Below are positions 1-64,000 of a stretch of DNA of 64,000 nt, in pieces. The notes beneath the pieces are model-generated. The model ran no database searches. It saw only the letters and a list, made by a program, of their open reading frames with translations, and was not told the origin of the DNA. The translations under genes and the position numbers were made by a program. The stretch covers positions 15,967,865-16,031,864 of the forward strand of contig NC_041005.1 of NCBI RefSeq assembly GCF_004193775.1, in the 5' to 3' direction. How positions within the stretch are numbered: position 1 is the stretch's first letter; each line of letters starts with the position of its first letter. Origin of the DNA: Glycine soja (Eukaryota; Streptophyta; Magnoliopsida; Fabales; Fabaceae).

Positions 1-289
1 GATCAGCAGCCCCAGGTGCAACAACAAGTACCAATTTGACTTGGGGGGTGATAATTTAGTAGTAGTGATCGGTAAAGTTGCTTTGTTACCTATTCCATTA
101 GGAATTACGGATTTATTGGTCCATCATATTCATGCATTTACAATTCATGTAGTAGTATTGATACTTCTAAAGGGTGTTTTATTTGCTCATAGTTCATGAT
201 TAATACCGAATAAAGCCAATCTACGTTTTTTGTTTTCCTTTTGATAGACCTGGAAGAGGGGGGACATGCCAAACATCCGCTTGGAATCA
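1..289 (+). pseudogene. psaA: Plastid psaA C-terminal fragment in nuclear DNA
   Basis: This stretch matches the C-terminal part of the photosystem I P700 apoprotein A1. In the three plus frames it reads pieces such as [39 protein letters not shown] and GRGGTCQ-SAW, in psaA order. The frame shifts after the first tryptophan block and again before GRGGTCQ, and in-frame stops lie near 200. It is therefore not functional. The resemblance ends shortly after the SAW-H motif, and neither the psaA stop nor psaB follows. The best reading is an old nuclear insertion of plastid DNA. The window starts inside it, so its left extent is unknown. Confidence 0.85.
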
Positions 290-1344
290 CTTCACTATGT
301 ATGGCCAATGAACTCCTCGCTTTATCCCTTATTTTTCTTCTTTGGGCTTGGATTGATAGTAGCCATGGTAGTAATGTCTTGGAGCCCGGCTACTGACCCG
401 AGACACTGATCAGGAAAGGAAGGGATCCATGGAACGAATTGCACTTTTACCACTAAACTATACCTACTATAATACAATTATTGTATCTTTTGTTGAACAA
501 AGCAATCATACAAACTAAATAAGGAGATAGAGGGGCATAATATTCAATATTCTAATAATTTGAGTATTGACATGTTTCATTAGAGTATCTTCTAATGAAA
601 TTTGAAAAATGGGGTGAATTACATTTTTGTATTTTGTTTTTGCTGAAGGTATTTTTAGGACATACAAGAACACACTATTTTTGTTGGAAATATTCCTCTA
701 ATGATTTCTTTGGGAACTTCTATAGTAAATGGAATATACAGAATTGTAATCAAACAAATATTGCAAATAGATTTTGTTCATACACAGATTGAGATAAGGA
801 GCTTCCCCGCGGGTAAAATAGAAACCCTCTTATCTCATGCCTTTTTTTTATTTATAAGATTCTCCCTGGAATAACCTTCGGAGAGAAGAGCTTCCTCCAT
901 TTTTCGTTCAATCTCTATTTGAGATTCTACAATGTAGGTATGTACCTCAATACTGAACCTTTTCTTAAAGAATTAATTAAGGTTCATTTCATGCCCACGA
1001 AAGTAAAGCAAGAAAAGGTTCTAAAGTGAAGCCCTTTGACCCTATGCTATCTATGTTAGGGGACTGGTGGAATGAAACCATATCGAATAGAGAACTCATT
1101 CCAGTATCGCTACCACTTCAATTGCAAGAAGCAAGCCTGATGAAGAAGATGAATGACTCGACTCATGTCTGGAAAAACTTGATCTTGTAGGGAAGACAAT
1201 GATGGTGGGGGGAAAACAGGTAGTCAGAAGTTGAAAAATCCTTATATAATAATCCAAAAATTGCAATAGAAAAATAATCCAAAAATTGCAATAGAAAAGA
1301 AAAAGAGAGGTTTCAGATGATTTTTATTAAGTATTCAAAAAGAT
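290..1344. other. Unassigned sequence, possibly organelle-derived in part
   Basis: No gene could be recognised here. The minus strand near 880-960 reads a short open stretch with VESQIEIERKMEEALLS, which has no family I can name. A 25-base unit containing aatccaaaaattgcaatag is repeated twice in tandem at about 1250-1297. Since psaA-derived DNA lies immediately upstream, some of this may also be organelle DNA, but I could not match it to a gene. Confidence 0.4.
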
Positions 1345-2332
1345 GAGAAATAAAGTATATGACTTGGCTAGCTAATGTGGTGTTGGTAAAGAAAAGTAAT
1401 AGGAAGTGAAGAATGTGTGTCGACCACACAGATCTCAACAAGAATTGTCTAAAGAACTTGTATTTGCTCCCTAGCATGGACAAGTTGATTGACAATTCAT
1501 TAGGCTTCAAGTTCTTTACATCAATGGATGCGTACTCAAGATACAATCAAATACCATTGCATCATTCTAATCAAGAAAAAATATCCTTCACGATAGAAAG
1601 AGAAAATGATTGTTATAAGGTCATGTCTTTCGGACTAAAGAATGTTGGGGCCACTTGGTAGAGAATGATGAATAGGGTTTTTGAAAAGAAAATTGGCCAA
1701 AATTTAGAATTTTATGTTGATGATATTATTGTGAAGAGCTTGACCAAGGAGCTACACATCAAAGATTTGGAGGAAACATTTCAATGTTTAGACACATTCA
1801 ACATAAAGTTAAATCCCACCAGGTGGACATTTGGAGCAAGTGCTGGGAAATTCCTAGGGTTTATGCTAATGGAGCGAGGAATTGAGGTAAACCTAGACAA
1901 GTGTAAGGCAGTTCTAACCATGCAAATTCATAAGAATGTGAAGAAGGTTTAGGAGCTTATGGGAAGGATAACAGCCCTATCAAGATTCATATCCTAAGCC
2001 GCGCAAAAAAGTCTCCTCTATTCAAATTGATGAGAAAAGGAGTTGAGTTTCAATGGAATGAAAACTGCGAAAAAGTCTTCACTGAGTTAAAGAAAGTGTT
2101 GATGTCTCCCTTGGTATTGTCAAAGTCGAAGGAGAATAAAATGCTATTTCTATACTTGGTAGTGTCAAACGAAGTAGTATGCGCAGTCCTAGTTAGAAAA
2201 ATTTCTGAAGGGCTAAAAATGGTGTACTATACCAATAGGGATTTACAGGGAGTTGAGTTAAAGTATCCCAGAGTAGAAAAAATAGTGTATGCACTTTTAT
2301 TAACTGCTCAAAGGCTGAAACATTATTTTTAA
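1345..2332 (+). pseudogene. Ogre/Tat-type retrotransposon pol, reverse transcriptase and first RNase H part
   Basis: The plus frames read a Ty3/gypsy reverse transcriptase: LANVVLVKKS, MCVDHTDLNKNC, FTSMDAYSRYNQI, KVMSFGLKNVGATW, then FYVDDIIVKS with the catalytic YVDD intact, then KFLGFMLMERGIEVN and the connection region. It runs on to RNase H (ELKYPRVEKIVYALL, RLKHYF). In-frame stops occur after GATW, after NVKKV and in the connection segment, so the gene is dead. The wording of the motifs is like the Tat/Ogre branch of plant Ty3 elements. The frame stops at 2332 because a CACTA transposon begins at 2333. The same protein resumes at 7516 with QAHTIVI, which shows a single ancestral gene split by the insertion. 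Confidence 0.85.
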
Positions 2333-2530
2333 CACTACTACAAAAGCAAGAATTAACATCGTCAAATCTACATCAGTTATTAAAAAACCGATGTAGTAAA
2401 TATTGCGGTGGCATTTTTGAAATTTACACGAACTTTTGGACATGTTAACAATGGTTATTATGGAACCACCCTCGATATGCATGTTACAAAGGTGGTTTTA
2501 GAAAAACCGCCTTTGTTTGTAAGCAGACCA
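2333..2530 (+). repeat. CACTA left terminal and subterminal repeat region
   Basis: After the CACTACTACAAA terminus the sequence contains copies, in both orientations, of a motif close to CTACATCGGTT (for example near 2368-2398, where ctacatcagttatt is followed by aaccgatgtag). In CACTA elements such subterminal motifs bind the TNPA-type protein. This arm has few clear copies compared with the right arm. Confidence 0.75.
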
Positions 2531-2689
2531 CGACGGTACAACTTCTTTGTATAGATCGACTAACTTTTCATTTTCTATCTCTTATCTTATCTTCTCGGTA
2601 CTACAAACATATACACACTCGCCCTACATTTTCTCTCTCTCTCTCTCTCTTATCTTATCTTCAACCGCGATTCCAGAACCTTCCACAGC

Positions 2690-3022
2690 CTCAAGCCTCT
2701 GCTCTGCCTCCCTCTTCCCAACACTGTCGTATCCACTGCCTCCTTTGTCCTTTTCCTTCGCTGCAACTCGTTGTTCCCGGAATCCTCCACTGCCATTATC
2801 GACTCCGCCACCGACCATCGCCTCTCCTACGGCTAGCTCCTCCACTGTGCCAAAACCCTAGCCTCGAACCTCACCATAGTCCTCAAACTCACCAAAGGTG
2901 ACACCACGCTTGTTCTCTCCCCAAACATCCTCCAAGTTCCGACCCTTTACTTCGCACTTCTTTCTCTCGGCATGGACGTCTTCCCCGCGAGCCCTCTCTG
3001 CACGCGCTCCGAGATCACTCTC
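2690..3022 (+). pseudogene. Captured 4-coumarate-CoA-ligase-like (acyl-CoA synthetase) N-terminal fragment
   Basis: In one plus frame this reads IIDSATDHRLSYG, a stop, LLHCAKTLASNL, VLKLTKGDTTLVLSPN, ILQVPTLYFALLSLG and LCTRSEITL. This is the N-terminal segment of AMP-forming acyl-CoA synthetases of the 4CL-like group. These enzymes activate carboxylic acids with ATP and CoA, often in peroxisomes. Only the first portion is present, so the AMP-binding signature and catalytic domain are missing. A TAG stop follows SYG. The match ends abruptly near 3022 where kinase sequence starts, which marks a fusion junction. The upstream CT-rich stretch (about 2625-2655) may be the donor gene's 5' untranslated region. 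The captured frame differs from the kinase frame that follows. Confidence 0.75.
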
Positions 3023-3043
3023 AGTGTGGTTGTCTCCCCGCGA

Positions 3044-3618
3044 GCACAATCTGTGGGTGGTGATGCCTTTCAGGTTCGGCGGTTCATGCCTCCACATTCT
3101 CAAAGCCTCCCACCCCGATGGTTTTGAGGAGGTTGTCATTTCAACCATTCTCAAAGATGTCTTGAAGGCTTTGGAGTACCTTCACCATCATGGCCACATC
3201 CACTGCGATGTCAAGGCCGGAAACATTCTCATTGATTCACGCAGCACCGTCAAGCTCGACGACTTTGGTGTCTCTGCCTGCCTCTTTGATTCGGGTGACC
3301 GCCAACGCACACATAATACATTTGTCGGAACACCTTGCTGGATGGCATCCGAGGTCATGGAGCAACTTCATGGCTATAATTTCAAGTTTGCACTTCTCTC
3401 TTTATTATATTCACTCATTCTTTCTACCCTTTCTGTCTTAATAATTCTAGCTTCATTTCATTCCCAGAGCTGACATATGGTCATTTGGTATAACCGCCTT
3501 GGAGCTTGCACATGGTCATGCCCCTTTCTCAAAATTTCCACCAATGAAGGTACTTCTCATGACTCTGCAAAATGCACCCCCTGGCCTTGACTACGAAAGG
3601 GATAAGAAGTTCAGTAAG
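3044..3618 (+). pseudogene. Captured STE20/SPS1-type protein kinase fragment with intron
   Basis: Exon 3044-3385 reads HNLWVVMPF, GGSCLHILKASHPDGFEE, LKALEYLHHHGHIHCDVKAGN, KLDDFGVSACLFDSGDRQR and FVGTPCWMASEVMEQLHGYNF. A GT-AG intron (3386-3467) separates it from exon 3468-3618 with [39 protein letters not shown]. This is the catalytic core of a plant STE20-like (Fray/OSR1-type, BLUS1-like) serine/threonine kinase. The N-lobe with the glycine loop and catalytic lysine is absent. The HRD motif is HCD and the APE motif is ASE, so it cannot be an active kinase. The retained intron shows capture of genomic DNA, not cDNA. A 191-codon open frame beginning at 2898 spans the junction but reads the upstream enzyme piece out of frame. 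Confidence 0.85.
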
Positions 3619-4174
3619 GTCACCTCACCTCACCTTACCTCTTAGTTCTTCTTCACTCTTTTGATTGCTCCTTTATTCCTAACCTTCATCTCTCTTCCTT
3701 CTTTCCAGACTTCTCTCTTAGTAACTTTTTTCACCTGGACTTAGAGAATAATGGTGCTTTAGCCCCCTCCTGCAGAAGATCAGAGGTTTCTAACATGAAG
3801 TTTCATCTCACACAATACCATAGTCATAGACTAATTATCATCGATGCTGCATATTCACATCTAAACATATAAACTGTTGTTAACATTATGGAACATGTAA
3901 CTCTATGAGTATTATTAACCTCATTTTATACAAACAATTTTACAATATTAATGATCTTGGAAGTATTTCAGTCTCCTAAATGCCATATATCCCTTGATCT
4001 GCTATCTGTTGCATACCAATGTCTATAATTTCGCATTTTCACTTTTGGGCTATGTTCAATTAAAACATCAGCCCATTAGTGAGTCAATTCTCTAATAATC
4101 TGGTTAGTAATGTATCTTGTGTAATTAGCATAATAACATTTGATTGTTACCTTGTCCAGCCTTACTATTTTCAG
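3619..4174. other. CACTA interior, no recognised coding sequence
   Basis: No protein family was recognised in this 556-base stretch. It is AT-rich and looks like intron or intergenic DNA carried with the captured genes. The last bases (ctattttcag) form a good splice acceptor for the next captured exon. The boundary between kinase-derived and RST1-like-derived DNA lies somewhere inside and cannot be placed by eye. Confidence 0.5.
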
Positions 4175-4357
4175 GTTTTGCCTCCATCTGTTCGCATGGT
4201 TAAGTCTGTTGCTTCAAATTTCCTTTTGGAATGGTTGTTCCAACACGAGCATGAACACCGCCAATGGTCTGCTGCAATTTCTCTTGGATTAATCGCTAGT
4301 TGCCTTCATGTAACAAATCATAAAGAGAGATATCATAACATCACAGGATTTCTTGAG
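4175..4357 (+). pseudogene. Captured exon of an RST1-like (focadhesin-type) protein
   Basis: The 183-bp open segment reads [20 protein letters not shown], then [20 protein letters not shown], then [18 protein letters not shown]. It is bounded by an acceptor (tcag) and a donor (gta), so it is one complete 61-codon exon with its open frame intact. The wording resembles plant RST1, a large armadillo-repeat protein related to focadhesin with roles in cuticular wax and embryo development. I recall that similarity and have not searched it, so the family name is tentative. Flanking sequence looks intronic. As a lone internal exon it has no start or stop of its own. Confidence 0.6.
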
Positions 4358-5092
4358 GTATTCTTGTTCAATCCTTTTTGTGTATGTCTATTGTCCCATT
4401 TTTTTAAAGATCTTGATTATCTTGTTTCTATTCTCTATTTTTTAATTAAAACAAAATTTTGATCAAAAGTTTGAAGAAAAAATTTCGAAGATTGAAGAAA
4501 GTATAGCATTGTTTAAGAATTTTTCTTAACAGTTTTGATGAAATATAAGTGTTTTTGGAATTTTTCTAAGTGTTTCTAGAAAAAATATTAATTTAGTTAA
4601 CAAATCTAAAGGGAGAATATACTCCTAAGAAATTAAAGTATAAAATGATTATAAGTTCAAAAAATTTCACATACGCCCTTTGAATATTTTTATTTAGTAG
4701 TATTCTTATCGATATTTATTTCTCAGTCCATATTTAATGTACTCGAAGCAAAATCATAGTAAATAATATTATTTTATTTAGTTTTCTTGCTCATTATAGG
4801 CTAGTGGGAGTGGCGAATGACTTAGCTGGTTGAGATATATGGATGTTTTCATAAATAAATTTTGAATCTAATCGGCGATGATAATAAATAATTTCTCTTA
4901 GTCCACCTTCCCTTAGCTTTTATGAATCCAAGATTTTTTGGAGATAGAAACTCAGACTTCTATGAGATTATATTATGTGTAGAGTAATAAGTTCAACTAA
5001 ATCATAGTTTACATTTTGTTTCTTCATTTATTATGTATACATATTCCTCTGAATAGATTCCACCATCTAAACAATCCTTGTTCATTTTGTAG
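4358..5092. other. CACTA interior, AT-rich, no recognised coding sequence
   Basis: No coding similarity was recognised in these 735 bases. The sequence is very AT-rich, with long runs of A and T, and looks like intron DNA joining two captured gene pieces. It ends in ttcattttgtag, the acceptor of the glycolate oxidase exon. Confidence 0.5.
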
Positions 5093-5315
5093 GATGTGAA
5101 GTGGCTTCAAACAGTCACCAAACTGCCAATTCTGGTGAAGGGTGTGCTGACTGTTGAGGACAGTAAGAAAAATCAAAGCTGCTTTCAATTTCATCTGTTC
5201 TCTCCCTCTTTGAATATTTTACTAATGCCTTCATTCCAACATGGCAGCAAGGATAGCTGTACAAAGTGGTGCAGCTGGAATTATATATAGTGTCCAATCA
5301 CGGAGCTAGGCATTT
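5093..5315 (+). pseudogene. Captured glycolate oxidase fragment (two exons)
   Basis: Exon 5093-5162 reads [20 protein letters not shown] and VED. After a GT-AG intron (5163-5247) the next exon reads [13 protein letters not shown] followed by VSNHGAR in a shifted frame. This is the FMN-binding (S)-2-hydroxy-acid oxidase barrel of plant glycolate oxidase, the photorespiratory peroxisomal enzyme that oxidises glycolate to glyoxylate. The lysine of LVKG and the NHGAR segment lie around the flavin and active-site histidine. A 4-base TATA insertion after GII shifts the frame, and only a small part of the roughly 370-residue enzyme is present. Codon phase is correct across the intron, which again shows genomic capture. 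Confidence 0.8.
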
Positions 5316-5387
5316 GTTTATGTGTTGGGTATTTCTGAAGTTCTAGATTAGTTACAACTCTGTTGTTGAATATTTTGTTTGCCTCAG

Positions 5388-5864
5388 GATAATAGTATTG
5401 CCTATTGGAGAAAATTTGTGGCTGAATATTACTCTCCTCGTGCAAAGAAACGGTGGTGCTTGTCATTATATAGCAATGTTGGGCATCATGCACTTGGTGT
5501 TTCCCCCCCAAGCAGCTATGGTATATTTTTGCACTTGTCATTTATCCTTGTTTTTCTCTCTTCATAAATAGGATGCCTTAATCTTTGCTAATATTCAAAT
5601 ATTTAATCATGCATTCAAAATGTTAGTTGATTTTATTAGCTTATCATGTAATTGTTGACAACTCTTAAAATTGCCTCTATACTAGAGTTATGTCTAAAAT
5701 TATTGCATTTATTTTCTTTGATATTTTAGGTCTACACCAGTTTTCTTTTTTAATCTCTTAGTGCTATTGAATCTTTGACGAGTACATACATTGACATTGA
5801 TATTTCTTTGTTCAGGATGCATGGTAGTGTGACATATGTGGTTCTAAATCTGGAAGGGGATTTG
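5388..5864 (+). pseudogene. Captured SEUSS/SLK-type transcriptional co-regulator fragment (two exons)
   Basis: Exon 5388-5520 reads DNSIAYWRKFVAEYYSPRAK, KRWCLSLYSNVGHHALGV. Exon 5816-5864 reads DAW, a stop, CDICGSKSGRGF. These are consecutive parts of the LIM-domain-binding-like region of plant SEUSS and SEUSS-like co-repressors, which pair with LEUNIG in flower and embryo development. Exon edges show good acceptor (tcag) and donor (gtatat, gtaag) sites, so the piece is genomic. A run of seven C after GV shifts the frame by one base. A TAG replaces the expected glutamine codon after DAW. Only about 60 codons survive, without the glutamine-rich parts. Confidence 0.8.
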
Positions 5865-5969
5865 GTAAGTATATTGGAAATTAAAATATTGAGTCCTATA
5901 TGGTTTGAGAAAACCTTTTTTTATCTTCATTTCCTATTCTCATAAATAATTACAGAAATGTAACTCTAT

Positions 5970-6817
5970 TTCAAGACTGTTAGACTGCCAATGTTAACAG
6001 TTCTGAAGCTTCACAGTTGTGATGGCATCACTACAGCCTCAATGACTGCAATATCTCACAGTAATATGTTGGAGGTGTGCATTTTTTCCGTGATGTTGAT
6101 ATTAATATCTCTTATTCCTGAGCTATACTTGCAAAATGAGAAATGACGTTACTGCTTTTGTATTGTACTTACTTTTTTAGTCATGTTATTCATTATATCC
6201 CATATTGTGAATTTGGCCCATGGAGTTGTTACCTATAATTTTTTTTAAAACTCACCTATGGTGTGTTGATGAATTCAGAGTTTGACATCAGTTTAGTTCA
6301 TCAGTACCTCTCTAATTCAGAGTTTGGCCCATGGAAAGAGCATCATTTTGTCCAGTAAGTGATATTGATTGCCTTATATTCTATTTTGTAAGAGATTAAA
6401 CTTGTTAATTCTTTATGCTTTTTGATTTGAATGGTTAGGATGCTGCTAAATTGATAATTAAGGCTATTGAGTATATGAAGTTTTCTGGTTGTGGGTTTTC
6501 CTGACTGAGTATATGAAGTTTTCTGGTTGTGAGTATATGAAGTCTTCTACGTTCATTAGTTGTCCACTCTTAGCAAATTGTTTTCATTTGTTATTTTTAA
6601 ACCTTTCGCTCTCGGTAAATTTGAAAGAGGTTGATGTCACTTGTCTCAACCTATGCTTTCTTAATTTAAGGTATGGTTGACTCTCCAATAAATGTCTGTT
6701 GGTTTTTATCCATCTCATATCCGATATGATAATGTCTTAAATTCTCTGTTCAGCAATTGTTCCTCTTTGGAAATTTTGAAGTTAGAGTGTCCAAAATTGA
6801 CCAATCTATTCCTTCAG
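5970..6817 (+). pseudogene. Captured F-box/LRR-repeat protein (FBL15-like) fragment
   Basis: Three separated pieces fit one leucine-rich-repeat protein. Bases 5975-6074 read VRLPMLTVLKLHSCDGITTA, SMTAISHSNMLE. Bases about 6608-6670 read LSVNLKEVDVTCLNLCFLNL. Bases 6754-6817 read NCSSLEILKLECPKLTNLFL. Donor and acceptor sites border them (gagGTGTGC, aagGTATGG, ttCAG, cagGTATT). The repeats resemble Arabidopsis F-box/LRR-repeat protein 15 (SLOW MOTION), a substrate receptor of SCF ubiquitin ligases. The F-box is not present. Several repeats expected between the first and second pieces are missing, so the donor gene was rearranged or decayed after capture. Sequence between the pieces (6075-6600) contains short duplicated stretches, such as a repeat around gagtatatgaag at 6470-6540. 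Confidence 0.72.
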
Positions 6818-7129
6818 GTATTAAGTCTTACCTGATAGTTTTAATCTATTGATTCATTTGTAGTCAACTTTATATGATATAGATACGAACTTCTATGCCC
6901 TCATTGCAATTTTTTTCTTCTCATGTTTTTGTTTTTTTCTGGTACTCTTTTTAATTGCAGTCCATTATCCTAGGTTGATAATGGGCTAACCAACATTGCG
7001 TTGGGATATTGCTCATGGTAGCATCATCTATGATAGAAATCTGACCAGGTTAAAGTATGAGCATCAAGAAAAAAAAAATTTGAATATATTGTTATTGCCA
7101 TTCATGAACAAAAAGCAAAAAAATTAAAA
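6818..7129. other. CACTA interior, no recognised coding sequence
   Basis: No gene was recognised between the last captured exon and the right subterminal repeats. The stretch is T-rich, then A-rich around 7070-7130. A possible acceptor at about 6958 suggests that further donor intron or exon sequence may be present. Confidence 0.45.
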
Positions 7130-7515
7130 AAAAATTATCCTACATTGGTTATACAGAAAGCCGATGTAGAATGTTTTACCATGGGGTAGCATTCTACAAC
7201 GTTTGATAGCCACACCCGATGTAGAAAGCTGACGATTCTACATCGGTTATTAGGACACCCGATGTAGAAATCTAACCATTCTACATCGGTTTTCTTGATA
7301 ACGGATGTAGAATAATCAGTTTTCTACATCAGGTTCACCTAATAACCGATGTAGAATAGTCAACACTCTACATCGGTTTTGGGTCGACACCCGTAGTGGA
7401 ACCCAAGCCATTCTACATCGGTCGTTGAAACGTCGTAGTAGGACGATGATGTTTCAACAATGCCGACTACAACATCACGTCAAAACCGATGTAAAAAGTC
7501 TACTTTGTAGTAGTG
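7130..7515 (-). repeat. CACTA right subterminal repeat array and terminal repeat
   Basis: About ten copies of a motif near TTCTACATCGGTT, in alternating orientation and often as facing pairs, fill these 386 bases. The sequence ends with TTTGTAGTAGTG, the inverted copy of the left terminus. Facing pairs (aaccgatgtagaa next to ttctacatcggtt) could fold as hairpins. Such arrays serve as binding sites for the CACTA-encoded DNA-binding protein. Confidence 0.88.
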
Positions 7516-8220
7516 CAAGCACATACAATTGTCATAAGGACAAACCTTCCAATAATGAAAATTTTGCACAAGCCTAAGTTGGTGGGAAGGATGATAGCTT
7601 GGGCTATTGAGTTATCTGAGTTTAATATTGAATATAAACCTAGAAAAGCCATGAAAGCGTAGGCTTCGGCAGATTTTATTGCCTAACTAACCCCAAGAAT
7701 AGACAATACCGAACTTGCCCAATGGACTTTGTATGTCGATAGTTCTTTCCGTCGTAGCGACAGTGGTTCTGTAATAACCTTGAAATGTGGAAATGGATTT
7801 GTGGTGGAACAATCCATAACATTCAACTTTAAAACTTCTAATAACCAAGCCAAATACAAGGCAAGTATCTCAGGTCTGCTCTTGGCTTTAGATTTGGAAG
7901 TCACACATGTAAAACTTTGTAGTGATTCAATACTAGCGGTAAACCAGGTTAATGGTGAATTGTAGGTGGAAGAAGAAATATTGCAGAAATACTTAGCCAG
8001 GGGTAAAGGATTTGGAAGGAAAAATTCAAAAGATTCAGTTTCTCTATCTCAGTAGGAACAAAAGCGAGAGTGCAGATACCCTAGCGAGATTGGCAAACTT
8101 GAGTGAAGTGAGAGGAAGAAGAACTATTATCCAGCAAACGATTGATAAAACGAATTTGGTCCTTGCAATTAACACAAAGCAAATTTGGATAAAACCCATT
8201 GTTGAGTATCTAGAATAAGG
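7516..8220 (+). pseudogene. Ogre/Tat-type pol continued: RNase H region
   Basis: The frame broken at 2332 resumes here as QAHTIVIRTNLPIMKILHKP and MIAWAIELSEFNIEYKPRKA, the end of the first RNase H domain. A second RNase-H-like domain follows (WTLYVDSSFRRSDSGS, NNQAKYKASISGLLLALDL, LCSDSILAVNQVNGEL). Tandem RNase H domains are typical of Tat-lineage Ty3 elements. Stops follow KAMKA, DFIA and NGEL, and a frame change occurs near 8005, so the gene is inactive. A later open stretch (8012-8215) has FLYLSRNKSESADTLARLAN, the usual link to integrase. Confidence 0.82.
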
Positions 8221-8289
8221 AATATTGCTAGATGATAGTAAAGTAGCTCAATGTTTGGAGTGATCTGCAACTTATTTTTGTTTGATCAA

Positions 8290-9060
8290 TGATCAACTTT
8301 ACAGAAGGGGTATTTCTCAACCGCTTTTGAAATGTTTAAGGAAGGCAGAAGCTAACTAAGTGATGAGAGAAATTCATGAAGGGTGTTATGGACTACACTT
8401 GGGTGGCAAAGCTTTAGCAAAGAAGATCTTACATGCAGGAAATTACTAGTTGACTTTAGAAAAATACGTCATGGAATACGTCAAAGGATGCACACGATGC
8501 CAAAAGTGTTCTGACATTCGCAATGCTCCCCCTGAAGCTTTATGGAGTTTGAGTTCACCTTGGCCATTTATATGGTGGGGAATTGACATACAGGGCCCAT
8601 TCCCACAAACACTTAGGCAAGTAACATATCTTGTGGTGGCTGTTGACTACTTCACAAAGTGGTTATAAGCTCAAACATCGGCCAAAATAGCAGCTTCAAA
8701 TATGGAGAACATTGCTTTCAGACAAATCATATACGGGTATAGAGTCCCAGATGTGATAGTCATAGATAATGAGACGATGTTTGCTAACAACAGATTTCAA
8801 GAATTCCTAGATGACTTAAAAATCAAACAACACTTTACATTTGTGGAATGTCCATAAATTAATGGTCAGGTTGAAGCAGCAAATAAGATAATTCTCATAG
8901 GAATAAGAAGGAGATTGGAACATGCAAAAAGGGGTGGGTAGAATAGGTTCCTCATGTCTTATGAAGTATAAGACCACCCCTCATACTTCAATAGGGGAAT
9001 CTCCATTTTAGCTGACATATGGGGTAGATGTTGTAATACTCGCTGAGATTGGGGAACCAA
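8290..9060 (+). pseudogene. Ogre/Tat-type pol continued: integrase
   Basis: Integrase features appear in order. A zinc-binding HHCC region reads REIHEGCYGLHLGGKAL and CTRCQKC. The core follows with WGIDIQGPFPQ, VAVDYFTKW, VIDNETMFANNRF and INGQVEAANK. The three acidic positions of the DDE triad can still be seen (IDIQGPF, DNETMF, VEAANK). Stops after EAN, GNY, KWL, ECP and GG make the gene non-functional. Similarity fades after about 9060. The C-terminal region is represented only by fragments such as the open stretch 9078-9290. Confidence 0.8.
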
Positions 9061-9274
9061 CCTAGAGGACTACCAACATGACATTAGAAGATAATGATGA
9101 TTTGCAAAGATCAAAGCGTAACTTAGAACATGAACGAAGAGATGTTGCTATAATCTGGCAAGCGGCTTTAAAAGTGTGTGTTGTGACAAGATACAATAAA
9201 CATGTCATTCCTCACAATTTTCAAGAAGACTTGGTATTGAGGAAAAACTATTGTATAAGGAAAACATGCCGCCT

Positions 9275-10440
9275 AAAGGAAGCTCGTTGAAAATTGGGAA
9301 GGGCCTTACCGACTGAGACTTTAAGTCGAAATGAAGCTTATTTACTTGAAACACTCTTAGAAGAAGCTCACTGAAAATTGGGAACAGCCAACCCATTCCC
9401 AAAACTTGAAACGCAGCTAATTTCAGAAGATATTAGAGCTAGAATTTCGGAAACAACCTCTTTGCATATGCAAGGGTAAGGCTGCGTACAACATCCCTCC
9501 CCCATACCTTCACATAGCGAAGAGCCTTTGGGCAATGGGGTACAAAGTTTTTTATTAGAGCTAGAATTTCATTTTAAGTCAATGTAGGATGGTGTGCAAA
9601 AAGGGGGGAATCTTCATTGTATAAACATTTCAATTTCAAAGTGGTTAGTAAAATGAAATGTTGCACTTCTTAAAGGAATATCAAGCCTGCGGATTGGAGC
9701 AAAATGACAAAAGAATACAAAAATTTTCCCTAATCCGGATGGAAATCTCCATTGTATAAACATTTCAATTTATGTATTTGGGTTTTTAAGGTGGAACGAA
9801 GATTTAAAAAATTAGAGTTTGAGTTGCACAAAGATTGCAACAAGTGCAATTTACACAAAAACCTCCCTAATGCGGATGGATGGAGAATTCCATATGGGTT
9901 AGGCTGGTGTCACCACTTTAAGGTGGAACCAAGATTTCTACACTTAGTTCGAGTTGCACGAAGATTGCAATGAGTGCAATTTACACAAAAATTTCCCTAA
10001 TGCGGATGGATGGAGAACTTCATCTGGGTTAGGCCGGTCATGCCACTTTAAGATGGAACGAAGATTTCCACACTTAGAATTCAAGTTGCACGAAGATTGC
10101 AATGAGTGTGATTTACAAGAAATGCAAGAAGAAGGCAGATGCAAACACACATAAACAAAGTTCTAAAAATTGGAGTTGCACGAATTGATTGCTACGAATA
10201 CGATTTACAAGGAATACAAGAAGAAGGAAGATATAGAAATACATCGACAAAATTCTAAAAATTGGAGTTGCATACAAAGAAATAAAAGAAGAAGCTAGAT
10301 GTAGACATACAAAGAAAAATTTCTAAAAACCAGAGTTGCTTGAAGATTGCAATGAGTAGATTTACAAGAAGTATAGGAAGAAAAATAGAGGTGGAATTAC
10401 ATCGACAAAATTCTAAAAATTAGAGAAGCAATTTGATAAA
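9275..10440 (+). repeat. Tandem repeats downstream of the Ogre-type pol
   Basis: Three related arrays follow one another. A unit around gctc(g/a)(c/t)tgaaaattgggaa occurs at 9281 and 9366. A unit of about 131 bases begins at 9791, 9923 and 10053, each starting with (g/a)tggaac(g/c)aagattt and including aatgcggatggatggagaa. From 10080 to 10430 shorter, more divergent units share gagttgcacgaagattgcaa and gaagaa-g-agat motifs. The plus strand gives short open frames rich in HEDCNECNLHKN, but these follow from the unit length and are not evidence of a gene. Tandem arrays in the untranslated parts of Ogre elements are common in legumes. Confidence 0.8.
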
Positions 10441-13400
10441 GTTAACGTTGTAAAAAGAAAAAACATACTACCTTAATATCATTTCAAAGGTAATAGTTAA
10501 CGACAAAATTTGCACCAAAGCAACCATCGATATGGCAAAGCATAACAATCCAATTCTTTAAAGTAAAAAAATTAAAGTAAATAAAGGGGCACTTTGAAGA
10601 ACTATCCAAAGACAACATAAATAACCAAAGTAGTTCTATCATAAGAATATCAAATTCTGTATCACATTACAAACTGAAAATTACAAAGCCGACTCATTTC
10701 CAAAATTCTGCATCCTATTGAACAATTCCTCTTCCAACATGAAGGTTTACAATAGACTTAAAACCCAAAAGTATAAATAAACTGCAACAAGGAAAAAAGG
10801 ATATATATAAAAAGGCAAGGGACACCCGAAAGGCATGCCTTGCCTTAATCTAAGAATCTATTTCCATCATGTAACTCTTGATGTAGATTGGGAATGCAAT
10901 GAACTTCTGGGACCTTCTTCACTTCCAGAAAAATAGCAGGAGGCGATGAGTAGAAGAAGGTGGCCATGAGATATAGCTTGGCCTATTGTGGGAATTTTTG
11001 GGATGGTTTCTAAGATATTGGGAAACTTGCTTTGAAGATTGTCATATTTGAGATTTTAGTTATTCTATCCATTTTGAAGTAATCAAACACGATTAACCCC
11101 AACCTTTATGGGATAGTTGTTACTGCTAAGAACAAGCAACCCCACTTTCTTGTTAGTTATTCTACCATTTTGAGCAAACGAAAAGGACAAATCAAAATAA
11201 ATAGAATAAATAATGAGAAAGAAGAAGTTGAAAGGGAGAACCATGTTACAAAAGGCATGAGCAAAGAAAGAAGGAATGAAGAAATTAAGCACAACTCCTT
11301 ATTTATAGAAAACAAAAAAAAAAACATTTGTGAGAATTGTAACATTTCGAATTTTCATAATGTGTGCTAAGTGCTTGATAAACACCGCAAGAGAAAACTA
11401 AATTTAAATTATGCTATTTGATATGAAAATTATTAATTAAAAATCGTTATGTTTTAATTAATTGCCATAGTATTGTTGATAGTTTTCATAAAGTTGTAGG
11501 GCTTAAAGTGTAGGTTGTGAAAGTGTTGGACCTTATTTGTAAACTTTGGATATAGAAGGGGAGGTGTTTAGAGGAACTGGGTGTAAACAACAAAACTATT
11601 TAATAAAAGAGGGGTGGATATAAACGTGCAAGAGCCTCCCTCTATTCCTTATTTCTTTCTTTTATTTTTCCTCCTTCCTCTATGTCTCTTTTGCTTGTGA
11701 GTAGGAGATCAAAACCTACATCACTTTTAAAGCTTGATTCCTTATTCTTTAGAACTTCCTTAATTGATTTGAAGTTGGTAAGCTCATATCCTAAACTCTC
11801 TTGATCCTTTGATTCCATTTTCTTCTTACAATAAGTTCCCATGGGATGGGTTTCATGTAAAATCTTGAAGGATTGATCAAAACTTGATTAGCTTGGTTTG
11901 GTATTAATATAGGTTTCTTTTAGTTGCATCCATATAAATAGTTGAGGGAAGAGCCTTCTTTAATTCCCAAGTCTCTTCCTTTAGCTTGTCATCAAGGGTT
12001 TCAAGAATTTTGGGTAAGGGAAGCTTACCCTTTTCCTTGATTTTTGATAGTTTTGAGTTGTTTGGTTTAAATATTGAGTTCTTTGGTTGGGGTTTTGTGT
12101 TTAGAAGCTTAAATATTGTTCATTGATGTGTTTATTGTGGGTTTGGATGCCTAGGTAGTCATTAATGGTATCAAAAGCTTGGATTTTCAAATAAATTAAG
12201 TTGCAGACCAAAATTAGCTTAAGCCACAATTTTTAAGCTTAAGCTAATTTTGGACAGAAATGTGATAATGAGATCTAAACAGAATTGGCTTAAGCCATGA
12301 TTTTTGGGCTAAAGCGAATTTTGTACAGAATGTTATTTTTACCTTGAATGGTTTCTTGAGAGTCTCCAAACCACACCAAATACATATATAATTGTTTTAT
12401 GAGTTATATAAAAGGTGTAAAATTGACTTTGTAAGAATTAATATTTTATATATGGCATGGGCATGAAAAGGGAGAATTGGATATTATGTTTAAGCAAATA
12501 TAATTAGAACATCTATAAGGGATTTTCTTTCGTAATGAGATTATCATATTGTTCATTGAAATACTTATAATAAATTGTTATTTGTTGAAGGTAATATTGG
12601 GAAGAGTATGATGTTTTGAGATATTAAAGAATTATTAATGCGTTTATGATAATATGAGAATTGACATGGAATGTTGATGATGAATGATATCTTGTATGAG
12701 AACCATTCCTATGTGTAGGGGATGGACTGTTGAGTTGAATTTAGACCTTAAGTTAGACCATAGGAGATGGTGGATACAAAGGTTTTGTATCTAAGACTTT
12801 AGGGAATTTCAGTTGTGTTGTGCAATCGGGAATGCAGTGGATGCATAGAAACATCCCTATTGACATTGGAAATATGAAGGGTGCACATAAATATTCTTGT
12901 GTTATTGGTGATATGATAAGTGCACAGAAACATTTCTTTATTGTTGGTATGCAGCAGGTGCACAGTTGGTGCACATACATATGCGTAGGTACGTAAGTTG
13001 AGAGTGTCATGTGGGCTCTCAACCTACTAGTGGGTGTTTTGTGGTGACTAACAAGAATGAGCCTATAGGATAGATGAGTAGGTAAATCCCAATAGATGTA
13101 TGGTCTTGCAAACTTACAACACTAAGCCAATACACACATTTGTTTATTTTCAATCAAATCGTACTTCCTCCATAGGGTCAGCCTATGAGACTCCCTGAAT
13201 GGTCAAAAAATAAAACTATGTTACGGGATGGGCTTATGCTTGTGTGTGACACATGTAGTTGTGAATAAGATGATCTTGTACTCGACATACATGAGAAGCA
13301 AATGACTTTTAGGGTGGATCTTCCTCTTGAAGGCGTGGTAGATGGAGCAAGCACGTGATTGAAGTTGTGTTCTCTCTTTCTTTCATTGACTTAGTTATAT

Positions 13401-13912
13401 GTATAGGAGTGACCAACTTAGGATTGTCATTTGGTATATTATATAAAACAAGTTTTATGTAATTAAAGTTTTATCTTCTACTAGTTGGTGAAGTGCCATG
13501 AGGTACTACTTAAGATGATTTAGTTTTGTAAATGTATGAGTAGTTAAGTGTTAAATTGATTTGTTGGTTTTGAAATTGCAAAAAATTTCTAAATTAAATG
13601 AAAATCAAACCTTAAATACGTAGTTATGTAACAAAGGCAGGTAGTTACAAAAAAGAAATTATTTGAAAATCATGCCAATTAAAAATCCCAAACAAAAACA
13701 CGGGGAAATGGAAAAGAACAAGTCAAAGATATTAAATGCTCTAACGTGTTGTGGAAATTGAAGGAAAAATAACAGTTGAAATTCAAAACCAAAACTTGGA
13801 AAAGTGTTATCCATTGGGCCTAGCCTAGTAAATAATGTGGCCAGCCAAACAATTGGATTGAGACATATCTAACCTAGGGAGAAGTAAGTCTCTACTATCA
13901 TGCCCCGATTAA
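10441..13912. other. Unassigned AT-rich sequence, possible LTR element remnants
   Basis: No protein family was recognised in these 3.5 kb. A possible primer-binding site (tggtatcaaaag, similar to the initiator-methionine tRNA site) lies at 12166, a few bases after a CA dinucleotide. Sequence on its left may thus be an LTR end, but I could not find a matching LTR. An imperfect inverted repeat built from aagcttaagc-type motifs lies at about 12200-12310. The right border, at 13913, is the target duplication of the MULE. The same host sequence continues at 34786. Confidence 0.4.
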
Positions 13913-13921
13913 CAAATGTTA

Positions 13922-13966
13922 GGGTGTTGCTAGGTGCACCCATCACTATTGCTGGTGCACCTAGCA
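13922..13966 (+). repeat. MULE left terminal inverted repeat
   Basis: This is the 45-bp terminal repeat. Compared with the inverted right end it has three mismatches, at repeat positions 22, 41 and 43. It contains its own internal inverted repeat (TAGGTGCACC facing GGTGCACCTA), so each end could form a small hairpin. Confidence 0.93.
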
Positions 13967-14095
13967 TTTAACTGAATGGGCAAAATTGCCCTTGTCTTAA
14001 ATTTAAAATAAAAAACACGCACCCAGCCATTTTGTCTTCTTCTCTCGTTTTCTTTTTCTGCTCTCCTTCTTCTCCGTGCATCTTCTTCTCAGGTG

Positions 14096-15655
14096 TGTAG
14101 AAGCAAGCTTCATGATGAATCAAGATTGATTCAAAGAGTTTTGATGATAACAAAGATGATGACAAAACGCTCAAAAGTCAAGAACACTTCATGATAACAA
14201 AGATGATGATTTCAAGAATCAAAGAATGAGTTCAAGATTGAATCAAGTACACTTCAAGGATCAAGAGGAAAGTTGAATTCAAGAATCAAGAATCAAGTTT
14301 CAAGATTCAAGTTCCAAGAATCAAGATCAAGATTCAAGAGTCAAGAGAAGACTCAATCAAGATAAGTATTAATTTTTTTTTTTCAAAAACTGAGTAGCAC
14401 ATGAATTTTTCTCAAAACCTTTTACCAAAGAGTTTTTACTCTCTGGTAATCCATTACCAGATTGTTGTAATCGATTACCAGTAGCAAAATGGTTTTCAAA
14501 AAGCCTCCAACTGAATTTACAACGTTCTAATTGATTTCAAAATGTTGTAATCGATTACAATGATTTGGTAATCGATTACCAGTGTGTTTGAACGTTGGAA
14601 TTCAAATTTAATTGTGAAGAGTCACATCCTTTCACAAAAAAGCTTTGTGTAATCGATTACACTGATTTGGTAATCGATTACCAGTAATAGTTTCTGAACA
14701 AAATCAAAAGATGTAACTCTTCCAATAGTTTTCAAGTTTTTCTAAAGTTATACCTTTTCCAAATGGTTTTTAAGTTTTTCTAAAGGTTATAACTCTTCTA
14801 ATGGTCTCTTGACTAGACTTGAAGAGTCTATAAAAGCAAGGCTTTGATTTGCATTTCATGTACTTTTTCAATTCATTCTTTAGACAACAAACTTTTGCCA
14901 ATTGATTTCTGAGTCTCTTTGAACTTCTTCTTCTTCTTCCTTTTGCCAAAAGCTTTCCAAAGTTTTCTGGTTTTCCAAACCTTGAAAACTTGTGCTATTC
15001 ATATTTTTCATTCCCTTCTCCCTTTGCCAAAAAGAATTCGCCAAGGACTAACCGCCTGAATTCTTTTGTGTCTCCCTTCTCCCTTGTCAAAGAATTCAAA
15101 ACAACACAGTCTGAGAATTCTTTTTGATTCTTCCCATTCCCATATACAAAAGATTTCAAAGGACTAACCGCCTGAGAATTCTTTTGTATCCCCATTCACA
15201 AAGTTTCAAAGGTTTAACCGCCTGAGAACTTTGTCTTAATACATTGGAGGGTACATCCTTTGTGGTACAAGTAGAGGGTACATCTACTTGGGTTGTTGAC
15301 TGAGAACAAGAGAGGGTACATCTCTTGTGGATCAGTTCTAGTGGAGGGTACATCCACTAGGTTGTTCAAAGAGAACAAGGGAGGGTACATCCACTTGGGG
15401 ACTGGATGTAGGCACGGGTTGTTGCCGAACCAGTATAAAAACTCTTGTGTGTTTGTCTCCTTCTTCCCCACTCTTTTAATTTCCGCTGTGCATTTTAATT
15501 CCCGCTTTTACTTTTGGTTAAGTTTCTTTTCTGTTCTTCATTTACTTAACAACATAGTAAAAGCCTTAGAAGAGTAAATTTTTAATTAGTAAAGGTTTAG
15601 GAATAATTAATTCAACCCCCCCTTCTTAATTATTCTGAGGCCACTTGATCCAACA
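14096..15655 (+). mobile_element. Copia-type solo LTR, 1560 bp, in the MULE left arm
   Basis: It starts TGTAGAAGC and ends CCAACA, and is flanked by a perfect 5-bp duplication AGGTG (14091-14095 and 15656-15660). No internal retrotransposon sequence is present, so this is a solo LTR left by recombination. It belongs with the copies at 19307, 41371, 47645 and 57596. All carry several TAATCGATTAC palindromes and a conserved segment GGCACGGG..GAACCAGTATAAA near the 3' end, which holds the probable TATA box (here about 15433). The copy at 48400 is followed by a methionine-tRNA primer site and a copia gag, which sets this orientation and class. Confidence 0.92.
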
Positions 15656-16506
15656 AGGTGGTACCGTTTTTGAGCTGCATTGCTGCTGTTCCGCCATCGA
15701 GGTTAGTATGATGTATCTCCCCTTTAATGGCCTGGTTCATGTTGTAGGTTAGACGAAGATGGTTGTCGGTTAGACGATTTAGTTCATCCGTAGTAGGGAA
15801 AAATGGAATAGGAATGATTTTTACGCATACGGAAGAACTTCTTCCGTATTCATTAATGAATGTGTAACTTTCTTACGAAAGAACTTCTTCGGTAAGAGTC
15901 ATACGGAAGAACTTCTTCTGTAAACTCTTACGGAAGAAGTTCTTTCGTATGACTCTTACGAAAGAACTTCTTCTGTATGAAGCTTTGAATATTTTTTTTG
16001 TTTAATTTTTTTATTTTATTTAAAAATTTAGTTGTATTTGTTGGTTTTATATTAAAAATAGGTATGTTTTGTTTTTTAATAAAAAAAATGTATGATTGCA
16101 TGGTGGCATGAATTTTTTTTAAAGTTTAATAGTATATATTAGGTAACATTTTTGTTGCTGATGTTTTAATATATTTGAATCAAAATAGTTATTAATGGTA
16201 GATATGTAAAGGGGTAGAGTAAGTGGTTAGGGTTTATTCTAGTGCCTAGGGTTGGGCTTTGGATTTAGTTTAGGGTTTAGGATTTATTTTAGTGGTTATG
16301 GTTGAGCTAATGGTTTAGTTTAGTCGTTAGAGTTTAATATATATGTTGGTATGTTATTGAGAGTTTTAGAAAGGGTAGATATGTATGGGTAGGGTTAGTG
16401 GTTAGGGTTTATTCTAGTGCCTAGGGTTGAGCTTTGGGTTTAGTTTAGTTGTTAGGGTTTATTTTATTGGTTAGGGTTTAGGTTATGGTTTAGTTTACTT
16501 GTTAGG

Positions 16507-16551
<45 letters not shown>

Positions 16552-16897
16552 TGGTATGTTATTGAGTTTTAGAAATAGTAAATATATAGTGGTTAGGGTT
16601 GATGCTAGGTTTTTAGTGGGTAAGGTTGAGCTTAGGGTTTAGGTTATGGGTTAGTTTAGATGTTAGGGTTTAATATATATGGTTGTTTGTTATTGGTAGT
16701 TTTAGAAATTATAGATATGTAAATATTGCTTAGGGTTTAGTGTCTAGAGTTTAGTTTATGTAGTGCGTAGGCGTTAGTGTTTAGGGAAGTGCGATCATGG
16801 TTATAGTCTAGGGTTGAGGACTTAGGGTTATGTAGGTTTATAATTATTTGAATAGTGAATTTGACCAAAAAAACATGTTCATCATGATTTGCAGATC
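15656..16897 (+). repeat. MULE left arm: palindromic and degenerate TTAGGG-like repeats
   Basis: At 15820-15985 there are about six copies, in both orientations, of a near-palindrome close to ACGGAAGAACTTCTTCCGT. The same motif recurs in the right arm at 34266-34470. From about 16200 to 16830 a unit of roughly 180 bases with gttagggtttattctagtgc and tatgttattgagagtttta is repeated about three times. It is rich in gttagggttta, which looks like degenerate plant telomere repeat but is too irregular to be telomeric. An (AT)n run lies at 16512-16549. No coding sequence was seen before the ATG at 16898. Confidence 0.7.
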
Positions 16898-16937
16898 ATG
16901 GTTAGAACCAGAGGTTTAGGTTGTGCATTAGGTAGGG

Positions 16938-18022
16938 TGATGTGTCATTATTTTCTCTTATTTCTTAACCCTTTTTGTCACCATTTTAATTACTGATTAG
17001 CCTAAATTGTCAAATTAATTATGCTGTTTTATCATTTGGGCCTACTTGACTAATTTTGTGTTTTTAATTTAACTTCAGGAGAATTATAAGCAATTGGGCT
17101 TGAATTCAGAATTGGGCTTGGACTTGAAGAGAGCAGACAATTTTATTTTATCAAATCTTATCTTATCCAGATTTTATTTTGACCAGATTGTATTTCATCC
17201 AATCTTATCTTATCTTGTCCAGATTTTATTTTATTTCATTTATGGGCTTGGACTTAAAATAGATTTGTAAGCTTTGGGACTGAGGACCTATATAACAACA
17301 CCAGGGTTTTAGTTTTGAGAGTTTTTTGGAGAGGAGAATAATTATAGGGTTTTAGAATTCCAGTTTTTACTGTTCATGCGCACTGTTCACGTAGAATAAA
17401 ATTCATTTTCTACAATTTCGTTTCTGTTTCAATCTACAATTTCATTTTCTACTGATTAATGGAAGACTAAGTCTCCAGCGTTGTTTTCTCTTGAGGATCA
17501 AGCACAGCTCTCTTTGAGGTTTTGTTATTACTATTGAATTCTGATTAGTTTTTCCTCTTCACCATTTACTCTGTATTTGTTGCTATTAATCCATGCATGC
17601 TTAGTGTTTGATTAATTGTCTCTGCACTTAATTTACGTTCATGCTTAATGATCAGTTTCGTTCATGATTAATTGGTGTATGTGTTGCTTAATCACACGAT
17701 GTCAGCCTTATGTTAATTTTCGCTTAGTAATTTAATTTAGGGTTGGATTAAGTGGTTGAACTGATTAGGGATAAATCCTCGTAACCTAGGATAAGAGACT
17801 TGCTTGTGAATCAAGAGGGAACAACATGTTTATTTTCTAATTAAAATTTGCTTGCTGTTTAATTTACAAAAACAAATAACCCCCCCCCCCCCAATTCGTT
17901 ACTGTTTTATCACTTTCTGTTATGAATGTTTGATTGACCATTGCTCGTTGGGAGACAACCTAGGATCACTTCCTAGATACTGCATTTTTAATGTTTATTT
18001 GATTCGGGTATGGCCTCGATCA
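16938..18022 (+). repeat. Athila 5' LTR
   Basis: The TG...CA termini are intact. A TATATAA box at 17289-17295, followed by a pyrimidine- and G-rich leader, is the likely promoter. A C-rich run at 17881-17892 is longer than in the 3' copy. Compared with the 3' LTR it has scattered substitutions and small indels, although the total lengths are equal. Confidence 0.93.
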
Positions 18023-18026
18023 AATT

Positions 18027-18044
18027 TGGCGTCGTTGCCGGGGA
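18027..18044 (+). promoter_or_regulatory. Athila primer-binding site
   Basis: TGGCGTCGTTGCCGGGGA begins four bases after the LTR end. It is one base away from the usual Athila primer site TGGCGCCGTTGCCGGGGA, where the 3' end of a host tRNA primes minus-strand DNA synthesis. Confidence 0.88.
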
Positions 18045-18779
18045 ACAGTGGGCCAAAGGTTCATAATAATGTTTAGTTGTTTTGTGTGTAGCTCTTTCGT
18101 TTAGGTTGTGAGTGTATGTTGTTTTTTTTTTCTGTAGCATTCTGTTTTGCATTTCAGTCGCGTTCCCTAATTAGTGACTGTTTTTAGCGACTGATTCAGT
18201 TAGTGTTTTGCTATGAACAATGATTAGCGACTGATTTTGCAATTTAATTAGCGATTTTTGTTTTGATAGTTAGAGTTGTTATTTTTGGCTGATTTTATGT
18301 GTGGTAGTTTCTTTTGATCCATATTTTGTGTGAAAAATACCAGGAGCACTTGGTGTGGCAATATTTGAGAGAGACAAAAATTTTGGGAACTTGTTTTTAG
18401 CAAAACTTAAAACAGCCATAACTTTTGCTCCGGGTATCAAAATGACTATTATTATATATGCATTTGGGGTATAAAAAAATTCCCGATACTATGATGATTG
18501 GATTTAGCCGGTTAGGGTTTTCCAAAATAAAAAAATCAGCCGTTTACTAAGTTTTTTTTATTTTTCAAGTATTATTGTCCTATTTTTCTAAACTTTGCTT
18601 AGGTAGTTTTCATATTTAGACTTTGAATTTTTGTTTGAAATTTTTTGTGCTATCTTTTCATGATTTTAGGGTGTTGTTCACAAAATTTTAGCTCATTTGG
18701 ATATCATTTGAGTATAGCTGTAGTTGTACCCCCTTGTTAGGTGCTTGTTGACAGATACATGATTCGCTGCATATAGTGC

Positions 18780-19306
18780 ATGACTAGGGGAAATCCAGGT
18801 GATTTACAGCCCTTTGATCCTGAAATAGATAGAACCTTTCATAGATTAGTTAGGCATAGTGTGCATCCTGGTCATTCTGTGCATTTTGAGCATTTTGAGT
18901 ATTCTGTTGTTGGTGATTCTGAATATTCTGATTTTGAGCATTCGACTACTAATTTTCATACTGAGAACATGGCTCAACCCCCACTTTGTGAGAGGACTCT
19001 TAGGGAGATGGCTGCACCTGATTTCACTTATGAAGGCTTGTGCATTCAATATCTTGATGAGGGTGTTCCATATGTTCTCAAGACTGGACTAATACATTTG
19101 CTGCCCAAGTTTCATGGTCTTGCAGGTGAAGATCCTCATAAGCATCTTAAGGAGTTCCATATTGTTTGTTCCACCATGAAGCCCCCTGACGTCCAAGAAG
19201 ATCATATCTTTCTAAAGGCTTTTCCTCATTCTCTAGAGGGAGTGGCAAAAGATTGGCTATACTACCTTGCTCCCAGGTCCATTTTCAGTTGGGATGACCT
19301 TAAGAG
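18780..19306 (+). pseudogene. Athila gag, N-terminal part
   Basis: The frame opens at ATG 18780 (MTRGNPGDLQPFDPEIDRTF). It reads the Athila capsid: MAQPPLCERTLREMAAP, IHLLPKFHGLAGEDPHKHLK, EFHIVCSTMKPPDVQEDHIF, LKAFPHSLEGVAKDWLYYLA and WDDLK. Between 18780 and 19306 there is no stop. The coding sequence is interrupted at 19307 by a solo LTR, and the open frame runs on into that LTR to 19394 only by chance. The capsid continues at 20320. The 5' untranslated region (18045-18779) holds no recognisable gene. Confidence 0.9.
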
Positions 19307-20319
19307 TGTGAATGTATGTATACATGATTTTGATGATTTCAAAGAAGAATCTAACAAGGCTGCTTCAAATGATAAGCATTTGCTTCAAGAATAATTCAAG
19401 ATTGCTTCAACAATCAAAGCCTTGTTTCAAGATTCACTAAAGACCAAGCCTTGCCTTAAAACAAAGTGCTTTCAAGACATGCAAGGCTCTGGTAATCGAT
19501 TACCAGAAGACAGGGTTGAGAAATAGCTGTTGAAAAATGTTTTGAATTTGAATTTTCAACATGTAATCGATTACCATATGTTTGTAATCGATTACCAGCA
19601 ACGGAACTTTGGAAATTCAAATTCAAAAGTCATAACCCTTCAAATTATAACTGTGTAATCGATTATACAAACATTGTAATCGATTACCAGTGGAAAGTTT
19701 TCAGAAAATCTGCCAACAGTCACATCTTTTCATTAGATTTGTGAATGGCCATCAAAGGCCTATAAATAGGTGACTTGGGCACGAATTTTATGCAGAGAGT
19801 TTTGCTTGGCCAAAATGTTTTATCCTCTCTCAAAAGAAAATGAGAGAGATTCCAAGAGAACTTCATTGCCAAATGCTCTCTCAAGAACTCTTGGACAAAC
19901 ACTTGCAAATCCATTAAGAGTTCATCCATGGATCTTCATTGTAATATTCTTCTCTTGAAGAGAGAATTCTTCTTTCATTCTTCTTATTCAATGAGATTGG
20001 TTAAGAGACTGTGAGTCTCTTGTTGTAAAGGATTCCTGAACACAAGGGATGGGTTGTCCCTGTATGGTTTAGACTTTGTAATGGATTTTACAAAGATAGT
20101 GGAAATCTCAAGTGGGTTGCTTGAGTACTGGACGTAGGCACGGGTTGTGGCCGAACCAGTATAAAACTGTGTTTGCATTCTCTCTTCCCTTATCTCATTT
20201 ATGTTATTGCAATCAATTTTTCCTTTCATGTTTAAAGAACATTATTAAATTGATTGTTGTTGCTTCTTCTGCATTCTAAGCCTATCCCTCTTAAGTTATT
20301 GAGGCCACAAGGTCTAACA
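19307..20319 (+). mobile_element. Copia-type solo LTR, 1013 bp, inside Athila gag
   Basis: It begins TGTGAATG and ends TCTAACA, and is flanked by a perfect AAGAG duplication (19302-19306 and 20320-20324). Joining the flanks brings the capsid frame back into register (WDDLK then RVFLEKFF), which confirms the borders. It contains paired TAATCGATTAC palindromes (about 19492-19690), a GGCACGGG..GAACCAGTATAAA segment at 20135-20165 and the gaggccac tail shared with the other copies. It is about 550 bp shorter than the 14096 copy, so it represents a related subfamily. Confidence 0.94.
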
Positions 20320-21300
20320 AAGAGGGTGTTCTTGGAGAAATTCTTCCCTGCATCTAGGACCACTGTCATCAAAAAAGACATTTTAGGCATCAGGCAACTT
20401 AGTGGAGAGAACTTGTATGAGTATTGGGAAAGATTCAAGAAATTGTGTGCAAGCTGTCCTCACCACTAGATTTATGAGCAACTCCTTCTGCAATATTTCT
20501 CTGAGGGACTTAGCAACATGGAGAGGAGTATGATTGATGCTGCCAGTGGTGGAGCATTTGGTAACCCCTGCTGAGGCTAGGAATTTGATTGAGAAGATGG
20601 CTTCCAACTCCCAACAATTCAGTGCAAGAAATGATGCTATTGTCCTTAGAGGAGTCCATGAGGTGACCACGAATTCATCTTCATCTACTGAAAATAAAAA
20701 GCTTGAGGGAAAACTTGATGCCTTGGTCAACCTAGTAACTCAGATTGCCATGAATCAGAAATCTGCACCTGTTGCAAGAGTCTGTGGTCTATGTTCTTCT
20801 GCAGATCACCATACAGATCTTTGTCCTTCTTTGCAGCAATCTGGAGTCAATGAGCAACCTGAAGCTTATGCTGCAAACATTTATAATAGACCCCCTCGGC
20901 AGCAAAACCAACAACAGCAGAATAATTATGATCTTTCATGCAACAGATACAATCCAGGTTGGACAAATCATCCAAATCTGAGAAGGGCAAGTCCTCCAAA
21001 ACAACAATAGCCTGTCCCTCCTTTCCAGAATGTTGTTGGTCCAAGCAAGCCATATGTTCCTCCTCCAATACAGCAGTAGCAACAGCAGCAGTCACAACAA
21101 AGACAACAAGCAACTGAGGCTCCTCCTCAACCTTCCTTAGAAGAGTTAGTGAGACAAATGACCATCTAGAATATGCAATTTCAGCAAGAGACAAGAGCCT
21201 CCATTTAGAATCTGACAAATCAGATGGGACAGATGGCTACTCAATTGAACCAAGCTCAGTCCCAAAATTCTAACAAATTGCCTTCACAAACTGTGTAGAA
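20320..21300 (+). pseudogene. Athila gag, C-terminal part with zinc knuckle
   Basis: Capsid continues as RVFLEKFFPASRTT, GIRQLSGENLYEYWERFKKL and CASCPHH, then a stop. It runs on to LLLQYFSEGLSNMERSMIDA and, after a frameshift near 20560, TPAEARNLIEKMASNSQQFS. A CCHC zinc knuckle (CGLCSSADHHTDLC, spacing C-x2-C-x4-H-x4-C) lies near 20785-20830. It is followed by a glutamine-, asparagine- and proline-rich tail with stops near 21008, 21079 and 21167. The family role is packaging of element RNA in virus-like particles. The gene is broken several times. Confidence 0.88.
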
Positions 21301-21309
21301 TCCAAAAAA

Positions 21310-21535
21310 TATGAGTGAATTTGATCCTTATGCATTGACTCTGAACCTGAGTTTGAATTTGATCCTTGTATAGGAAACATCCATTTTTATCTGATTTGCA
21401 TACTTGTCATTCCTTATGCATTGACTCTGAACCTGAGTTTGAATTTGATCCTGTATCTGATTTTTATGCTGAGAGTGAATTTGAATTTGAGTCTGGTGTT
21501 GTACCTCTTGATGTTGATTTTTTAGAGTCAAAATG
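21310..21535 (+). repeat. Tandem duplication between Athila gag and protease/RT
   Basis: A stretch with cttatgcattgactctgaac and ctgagtttgaatttgatcct occurs at about 21328 and again at about 21415, a period near 87 bases. The repeated segment encodes acidic residues (SEFEFD-like). It sits where the gag-protease boundary should be, and no protease active site (D-T/S-G) was found here. Confidence 0.75.
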
Positions 21536-21545
21536 AACTAACCAT

Positions 21546-23200
21546 ATGGTAGGAAGTACATATACTTCTTACTTGCTTTATGAGGTACAGGCTGAGGAAC
21601 CTTCTTCTTCTCCTACCATGGTTCCTCCCATTGTTCAGCCACCACCCACACCAGAGTTGAAGCCCTTACCAGCAACCCTCAAATATGATTACTTGGAGGA
21701 CAAGGAAAAATTTCCAGTGATCATCTCTGCCTCCCTTGCTGCAGAGCAAGAGGAGAAATTGTTGCTAGTTCTCAAGAAGCACAAGAAAGCCATTGGATGG
21801 GCTTTAGCAGACATTCCTGGCATTAGCCCATCTACCTTCATGCATAGGATACTTTTAGAGGATGGAGCTAAGCCAGTGAGGCAGCCACAGTGGCGACTCA
21901 ACCCTGTCATTCTAGATGTGGTGAAAAAGGAAGTGACCAAGCTTTTACAAGCTGGAATCATCTACCCCATTTCTGAAAGCCAGTGGGTGAGTCCAGTCCA
22001 AGTGGTTCCTAAGAAGACAGGCCTCACAGTGATTAGGAATGAAAGGGATGAGCTTATCCCCACAAGAGTGCAGAACAGCTGGCGAGTCTGCATTGATTAT
22101 AGGAGGCTGAACCAGGTAACCAAAAAATATCATTTTCCCCTGCCTTTCATTGATCAAATGCTTGAGCGCTTGGCAGGTAAGTCTCATTACTGTTTTCTTG
22201 ATGGTTTTTCTGGTTATTTACAAATTCATATTGCTCCTGAGGATCAAGAAAAGACCACATTCACCTGTCCCTTTGGCACTTTTGCCTATAGGAGGATGCC
22301 CTTTGGTCTATGCAATGCCTCTGGTACCTTCCAGCAGTGTATGCTTAGCATTTTTAGTGATTTTTTAGAGAGTTGCATAGAGGTGTTTATGAATGATTTT
22401 ACTGGTTATGGATCCTCTTTTGATGCATGTTTGGATAGTCTGGATAGAGTTCTTAATAGATGCATTGAAACTAACCTTGTGCTGAATTTTTGAAAAAATG
22501 TCACTTCATGGTAGAACAAGGTATAGTTTTAGGACATATCATTTCCAGTAGAGGCATAGAGGTAGACCCTGCAAAAATAGATGTTATTTCACAATTGCCT
22601 TACCCTTCTTGCGTGCGAGAGGTTCGTTCTTTTCTTGGTCATGCAGGGTTTTATAGGCGTTTTTTCAAGGATTTTAGCAAAGTGGCCCTTCCACTATCCA
22701 ATCTGTTGCAAAAGGAGGTGGAGTTTGATTTTGATGACCGGTGCAAAGAGGCTTTTGATTGCCTCAAGCGTGCTGTGACTACCACCCCCATCATTCAGGC
22801 ACCTGATTGGACAACCCCATTTGAGCTAATGTGCGATGCATCCAATTACGCATTGGGGGTTGTCCTTGCTCAAAAGATTGATAAGCTGCCTCGGGTGATC
22901 TACTACGCTTCCAAAACTTTGGATGTTGCTTAAGAAAATTACACTACCACAAAGAAGGAGCTATTAGCGATAGTTTTTGCTCTTGAGAAATTTCGTTCAT
23001 ATTTACCTAGTACTCGTGTTATTGTTTATACTGACCATGCAGTTTTGAAGTACCTGTTGAAGAAGGCTGAATCAAAGCCTAGATTGATCAGGTGGATGCT
23101 TTGGCTCCAAGAATTTGATTTGGAGATCCATGATCGGAGTGGTGCGCAAAATCTCGTGGCTGACCACCTGAGTAGGATTGAGCGTGCGTCTGAGGACTCA
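21546..23200 (+). pseudogene. Athila pol: reverse transcriptase and RNase H
   Basis: The frame from 21546 reads LPATLKYDYLEDKEKFPVII, KKHKKAIGWALADIPGISP and PQWRLNPVILDVVKKEV. Next are WVSPVQVVPKKTG, WRVCIDYRRLNQVTKKYHFP, YCFLDGFSGYLQIHIAPEDQ and TTFTCPFGTFAYRRMPFGLC. The active site reads FMND where an intact element has F-M-D-D, so a catalytic aspartate is lost. A frameshift at 22490 leads to KKCHFMVEQGIVLGHIISSR, GIEVDPAKIDVISQLP and SFLGHAGFYRRFFKDFSKVA. RNase H follows (FELMCDASNYALGVVLAQK, a stop at 22931, [25 protein letters not shown]-like, [23 protein letters not shown]). The coding sequence ends in DHLSRIE. Confidence 0.92.
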
Positions 23201-24604
23201 CCCATTCAGGATGATTTCGGCTTTCGTGCGTTGGTGGGTCTTCGAGATCCTTTCGATGACCTATGTTTCTGGATGACCATTTGTACATTCTGTATAGTAT
23301 TTCTGATTCCTTCCCCACTCCCTGGTTTGCTAATATTGTGAATTATTTGGTTGCTTCTGTTTTTCCTCCCTTAGCATCTAAAGCTCAAAATGATAAAATT
23401 AAGAGCGATGCTAAGCATTATATTTGGGATGACCCCTATTTATGGAAGTTGTGCAGTGACCAGGTTATTAGGAGATGCATTCTAGACCATGAGATTGACT
23501 CAGTCCTACAATTATGTCATTCTTCCGCACCAAGTGGCCATCTTGGCATACAGAGGACAGCTCGCAAGGTGCTTGACTGCAGTTTCTATTGGCCCACCAT
23601 CTTCAAGGATGCGTGGAGAATCTGTAGCACTTGTGAGCCTTGTCAAAGAGCAGGCGGCTCACTTTCATGGAGACAACAAATGCCTCAACAACCCATGTTA
23701 TTCTATGAGGTGTTTGATGTCTGGGGTATAGATTTTATGGGGCCTTTCCCTGTCTCTTTTGGTTTTGTTTACATTCTCCTTACTGTTGATTATGTTTCAA
23801 AATGGGTGGAAGCCAAACCCACCAGAACTAACGATGCTAAGGTTGTTGTGGATTTTGTTAGATCTAATCTATTTTGCAGGTTTGGAGTCCCTAGAGCCAT
23901 CGTTAGTGATCAAGTATGCCTTGCTAAAAAAGTATGGGGTCATGCACAGAATTTCCACACCTTACCACCCCCAAACTAATGGGCAGGCTGAGATTTCAAA
24001 CAGGGAGATAAAAAGGATCTTAGAGAAGATTGTGCAACCGAACAGAAAAGATTGGAGCACCAGGCTGGATGATGCTCTTTGGGCGCATAGGACTGCCTAC
24101 AAAGCACCCATAGGAATGTCACCTTATCGGGTTGTCTTTGGCAAGGCATGCCATCTTCCTGTAGAGATAGAGCACAAAGCTTACTGTGTTGTAAAGACCT
24201 GCAACTTCTCTATTGATCAGGCTGGAGAGGAAAGGAAGTTGGAACTAAGTGAGCTAGATGAGATCCGTTTAGAAGCCTATGAGAATTCCAAATTCTACAA
24301 GGAGAAGACCAAGAAGTTCCATGATAGCCTGATAGCTAAGAAGGACTTCGTGGTTGGACAGAATGTTTTATTGTATAACTCTAGGCTCGGACTCATGAGT
24401 GGTAAGTTGAGGTCAAAGTGGATTGGTCCTTTTGTGGTGACTAATGTTTTTCCTTATGGTACAGTTGAGATCAAAAGTGAATCCATAGAGAAGAGCTTCA
24501 AGGTCAATGGACACCGGCTGAAACCATTCCTCATAAATCCCTCCTTAGTGTATGTAGTGGTGGAGGAGACCTCCTTACTTCACCCTACTTCTCTTCCACC
24601 ATGA
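23201..24604 (+). pseudogene. Athila pol: integrase
   Basis: The zinc domain reads CHSSAPSGHLGIQRTARKVL and ICSTCEPCQRAG. The core has [20 protein letters not shown] and DYVSKWVEA. Near 23910 the segment holding the second catalytic aspartate is partly deleted and the frame shifts (IVSDQ then [10 protein letters not shown]). [20 protein letters not shown] follows with the catalytic glutamate, then [20 protein letters not shown]. The C-terminus reads [16 protein letters not shown] and [13 protein letters not shown], and a stop at 24602. The normal function is insertion of element DNA, and the deletion should abolish it. Confidence 0.9.
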
Positions 24605-25642
24605 CTTAGGGAGTTTTCTTTTTCTGTCTCCTTCTTTACTTTTATTGTACTTGTCTAATTTTATTGATTGTTTTGATTGCTCTTGATCTTGTGATTGTGC
24701 TACATTGAGGACAATGTGTTGTTTAAGTGTGGGGGAGTGGAGAGATTGTTCTTTAATTTTGTTGATTTTGTTGGGTATTCTAGATTAATTTTGTTGGGTT
24801 TTCTAGTTTCATTTTTTTAGGTTTTCTAGGTTAATTTTCTTATTTTGGTTTTATGTTTTGTGTACAACATTGCATGTTTCTATTTGAATTATAGGTTATG
24901 TACAGGTAATGGGTAATTGTTTTTGAAATAGGAGTTTCTTGGCATTTTGTGAATTGAAATCCTTGTTTTTCTCTGCATGTCAAGTTAGTTTTGAAAGTTC
25001 GAATTGGAAGTGATAGATTTACCCTTGGTGAGAATTTGAGTCATCATCATCTATTTTATTCGGTGTGTTTTGCCCCATTGGGTTTACTTTTTATGCTTAA
25101 TTTTTAATTTTGGTTTTGGGGTTTACTACTTTTTCTTAGTTCTCACTTATTCCCCATTGCTCCTCTATTCCTTTGGGTTTTAGCTACTTATCCCATACTT
25201 TCCTCTACCTTGTCCTTGGCCCCATTACAACCTTAAAAGACCTTTTGATCCTCATATGCATGTGTTTGTGGTGTGGTTGTCAATTTTAGAGTCTTGCCAA
25301 GTCTATGTGGTGTTTGCTTTCATGGGTGCTCTGAGAGTAAACAGTAGCCTAGACACTTGAGAGATAGAGTGCATATCTTATGAGGCTTTATCACTTTTCA
25401 TTCTTGAGCTGATTGACTATCTTGCCATGTTTGAGATGCTTGGATGATTTTGATGACTGTCTTGATTCTTTAACTCTCTACGTGTTGGATGTTGCCCATT
25501 CCTTTCATTCCTTGAGATTCATTAAGAAATATGTAATTGTTTTTGTGATTGTTTGTTTCTCTTTAATGTCTCTGGATTTGTTCCTTGCTTTGTTTTTTTT
25601 TAATTTTGCCCAGGAGTGCAAAAGGCTAAGTGTGAGGGGATT
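24605..25642 (+). other. Athila 3' noncoding region and polypurine tract
   Basis: This kilobase between the pol stop and the 3' LTR contains the phrase gaggacaatgtgttgtttaa followed by gtgtgggggag (about 24710-24740), which is typical of the region after Athila pol. No envelope-like second ORF was recognised. The polypurine tract aagtgtgagggga (25628-25640) lies just before the LTR and would prime plus-strand synthesis. Confidence 0.75.
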
Positions 25643-26727
25643 TGATGTGTCATTATTTTCTCCTATTTCTTAACCCTTTTTGTCACCATTTTAATTACTG
25701 ATTAGCCTTAATTGTCAAATTAATTATGCAGTTTTATCATTTGGGCCTACTTGACTAATTTTGTGTTTTTAATTTAATTTCAGGAGAATTATAAGTAATT
25801 GGGCTTGAATCCGGAATTGGGCTTGGACTTGAAGAGAACAGACAATTTTATTTTATCAAATCTTATCTTATCCAGATTTTATTTCATCTAGATTTTATTT
25901 CATCCATATTGTATTTCATCCAATCTTATCTTATCTTGTCCAGATTTTATTTTATTTCGTTTATGGGCTTAGACTTAAAATAGATTTGTAAGTTTTGGGG
26001 CTGAGGACCTATATAACAGCACCGGGATTTTAGTTTTGAGAGTTTTTTGGAGAGGAGAATAATTCTAAGGTTTTAGAATTCCAGTTTTTACTGTTCATGC
26101 ACACTGTTCACGTAGAATAAAATTCGTTTTCTGCAATTTCGTTTCTGCTTCAGTCTACAATTTCGTTTTCTACTGATTAATGGAAGGTTAAGTCTCCAGC
26201 ATTGTTTTCTCTTGAGGATCAAGCACAGCTCTCATTGAGGTTTTCTTATTACTATTGAATTCTGATCAGTTTTTCCTCTTCACCAATTACTCTGTATTTG
26301 TTGCTATATGCATGCTTAGTGCTTGATTAATTGTCTCTGCACTTAATTTACGTTCATGCTTAATGATCAGTTTCATTCATGATTAATTGGTGTATGTGTT
26401 GCTTAATCACATGATGACAACCTTATGTTAATTTTCGCTTAGTAATTTAATTTACGGTTGGATTAAGTGGTTGAACTGATTAGGGATAAATCCTCGTAAC
26501 CTAGGATAAGATACTTGCTTGTGAATCAAGAGGGAACAACATGTTTTAATTATGTTATTTTCTAATTAAAATTTGCTTGCTGTTTAATTTACAAAAACAA
26601 ACACCCCCCCCCAATTCGTTACTGTTTTATCACTTTCTGTGACAATTGCTCGTTGGGAGACAACCTAGGATCACTTCCTAGATACTGCATTCTTAATGTT
26701 TATTTGATTCGGGTACGACCTCGATCA
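25643..26727 (+). repeat. Athila 3' LTR
   Basis: This copy of the 5' LTR has the same termini and length. Its TATATAA box is at 26010-26016. It is followed by the TAGGG duplication and then by the continuation of the mobile-domain gene. Confidence 0.94.
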
Positions 26728-28742
26728 TAGGGTTATAGGCAGAGCTCGGGGTAGACAGGATGATCATCATGCAGATGATGTTCCTCAGTGGCGTAGGCCT
26801 ACCGCACCCGCACATAGGCAATGGGAAGCTGCCCCTATTGTTGAGGATGTTCTTGAGATGACTCAGGATGTTGCTGAGATGACTGAGGACGTACCAGCAC
26901 CTGGTGCAGAGGGCTTAGCTAGTGACGGTGTTGAGGGCTTAGTTGGTGATGGTGCTGAGGGATTAGCTGCTGATGATGCTGAGGGATTCCCAGGTGGGCC
27001 ACGTGACCCATCAGTGCTGACTTCGTTTGCTGAGCATGTTGCACATAGCATATGGACTGGAGAGGTATTATAATTTTTACGTAAAGTTATTTGTTAATTA
27101 TTTGTTATTGTTGAGTTGTTTGTGATAATTAATTTTTGATATACTATTATTTGGAATCATCTGTGCTTCAATTCAGGAACGTCCTGAATTGAAGTTGGTC
27201 TCCCACTAAAGGAAGGTTGAGAAATTTGGGAGGCCAATTCCTAAGATTGAAGGGATAGTCGCTGCCACAGGATTAACTCCTTTGATCGCGTGTTCAGTAG
27301 TCACCGGCAATCTAGGAGTTATATCCGCTTTTGTCGAGAGGTGGCACAAGGAGACTAGCAGCTTCCATCTTCCAGTAGGAGAGCTGACCATCACACTGAA
27401 TGATGTGGCGTCACTTCTCCATCTGCCGATCACAGGCACCTTCCACAGCTTCAAGCCTCTACATGTGGATGAGGCAGTCATCATGTTGGTGGAGTTGCTT
27501 GAGATCTCGGGTGAGGAGGCTAGAGCTGAGACTGTATAGTGTCATGGGGCATATGTACGCCTATCGTGGCTACGGGATATCTATTAGAGGAGATGCGAGG
27601 CCCGACAGTGGATTATTGTAGCTCGTGCTTATCTCCTACACTTGGTTGGTTGCACTTTTTTTGCTAACAAGAGTGCAACACATGTTCATGTAGTTCATTT
27701 GGACACTTTTTGAGACTTGGCTCAAAGTGGGAGCTATGCCTGGGGAGCTGCCACGTTGGTGCATATGTATGACCAGTTAAATGAAACTTCTTAGAGCACT
27801 AGATGAAAGATTACTGGATACCTTACTTTATTACGGGTAAATTTTGTATTTGTAATATGTTAAATTGGATTATGATGTAAATATGTTTGTTTTATGTGTA
27901 TTTGACATTGATTTTATGTTTATCTCATGTTTGTAGTGTTGGATATATGAGCACTTTCCCAGTGTGCATGACAACGTCACTGATGATGGCTACGATGAGA
28001 CGTCCCCACGTGCCTGTCGGCGGCTTACTACGAAGGCTTATATGAAGGGATTAACAGCATCGTCGTACTGGACACGTATAGATGCTTTGACGATCACTGA
28101 CGTCCGCTTAGATGGGGTCCTATTATGGTCACACTTTGACCAGAGAGAGTGGTGCGACAATTTGGCTATGTTCAGACCATCCCTCCATCGCCTATTAGTG
28201 CCACCTTGTCATATGAGGATATCAACGACAGGTGGATGCACTACTCGAACCATCTAACAATTGTGGGTCAGATTTGTCTTGTGGCTGGGCAAGTTTCAGG
28301 AGATTACATGGAGTGGTTCTTCTTGATATCTCATCCGTTCATCACACCCACACAGGCAGGTGATCAACCCAGACATCCACATGTCCCACAGCATGAGGCA
28401 TACGTGGAGCCAAATATCCCGGAGGTCCCAATGGCAGCAGAAGGTGGACCGTCATAGGCATCTGATCCCCCCAGACATGCAGTGGTAAGATTAGTTTCTT
28501 TAATGTTTTATAAAATTTTATTTATTTTAAATGTTGTAATAAATGTGTTTTTATGAACGTCATAGGATGCCTGTGAAGCGATGGCAGAAAGGTTGGAGCG
28601 TGTGCTCAACCTAAGGATGGTCACTGAAGGCACAGAGTTACATGAGATCATGGAAGACCGCCTCAGGATCACTATGGGTGTCACCTCAGATGGAAATGTG
28701 TATGTTAGGGTGCGACGAAGATGGCACACAGATCATTCATAG

Positions 28743-29572
28743 ATCATGTTTATGTCTTGTATTTGACAAAACTTTTGTATTTGTTACATTATTTTGGTTA
28801 TAACTTTTATTGAAAGTATTTGTTACATTATTTTATTTTTTGTGCACTCTATATCACACATCTTCCAGAATTGATAAATTTAATAAATAATAATTTGATG
28901 TTAAAATTATCTTAAAAAGAAATATAAAAAATATAACGTAAAAAAGTATATAATAGAAATAAAATAAAATAAAAAAGAGGTGTATGGTCCTCGAATGGGT
29001 AAACCTACCATGATATGTATCATTACTTTTCTTTGGTTACATTTTCTTGTGGTGACTAAATTATTAAATGCAACCTAACATGATATTAAATACATTTCTT
29101 GAAAGCAAGTTCATGTGAAACATGCGAGCTTAATGCACTCATGAGTCATTACCCTTTAAGTAACCCTTTAAGTAATACAAGGCAAGGTAAATTTGCGTTA
29201 AACTATCCTTGAGATGAAATTTAGTTTGTTAAGTAAATATTTAAAAGAGACAGTCTAATCTGCATTGAATCATGGGTAAACCAAATAGTGGAAATAATTA
29301 CTAAACAAGTACTGAACAAATAGTGAACAACTTAGTTGAAAACTAGTGAACAACTGATCGAATTCAAACATTACATTAACTTCAACATGCTAGAAAGAAA
29401 TAAAATTTGCATGAAAAACTCGAAAATAAAACTTGCATTCAATCATGTCGCGACATAGACACGTCTTCCATTTCCATTACTTGTTTAGTAAAAACAACTA
29501 AAATTTCTATTGGCCCAAATTGTTTCCAATAGTTAGACTGTACTAAGACCTTCAGCACGTCATTGTTAGTTT
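28743..29572. other. MULE interior between convergent genes, nothing recognised
   Basis: This AT-rich stretch separates the 3' end of the plus-strand mobile-domain gene from the 3' end of the minus-strand accessory ORF. It should hold the polyadenylation regions of both. No coding sequence, tandem repeat or RNA gene was seen. Confidence 0.5.
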
Positions 29573-30262
29573 TCAGCTCAATAATTTCAAATTTGATAAT
29601 TTTGTCTGAATACTCAAAATGACCTGGTTGTCGAAAAACAATTGCCTTATCGTTTGTGATTCATGAATACCATGAGGGGGAATCCCTTGATGTGCAACTT
29701 GCTTTATCAAATCCTTCAGTTCATCGATGGTACATCCTAAAAGAATGTCAAATTTTTTTGGATTTTTTCCTGTGAATGCATAACTTACAAAGTTGTTTTG
29801 GCGTGGCATGTTCCACCTCCCATTGTAATATAGAAGCGCATCATGAGTAGGGGTCATAGTGCCTTGAAGTAAGTTTAATATTCCATCTGGTGTTCTACCA
29901 ATGGTGCATAATAACTCAATCGGACCAACACATGAAAATTGATGATTACACATTAGCATTGTGTTGACATCGTCATCATTTTTCAATTGCATACATTGAA
30001 AGCGAATTTGGTTACTTGTATCTATGAATGGCTGCCGGTAGTAAATTTCATCCAAAAATTGTTTGTCGGTTAGCTGAAGGGTATTGTGTATTCTGGTTTT
30101 TAGTGTTGCAAAATCACAAGTGTTTGGTACTTGAATGGGTACTGGAGTGGAAGTTTGAAAGTAAACACCACTATCATTGTGAATAATCGATCCATTTGGG
30201 AAAATGAAACCGAAACTTGAGTTCACAATCGTCTGACTGCTAGTTTCTCTCAAAAATGCCAT
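29573..30262 (-). CDS. MULE accessory ORF, unknown function
   Basis: A 229-codon open frame begins MAFLRETSSQTIVNSSFGF. Motifs along it include DSGVYFQTSTPVPIQVPNTC, FATLKTRIHNTLQLTDKQF, DEIYYRQPF, CMQLKNDDDVNTMLMCNHQF, CTIGRTPDGILNLLQGTM and GIPPHGIHESQTIRQLFF. I recognise the type as a protein found beside MULE transposases in soybean, possibly the detached N-terminal part of MuDR-like proteins (a PB1-like segment). I know no biochemical function. It lies upstream of nothing else on its strand and downstream of the transposase gene, with the same orientation. The last 20 or so residues look frameshifted compared with what I expect, so the true C-terminus may be lost. A short 5' flank (30263-30735) shows no gene. 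Confidence 0.6.
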   Translation of the reverse strand: MAFLRETSSQTIVNSSFGFIFPNGSIIHNDSGVYFQTSTPVPIQVPNTCDFATLKTRIHNTLQLTDKQFLDEIYYRQPFIDTSNQIRFQCMQLKNDDDVNTMLMCNHQFSCVGPIELLCTIGRTPDGILNLLQGTMTPTHDALLYYNGRWNMPRQNNFVSYAFTGKNPKKFDILLGCTIDELKDLIKQVAHQGIPPHGIHESQTIRQLFFDNQVILSIQTKLSNLKLLS

Positions 30263-30735
30263 ACTTTATTGTAAAAATTGGGAGAGGATGTGTGATTTTT
30301 TAGCGTGTTGTTATGTCTCATATATATAGATGGTTTTCACTAACATTGTTTCTTGTTTGTGTTTCCAACTAAACAAATGTGGTGTCAAGCTGTATCGTGC
30401 ATCAGAATGTGTTGTCAAGTCATTCAATGTCGTGTTACGCTCAAACTTTAATACGCATGCATTTGACTATGTGTTGTCAATTTCGACAACGATGTATCAT
30501 ACATGCGTAATTGATTTTAGTTGCACCAACTAATTTATTTCTTAACGCAACAATTACTTAATAATTAAGGATAAACGTCTGACAACAAATAATATCACAT
30601 AATGAATAAAATTAGATAAACAAGTGTCATAGTCCATAACAACAATCCAGTTCAGTCTTCATTTAGGTCGACATAGTCTCTTTTCAACATCATGAAGCTT
30701 GTGTACTGCTGCATTCTACTAATATATGGAGTTGG

Positions 30736-33615
30736 TCACTGCTTTGCCTGAGGATGAGAATTCCTAGACCACAACAATGTTAGAGGCGGTAAAGGACAAC
30801 GGTCTTTCAAACAAACCTGTTGTACGTGAACAAACATTATTAACTCAAATGAACACAAATGTTGCATAAATATAAAAATTAGACAAACTATCTTCAGTGT
30901 ACCTGAACAAAATGATTTCCAAACATGTGACCGACACATATAATGCGGTGCACAGAAGAATCTGGTGGTGGTTGACTTCTAAGAGGAAAAAATGTCATGC
31001 TTTGTTGTCGGGACAATGATACAAGGATTACATTATACCTTGATGCAATGACATATCCCATCTCCGTTATATCCATCCACTTGTCCACACTAACCTGAAT
31101 CAAACAAACATACACATCCAAGTTATTTAAAGTTTGTTCTTAAAAAAAACCTAAACAACATACCTTGAAAAACCCATCAACAAGTAGGGACAACCTTAAT
31201 TCTTCAAATCTCTTTGTGCCACCGAAGAGGTTGATGTAGTCATGCAACCATTTGCCAAGTTCTTTAGTCAATTCGTTGCGCACCAACGACCAAGAATCTT
31301 CGCCCATACCTAATAAAGCGACAATGGACCAATATCCACAGTTACCGTCCGCTTTCACATCCACAATGTTGTTAATGAAACCCTGTATAAATGACTCAAA
31401 TTGATCCAACATCAAGATGATCCTTCTTGGCTTCGGCGGGTCAGAAGATGATGCACTATGTTTCACTGAAGAGTTGTTGTTTTGAACAGAATGAAAAACA
31501 TCAACATACTCCCAATAAGACGGATCACGCTTTGTGGATCTTTGGTTTCTGTTCATCGATTTCTTCGGTGCACCTTTAGTGTTGACCTTTGACGGAGGAG
31601 GACACATAGAGTTTTGATTAGGGTGTGCAATTTCTCAAAGTTTACTCTTTAGAGTAACTTTACCGCAAACATCAAGTTCCTCAAATCTTTTAGATATGGT
31701 CTCGATCTCTTCCTTGATGGTGACTTCGGCCTCACATAACCCTTGGTCTGAAAAACTAAGTCTCCTCCAAAACATATGGATTGAATCGAGTGGGATGCTG
31801 CCAACAGCATACCTAGATAGCTCACATGCACAAGGAAGACCGTGCGTGGTTCTCATCACACAACCACAAGAAAAGGGATTCTTGCCAGCATAATGTACAC
31901 ACTCAAACTCAGCAACAATCTCATTTAAAGCATACCTTGAAACCATTCCAAGAAGCCTCTTGTATAAGGTTTTTTTAAATACATGTTCAACCACATGTGT
32001 ACTTGTTTCAAAGGAGGCTTTAATTTGAGTGTGCTGCAGCGTGATCATGTTGCTCATGGCATCCCAAACACTACATAGGTCTCCAAGGCTATTATGTAAT
32101 ACTCTTTTTAAAGCCCAATGAGCAGATTCAACCCTACATTTGAAATACACAAAAAACAGTAAAAATATACAACAATTAAATACCATGAATTAATAAACAT
32201 TACTAGAAAAACTGAAACATTTTAATACCTGTTTGTTGTTGTGTTGCCTAGGTGCATCACCTTATTCGTCCAGGCTGTAATAAATTTTTCCTTGTGTGGG
32301 ATTATCCATGTTTCATTAACATAGTCAACGAACATTGGCCAAGGTGAACAAGCCATTTGAAACTTCTAAAGGCACTCAGTGAATTGCTGTTTGGAAGGAC
32401 AATCAACCAGACTACCCCAGGCATCCATGACATACTCCCAAGCATTTTTTTGACTGATTAAAGATTTTCACTTGGCCTTGATGTTCTTGTTGATGTGAAA
32501 CCTGCACAACAAGTTTGTACACTCGGAGAACACAATTTTCACTGCATTCATCAATGCTAGGTCTCTGTTAGTGACAATAACTACAAGGAGGCAATCGCGT
32601 ATTAAAAATAGACTTTGAAACCATTCCAAAGCCCATACAACATTATTAACACGTTCACCCTCCAGATATGCAAACCCAACAGAGAATGTCATCCCCATTG
32701 GTGTCACCCCAACAAAGTCAAGTAGTGGGAGTATGTACCTATTTGTTTTGTAGGTACTGTCTATCAAAAACACCAAATGACATGCATTGCATAACTTCAC
32801 TACATCTGGGTGACACCAAAGCAGATCACGTACCACAAATTCATCCTTTAATCTATGCCAATGAATATATTGATCACGTTCAAGAAGCTTCATTAGATGT
32901 TGCATTTCAGTATCACTTCCTCTAATGGAAGAATGATATGCACTTCTTGCATTGTATATTTGTTTGATTATGGTGCAACTGTTGGCATTGTGCTCCTTCA
33001 ATGTTAGCAGGATGTTTCTTGGTTTCACCATCGACTTTGTCATGTCAACAATAATATTCTTCTCATCCTTAGTCAATCGCTCAGCGTATGGATGTCCAAC
33101 TAAGGACTTCACCAATTCATGATTGTGAATCCCACAGATCAACTTCACCATCCAACCTTCCCCTCTAATCACTGGTTTCCCATGAAGTTTGAAGGGACAA
33201 CCACATTTCCTACTCCCAATGTCTCTTCTAACAAATTCTTTCTTCCTACACTTATACTGACCGCTCCTTTCACAATCAATTAACACAAATGAACTTCTTC
33301 CTCTACTACCAATATGTGTGTCAGACCTCATAATGACTGCAACAAATCCATTTTCATGGGCAACTGATCGAGCCCACTGCAAAACATCATCTTAAGTACC
33401 AAAGACCTACAACGCAACCCCGACAATTTATTTTTTATGCAAAACATACATTCAACCAAATGACTCAAACTAATGAACATGATTACCTGAGAAATATTAA
33501 AAGCATCCGAACAATCAACATGTGGTTCATTCACACCACATTCTTGTTCATTTTCATAATCCATATCAACTTCTTCAGACATTGTATTTCCATACATCCA
33601 TTGATCTTCATCCAT
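30736..33615 (-). pseudogene. MULE transposase with C-terminal OTU-type protease domain
   Basis: Five exons fit on the minus strand: 33615-33487, 33376-32229, 32133-31164, 31094-30903 and 30826-30736, all with GT-AG borders. Exon 2 holds the FAR1/MuDR-like DNA-binding part (CGCPFKLHGKPV, GIHNHE) and the transposase core (VFLIDSTYKTNRY, LPLLDFVGVTPMG, FSVGFAYLEGE, CRFHINKN). Exon 3 continues with VESAHWALKRVL and a SWIM-like zinc region (CVHYAGKNPFSCGCV, TTHGLPCACELSRY). In the same exon and frame, after a stop, come a linker and the OTU motif VKADGNCGYWSIVALLG, with NHFVQV later supplying the probable catalytic histidine. In-frame stops follow IKAK, TECL and KSKL. The TDRD motif expected at the second catalytic aspartate reads TNRD. 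The protein is inactive as encoded. Confidence 0.88.
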
Positions 33616-34265
33616 CTTAACAACAAATCAAAAAATTATACATCATACACAACTCTACATAATCTTTTAGTGCACACCATATTAGCAAAACTAAAATTAG
33701 TCCCTCGTAGAACTTTTTATTTACCCTTAACATCATAATTTGATAAATATCATAAAAAAATAATAACTACATACATATTACCAACTAATACAACTACATT
33801 CAAAATTTATAACTAAATAATTTACTTAAACTAAATAGAAATTTTGGACCTAAATAATTTCAATTTTGACTTATACTATATTTAATTTGTAATAACTAAC
33901 TAATTTTTAATTTCTACAACAAATTACACAATACGGATTACAAAAACAAAATAATAATAAATTTTAGGAAACATCTAATTTAACATAAAAATACTTCAAA
34001 TAAATACAAATTTTGCACCCTAATTAACAATAAAAATATATAAAACTATAACTAACAACTAATTTAACATTTTACTACTACAACAAAATACAATTATTAT
34101 ACCTAAATTATTTAATCTTTTACATACACTACAAATAATTTGTAATAAAGCAATTATCCACAATTTCAAAAATATGTAATAAAAAATATAACATATTAAT
34201 AATATTGTTAAATATAAATTATTCACAAATTTAAAAATAATATAAAAAAAATTAAAACAAAAATG
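33616..34265. other. MULE right arm, very AT-rich, probable promoter side
   Basis: About 650 bases upstream of the transposase start are almost pure A/T with many short runs such as ataatt and aaataat. The transposase promoter must lie here, but I cannot point to a single convincing TATA box in such composition. No gene was seen. Confidence 0.45.
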
Positions 34266-34470
34266 CTTACGGAAGAAGTTCTTCCATATGACTCATACGA
34301 ATTTCATCCGTATGAGTCATATGGAAGAACTTCTTCCGTAAAAAGCTTATGAAAGAAGTTCTTTCGTATGAGTTATACGGAAGAACTTCTTCCGTAAGTG
34401 TACATTACTAAATACGAAAGAAGTTCATCCATAAAAATCATAGAGATGAACTACTTCCGTATGTTACAAC
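34266..34470. repeat. MULE right-arm palindromic repeats
   Basis: About six copies in both orientations of a near-palindrome around ACGGAAGAACTTCTTCCGTA are interleaved with tatgagtcatac. The same motif fills 15820-15985 in the left arm. Paired arrays near both ends of a DNA transposon suggest binding sites for an element protein or a hairpin-forming regulatory region, which is an inference. Confidence 0.8.
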
Positions 34471-34731
34471 TTACGAATTTAACAGATCTACTAGAATACT
34501 AGTTACCCTGAAAAGCCAGAAAATGTGTACCTCCACCGAAATAAAAACACCACTGGTAAGAGTTTCACCTTTACCGAACCGCTACCTCTCTCAACACTTG
34601 CAAAAACCACAACCAACGATAGAAACCGCACCACAATGAAAAAAACAAAGCTTTAAACGCAAAAGAAAACACATAACCGGTGCCAATTTAAAGAAAAAAT
34701 AGGGAGGGGTAGAATTGAAATTTTTAAAAAG

Positions 34732-34776
34732 TGTTGGGTGCACCAGCAATAGTGTTGGGTGCACCTAGCAACACCC
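34732..34776 (-). repeat. MULE right terminal inverted repeat
   Basis: This is the inverse of the left terminal repeat, with three mismatches over 45 bases. It is followed directly by the 9-bp duplication CAAATGTTA. Confidence 0.93.
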
Positions 34777-34785
34777 CAAATGTTA

Positions 34786-35324
34786 TGTTAAAATATCAAA
34801 GTCATCCAATCACCACAAAAATAGTTTATCTCGTCAACAAGATAGAAAGCAAAGTCAAAATATTGTGTCCACTTCCAAGTTCTTACCACGTAGAGATGCA
34901 TATATATTTGGGAAAATATTACAAAAGCCAAGATATACAAAGTTAATGTCATGTTGATGTTATAGCATAGTGAGATCAAGAACAATACGGGAGTTATATG
35001 GCTTGAATAAATTCGACACCATCGTAAAAATAGGAGCAAAGTTGAAAATTCCATTGTTAGTGGATCAAATTATAAGAAAATCATGGCTACGAGAATGTGA
35101 CCGCCTTAGCAATTAACGGGTAGAGGTCACCATTAAACCTAAGTCAAAATTATAAGCATCTATATGTGATTTCATCTTAAAATTTCCAAGTGCCAAAACT
35201 CACAAGTAAAGTCGTTAATCATCTCTTTCATAAACACAACAATTGCATCCAACCTAAAAGTTTACTAGTACACATGAGTGCGACAATTAAAATTCACATT
35301 CAAGTTGGAATAAGAAGTAATTTA
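34786..35324. other. Host sequence right of the MULE, nothing recognised
   Basis: This is the continuation of the sequence found left of 13913. A run reading ctacgagaatgtgaccgcct followed by a gggtagaggtcaccat stretch (about 35088-35135) may belong to an old LTR, but no partner was found. No coding sequence is visible. Confidence 0.4.
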
Positions 35325-35592
35325 TGTTAGAATTAATGTTTTATGTGAGAGACATATAATTAAAAATTAGGGACTAAATTGTAATTAAGTTAGATATGAG
35401 AAGTTTCTAAAAGCATGCTTCTTGATGGTAGTGGTTATAAAAGAGGTTAATACCCACTAATGTGAAACAAGGTTTCTTTCATGATAGGAGAAAAATACAT
35501 ATTATTTATCTATCATTTGTAAGAATCATAGGTTTCAAGATCATGTTAGTTTTTTATAATTGTTAATCTAGGAAACTCTTAAAATTTTTACA
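35325..35592 (+). repeat. Copia 5' LTR, 268 bp
   Basis: The LTR starts TGTTAG and ends TTTACA, with the primer site TGGTATCAGAGC at 35595. Bases 35590-35606 thus hold the LTR end and primer site together. A possible TATA element (ttataaaagagg) lies near 35434. The short LTR suggests an Ivana- or Retrofit-like copia lineage rather than the SIRE type seen elsewhere in the window. Confidence 0.8.
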
Positions 35593-36689
35593 TGTGGTAT
35601 CAGAGCATGAATTATGAAATTTATAATTCTCTAATAATGATTTATTTTTTCCTAATAATACAAAAACTCTAATTATGAAATTTATGTATTTTATTTTTCC
35701 GCTGCAAACATGGTATTTTGTAAATAAAAAAAAGGGAGATTGTTTTTTCTAAAAAAGTATAATATTGAAGAAAGAAATCAATTTTGTATTGCTTGCTTTC
35801 GTGATTACTGGCACAAATACATGAAAAGCGAAAGTCCCGTGCCGCCATGTACGTTTTTATCTTAATCGAAGGAAAGTAAGAGAATAAGCATTTCTTTTGA
35901 ATGGAAAAAGCGAAATCCCAGTTCTCTGCCATGTACTTTATAAGCAAGGAATTATTTTGGAATTGTTATTCTCAACTCACTTTTGCTATTCTCAATCCCA
36001 CGTGTTTATTTTTTTCTAAATATTATTGTTGAATGTCATTAAAGGATTTAGAGTTTATGTGCTACAATTAAATTAATGTGAATGTTTTAAAATTGTCGGT
36101 AGTAATAAATATGTATATGCTATATATTTGCTTGAATGTGATTGGATTTTTATTAATTTATTGGTTATAATGTGAATGTATGATATTTATTTGGCCTAAA
36201 ATGAAATTAATAAATTGACTATGAATTGTTAATAGCAATAAGTATGTGTAGGCCATATATTTGATTGGAATTAAATGTATGATGAATTTGTTAGTCACCA
36301 AAGTGGCCAAATTTATAAGTTTATTTAATTCCAAATTAATGATTATTTCAATTACTCATAGAATAATGGATGCTAAATTATATGATTATTGGTTTATGGG
36401 TACATTGAAATTCATTGTTATAAGGCATTTATGGATCGCCCAAAGGTTGATTAGTTGTTCTTATAATTAATGAATATAATTGTAAGTTATTTGTGTGTAT
36501 AATTAGTTTTACTTATATACCCAAAGGAAATAGGTACTACTAATTGATGCATATTTAATTGTCAAATAATGTTAAGAGTTTTATTAGCATCATCATGTTT
36601 GTATGTTGTGTGTTGGTGTACACCCAAAGGAGAACATCAATATACATTGATTGTTATCTGAACGAATCATATGTATGACGTGTGTTTTA

Positions 36690-37440
36690 TGCCTCAAAAC
36701 ACTTATGTGAATTTTATTATGAAGAGAAAGTTCATTATAAAGCTTGAGAAAGATCTAACAGACTCAGCCTAATGTGCATGAGAATGACTATTACAGACAG
36801 TATTAAGCAACTCTCCCTAAGACCGAAAGTGCTAAAGAGTTTATGGGGTTAGTGGAAGAGCGCTCTTAAACAGCTAATAAATCTTTTGCTGGGACATTAA
36901 TGAGTACATTGACCACTATGAAATTTAATGGTTCACGTACTATGCACATGAACATGTCATTGAGATGAAAAACATTGTTGTAAGACTTAAGACCTTGGAA
37001 ATGACTGTGAATGAAAACTTCCTTGTTCAGTTTATTTTGAACTCATTACCGTCTGAGTTTGGCTCGTTCCAAATGAGCTATAATACCATGAAAGATAAAT
37101 GAAATATGCATAAATTGCATAGTATGTTAGTTCAGGAAGAAATGGGGCTTAAGAATCAAGGAAGTCACTTAGTACATTATGTAAGCCACCAAGGGAATCA
37201 AGGAGCTGAAAAGAAATTTATGAAGAAGCATGATAAAGGCAAAGGGCCATTAAAGATAAATGAAGACTCTTTGCAAATCCAGAAAAAGGTATCAAAGGAC
37301 AATAATTGCCAATTTTGTGGGAAATATGGACATTTCCAAAAGGATTGCCAAAAGCGTAAGTCTTGGTTTGAAAAGAAAGGTGAGCTTAATGCTCATGTAT
37401 GTTTTGAATCAAACTTAACTAAAGTTCCCCATAATACATA
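36690..37440 (+). pseudogene. Copia gag with zinc knuckle
   Basis: Fragments in all three frames read STLTTMKFNGSRTM, then after frameshifts LVQF-LNSLPSEFG-like sequence and MHKLHSMLVQEEMGLKNQGS. The zinc knuckle is CQFCGKYGHFQKDC (C-x2-C-x4-H-x4-C). An open frame covers 37106-37438 and ends just before the protease. Upstream there are several stops and frame changes, so gag is not translatable as a whole. Confidence 0.82.
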
Positions 37441-38335
37441 GTGGATTGATTCTGGAGGTATGACTCGTGTTTCTAATACCATGCAGAGATTCCTTACAAT
37501 CCAAACCATAAGCCTAAATGAGAACTTCATCTTCATAGGGAATAGAGTGAAAGCTCTAGTGGAAGCCGTCGGGACTTATCGTTTAAAACTCGACACTGAT
37601 ATGATTTAAATTTATTGGAAACTCTTTATGTGCCTAGTTTATCTAGGAATTTAGTTTCATTATCTAAACTTGATGTTACTGGATACTCTTTTAATTTTGG
37701 TAATGGATGTTTTAGTTTATTTAAGCATAATCATCTCATTGGTACTGGTGTTCTTTGTGATGGTTTATATAAATTAGATGGTTTGTATGCTGAAACTGTT
37801 TTAACTCTGCATCATAATGTTAGCACTAAACACAATTTAGTGAATGAACGATCTGCTATCTTGTGGCATAAATGTTTAGGTCACATTTCTAGAGAAAGGA
37901 TGAAAAGATTAATAAAGAATGAAATTTTTCCTGATCTAAATCTAAATATTTGTGTGGATTGTATTAAGGAAAAACAAAACATTCAAAGAAAGGAGCTACA
38001 AGAAATATACTTCATCACCTTTATTGATGATTATTCACGTTATAGTTATGTCTACTTACTGCATAAGAAATCTCAAGTAGTGAATGCCTTAGACATTTAC
38101 TTAAATGAAGTAGAAATGAAATTAGACAGAAAGGTGAAAGTTATTAGGTCTAATAAAGGTGGTGAGTATCACAGAAGATATTTCTTCAGAAACGTGGCAT
38201 TTGTGTTCAATACACAATGCCCGATACACCACAACAAAATGGTGTATCAAAAAGGCATAATAGAACTTCAATAGATATGGTTAGGAGTATGTTAAGCAAT
38301 TCAACTTTACCCGTATGGGGTTTCTATAAGGATTG
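37441..38335 (+). pseudogene. Copia pol: protease, GAG-pre-integrase and partial integrase
   Basis: The protease active site is seen as WIDSG at 37441. A frame break near 37600 is followed by ETLYVPSLSRNLVSLSKLDV, then the pre-integrase zinc motif (LWHKCLGHISRERM, CVDCIKEKQ). About 20 codons expected between that motif and the integrase core are missing, because KELQEIYFITFIDDYSRY follows directly. The second catalytic aspartate appears as RSNKGGEY instead of the usual RSD. The frame then breaks and pol ends near 38335. It cannot be functional. Confidence 0.85.
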
Positions 38336-38372
38336 GAGCAGGAGCTCCTCTGAGCTTTCTCCATTGTTTATA

Positions 38373-39353
38373 CTATGAGGAGGCTGTCACACGAGGTTTT
38401 CCTAACTCTTTCTCCCTTTTCTTTCTAACATTATTCCAAATTGTTCTAACCTTTGCCTGATCTACATTAGTATCGCTTGAAGTGTATTGGAAACTCAACC
38501 CTCCCAATTCTTCAACTTTGGGAACTACTTGAGTCCATTTGAGTTGTTGAAGCATTATGGCTGGGGTATATGCTACACATCCTCTTGGTCCCATTAATGG
38601 CACATTTGAAAACTCCCCACAACTTAAAATTGTATCCTTTGGAAAATACCAAGGGCATACCCACGGAAAATGGTCAACTTCAAATTTTGATAGTTCCTTT
38701 TTCCACTCGGTAGTTATTGTCTCTTCATTGGGATTCAATGAAATCTTCTTAAAGGATCAGGGGAATAACCCCAATGATTGGATGCATACAAATGAGTTAC
38801 TATCTAAACATACAACATATGGTTGCAACATTGTAGCATCCCTCTCTTCTTTTCATGATATACTTCCATGGAGAAGAAAGTATCTACTAAAATTGTCGGG
38901 ATTGGATTTTCTCCTTGTGTTTTGAATGCAAAAAATACGTCCATGGCAGCCTAATCCACCATGCCTAGTGTTAATGGGAACAAAATCAACCCATAGATAA
39001 TCAATGCCAGAGTCTTGTTGAAGTACTTCCAATTTCCTCCTTCAGCTAGGTGTTTAAAAGTGATCTGTTAGGAGAGTCTGATTCCACCCTTGGATTGATC
39101 CTCTGCTTTCAAATTTTGCTAGATTTGTTAGCAAGATTATCGTTTTGGCTATCTTTCTTTCTCCTACATAGCTCCCTCTATACAAGTAGATTGCAACCTT
39201 CTCTTTGGTGGGTAATCTTAGCATTGCCCTATATTCTTCTATGGTAGCCACAAGATCTAGGTTAGGCAACTCAAAGCATTTAAAAGCCGAATTCCAAAAT
39301 TGAGCTAGAGTAGCTAGCACTGGCGTTTCAATTGAGATCAATAGAAAATCCAT
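38373..39353 (-). pseudogene. Ogre-type ORF1 (DUF7745-like) remnant
   Basis: On the minus strand 39353-39054 reads MDFLLISIETPVLATLAQFW, CFELPNLDLVATIEEYRAML. Bases 38738-38373 read FEVDHFPWVCPWYFPKDTIL, SCGEFSNVPLMGPRGCVAYT and KVRTIWNNVRKKREKELGKP. These are typical of the extra ORF located between the primer site and gag in legume Ogre/Tat elements (DUF7745 type, function unknown). The middle part (39053-38739) is in other frames with stops. The C-terminal end and the following gag-pol are absent, because copia sequence lies to the left. It belongs with the minus-strand primer site at 40391 and LTR from 40407. Confidence 0.75.
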
Positions 39354-40390
39354 AATTCACCCATATTTCTTTTCAAAATCTGAGCGGATTTCCTTGGTCA
39401 TTTCGGCAAATGTCATTCACCTTTTGTAGATTATTGAGCAACACGGTGATCCTGATGTTTCTGGTGAGTGTTGACACATTGTTAGTATGATTCTCCTCCA
39501 TATTGGACATTGCTCAAACTTTTTTCTCCTGACAACATAGCTACAAGATGAGATGCCAAATGTATGCATGTATCTTTTATTTTGGGAGTGATGCATGTAT
39601 ACATGAATCCTTTTTTCTTTTCTTTTTTTTATATTATTATTATTATTTATGAATGCATGACATTTTGTTTTATGTTGAATGATATTTTGTGCAAAATAAA
39701 AAATGCATGTGATGCATGAACATATTACTATGTTTCTACACTAAATGGTTGGATGAAAAATGAGAAAAAGAAGAAAGGTATGTTCCCCATGTGTCCTATC
39801 AAGGTAGAAATCTAAGGTAAAAAATTTCTATGGCCATAACCCTAACTTGGTAGGTCACTGAGCTCATCTAGAAGTACAAGGTTCCATTGGTGGATCTAGA
39901 CTCCTAAAGATTTATTGGTCTCTAGATTGCCTTTGTCTTTAGACTATGGTCCAGCCCATGACATAGCTACAAGTAAGGAAATGCCCTCTCAATATGACTA
40001 ACCCATGGTACTAGTAACAATCTGAACAGTGACTCAACAATCATCAAGTGAGGATGGAGCCCCTCAATAACAGTCGCCAATAGAGCCCAAAAGTGTGAGA
40101 TAAACGTGACAATGAAGTGTGTGTGGGGAACATACAAACCTCATAATTCTGAAACTACCCAAATCTACCAAAGGAACCAACAAGACAAACAAAACAAATA
40201 TATACAAAAAGCCTTCTATCCTAGAGTGACATATAATATTTATAAAATAAAAAGCTAACCAAAATATATAACTAAAAGAACTCATACAACAAAAAGGCAC
40301 AAATATACAAGAAAGAAAGAAAAAAGGTAGCATAAATATTTATAAAATTATAATTTTCTGCAATTAATTATTTTAGGACAAAAAAGTCCA
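39354..40390 (-). other. Leader of the minus-strand Ogre-type element
   Basis: This kilobase between the ORF1 remnant and the primer site contains no recognisable gene. It has repeated short motifs based on atgcatg (39545-39720) and an A/T-rich segment. Legume Ogre elements usually have a long leader here. Confidence 0.6.
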
Positions 40391-40404
40391 CAGTGGAGTC
40401 GCCA
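40391..40404 (-). promoter_or_regulatory. Primer-binding site of the minus-strand Ogre-type element
   Basis: On the minus strand this reads TGGCGACTCCACTG, two bases after the LTR end, matching the primer site (arginine-tRNA type) of Ogre elements. The plus-strand element at 52935 has the same motif extended to TGGCGACTCCACTGGGGAC. Confidence 0.85.
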
Positions 40405-41370
40405 TCTGTTGCAACCGGGATCACGACAGGATGGCATCAAATTTATTTAAAATGGAGACTCCACTAACATTTTAAATTGAGGAAAAACATTAGAAAACCC
40501 TTAAAAAATTATTTGGAACCATAAATGAGTTTGGGAGTCTTTTACATATAGAGAAGGTATTAGCACTCTACAATGCCCATAGAAAACGGTGTCTCTAATC
40601 AATTGTGCAACATCATTAATTTTATAAATATTTACTTTATCCCAAAAAACATATTCTTGAATCTTATTATAAAAAATCTCTTTTTTTATACTCTATTAAA
40701 ACTTAACACAAGGACTTAAGCTAGCAAATGGCTAGTCATCAAATCCTCACAATTCACAATGTTAAGGATATAGAATCGCTGTTCAATTAACGTCATAAAT
40801 TTTTGCTTATTTGAATAAAATATTGTTTTTGAAATTTTTTAATTTTTTAAATTTTCTCTAGCCCAGGAGTTAATGATTGCAAATGGCTATTCTATAAACT
40901 CTTATGATTTGAAAACATTAAAGGTAGAATTGCTATCAATTAATATTATCAAACCATAGCATGAAGTAAAAAGAGATTATTAGAATCGCATCCATCATAA
41001 GCGAGTAGATTAAAACACTCAAAGTTATAATCCCTAATTTTTATTTTACCATGAATTAAATTTGTTGCTCTTGATTAAAAGAGATAGAATTATACACGTG
41101 ATTTCCGCAACATATATAGTTCATCGCAAAATAAAATATGCCAAGAAATAAATTCAAAATTGTAGCAAGAATTTTCTGTACCATCTACGGAACGGGTGGA
41201 GCATAAGGTTAGCATATACATGCATTCAATCTAATTTATTCCTTTGGACAATTTATTTTTCTTTTATGTATAAAGTAAAAACAAGTTAATCCACATTCAA
41301 ATCCTAGAAGCTAAGACGCACACACGCTCACGAAAAGAATGATAGCAAGAACAATAAAAACAATCAACAT

Positions 41371-42894
41371 TGTAGAAGCAAAGCTTCATGATGAATCAAG
41401 ATTGATTCAAAGATATTTTGATGATGCCAAAGAATAAAGAGTTAGGCAAAGTTTCAAGCAAAGATTCAAGAATCAAGTTTCAAGATTCAAGATTCAAGAA
41501 TCAAGTTTCAAAGATCAAGATTCAAGACTCAAGATTCAAGAATCAAGAGAAGCCTCAATCAAGATAAGTATTAAAAAGTTTTTCAAAACATTGAGTAGCA
41601 CAAGAAGTTTTCACAAAATCATTACCAAAGAGTTTTACTCTCTGGTAATCGATTACCAGATTATAGTAATCGATTACCAGTGGTTTTAAAACATTAAGAT
41701 TTTCAAAATTCAAAATGAAGAGTCACATCTGTTGATGTGTAATCGATTACACCTTTCTGGTAATCGATTACCAGTGACTGTTTTCGAAAAATTCATTTCC
41801 AAAAGTCACATTTCTTCAAGTGACTTGTTTCTGAAGATTCTTTCAAAAGTCATATCTTTTTAAGTGATTAGTTTTAAAGGAATTGCCAAGAGTTATAAGC
41901 TTTGACTTGAGTCATCAAGAAACTATAAATATGTGACCTTGGCATGAAACATTTTAACAATTACATTCATCTCAATCATTTCTTTCAATCATCTTTCAAT
42001 ATTTTCTTTCATCTCTTTCAACAGTTTTTCTATTTCATCTTCTCTTCATCTTTCTAAAAGTTTTTGTTCAAAACTTTCTCTTCCAAGAAAAGTTCTTTGT
42101 TCAAAAACTTGTGCTATTCATCTTTTTCATTCCCTTCTCCCTTTGCCAAAAAGAATTTGCCAAGGACTAATCGCTTGAATTCTTTTTGTGTCTCTCTTCT
42201 TCCTTTTCCAAAAGAACAAAGGACTAACCGCCTGAATTCTTTTGTGTCTCCCTTCTCCCTTGTAGAAGAATTCAAAACGACAGAGTCTGAGAATTCTTTT
42301 GATTCTTCCCTTTCCCATATACAAAAGATTTGAAGGGACTAACCGCCTGAGAATTCTTTTGTATCCCCATTCACAAAGTTTCAAAGGTTTAACCGCCTGA
42401 GAACTTTATCTTAACACATTGGAGGGTACATCCTTTGTGGTACAAGTAGAGGGTACATCTACTTGGGTTTGACTGAGAACAAGAGAGGGTACATCTCTTG
42501 TGGATCAGTTCTAGTGGAGGGTATATCCACTAGGTTGTTCAAAGAGAACAAGGGAGGGTACATCCCTTGTGGATCTTTGCTTATAAAAGGAATTTTACAA
42601 GGTTGAAAAGAAATCTCAAGGACCGCAGGTCGCTTGGGGACTGGATGTAGGCACGGGTTGTTGCCGAACCAGTATAAAAACTCTTGCGTGTTTGTCTCCT
42701 TCTTCCCTACTCTTTTAATTTTCGCTGTGTACTTTAATTCCCGCTTTTACTTTTGGTTAAGTTTCTTTTCTATTCATCATTTACTTAACAACATAGTTAA
42801 AGCCTTAGAAGAGTAAATTTTTAATTAGTAAAGGTTTAGGAATAATTAATTCAACCCTCCCTTCTTAATTATTCTGAGGCCACTCGATCCAACA
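41371..42894 (+). mobile_element. Copia-type solo LTR, 1524 bp
   Basis: It starts TGTAGAAGCAAAGCTTCATG and ends CGATCCAACA, with a perfect AACAT duplication (41366-41370 and 42895-42899). It is very close to the solo LTR at 14096: the same TAATCGATTAC pairs, the same stretch of gagggtacatc repeats (about 42420-42570) and the same GGCACGGG..GAACCAGTATAAA segment at 42648-42680. Both copies also show repeated tcaagaatcaag-type motifs near the 5' end. Confidence 0.94.
42420..42575 (+). repeat. Short repeats inside the solo LTR
   Basis: The motif gagggtacatc with a varying companion (ctttgtgg, tacttggg, tcttgtgg, ccttgtgg) recurs five times. The matching array in the 14096 copy is at 15245-15400. 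In both, each unit is a short inverted repeat (for example acaagagagggtacatctct then tgt). Confidence 0.8.
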
Positions 42895-42940
42895 AACATA
42901 TATAAGGACCAAGCAAATTAACATACAAAAGGAAATTATA

Positions 42941-42942
<2 letters not shown>

Positions 42943-42990
<48 letters not shown>
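42943..42990. repeat. (AT)n microsatellite
   Basis: About 24 uninterrupted AT dinucleotides. A second, shorter run is at 16512-16549. Confidence 0.95.
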
Positions 42991-42993
<3 letters not shown>

Positions 42994-43400
42994 CTGGACT
43001 TAATGAAATGGAAGAGAAAAATAACAATGTACTCCATTCATTTTAATAAGCCAACATGAGAAATCGTAAAATAGAGTAAATCAAAACCTTGTGTGTGTCT
43101 CTTTAATCGTTGCACTGGGTTGTGGCCGTCAAAACTTTTAAATATACCTTTGCGTTGTGCAGAATTTTCACCCTTCTCCTCTCTATTTTTTCGTTCGTTT
43201 TCCTCCCATTTTTTGGTATGTAAGTGTGGTTTATACAGACCTCTTCTAATTTTTTGTTGTAACCACTTAATCCCACTCATCCACCTATTTCTCTCCACTA
43301 TCCATTATCTATCAGTTACGCAACCAACTAATATCTTTTCACTTAGTCTTCACCTATTTAACTGACCATTATCTTCTAAAAAATCTTGTTTTCGTAACTA

Positions 43401-45190
43401 AAGATATTTTATGATGACTTGATCTTCTCTTGTAACCACCTCTTATTTTTATATTTACTTAATATTTTTAAAAGATTAAAATATCCTTTTGGATAAAATT
43501 GGTTATTCACAGTGAGTTATCAACTATACAATCACACAACTGTAGGATCCTTTAAGGGCAACGAGTTAATGCGCGACGAGTTTTATGATGGGCTCCACTA
43601 TAGGAATCCGACGAGTCTAATCACTTTGAGGCACGACGAGTTAAAAGGATTTTGAAAACAATTGAATAGTTGTGTGTATTATATAGTTCAAATTCTAGTG
43701 GCACATATATGATTTCAAATGCTTGTTTTAATGAGATGATTAATTATATAAACATAACATATTAATATTATTATTGTGTGATATGTATATGATGCATGAG
43801 GCATGATAACGTGTTGTCTTGGGATTATGAAAGTGTGATGAACTGTGTGTAAGTGACAAGTTGAGTATGTGTTAAATTATGGATCACATGCGTATTGAGA
43901 TGTTATGTGCATTGAGTTGTGAGTTATGAATCGTACACTCACATGATTGTGGGTCCTTTGAGGACAACGAGTTTTTGCGCGATGAATATTGTGATGGGAT
44001 CCAATTTGGGAACCTGACAAGTAGAATCACTTTGAGGCATGATGAGTTAAAATTATTTTGAGAATAATTAAGGAGTCATTTGTTTTGTATAGTTCATAGA
44101 TAGAGTTTGCATGTTAAAATTTTTTGTGGGTTGAACCTGAATCAGGAGGGAGAGATCCTGATAGACTCTTCAAAGTCTAGGCCTTGGGGGTAAATACACC
44201 AGGTTTGAGCACTCCTTTAAGCTTGTGCTGACCCCACATGGTTGAAGAATTCTCACAAAACAACATGACTTTGACTTGTCTCCCTATGATTTTACCTAGT
44301 GAGAGTGACCTGATTTACCAGTGTGCAGTCTATCTTGTCATGTACTCTTGGGCACCTGATGAGATTTTTCACTGACATGGTACCACATTGCATCTAGAAT
44401 TGAGTCTTAGTATACTTGTTACATAATGCTTGTTTATTGATCATTATTGACGGGTTGAGTGATACTATGTTTTGATCCTTAAGTACATAAATGATGTGAA
44501 AATGTGTGAGACGTGTTGTGTTGAGAAGTCATGTTATATGATAAGTGGTGGAATGATGTGAGTTGTGTTTACGTAAGTTGTATTCCATTTATATGATACA
44601 TATATCTACATGTTGTCCCATTTCTCTCTATTAGCTAGGAATATGATAACTCACTCCTTATGTGTTGTTTGTGTTTGGATCCTGTGATGATCTCGAACCT
44701 TGTGTTCGTAGGAGTAGATGATTAGGTGGATGGCTATGGAGAACCTCATGCTAGAGGATGTTGGGATACCGTGCTCTGATAGGATGTGACATTGGGGAAT
44801 GGGTTTCTGTATTGATTGTATGAAGTTCTGGACATGGAGTTTTTATCATTTTTGTTTGACATGCTGAGTCTTTAGTTCATTCTCTGGAGTTTTGGACGAC
44901 CATGTTTTGAGTCGGAGATGTTTTCATACCCTTAATTGATAAGTTTTTAATTTGGTGATTAACGTGAATGTGAACCTTTTACCCATGTGAACTCCTTTAT
45001 GTTATTGAATAAAATCATTTAATATAATTTTGCATTCCCTGTATTTTATTATATAAATATGTATATTGGGGTAGAGGCTATCACAAACATGTATGTCAGT
45101 CGTGTTCTCATGATTAACAGAATGGGAATTGATAAAGTTATCTGCCATTTGAGCAGTTGTGTCTGAGTTAGTAGGGCAAGCAAGGATAGT
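43401..45190 (+). repeat. Unassigned LTR-like sequence with a duplicated GACGAGTT-rich block
   Basis: A block of about 185 bases occurs twice, at about 43508-43694 and 43917-44100, roughly 408 bases apart. Shared pieces include ggatcc or gggtcc followed by tttaagg/tttgagg, caacgagtt, tgatggg, aatcactttgaggca and gatgagtta. No coding sequence was found. The later part (44640-45085), with a T-rich end running to gaggctatcaca, looks like the 3' portion of a Ty3-type LTR, but I have no partner copy to prove it. Confidence 0.5.
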
Positions 45191-47595
45191 TGGTAGTCAA
45201 GGTTCTGAGGCAACAAATCTCCCCCCAACAAAAGTCTTCCATGTCTCATCCTCACTTACAATGCTTTGCATTATGGCATAATCAATACTTAAGTTCCTTT
45301 TCAGAAGATATTGAGCCTGCTTATTGCCATTGCTAAAAGATTCAATCCCAATGTTGGCAAAATCTTTGTTAAGTTTGTCATAAAAACTCTTCACTCTTAC
45401 CAATTCAAACTCAACTTCTCCAAGCTTGACATTGCTCGACTTAGCATCTTCGACCACCTTAGCAATGAAAGACTTAAAATCATTAAGATACTTCTCAAGT
45501 TGGACACCTTCATCTTTAAAATGCTTAGCTTCCTCCTATAGAGATTTCTAGGATTGCTCTAGTGCTCCGACTTTAGCTTTTAATACACTTAATTTGACTA
45601 TAATTTCCTTTTTCTCCTTTTCAGATTGAGAAAGTTTAGCTTTAAGTTGCAATACCTCACCTTTCAAGCTTTTAAACTTTGCATCCTTTTCCACACCCCT
45701 TTTTGAGCTTTCTATCAAGACTATCAATCTTGATAGTTTTTTCTTCAAAAGATCAAAAGGTTGGGAACTTCCATAGGTCTTCTCACAAAATTTTATTTGC
45801 TCAAAAGCTGGAGTCATTTGCTCCACCAATGTTTTCAGACCTGTCATCACATTCCCAAAAAAGTTGCAATCATTTTTCAAACTCAAAACTTTCTTCCATT
45901 GCCCATAATTTACTAAATCACCCATGCCTTCACATTTTTTATATCTTCCCAATCCCATCCAATCTCCTCTAGGAAAGATTGTGAAAGAGGTGGAGGAGTC
46001 AGTTTCAATCACTTGGCGGTTGATTATTTTGTTGGAGGCCTCTGATTATGGATGGTCGGCATAAAAGATTTAGTCAATATCTTCTCTTTTAATTGCTTTT
46101 TTTTGGTCATCGTATCCCAACTTTCCTTGTCAACATTACCAACTTTGCTTTTCGCTAATGGAGACGCTTTACTCTGAGGAGGATCAAATGTTTTGACTTT
46201 GGAATGAGTTATGATGGCTTGAGGTTGGAGAGAAGTTGATGTGTTGGAAGAGTTGGCCCTCTTATGTTTTCTTTCAATTTTGTTTGCAAGCTTAGCAAGG
46301 ATACTCTCCATAGCAAGTCTGAAAATAGAAAAAGAATTTATAAAAAAAAATAGGAGGAAGACCAAGATAGAAGAATGGCAGAAATTTGATCTACAAACAT
46401 TTGAAAACACAACACAAACCTATTTTACTATCATAGTTCTTCGGGGGAGTCTCAACCAAAAAAATTGTTGGGATAAGGTCATTGTGCACCTTCACAACAA
46501 CTTTGATGCGGTCAAAATAGGCTATTTTTTGAATTTTTTTCTGCATGGGTGTAATAATTTTTCTCAGGAGTATAATATCCCCTACTCCAGTAAAAAGGAA
46601 AAAAGGAGATATGTTCCCATCGTTCACAAAGAAAATCGTATCCCAGGTTTGTTTCAATGGTCACAGGAACAATTATTTGTCCTTAACACCTTTGTATGAC
46701 TCATCAAAAGCAATGAACAAGGAATGCTAAATACGATTGTGAAGAATTAAGGAAGAGTTCTCATTTTTTGATACATGAGGAGTAAAGAAAAAATAAAAAG
46801 TCCTGATAAAAGTTCTAGTAACCTCTTTGAAACTCAGTTAAAGGAAGTTGAATTCCTAAGTCCTTGAAAAATGCAAGATACATAAGCAGAAAATCATTAT
46901 AAGCATATGCTTGTTCAGAAGTTCTAGTAACCTCTTTCCCAATGTCTTTTGTTTGTCCCTGTGAACACATTCTACCATCATTCGCAGAGGAGCAAATTAC
47001 CCAACCTTCGTGGCCACCCTGCTTATTAATGTTGAAGGGACTTTCTAGCAAATCAACAATACTGTTTTCATCCAGGAAAAACTGAATCTCAAGCACTTTT
47101 GGGTCGACCCAATCTGTTCGACTAACCTCTTGAGAGAAATAACCAATGGCCTCTTCTTTGATAACCTTTTTGGTTATCCTAGAATTTTTGTCCATTTCTT
47201 TGTCAAAAATAGAATCAAAACATGGCAAGTTAGTAGAAGACGAATTAAAAGGACTCGTTGTGTGAGGATGGGGTTTACTTCGAAATAATTCAGGATTCTC
47301 TAAAAAGATTAATGCATTGGGGTTTTCTATATAGGCTAATTCATATTCAATAATGTCTTCAAGTGATAGAGGTTGTTTCAAAGATAGTAAATGATTAAAG
47401 CATTTTTTTTCATTAATCTACCCTAATAACTCCTCGATTCGTTACAATAAAAATACCCTTGGAGGAGTTAAATTTGGTCCCCTCCTTGAAAATAGAAGAA
47501 ACCCTTTTTCCCAAAAAGGGTACAAGTCGATTCCACCCAAAGTCAGTTCCTTTTGCCCTCGCTAGTAACTTGGTATTGGGAAGCAAAATTTGCAC
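45190..47595 (-). pseudogene. Minus-strand gypsy-type ORF remnant with coiled coil
   Basis: Pieces in minus-strand order begin at 47595-47413 (LLPNTKLLARAKGTDFGW), then 47381-46815 (SLEDIIEYELAYIENP, RTDWVDPKVLEIQFF, YAYNDFLLMYLAFFKDLGIQ, LPLTEFQRGY). Next are 46657-46391 and 46410-46024, the latter with a lysine- and serine-rich linker. Last are 46012-45548 with a heptad-like coiled coil (KSLKGEVLQLKAKLSQSEKE) and 45457-45197. The FFKDLGIQLPLTEFQ motif and the coiled-coil C-terminus resemble the putative gypsy-type transposon domain family (PF04195), as I recall it. No gag or pol was found next to it. Many frame breaks show it is dead. The family call is tentative. Confidence 0.5.
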
Positions 47596-47644
47596 CTTGT
47601 ATTTGACGAGGAACTAGTTTACTTTCATCTATATTACAACTTGT

Positions 47645-48399
47645 CTGTAATCGATTACCAGTAACAGAACTAAAGAAATTCAAATTGAAAAGTCATGACT
47701 TCTCATTACATAACTGTGTAATCAATTACCAAAGAACTGTAATCAATTACCAGTGAGGATTTTTTAAAACATTACTCTGAAAAGTCACATCCCTTCATCA
47801 GTTTTTGAAAATCCACCAAGGGCCTATAAATATGTGACTTATCTACAAAAATCTTCAGAAATTCTCAAAACCTTATTGTCTTATTCTCTCATAAAAAAAT
47901 CATTGGCCAAACACTTGCAAATCATTTGAGTATTCTTCTAAGAACTTCAACTTGTATTATTTTCTCTAAAAGAGAGATAAACATCTATACTTTCTGAAAA
48001 AGAATTGTTATGATAAAGAGATTGTTTGTCTCTTGAATTGTGAGAATCCTAAACACAAGGGAGAGGGATCCCTAGGTGGTTTAGAAGCTGTAAAACAGTT
48101 TTACCAGGATAATGGAAATCTCAAGTGGGTTGCTTAAGGACTAGATGTAAGCACGGGAAGTGGGCGAACCAGTATAAATCAAGTTTGCAATTCTCTCTTC
48201 CTATATCTCATTTATTTTATTGCAATCAATTTTGACTTGCACGTTTAAAGAACATCAATTAAATTGATTGTTGTTTCTTCTTCTGCATTTTAAATCCATC
48301 ATATATCTTTTAAAGAGGGGATTAAAATTTGTTTGTGGGAAAATTTTAAAACTTAATTCACCCCCCCCCTCTTAAGTTATTGAGGCCACTTGTCCAACA
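47645..48399 (+). repeat. 5'-truncated copia LTR with primer site
   Basis: It shares the TAATCGATTACCAG pairs and the GCACGGG..GAACCAGTATAAA segment (48150-48178) with the solo LTRs, and is closest to the copy at 19307. It ends TGTCCAACA at 48399, followed by GGTATCAAAGCTTG (primer site for initiator methionine tRNA, one or two changes). The first 250 or so bases of the LTR are missing. This copy is the key to the orientation and class of the whole family. Confidence 0.88.
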
Positions 48400-48452
48400 A
48401 GCGGTATCAAAGCTTGATTCTTGTATAAAGTTTAGAAACTTCAAGAATAATT

Positions 48453-48616
48453 ATGATCTCATCAAACTTTCTATTTCCTGAAGGAAACTCCATTAATAGG
48501 CCTCCTATATTTAATGGTGTGGGTTATCATTACTGGAAAATCCGTATGCAAATCTTCATAGAGGTTATAGATTTAAACATCTGGGAAGTCATTGAAATCG
48601 GTCCTTACATCCCTAC
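48453..48616 (+). pseudogene. Start of copia gag (SIRE-like), cut off
   Basis: From ATG 48453 the frame reads MISSNFLFPEGNSINRPPIF, then NGVGYHYWKIRMQIFIEVID, then LNIWEVIEIGPYIPT. This is the beginning of a UBN2-type copia gag as in SIRE-like elements. After about 54 codons it is interrupted at 48617 by the 3' end of an Ogre-type LTR in reverse orientation. The rest of this copia element is not found in the window and may lie beyond the right edge. Confidence 0.88.
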
Positions 48617-50697
48617 TGTCACAACCTACCCTTCGGCAGGAGGGCCACGTGGGGCTCACGGGTGCGTCTTCCAAGGGAGGAAGGCGCGCGAAGTCGCCAC
48701 CAACGTTTATTCGAGGAAAACGTCGAAAAAACTGGAAAGGTGTGGCCTACGAACTTTAATCGTGAAAGGTTCGGGAGTTGTTTTTACGCACGGGGAAGGT
48801 ATTAGCATCCCACATGTCCATCACAAGGGACGACAACCTTTAATCAAGTGTGCGAATATGACTTCAAAATGTTTTATTTTCCCTTTTTTATGTCTTTTTG
48901 TGTTTTTATGCTTTTTATGTTTTTAATTTTGGTGTGGTCGACAAGGGTGTTTCCCTCGCTCCTACGTATCCTCAATTGCGATGAAAAAATCAAACCTACG
49001 TAGTTCTTTCAGAACTAAACATTGGTTAAGTTGTTTTTATCTTTTTCGTAAGATATATTTTAACCGAACAAAAGGTCATTTAAGGCGTTGGACCAGTAAA
49101 CGATCTTTTGATTTTGAAAGGAGAGAAGCGTTAAGGCGTTGGACCATTAACGATCTCTTGGTTTTTTGAAAGTAGAGAAACGTTAAGGCGTTGGACCATT
49201 AACGATCTCTTGGGGTGGTCGACAAAAGCGGGGCTTTTGCTCCTACGTATCCTCAATTGCGATGAGGAAATCAGACCTACGTAGTTCTTGCAAAAGCGGT
49301 AAAGTTATGTGTTGATTTTATGCTTTTGAATCGTCCACGTTAACCGATAAAAGCAAAGAGGACTGTTTAAGGCATTGGACCTTAAAACGGTTTTGAGTGA
49401 CTTTTGCGGACGAAACTTGATTTGTGAGTTGATTTTAGCCTTAGTTTCACTTTGGTTATTAATCAATTCATTCAAGGAAACTTCCAAAGAAAAACGTCCG
49501 ATTGATTTTTTTGATTATTTTATTCAAAGACATTTTGATTATTTTATTATTATTATTCAAGATATTTTGATTATTTTATTATTATTTTTCCTTTTTTTGG
49601 TTTAACCGTGGTTACAGCGTGAACGATCGGTAAGATTTTGTTTTAACAATGACTAAACGAGATTACAACACAAACGATCGGTTGAAATTCACTTTATCAT
49701 TTATTAGGTGAGAAAACGGCTTAAATAAACAGTAAAAAGCTCGTTAAAGCAGAAGAAAAGAAAACTGAAAGTAAGCGAAATTCAAGTGAAAGTACACAAA
49801 ACAAGTAGGGACCACTAAGGGTGCATAGAATGAATTGAAATATTCGATTTCGGGAACTTATCGGTTGAAGACTGAAGAACGACGAAGAATGAACGAAGAA
49901 TGGTGAAGAATGATGAAAAATGATGAAGAATTTCCATTAAATCGCTTACAGAAGCGTTACAGAAGCACTTTGACTCAATTTTTCTTCACGAAAACGTGTT
50001 TTTTTGCCCAAAATAGCCAAAATGCATAGCTTAGGGGTCATGAATATTTTGAAACAGCCTCCCCTCCCATATTTATAGGGAAAGAGGGAGGTGCTTGCCG
50101 CCCAGAGGCTTCTCGAGGAAGATTTCTAAGCGCACCCCAATTACTAAGTTCACCCAACTTTTCGTACTTTACGGCAAAGTTACGGAAGTGTTTTGGATTT
50201 GATTTTCATCTTTTTTTCTATTCCCTTTCACCAATGTTAAGTGAAATATGCTTACCTAAGGTTTTCGGAAATTTTACGGAAGCATTAAGGAAGCCACTGA
50301 AGCCCCGGAAACCATTTTTCAAAAACGTGGAGGAGCTTGCCGCCCAGTTGCTTCCTCCTTAAGCAACCCAACTTCCAAAATGTTCCGGAAGGGCCTAGAT
50401 TCGAATTTCTATTTGCATCCCTATCTTGATAAGTTCACCCCCCCTCCCATTTTTGTGTTTTTGGCTGTTTTCTTTCCGAAATCTCACGAAACTTTACGGA
50501 TTTCGTAACGACATCCATTTTCTTTCCAAAATGTTTACGAAACTTTACGGATTGCGCAACAATGCTTGTTTTTTCCTTCCGGAATGTTGCGAAACTTTAC
50601 AAATTACAAAACGATGAGTGTTTAAACATTTTGAGGCGGTCAAGCAAAAGTCGCATGCCAACAAACAAAGGTCCCCGGACGAAATTAGGGTATCACA
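48617..50697 (-). repeat. Ogre-type LTR, minus orientation (3' LTR), 2081 bp
   Basis: On the minus strand it runs from TGATACCCTAATTTCGTCC (at 50697) to GGTAGGTTGTGACA (at 48617). Its neighbour at 50698-50711 is, on the minus strand, the purine tract AGAGGGGCAACTG, which identifies it as the 3' LTR of a minus-strand element inserted in the copia gag. Repeats of aaggcgttggacc with ttaacgatctctt occur at 49083-49210. The rest of this element would lie beyond the plus-strand Ogre that interrupts it. Confidence 0.85.
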
Positions 50698-50912
50698 GTT
50701 GCCCCTCTATACTTATCTTTTATTGGAGATAAAAGCAAAGTAAAGATAAGACACTAATTTCGTTCGAGCGGAACATCATTCGGCCGATCAATATCCCAAC
50801 CGGCGGGACCGGTCATTCAGAAAGAAAAGAAAAGACATCAGAAGCGTCAACAAAACTTCAGTGTCTTGAAAGCGATAAAATGGGAAAACCACGACGTTTC
50901 CACACGCTATCT
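50698..50912 (-). other. 3' end of the minus-strand Ogre interior with polypurine tract
   Basis: About 215 bases of the minus element's 3' untranslated region survive between the two LTRs. The purine tract is at 50698-50711. A plus-oriented LTR begins at about 50913. Confidence 0.7.
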
Positions 50913-52932
50913 CGCACACCCTCATTTCGTCTGGGGACCATCTGTTTGGTGGGATGCGACCTTTGCATGACCGCTTCGAGGAACTTGACACCCATCGTTA
51001 GGTAATCCGTGAAGTTCCATGACATGTCGAGAGTCGAAAGGAAACATTATTGCGCAATCCGTAAAGTTTCGTAACATTCCAGAAGTCAAAGAGGGGATGG
51101 TTGCGTAATCCGTAAAGCTTCGTGACATTACGGAAAGAAAACAAGTATTGTTATGTAATCCGTAAGGTTCCGTAACGTTACGAAAAAAGAATCAGCAAAA
51201 AGGCGGGCAAAGGGGGTGTATTTAGTAAACTAGGGGTGTAAATAGCAATTCGAGTCTAGGCCCATCTAGAACATTTTGAAAGTTGGGTTGCTTAAGGAGG
51301 AAGCAACTGGGCGACAAGCTCCTCCACGTTTTTGAAAAATGGTTTTCGTAGCTTCCGTAATGCTTCTGTAAAGTTTCCGAAAACCTTGGGTAAGCATATT
51401 TCACTTAACATTGGTGAACGGGAAGAGAAAAAATAAGAAAGTTAAGTTATATATGCTTCCGTAAGGCTTCCGTAACTTTTCCGTAAAATACGAAAAGGGG
51501 GGTGAACTGAGTAATTCGGGTGCGCTTAGAAATCTTCTTCATTAAGTCTCTAGGCGGTAAGCACCTCTGTTTTTCCCTATGAATAGGGGAGGGGGCTGTT
51601 TCAAAAAATACTCATCACCCCTTAGCTATGAATTTCGGCTATTTTGTGAAAAAAAATTGTTTCCGTGAAGAAAATCCAAGCCGAGGTGCTTCCGTAACGC
51701 TTCCGAGACGTTTCCGTAAGCAATTCCGTGAAGGTTTTTCGTCGTTCTTCACCGTTCTTCATCCGTTCTTCATTTGTTCTTCATTCTTCAACGGGTAAGT
51801 TATCAAATCCGAGACTTTCAATTCATTTCTTGTTTTTTAGCTTTCATCTTCATTTTGCTTATTTTCAGTTTTCTTTTGATCCATTTTTAACGTGCTTTAA
51901 CTGTTTATTTAAGTCTTTTTCTCACCTAATAAATGATAAAATGAATTTCAACCGATCATTTGCGTTGTAATCTCGTTTAATCACTGTTAAAACAAAATCT
52001 AACCGATCATTCACGTTGTAATCTCGGTTAAACCAAAAAAAGCAAAATAATAATAAAATAATCAAAATATCTTGAAAAATAATAATAAAATAATCAAAAT
52101 ATATTTGAATAAAATAATCAAAAAAATCAATCGGACGTTTTTCTTTGGAAGTTTCCTTGGATCAATTGACTAATAACCAGAGTGAAACTAAGGCTAAAAT
52201 CAATTCACTAATCAAGCTTTGTCCGCAAAAAATCACTAAAAACCGTTTTAAGGTCCAATGCCTTAAACGATCCTCTTTGCTTTTATCGGTTAACATGGAC
52301 CGTTCAAAAGCATAAAATCAACATGTAACTTTACCGCTTTTGTGAGAACTATGTAGGTATAATTTTCTCTTTGATGGAGGATACGTAGGAGCAAAAGCCC
52401 CACTTTTGTCGACCTCGTAAGATGGTTAGAGGTCCAACGCCTTAGCTTTCTCACCAAGTAAAATGGATCATTTTAAGGTCCAACGCCTTAAATGACCACC
52501 TTCCAAGTAAAAAGAATCGCTTGATTCGCCCCTTTTGAAAGAACTACATAGGTCTGATTTCCTTATCACAATTGAGGAATACATAGAAGCAAGGGAAACA
52601 CCCTTGTCGACCACAAAAAGATAAAAAATATAAAAAGCATAAAAACACAAAAAGACATGTAAAAGGGAAAATAACACAATTTGAAGTCATCTTTGCACAC
52701 TCGAATAAAGGTTGTCGTCCCTTGTGACGGACGCATGGGGTGCTAATACCTTCCCCGTGCGTAAATACAACTCCCGAACCTTTCACACTTAAAGTTCATA
52801 GACCACGTCTTTCCGGTTTTTTCGACGTTTCCCTCGAATAAACATTGGTGGCGACTCCGCGCATCTTCCTCCCATGGAAGACGCACCCGTGAGCCCTCAC
52901 GTCGCCCTCCCGCCGAAGTGTAGGTTGCGACA
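50913..52932 (+). repeat. Ogre-type 5' LTR, plus orientation, about 2.0 kb
   Basis: It begins near 50913 (mutated start, cacaccctcatttcgtctgg, matching the reverse of the minus copy) and ends GGTTGCGACA at 52932. It is homologous along its length to 48617-50697 in inverse orientation, so the two form a large imperfect inverted repeat with a spacer near 200 bases. A probable promoter region is around 51580 (tatgaataggggagggg, where the minus copy has tatttataggg). The exact start is uncertain because the first bases are mutated. Confidence 0.83.
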
Positions 52933-52934
52933 GT

Positions 52935-52953
52935 TGGCGACTCCACTGGGGAC
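52935..52953 (+). promoter_or_regulatory. Ogre-type primer-binding site
   Basis: TGGCGACTCCACTGGGGAC starts two bases after the LTR end and is the standard primer site of Ogre/Tat elements. Confidence 0.9.
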
Positions 52954-54601
52954 TATTGTTAGAGAGTTAGGCCAATCAATCAGTGTGTTTTCCTTACTAT
53001 GACTTCCCTTTTGTTCTTTTTCTTTGTCTTTTTTTTCTTATGTTCTTGTATATATAAACTCTTTTGATGCTTTTAGTGTGTTTTAAAATATATGCATGAG
53101 GTAAATATTTATTCATTTGATGCACACAAACACCAACACTATTTGCACACACGGTGAGTTGAAAAGGGGCCCTATACTCGGGTCCATGGGAACATAAGGA
53201 GTGGAGGTGAATCTGTGGTCATGCTAGGTCTTTGACTTGCTTGATTACAGTGAACCCTCATCTAGAGTTTTTCTCTTTGATAACATATTATTGCTAGTAG
53301 TCCCTACTGCCGTAATATGTTCTTCGAAGGGGATGATACCTCAAGGGACCATCAAGAAAGATATGACCACCTTGGGAATTATCATTAAAAGGCCTTTTGG
53401 TTCCTCCCGTGTAGGTCCCTAAAATAGGGGCACGGAGCAAACACGTTGCGTGCTGTTTTAAACACTGCCATGCATGTAGTCCTAAATGTCATGTACGCCT
53501 TTGCTTGTAATTATTTGTGGATATTGTCATACTATGTGCATCCCCGTGTTTTGCTTTTGCGCGTCTACATCATGTCGTCACGCACGCGTTGTATGTTGGT
53601 CTTGTCTTTTGTCGTGGGAAGCCGGAAGATCCATATCACCTTCTTAAACTGCACACATGGGGCACTGCAGCCCCAAATGCGCAAGTAAGAAGAGATAATT
53701 TTCCGGGCCCTCGTGTCTGTAAATGCATTCATATCATGCATCGCATAAGCATCTCTTCATGGCATCATAATGAACATATTGTTCCTGCATTTGTCCGTTA
53801 TCATATTCCAGCATCACATTTTGCATGAGTCATTGCATCATCATGCATATGCGTTCAACATACTTTTTGTTCTACAAACTGCATACCTTTTGTTTTCATG
53901 TTTGCTCATGCATGATCCTTGCATTTTCCTCTGCAAAACAAAAACAAAAAGGGAAGCATGAAAATTCATGATGCATTCTTAGTTGCATATATTTGGTACC
54001 ATGAGCCAACCATGTTGGGATCATAAACCTGTTTCACTTAAAAACAAAATGATTGAACATGGTACCTAATGCATGGTTAACTAGGAAATGATGTTTCTTC
54101 GGGCATCTCAATTTCATAATTACATTTTCCATGCATAGCTTAAAGTATGCCCGAGTCATTCATCCCTATGAAATGTTGTTAAAGTATTGGCGATCAGAAT
54201 TGCCATTCCTTGGATTATAGGGTTGAACCAAGCTCATGCTTTTACGAAAAGGTTCATCAAGTCAAGTTGAAATATGGAAGTAACCATCTTGCAAAAATTG
54301 GGGCAAAAGATGGATCAAGTTACATCACTGCTTCGTCTACTGCCAAACACATTTAGGATTGTTGATGTCCTTGTTACTTCCAGTTTCACCTTGACAAAGA
54401 TGCCATGGACCATGTTGAAAATCTAAATTGATTCAACCCCATGTCCTGCACAAAAATTCGCAATACTATGCATCATTCGCATACATCCGTGCTTTTCATT
54501 GGTTGCATTCTTTCCTTGAAAAAAAAAGAACTTAATCATTGTTATCAAAAAGAAAAGAACACGCTTTACGGCGCCCTTACCAAACCCGTGCTAGAGCTAG
54601 A
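52954..54601 (+). other. Leader of the plus-strand Ogre-type element
   Basis: No coding sequence was recognised in these 1.65 kb, and no DUF7745-type ORF is present here. The stretch has many atgcat-type motifs (53690-54000). It is probably untranslated leader before gag. Confidence 0.6.
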
Positions 54602-56345
54602 GTAATGGGTGAAGTAGAGGAGGTGCAAGAGCAGATGAAGGCCGACATGGAGGCCATGAAAGAGCAAATGGCCACAATGATGGAGGCCATGATGAGCATG
54701 AAGAAGATAATGGAAGCCAATGCGGTTGCAGTTTCCGCTACCAGGGCTGTTGCTAAGGTGAACCCGATGCCTCCATTTGATCTCAACCAAATGAATCATC
54801 CAACCTCAGATATGGTGGGCAAAGATTTGGGAAGTACGGACGACCCCATGATGTGCAAATTCAAAACAAGCACGCCTTCCCGCCATATGGCTTGCCTCCC
54901 AACTATACGTCACCCAATGTGGCGTACACTCCCAATGAGAATGTCAATAACTCCACTCCTATACCCATTGAGAGCTAACAACCCCAAACTGATCATGCAC
55001 ATGTCTCTTAAACTGTGGGGGAGACACATGAAATTCCCCACCACAATCTAGCCGACTTCGAGCCTTGCCTCGGATATGCCACTAAAGGGCAAGCAGTTGG
55101 TGGTATACCCCTGCAAAACACTTTGGAGGGCCCTCAATATCACCCATAACTACACCTCTTGCATTTCACAACAAGTAAAAACCCTCAGGCTATGGCAAAA
55201 ATGGGAAAGTTGGATCATCTAGAGGAAAGGCTCAGGGCCATTGAAGGAGGCAAAGATTATGCCTTTGCTAACCTAGAAGAGTTGTTCCTAGTACCCAATA
55301 TCATCACCCCTCCCAAGTTCAAGGTGTTGGACTTTGACAAGTACAAGGGGACTACTTGCCCCAAGAACCATCTAAAGATGTATTGTCGGAAGATGGGGCA
55401 TACGCAACAGATGAGGAACTGCTGATACATTTCTTCCAAGAAAGTCTTACTAGGGTAGTTGTTACCTGGTACACTAACTTGGAACCTTCCCAAGTCCATT
55501 CTTGGAAGGACCTAATGGTTGCCTTCGTTAGGCAGTGTCAGTACAATTCTGATATGGCTCCGGATAGGATGCAACTACAGGACATGTGCAAAAAGGGGCA
55601 TGAATTTTTCAAGGAATACGCCCAAAGGGGGAGGGATCTGGCAGCCCAAGTGTTTCCTTTAATGACGAAGAAAGAAATAATAACAATGATAGTAGACATA
55701 TTACTAGTGTTCTATTATGGAAAATGGTGGGTTACACACCTTCAAGCTTTACGGATTTGGTCTTCGCCATCGAAAGGATCAAAATGGGTTTGAAAAGAGG
55801 AAAATTTAAAATCATCCTGCTTGGACGAATGAGAAAACTGGGGCAAATGAAGAGGCTGAGAATGAAGGAGAAACCCATGCTGCCTTTCCTACATGGAAAA
55901 ATCCCCACCAGCTCAACAACATCATTACTTAGCCAATATCAGCCCTTCTCATTACCCACCACCCAATTATCCACAAAGGTCATCCCTGAATCAACAACAA
56001 AACCCACCTACCACACAACCAATGCTAAGCACCACCTTTAGCACGATCCAAAACACCGACCAAGGAACGAATTTTGCAGCAAAAAACTTGTAGAATTCAC
56101 CCCAATTCTGGTGTCCTATGCTAACTTGCTCCCTTATCTACTTGATAATGCAATGGTAGCCATAACCACTGCTAGGTTTTCTCAACCTCCATTTTTTCGA
56201 GGATACGACTTGAACGCAACATGTGCTTATCATGGAGGAGTTCCGGGGCATTCCATTGAGAATTGTATGGCCCTGAAGCATAAATCTAATTGATGCGGGC
56301 TGGCTAAAATTTGAGGAGAATCGCTTGTGAATCTTAACATTGACA
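54602..56345 (+). pseudogene. Ogre/Tat-type gag, several frameshifts
   Basis: The N-terminus at about 54605 reads MGEVEEVQEQMKADMEAMKE, a methionine-rich coiled coil common to Tat-lineage gag. After a frame change come LDHLEERLRAIEGGKDYAFA, NLEELFLVPNIITPPKFKVL, DFDKYKGTTCPKNHLKMYCR. Another shift leads to ATDEELLIHFFQESLTRVVV, TWYTNLEPSQVHSWKDLMVA, FVRQCQYNSDMAPDRMQLQD and KEYAQRGRDLAAQV. A later segment has FFRGYDLNATCAYHGGVPGH and SIENCMALKHK, the zinc-knuckle-like region, then LIDAGWL in another frame. At least four frame breaks make it a pseudogene. Protease and RT are not found downstream within the window. Confidence 0.85.
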
Positions 56346-57595
56346 AGTGACACCACACATGGGGCAATTTGGAAAGCTGTTGTTAGATGTCTCTAATGAC
56401 TCATCAAGATTTTCAAGTTTATGCCATTATTAATCACAGTTACAACGCTAAATAAAATGGATAGATTTGACATCTTTGTCCCTCATCCTCTCATAATTAC
56501 ATCTTTGCTTCTACTGGAATATGGGTGCGAGCCATTGATTTGTTTGCTCAAACGACCTGCGCTCCTGAGTGTTGACTTCCAAGACCGTTCAATCAGAGAT
56601 TACTCGTCTTGCACGTTGGTGGGGGTGCCGTAAAACAACAAGTAAAGTTCAAAACAAGTAAGTTTCAAAATAAAAGAAAAAAAAAACATTTGATTGACTG
56701 TGTTTTCAAGTAAAAATATAGACATTTATGTGACCTCATTTTATCATTCCGGAAAGTTTGTCTTTTTAGAGAGAAGTGAGTTATCAAGAATAGGAGTCAT
56801 TTGACTTAATCTGTCAATTGAAAAATCCTTCAACTATTTCTCGTCCTTGAAAAATTCTTTTCGCGAGAATCAATCGCTTCTTTCATTCTTCCTTGCTATA
56901 AGGTTGTGAAAACAAGACAACGATTGATACCTCAAAGCCCTAAACTGGGGCAATGAGGGGCACCATGCATAAACCTCAATCAAACCTAGAGGCAGTTCTC
57001 ACCCAATAGGTTCCCTGCTACAAGGTCATGACGAAAGACAACGATTGGTACCTCAAAGCCTTACACTGGGGCAATGAAGGGCACCGTGTATGAGCCTCAA
57101 GTGAACATAGGGGCCGATCAAAAGTTCTCACCCATCGATGTTTTTAAACAAAAAAAAAGGGACAAACCCTAGGATTTCAATGGATTGATTAAACATCAAA
57201 CGACTCCATTGCCGTCACTCCAAAATGGTAAAGTGACTAAATCAAACAGAACACACACTCTGAGGGAGTTCCCGGAGAGATTTGCAAAAGATAGGATAAG
57301 GTTGCATGAATTATCACCTCTTTCAAAAGGACAGTCAATCTGTGTTTTCCAAAAAAAATTTAAATCAAAATCAAAATCACAAAATAGGGAAAGAATGTCA
57401 TGAACATCGAACAACTTTCCATTACATTGCATTGTTTCAAATGAAGTCCGCATTTACCAAATTTCACGACAAAGGTTGCATGCATCTGCATCCCTAAAAA
57501 TCATGTTAACTACATAGATTTCCTACATCTAATGTCCAATCTTGTGAATTTGGGATGACCGGCCCTCTCGATGAGTCAATCTCTTGCTTTCTCAT
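56346..57595 (+). repeat. Ogre interior downstream of gag with a tandem repeat
   Basis: No protease or polymerase motifs were recognised. A unit with acaacgattg(a/g)tacctcaaag and ctggggcaatgaggggcacc occurs at about 56917 and again at about 57037, a period near 120 bases. The stretch ends at the CTCAT duplication of the solo LTR. The continuation right of that LTR starts aagggtggaccct. Confidence 0.6.
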
Positions 57596-58699
57596 TGTTG
57601 GACAAGTGGCCTCAGATATCTTAAGAAGGGGGGGTTGAATTAAGATATTACAACTTATTTCCCCAATTAAAAATTCTATTTAACTTTTTATTCAAGTTAT
57701 AAATTCCCTTAATAATGAATTTCTTAAATATTGATTCAAATAGAATAATTTGAATATGAATATAAAGCAATAATAAATAAAGGAGTTTAAGGGAAGAGAA
57801 AATGCAAACTCAGATTTATACTGGTTCGGCCACACCCTTGTGCCTACGTCCAGTCCCCAAGCAACCCGCTTGAGAGTTCCACTATCTTGTAAATTCCTTT
57901 TACAAGTTCTAAACACACAAGGACAACCCTTCCTTTGTGTTTAGAATTCTTTCACAACAAGAGACCCTCGGTCTCTTAATCCCTTTTTAGAATGAAGAAG
58001 AAGAGAAGAAGAAATCTCTCTTGAAAGAGATAGATTGAACAATTTGAGCACTCAAATAATTCCTTATTGAATCACAAGTGTTTTGGCCAAGGAATTTGTA
58101 AGAGGATAAAACAATTTTGCTTGTTAAGAGGATAAGACCTTTTTTTTCTTCAAAACTTTTGGCAAATTCGTGTCTCAAGTCACATATATATAGGCCTTTG
58201 AAAGCCATTCAAGAACCACACAAAAAGATGTGACTGTTGAAAATATTTTCTGAAATCTCCTCTGGTAATCGATTACAGTATGTGTGTAATCGATTACACG
58301 CTTTAAAATTTGAATTAAAACGTTCAGAAACTGCTGGTAATCGATTACCATATATGTGTAATCGATTACACAGTGCAAATTTTGAATTCAAATTTTAATA
58401 GCTGTTGTAAATCAGTTTTGGCCACTGGTAATCGATTACATCCTCTGGTAATCGATTACCAGAGAGTAAATTTCTTGTAAAAGACTTTTTAACTTAAATT
58501 TCTTGGCCAAACCTTTTGCTACTTCAATTGGAATTCCCCTCCTATTTAATATACCCTTTCTAAGACTAGAGACTTGTCTTGATCATTCATCTTGAATATC
58601 TTTAATTTCTTTGTCTTGAATAAAGCTTTGAGTCGCATGTGAACCTTTGGCATCATCAAAACATTCAGCTTGATCCTTTGTCTTGATCCTTTGTCTACA
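57596..58699 (-). mobile_element. Copia-type solo LTR, 1104 bp, minus orientation
   Basis: On the plus strand it starts TGTTGGACAAG and ends TTTGTCTACA, flanked by a perfect CTCAT duplication (57591-57595 and 58700-58704). It is the reverse of the family seen at 14096, 19307, 41371 and 47645. It has three pairs of TAATCGATTAC palindromes (58264-58460) and the inverse of the GAACCAGTATAAA segment (about 57815-57860). No internal element sequence remains. Confidence 0.94.
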
Positions 58700-58726
58700 C
58701 TCATAAGGGTGGACCCTTGGGTACTA

Positions 58727-59365
58727 GTACCCTCACCTTCAGAGGGCTACACACCCTCACCTTCAGAGGACTTCACGCCCTCACCTTCAGAGGACAACAC
58801 GTCCTCTCCTTCAAAAGGCGACACGTCCTCACCTTCAGAGGACTACACGTCCTCATCATTAGAAGGCTGCACGCCCTCACCTTCAGAAGACTACACGTCC
58901 TCGCCTTCAGAGGGCTGCACGCCCTCGCCTTTAGAGGACTACACGTCCTCGCCTTCAGAGGACTACACATCTTCGCCATCAGAGGGCTGCACGCCCTCGC
59001 CTTCAGAGGGCTACGCGTCCTCACCTTCAGAGGGCTACATACACGCCCTTAGAGGACTATGCGTCCTCACCTTCAGAGGGCTACATGTCCTCACCTTCAG
59101 AGGGCTACACGCCTTTACCTTCATAGGACTACACGTCTTCACCTTTAGAGGACTACACGTCCTCGCCATCAGAGGACTACACGTCCTCACCATTAGAGGG
59201 TTGCACGTCCTTGCCTTCAGAGGGCTGCACACCCTCTCGTTTAGTGGGCTGCGCACCCTCGCTTTTAGAGGGATGGACGCCCTCGCCTTCAAAGGGTGAC
59301 ACGTCCCCGACTTTAGAGGGCTACGTGTCCTCACTTTTAATGGGCTCCACATCCGCACCTTAAGA
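58727..59365. repeat. 30-bp minisatellite, about 21 copies, open in several frames
   Basis: The unit is close to cctcaccttcagagg followed by gctacacgc or actacacgt. The unit length is exactly ten codons, so frames stay open on both strands: the plus frame from 58670 repeats SPSEGYTSSPSEDYT, another reads LTFRGLHVLTF, and the minus strand reads RTCSPLKVRTC. Two unit types (ggctgc/ggctac versus gactac) alternate irregularly. It is GC-rich compared with the surroundings. There is no separate evidence that any frame is a protein. It lies within transposon-derived sequence. Confidence 0.88.
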
Positions 59366-59539
59366 GAATTTAAGGTCCTCTGCCCTTAATGTTTAACCGA
59401 AACTTGCGCTCCAGGTTACGGGAGCCAGTAGTTTCCTTTTATTAGTTCAGTTCCTGGGCCACCCCCTGATCCTGGAGGAGGGCCAACTATGTGAGCACAA
59501 CTAGAGGAGGAGGCTGTCGTACAACCACTATGCATACTG

Positions 59540-60235
59540 GAGCAAGATTTCACCCATGCCGTTACAAAGAAACGAGTGCGGATCATGTGCACCAACATGA
59601 CCACTCTTACACAGATATAGATGACGTTGCCACTTAGCAACATTTTGCCCAGCGACCATAATGCCGATCTCCCCCTACGGAAGTATCAGTTGGTCTGTGC
59701 CATCGTGACATAGATAAATATGCACATTGCTCAACTGATTTCTGATGCCATCCACTATTTGCAGGGGTCGCGCCCACAAGACACCCAGTGGACCCGAAGG
59801 AGTCCAAGAGGGCCCTAGGGTTTCCAGCTCAGGTTACGGGCCTCTATCAGTCCTACAGGGTACCCGTCCCCCCCAGCAAGGTCATACCATCGTGACATAG
59901 GTAAGTATGCACTTCTCTCAACTGATTTCTAATGTCATCTATTGTTTGCAGGGATCGCGCCTGCAAGACACCCAGTGGACCCAGAGAAGTTCAATAGGGT
60001 CTTGGGGTTTCTAGCTGTGATTACGGGCCTTTGTCAGTTCTAAGAAGTGTCCATCGCCCCCAAAAAGGTCATTAGGCCCCCCATTAACCAGACTTTCATC
60101 AAGAAGTACTGCGCCCCAGGCAGGCACAGGGCGAGACACCACAACAGCCTGGGGATGGCTGACAGCGGGCAACAGGCACACCGCCACCACCTCTAGAGTT
60201 CACCTCAGCTCATCCATAAAAAGGTTAGAGCGTTG
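59540..60235 (+). pseudogene. Putative plant transposon protein (PF20167-like) remnant with internal duplication
   Basis: Across frames the sequence reads RIMCTNMTTLTQI, LPLSNILPSDHNADLPLRKY, QLVCAIVT, INMHIAQLISDAIH and, later, VIRPPIN-like and FIKKYCAPRQAQG pieces. This resembles the putative plant transposon protein domain found in legume Ty3 elements. A 187-base segment starting catcgtgacatag is tandemly duplicated (59701 and 59888). Shortly after, at 60331-60363, aagaagcactactaggaggc and aacctagtacc resemble the conserved block downstream of Athila pol. Stops are frequent. The parent element is uncertain. Confidence 0.6.
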
Positions 60236-60479
60236 CCTATGACACATGGCCGACCAATAGGCGACCAAGTCCAAAGCCAAAGTACTAGGTCCGTGATCGA
60301 CAAGTCATCACGCGTCCAGCTCAAGACGTTAAAGAAGCACTACTAGGAGGCAACCTAGTACCTTTTAAATCTTTGCTAGTTATTTGATCACCATTGTTTC
60401 TCCAGTCATAGTAGGACACACCTAGTTGTTCATGATCCTAGGAATTTAAATAAAACAAGCACAAGCTCGGAAGGTAGTC

Positions 60480-60740
60480 ATACCTCACAAAATATATATA
60501 TGTATGTTTAGGTAGCAAGATACCTTGGATATGCATGTATATAGCAAAATACCTCACAAAATATATATATATGTATGTTTAGGTAGCAAGATACCTTGGA
60601 TATGCATGTATGTGGCAAAAAATACCTCACAATATATATATGTATGTTTAGGTAGCAAGATACCTTGGATATGCATGTATATAGCAAAAATACCTCACAA
60701 AAATATACACATGTTTAGGTAGCAAAATACCTCATGAAAA
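60480..60740 (+). repeat. AT-rich tandem repeat, about 70-bp unit
   Basis: Copies start with tacctcac at 60481, 60550, 60623 and 60691, with a last partial copy at 60729. Each contains atgtatgtttaggtagcaag and ataccttggatatgcatgta. The short open frame repeating GSKIPWICMY is a by-product. Confidence 0.9.
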
Positions 60741-60769
60741 AAAAAGCAAAAACAAAAAGAGAACAAGAA

Positions 60770-63700
60770 ATATATCTTTCGGCTGAAAAGCCAACATGCT
60801 TTTGAAGAGAAATAACTTCCAGCTTTTCTTTGAAAAAATATTCACTAATCATAACCAGTTTTTTGGTAAAAATGTGTATACACCTGAAGGGTGAATGCTG
60901 TGAAAATTTTCCAGAACGCCCAAAATAGACTCGGATGAATGCATGAATTAATAAAATAACATATTTTGGAAACACTGGGTTGACTTAAATAGGGAAAATG
61001 AATCTTGAGCCCTAGTATCACATGACCATAAAAACTTGATGCTTGAGTGTCCACATAGGTGCATGCATGACCAGTTTTGCATAAAATTTCCTAATCATCA
61101 TTGTTGCATGTGTATCATGGAAATAATGTGGGACATCCCCTTTATCCCCGAACCGCTGGCCAAACCCTGACAGATATCATGTCCAGCCGTTCTACAAGCC
61201 TTGAGCCAAAATCCCAACTTACCATAAACCTTGACCCAGGGTGAGAATGTCAATCCTTGCCCTCGGAAGAAAACAAAAAAAAAAGGAAAATTCTCAATCA
61301 AAAGGGTGAGAGAAAGCAAAAAAAGAAAAAAAGGAAAATTTTGAACCAAAGAATGAGAGAAAGCAAAAAAAAAAAAAGAAAGAAAATTCCCGATCAAGGA
61401 TCGGAAGAAAACAAAAGAAATATGCAGAAAGGTCTTCGGACCAGACAACATCTGAACAATACAGAATTGTCACCAAGTAAACAAGAAAAGAAAGGAAACC
61501 ACGACCTAAAGTGGTCCTCTCCTTTTGATTGCCAACCAAAATCTTGTGCGTCGGTGACTTGTTCATCTCACGCTAAACAAAAATAGAAAAGGAAAAGGCC
61601 AAAACACTCAAAGCCAAATTTCCCACCAAAAAAACAAGCCATTCCCAAGAAAAAGTCCTATTGATCCATGATCACGCATGTACTTTTTGATTTGATAGGA
61701 AGTGATTTGCAAAATCAAGTCATGACATATCTATGGTTCGGAATTAGGATGAAACACTTACATGTGTGAGATTGATACACTTTGAGTGATTTTCTTCTAT
61801 TTTTGTTGGACCCAGTGTTTCCTCTAAATGGTCGTTTAGAAACGAAATGCTAACATTCAAAATCTCATTTATGGTTATGAGAACATTTCATCAGCATACT
61901 CTCCTTCCCCGATAGACACATTGTTTTTCATCCAAAAAACATATGTTGCTCTCATCAGTTGGAACTTTTGTCTCTTTACTAGAGCATGTTCGCATTTTAG
62001 TGAAGAAAACACTGAGACTATTTTAGTCTCACAGTTATCAAGAACTACGTAAGTCTGAGTTCCTCATCACAAATTGAGGATACGTAGGAGCAAAAGCCCT
62101 GCTTTTGTTGACCACCCCACCTTTTGTTACCATGACCCAAGAGTCCGATGGCATGCGGAGCCACATGGCCGTGGGATCCCTAGATTCGTATTCTTTTCAT
62201 TTTTATGTATGTTATCTTGTTTCTATGACTTGAGGGACTAACGTTTGTTTTTGTTGTTTTTTTTCGATTGTCATTTGTTTTGTGCATACATTTTGTTTGG
62301 ATTGTTGCGTTAGTGCTTATTTCGTTATTGTCGATAATATTTGTTGAAATTCTGGAACCGTGTAGAGTTTTCGTTTAGGAGTGTCATCCTAAAAATAAAA
62401 CAAACAAACGTCGTAATAACGCCAAGAATAGAGAAAGAAAGAGACGTTGTGAACAAAATGTCATATCTGTATATAAAGAAAAGAAAATAAATTTTTCTAT
62501 ATAAACAATGTGTGAAAAGAAATTCTTGTATATGAGCAATGAGTGTATATTAAGGAAATTTTTATATAAACAACGAGTGTATATTGAAAAGGGGAAAAGA
62601 AATTTTTGAAAAGGAATAAAGATTTTATATAGACCATGTCAGTATAGAGAGAAAGAGTTTTTCAATGCGTGTGTATATAGAGAAAAAAGTTTTTTTCGTG
62701 TATAGGAACGTAGGTGTACAGAGAAGAAAGCTTTTCTCATAGATAACGATGGATGTATAGTTTTTTTTTTTTGCAAACGTGCATAAGAAAAAAAATGAAA
62801 CAAAAAGAAAAGAGAAAGAAAGACCTCGAAGGTCAGCATGTTATGGTCATAAGGAAGCACAAATCATTCATAGAGAGCAAACATATCTTTTGGAAACAAG
62901 AAATTGACGCTAAGAGTTTATTTTCCAAAATAACCGAGATAAGAATGGATGGATCCGTTGAACCAATGAAAGAACATAATTTGGAAACATTGGGTCTACT
63001 TGCGTAAATCCCAAGCCTTAGTATCATAATGCCATAAACTGGATGCTTGAGTACCCACCTAGATGTATGCATGACTAATTTTGCGCATTGTTTCCAAATC
63101 ATCATTGTTACACGCGCCTCGTGGAAATAATATGGGAGTTTAACCCGAAACTGGCACTCTGACACATGAATTTTTTTTGCCCCAAATATCAAAATCGGGC
63201 ACGCGCGGTGAAAAGACCATGTTGAGACACAACCTTAAGCTACCTTGAACCTTGGCCCTTGAAGAGAATCCTCATCCTTCCCCCCGAAGAAGAGGACAGC
63301 AGAATCTCCTCAAGGGATAGCGAATAATGAATGCTAAAACCCGAATTCCCAATCAAAGATTGAAAAAAAGGGAGAGAAAGAAATGAAAAGGAAGAAATGT
63401 AAAGAAAGAAAAGAAAAGGAAAAGAAGGATTCCCGATCGAAGATTGGAAGAAAGTAAAAAGGAAAAGATCAGAGGAAAACAGAATAATTCCCGGTCAATA
63501 AAGGAAACCAAGAAAGAGAACAGAAGGTCTTTGGAACAGATTAATTTTCGGCGGGGTAAATGACTGCCGGCAAAGGGAAAACCCATTTTTGAAGTGGTTC
63601 TTCCTTTGGGGTTGCCATTCAAGGTCGCTCCCAACTGACGATGTCCCGCCCCACATAAACAAGGAGGAAAAGACCGAAACACCCAGTTTCCTCTCCAAAA

Positions 63701-64000
63701 ACACTACCCTCGAGAAAATCCTATTGGTCCGTGATCGCGCGTGTAATCTTTTGGTTCGATAGGAAATCATGTGCAAAATAAAGTCATGGTGCAGCTATGG
63801 TTTGGAATTAGGGTAAAACACTTACCTGTGTGAGTTTTTATACACCATGAGTGATTTTATTCCCAGTTTCAGTTTGACCCGACGTTTCCCTTAAATGTTC
63901 ATTTAAAAGCTAAACGTTGACATCCTACCCTTCATTTTTGGTTACAAGGAAAACTATTTTGGCATAAGCATATTGTTTCTCTAAAATATGGTGCTCTCAT
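60770..64000. repeat. Tandem duplication of about 2.05 kb in Ogre-type interior sequence
   Basis: Copy 1 runs from about 60770 to 61957 and copy 2 from about 62815 to the window edge. Anchor pairs include aacatattttggaaacactg (60958) with a close match at about 62972, ttgatccatgatcacgcatg (61661) with 63724, and the gctctcat end (61955 and 64000). Offsets are 2014 to 2063 bases. Both copies have purine-rich tracts (61260-61400 and 63350-63480) with similar gattggaagaaag motifs. Between them, 62040-62110 resembles part of the Ogre LTR (aagaactacg, then ttgaggatacgtaggagcaa), in the same orientation as 50913-52932. Bases 62450-62760 hold degenerate ataga/tatata repeats. No coding sequence was recognised. 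Confidence 0.7.

Follow-up and report, generated by a model that had tools for sequence, protein, structure and literature searches.

A decayed CACTA-type element of 5,183 bp occupies positions 2333-7515 of the 64-kb stretch of DNA analysed here (the window). It has CACTA ends and a subterminal array, is inserted in a gypsy RNase H domain, and holds six host-gene pieces with introns, all on the plus strand. Very probably, it is a non-autonomous Pack-CACTA element that arose in a Glycine-type genome, took in its pieces as DNA and has since decayed.

The ends are well defined. CACTACTACAAAA begins at 2333 and its inverted counterpart finishes at 7515. The 5′ terminal inverted repeat (2333-2361, plus strand) and its inverse at the 3′ end (7487-7515, minus strand) are identical at all 12 of the outermost bp, and 72% identical over 29 bp. 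Perfect CACTACTACAAA sites are found twice in the whole 64 kb, both times at the element boundaries and in inverted orientation, which bears out the CACTA termini of the initial annotation; the two additional sites with one mismatch both lie outside the element. The element is thus bounded by the inverted 5′-CACTA...TAGTG-3′ ends of the CACTA (EnSpm) superfamily. Inside them, 13 CTACATCGGTT-like sites (one mismatch or fewer) were observed over both strands where 0.49 were expected, and none of the 13 falls outside the element: two are at the left end (2368-2396) and 11 at the right (7137-7494), partly as 43-45-bp units. The claimed subterminal arrays are therefore present. As a single strand, the region 7137-7515 is strongly foldable (z -11.6).

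When all six frames of the complete element were scanned against Pfam (E 0.1), no transposase family came up. A TNP2-like transposase is a trait of autonomous CACTA members only; its lack is expected of a non-autonomous element and does not bar membership in the superfamily, to which the element belongs. A helper CACTA transposase that recognised the ends and the array would have mobilised it.

The sequence around the element records the insertion. The flanks come from a decayed Ty3/gypsy element, specifically from its RNase H domain, and when they are joined through CAA they give an unbroken RNase H reading (HYF-Q-AHT) that matches Pfam RT_RNaseH with E 3.2e-12 over profile positions 30-105 of 105. 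A triplet is found at both flanks, as had been claimed, but not as a clean copy: TAA on the left (2330-2332) and CAA on the right (7516-7518) differ at one base. The gypsy reading frame suggests that CAA was the original triplet. The mismatch itself counts against the Pack-CACTA explanation. We also considered that the region is an ordinary host locus, a chimeric one or the product of segmental duplication, with CACTA-like ends by chance. The retained introns and splice borders and the single orientation of the pieces would suit such a locus, but perfect 12-mers sit exactly at the boundaries in inverted orientation, the array is present at both ends and, above all, the empty-site reading fuses the flanks into one gypsy RNase H domain. 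This possibility is extremely improbable.

The host-gene pieces were sought in the six-frame Pfam scan of the entire element, with no hand-picked pieces. On the plus strand the scan returned Pkinase (1.1e-21), AMP-binding (4.2e-7), LIM_bind (3.2e-6) and FMN_dh (0.0013), and on the minus strand no family; a minus-strand tblastn with eight proteins from three of the six families gave no match at E<1. The RST1 and FBL15 identities rest on protein searches. Pieces of six unrelated host genes are present, all in the same orientation, as first described. Such fragments enclosed by element ends, whose donors are recognised through protein-level relatives, together with the lack of a transposase, make the element one of the Pack-type TIR kind.

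The leftmost piece (2660-3019) is from an acyl-CoA ligase and has an in-frame TAG at 2834. It matches PF00501 with E 6e-9, while a shorter version gives 2.8e-9 and the unpicked frame 4.2e-7, just below the cut-off; its best PDB match has E 0.0026. The PF00501 match covers residues 42-120 of the 127 entered, equivalent to 2783-3019; 2660-2782 we take to be part of the same piece. The claim of a 4CL-like enzyme holds at the level of the AMP-binding superfamily and nothing narrower, 4CL-like being a presumptive label. That the piece is known only to the superfamily level counts against the Pack-CACTA explanation. In NCBIfam, the matches were limited to low-scoring acyl-CoA ligase and FMN-enzyme entries, far below cut-offs.

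The adjoining piece is from a STE20-type kinase, as proposed, and is OSR1/SPAK-like. Its first exon part (3042-3385) is followed by an intron of 82 nt (3386-3467, GT..AG) and a second exon (3468-3618) with GT directly after. The match to PDB OSR1 has E 6.8e-56, and Pkinase is found with E 3.9e-23 in the ORF containing the piece. The ligase and the kinase meet coding to coding, in different frames and with no intervening intron; the junction (3020-3045) contains TCCCCGCGAGC at 3035-3045, a copy of 2982-2992.

The RST1 and glycolate oxidase pieces were correctly recognized from the start. The RST1 exon (4175-4357), with AG before and GT after, was identified by protein search: it shares 56/62 aa with Glycine soja RST1 (E 1.1e-31), the first among 98 protein matches, and gave no solved-structure or Pfam match. 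The glycolate oxidase exon (5093-5162) is followed by an 85-nt intron (5163-5247, GT..AG) and a second exon part (5248-5312) with a frame change near 5284, beyond which we assume the reading is still glycolate oxidase. The match to PDB glycolate oxidase has E 9e-15; for FMN_dh, E is 1.3e-9 when the piece is spliced, and the value in the unpicked frame is below the cut-off.

The SEUSS-type co-regulator of the initial annotation is indeed a co-regulator of that group, but SEUSS-LIKE 2 (SLK2) rather than SEUSS. Its exon (5388-5520), which has a frame slip in a C-run (5503-5509), shares 41/45 aa with Glycine soja SLK2 (P0101; E 3.2e-23) and contains the LIM_bind match. A 295-nt intron (5521-5815, GT..AG) separates it from a second exon (5816-5864; 15/16 aa, with a TAG stop). 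The intron resembles one that a Mucuna pruriens gene model for SLK2 has kept: the alignment score is 80 vs 48 for the best of 1000 base-shuffled introns. A solved-structure search returned two rubredoxins only (E 0.84 or more).

The FBL15 block consists of several exons of one gene with gaps inside. Block A (5976-6074; E 5.5e-15, 27/30 aa) corresponds approximately to aa 342-374 of the soybean protein P0226. Block B (6276-6354) joins aa 494-507 to aa 538-545, has an in-frame TAG, and is weak alone (E 0.005 for the linked pair). At the join (6314-6335), a copy of AATTCAGAGTTTG (from 6272) overlaps with one of TTTGGCCCATGGA (from 6212). Local repeats at 6468-6548, two copies of TGAGTATATGAAGTTTTCTGGTTGTG and a third partial one, precede block C (6558-6670), which extends to aa 820. 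After an 83-nt intron (6671-6753, GT..AG) follows block D (6754-6817; aa 821-842), with GT directly after; C and D together give E 6e-24. When 89 residues from blocks A, C and D are compared, P0226 shares 81 and the soybean P0227 79, which ranks them first and second of 43 hits. In soybean, FBL15 is located on chromosomes 6 and 4. The FBL15-like assignment is thus upheld, with the addition of the exon at 6558-6670 that was absent from the earlier list. No Pfam match was obtained, and the solved-structure search gave one match, at E 0.24. A seventh piece near 6960-7040 (an LRR-like reading) was rejected, its single PDB match being an antibody (E 0.54).

Both the RST1 piece and, over those 89 residues, the FBL15 piece find their best match among Glycine proteins. 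Against a Glycine origin, rankings by E-value, which are affected by introns within the FBL15 and SLK2 queries, are uneven and put other genera first: Bauhinia for FBL15, with the best two soybean proteins 8th and 9th of 43; and Escallonia and Mucuna for SLK2, with Glycine 3rd and 4th among the best 120 of 400 (the G. soja entry has the joint-highest identity, 93%).

Each of the four introns that lie inside one gene begins with GT and ends with AG, in agreement with the initial annotation; the borders were placed by hand so as to keep the protein continuous. Since these introns are retained, and the SLK2 intron is like a legume SLK2 intron, the sequence argues for capture at the DNA level. Capture could also have proceeded via reverse transcription of spliced mRNAs, with which the ligase/kinase join is compatible, being coding to coding in different frames without an intron. 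This applies to these two ends alone, whereas four introns are kept, one of them in the kinase itself, and the SLK2 intron has its legume counterpart; we judge mRNA capture very unlikely. Decay is evident from the TAG stops of the ligase, SLK2 and FBL15 pieces and from the altered frames of glycolate oxidase and SLK2, which suggest that the pieces are now free of protein-level constraint.

In the Pack-CACTA explanation, the pieces would have been copied from host genes as DNA while breaks in or beside the element were repaired, through gap repair or template switching, or else through terminal deletion and fusion of neighboring elements. The mode of capture is a sub-hypothesis. Stepwise gain by microhomology-primed template switching, with copied filler at junctions, is a plausible mode, if not quite a probable one. 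Copies of two nearby 13-mers make up the whole of the 16 bp that separate FBL15 aa 507 from aa 538, and the ligase/kinase join carries a copy of an 11-mer located 53 bp upstream. When these two tight breakpoints were placed at random 100000 times, both fell on a repeat copy in 1077 cases, but one or both of two random intervals did so in 20095 of 100000, and the breakpoints were picked after the repeats were known. Moreover, the 12 segments of 4.55 kb in the window hold 2-67 repeats, or 2-7 loci, each, against 10, or six, here. As local repeats are equally common elsewhere in the window, their excess over shuffles (10 vs a mean of 0.34) is non-specific, and a general enrichment of junction repeats was dropped after this within-window control. 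The resemblance of one junction to templated filler is only suggestive.

The other route, terminal deletion and fusion of two neighboring CACTA copies around host DNA, has been published for Arabidopsis Pack-CACTA (PMC13317346, in the part that treats Catoni et al., 2019). To take in six different donor genes, several such rounds would probably be required, and an internal CACTA end was not found, all four matches to the 12-bp end (one mismatch or fewer) being at the boundaries or outside. We regard this route as rather unlikely here.

The initial annotation had proposed an undescribed soybean-type Pack-CACTA. As a kind it is not new: Tgm-Express1 of the soybean wp allele, a 5.7-kb CACTA element with five gene fragments, was published by 2007 (PMC1947982, in the portion used here). 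The two are alike in superfamily and in size (5.7 vs 5.2 kb), and both carry exon- and intron-containing fragments of several unrelated host genes, five in Tgm-Express1 and six here. The captured genes differ, those listed for Tgm-Express1 being UP, CDC2, FPK, malate dehydrogenase and cysteine synthase. The site of Tgm-Express1 is an intron of an expressed gene, and transcription of the element, with chimeric RNAs, is reported (PMC1947982); the present element lies in a dead gypsy element. By analogy, were transcription to enter it from outside, its GT-AG exon units could splice into chimeric RNAs. The present element is thus a fresh example, a gene-fragment-carrying (Pack-type) CACTA with retained introns, of shuffling known in soybean.

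Tgmt* and Tgm-Express1 share the 17-bp subterminal motif TTGGCAG+AATCTTACAG (PMC2613891, as excerpted). Among exact matches in our element, neither the full motif nor its second half occurs, and TTGGCAG alone occurs twice, both times internally; CTACATCGGTT is the subterminal motif instead. The absence of the motif places the element outside the Tgmt*/Tgm-Express1 family. The 13-bp CACTA ends, 3-bp target site and asymmetric, stem-loop-capable subterminal repeats (in Tgmt*, four left and 24 right) given for Tgmt*/Tgm1 in the same excerpt resemble those of this element, whose two target triplets differ at one base. The pvCACTA1 of common bean, likewise a legume CACTA, has a 3-bp target site, but in the text consulted (PMC4938662) it has TIRs of 145-158 bp, its elements are small and it was not detected in soybean. 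Gap-filling and template-switching models of Pack-TIR elements (PMC8277862, in part) involve host DNA inside TIR ends and short breakpoint matches, as here, in animals rather than plants. Among the open-licence papers searched, we found none with the end or subterminal sequence of the element or describing it. Tentatively, and with considerable doubt, we propose a Glycine CACTA family apart from Tgm1 and Tgmt* (the latter compared by motif only), marked by CTACATCGGTT arrays, that may take up several genes in a single orientation through repair with template switching, leave copied filler at joins and so string together foreign exons ready for splicing.

The way in which TIR transposons come to carry pieces from several different genes is still debated. 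The element offers well-placed boundaries, nameable donors and at least one filler-like junction, and with donor DNA could help to decide between the gap-repair and fusion models. For annotation it is a caution, as plausible kinase, RST1 and FBL15 gene models could be called on its decayed fragments.

The element spans window positions 2333-7515 (5,183 bp) and is bordered by CACTACTACAAAA... and its inverse. The only perfect copies of CACTACTACAAA in the 64-kb window are its two ends, upholding the CACTA termini of the initial annotation; two further sites with one mismatch both lie outside it. The subterminal motif CTACATCGGTT and its complement occur at 13 sites with at most one mismatch, against 0.49 expected, a count reached in none of 100 shuffles. 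None of the 13 falls outside the element: its left end has 2 and its right end 11, as the proposed subterminal arrays would have it. The right end also contains 43-45-bp units, and 7137-7515, folded as single-stranded DNA, gives -87.3 kcal/mol, where shuffled sequences average -37.7 (z -11.6). This asymmetric layout, with a strongly foldable right end, resembles that of soybean CACTA elements, described in PMC2613891 as having asymmetric subterminal repeats that form stem-loops.

The interior was proposed to carry pieces of about six unrelated host genes in one orientation, and the observation as a whole is confirmed, with corrections. The first piece (2660-3019, + strand, as are all that follow) belongs to an AMP-binding acyl-CoA ligase (Pfam E 6e-9; best PDB match E 0.0026); its narrower name, 4CL-like, and its first 41 typed residues are our assumption. 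A STE20-type kinase piece with an 82-nt intron (3042-3618) matches OSR1 and SPAK best (E 6.8e-56), and a single RST1 exon (4175-4357) is identical to Glycine soja RST1 at 56 of 62 residues; both agree with the families named, as does a glycolate oxidase piece with an 85-nt intron (5093-5312; E 9e-15). The SEUSS-type piece (5388-5864) proved to be SEUSS-LIKE 2 (SLK2) and not SEUSS proper: it matches Glycine soja SLK2 at 41/45 and 15/16 residues, has a 295-nt intron, and carries a frame slip and a TAG. The FBL15 piece (5976-6817), also as named, consists of several blocks in gene order with stretches absent between them; block B (6276-6354) is weak alone (E 0.005 for the linked pair). An LRR-like reading of DNGLTNIALGYC (6960-7040), between FBL15 and the right array, was without support as a further gene piece.

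The single orientation was seen again when the whole element was translated in six frames, with stops as X, and scanned against Pfam at E 0.1: AMP-binding, FMN_dh, kinase families and LIM_bind matched on the + strand, and no family on the - strand. In these unspliced frames, AMP-binding (29.5 bits) and FMN_dh (18.3 bits) fall below their curated cut-offs (29.9 and 24.9). Eight RST1, SLK2 and FBL15 proteins gave no minus-strand tblastn match with E<1. The six-frame Pfam scan found no transposase family on either strand. With in-frame stops in the ligase, SLK2 and FBL15 pieces and frame changes in the SLK2 and glycolate oxidase pieces, the element is best regarded as a decayed, non-autonomous one.

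Intron retention, also claimed initially and pointing to capture at the DNA level, is borne out by GT...AG borders, placed by the analyst so that the protein stays continuous, in all four introns lying within one gene (kinase, glycolate oxidase, SLK2, and FBL15 between blocks C, 6558-6670, and D, 6754-6817). An upstream AG and a downstream GT also flank the RST1 and SLK2 pieces. Public SLK2 models from Escallonia (P0099) and Mucuna pruriens (P0100) have extra sequence where the SLK2-piece intron sits. P0100 reads through its intron, and since the peptide derived from it scores 80 against the element's SLK2 intron (best of 1000 base-shuffled introns, 48), the latter appears to have been inherited from an SLK2 gene.

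The host of the captured genes was likely Glycine-type. Glycine soja RST1 ranks first among 98 matches, and over FBL15 blocks A (5976-6074), C and D (89 residues) the soybean proteins P0226 and P0227 score 81 and 79, the top two of 43. Rankings by E-value are less clean: Bauhinia comes first for FBL15, with P0226 and P0227 eighth and ninth of the 43, and Escallonia and Mucuna rank over two Glycine entries for SLK2 (best 120 of 400 matches). Both queries run through introns, as does the Mucuna model.

How the pieces came together may be reflected at their junctions. The ligase/kinase join (3020-3041) holds TCCCCGCGAGC, which repeats a sequence lying 53 bp upstream, and two 13-mers located 42 and 111 bp upstream recur as overlapping copies that together fill the whole 16-bp gap between FBL15 residues 507 and 538. 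These repeats are suggestive of joining by repair synthesis, in which template switches would have made the joins, and local repeats number 10 in the interior, where 200 shuffles averaged 0.34 and never exceeded 3. Controls temper this reading: 12 other segments of the window have 2-67 local repeats (2-7 loci) vs. 10 (6 loci) in the element, and random placement puts a repeat copy at both breakpoints, which were selected after the fact, in ~1.1% of trials and at one or more in ~20%. Gap-filling and template-switching models with microhomology have been published for animal Pack-TIRs (PMC8277862), and a fusion model for Arabidopsis Pack-CACTA elements (per the review PMC13317346).

The target-site duplication is imperfect, with TAA on the left and CAA on the right. 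On the left, the flanking DNA comes from the RNase H region of a Ty3/gypsy element that has decayed (Pfam RT_RNaseH_2 E 2.5e-15; RT_RNaseH E 6.3e-7). Joining the flanks via the CAA copy gives an unbroken reading, HYF-Q-AHT, and an RT_RNaseH match (E 3.2e-12) extending to the final profile position. The simplest reading is that CAA was original at the target and that the left copy later changed from C to T. Other Ty3/gypsy-like remains lie at 18777-23976, where separate ORFs hold DUF6738, together with a weak gag match, and domains of reverse transcriptase, RNase H and integrase.

The initial label of an undescribed soybean-type Pack-CACTA stands in part. The kind is already known from Tgm-Express1, a 5.7-kb soybean CACTA with five host gene fragments that is spliced into many chimeric RNAs (PMC1947982), although the captured genes differ. 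Since the Tgmt*/Tgm-Express1 subterminal motif has no exact match in the element, the latter falls outside that family. A text search of open-licence literature matched no paper to its end and subterminal motif sequences; the element may be among the 65 CACTA elements of SoyTEdb (reported in PMC2830986).

Elsewhere in the window, 32471-33391 (- strand) is probably a Mutator-like element, carrying a MULE transposase domain (E 7.9e-19) and showing weak similarity of the FAR1 type. Positions 1-200 are a plastid-derived insert, read as psaA/psaB-like (Pfam PsaA_PsaB E 1.9e-13), amid nuclear-looking repeat DNA. Finally, 58731-59366 is a tandem repeat of a 24-bp unit (~27 copies, 76%), open in more than one frame.
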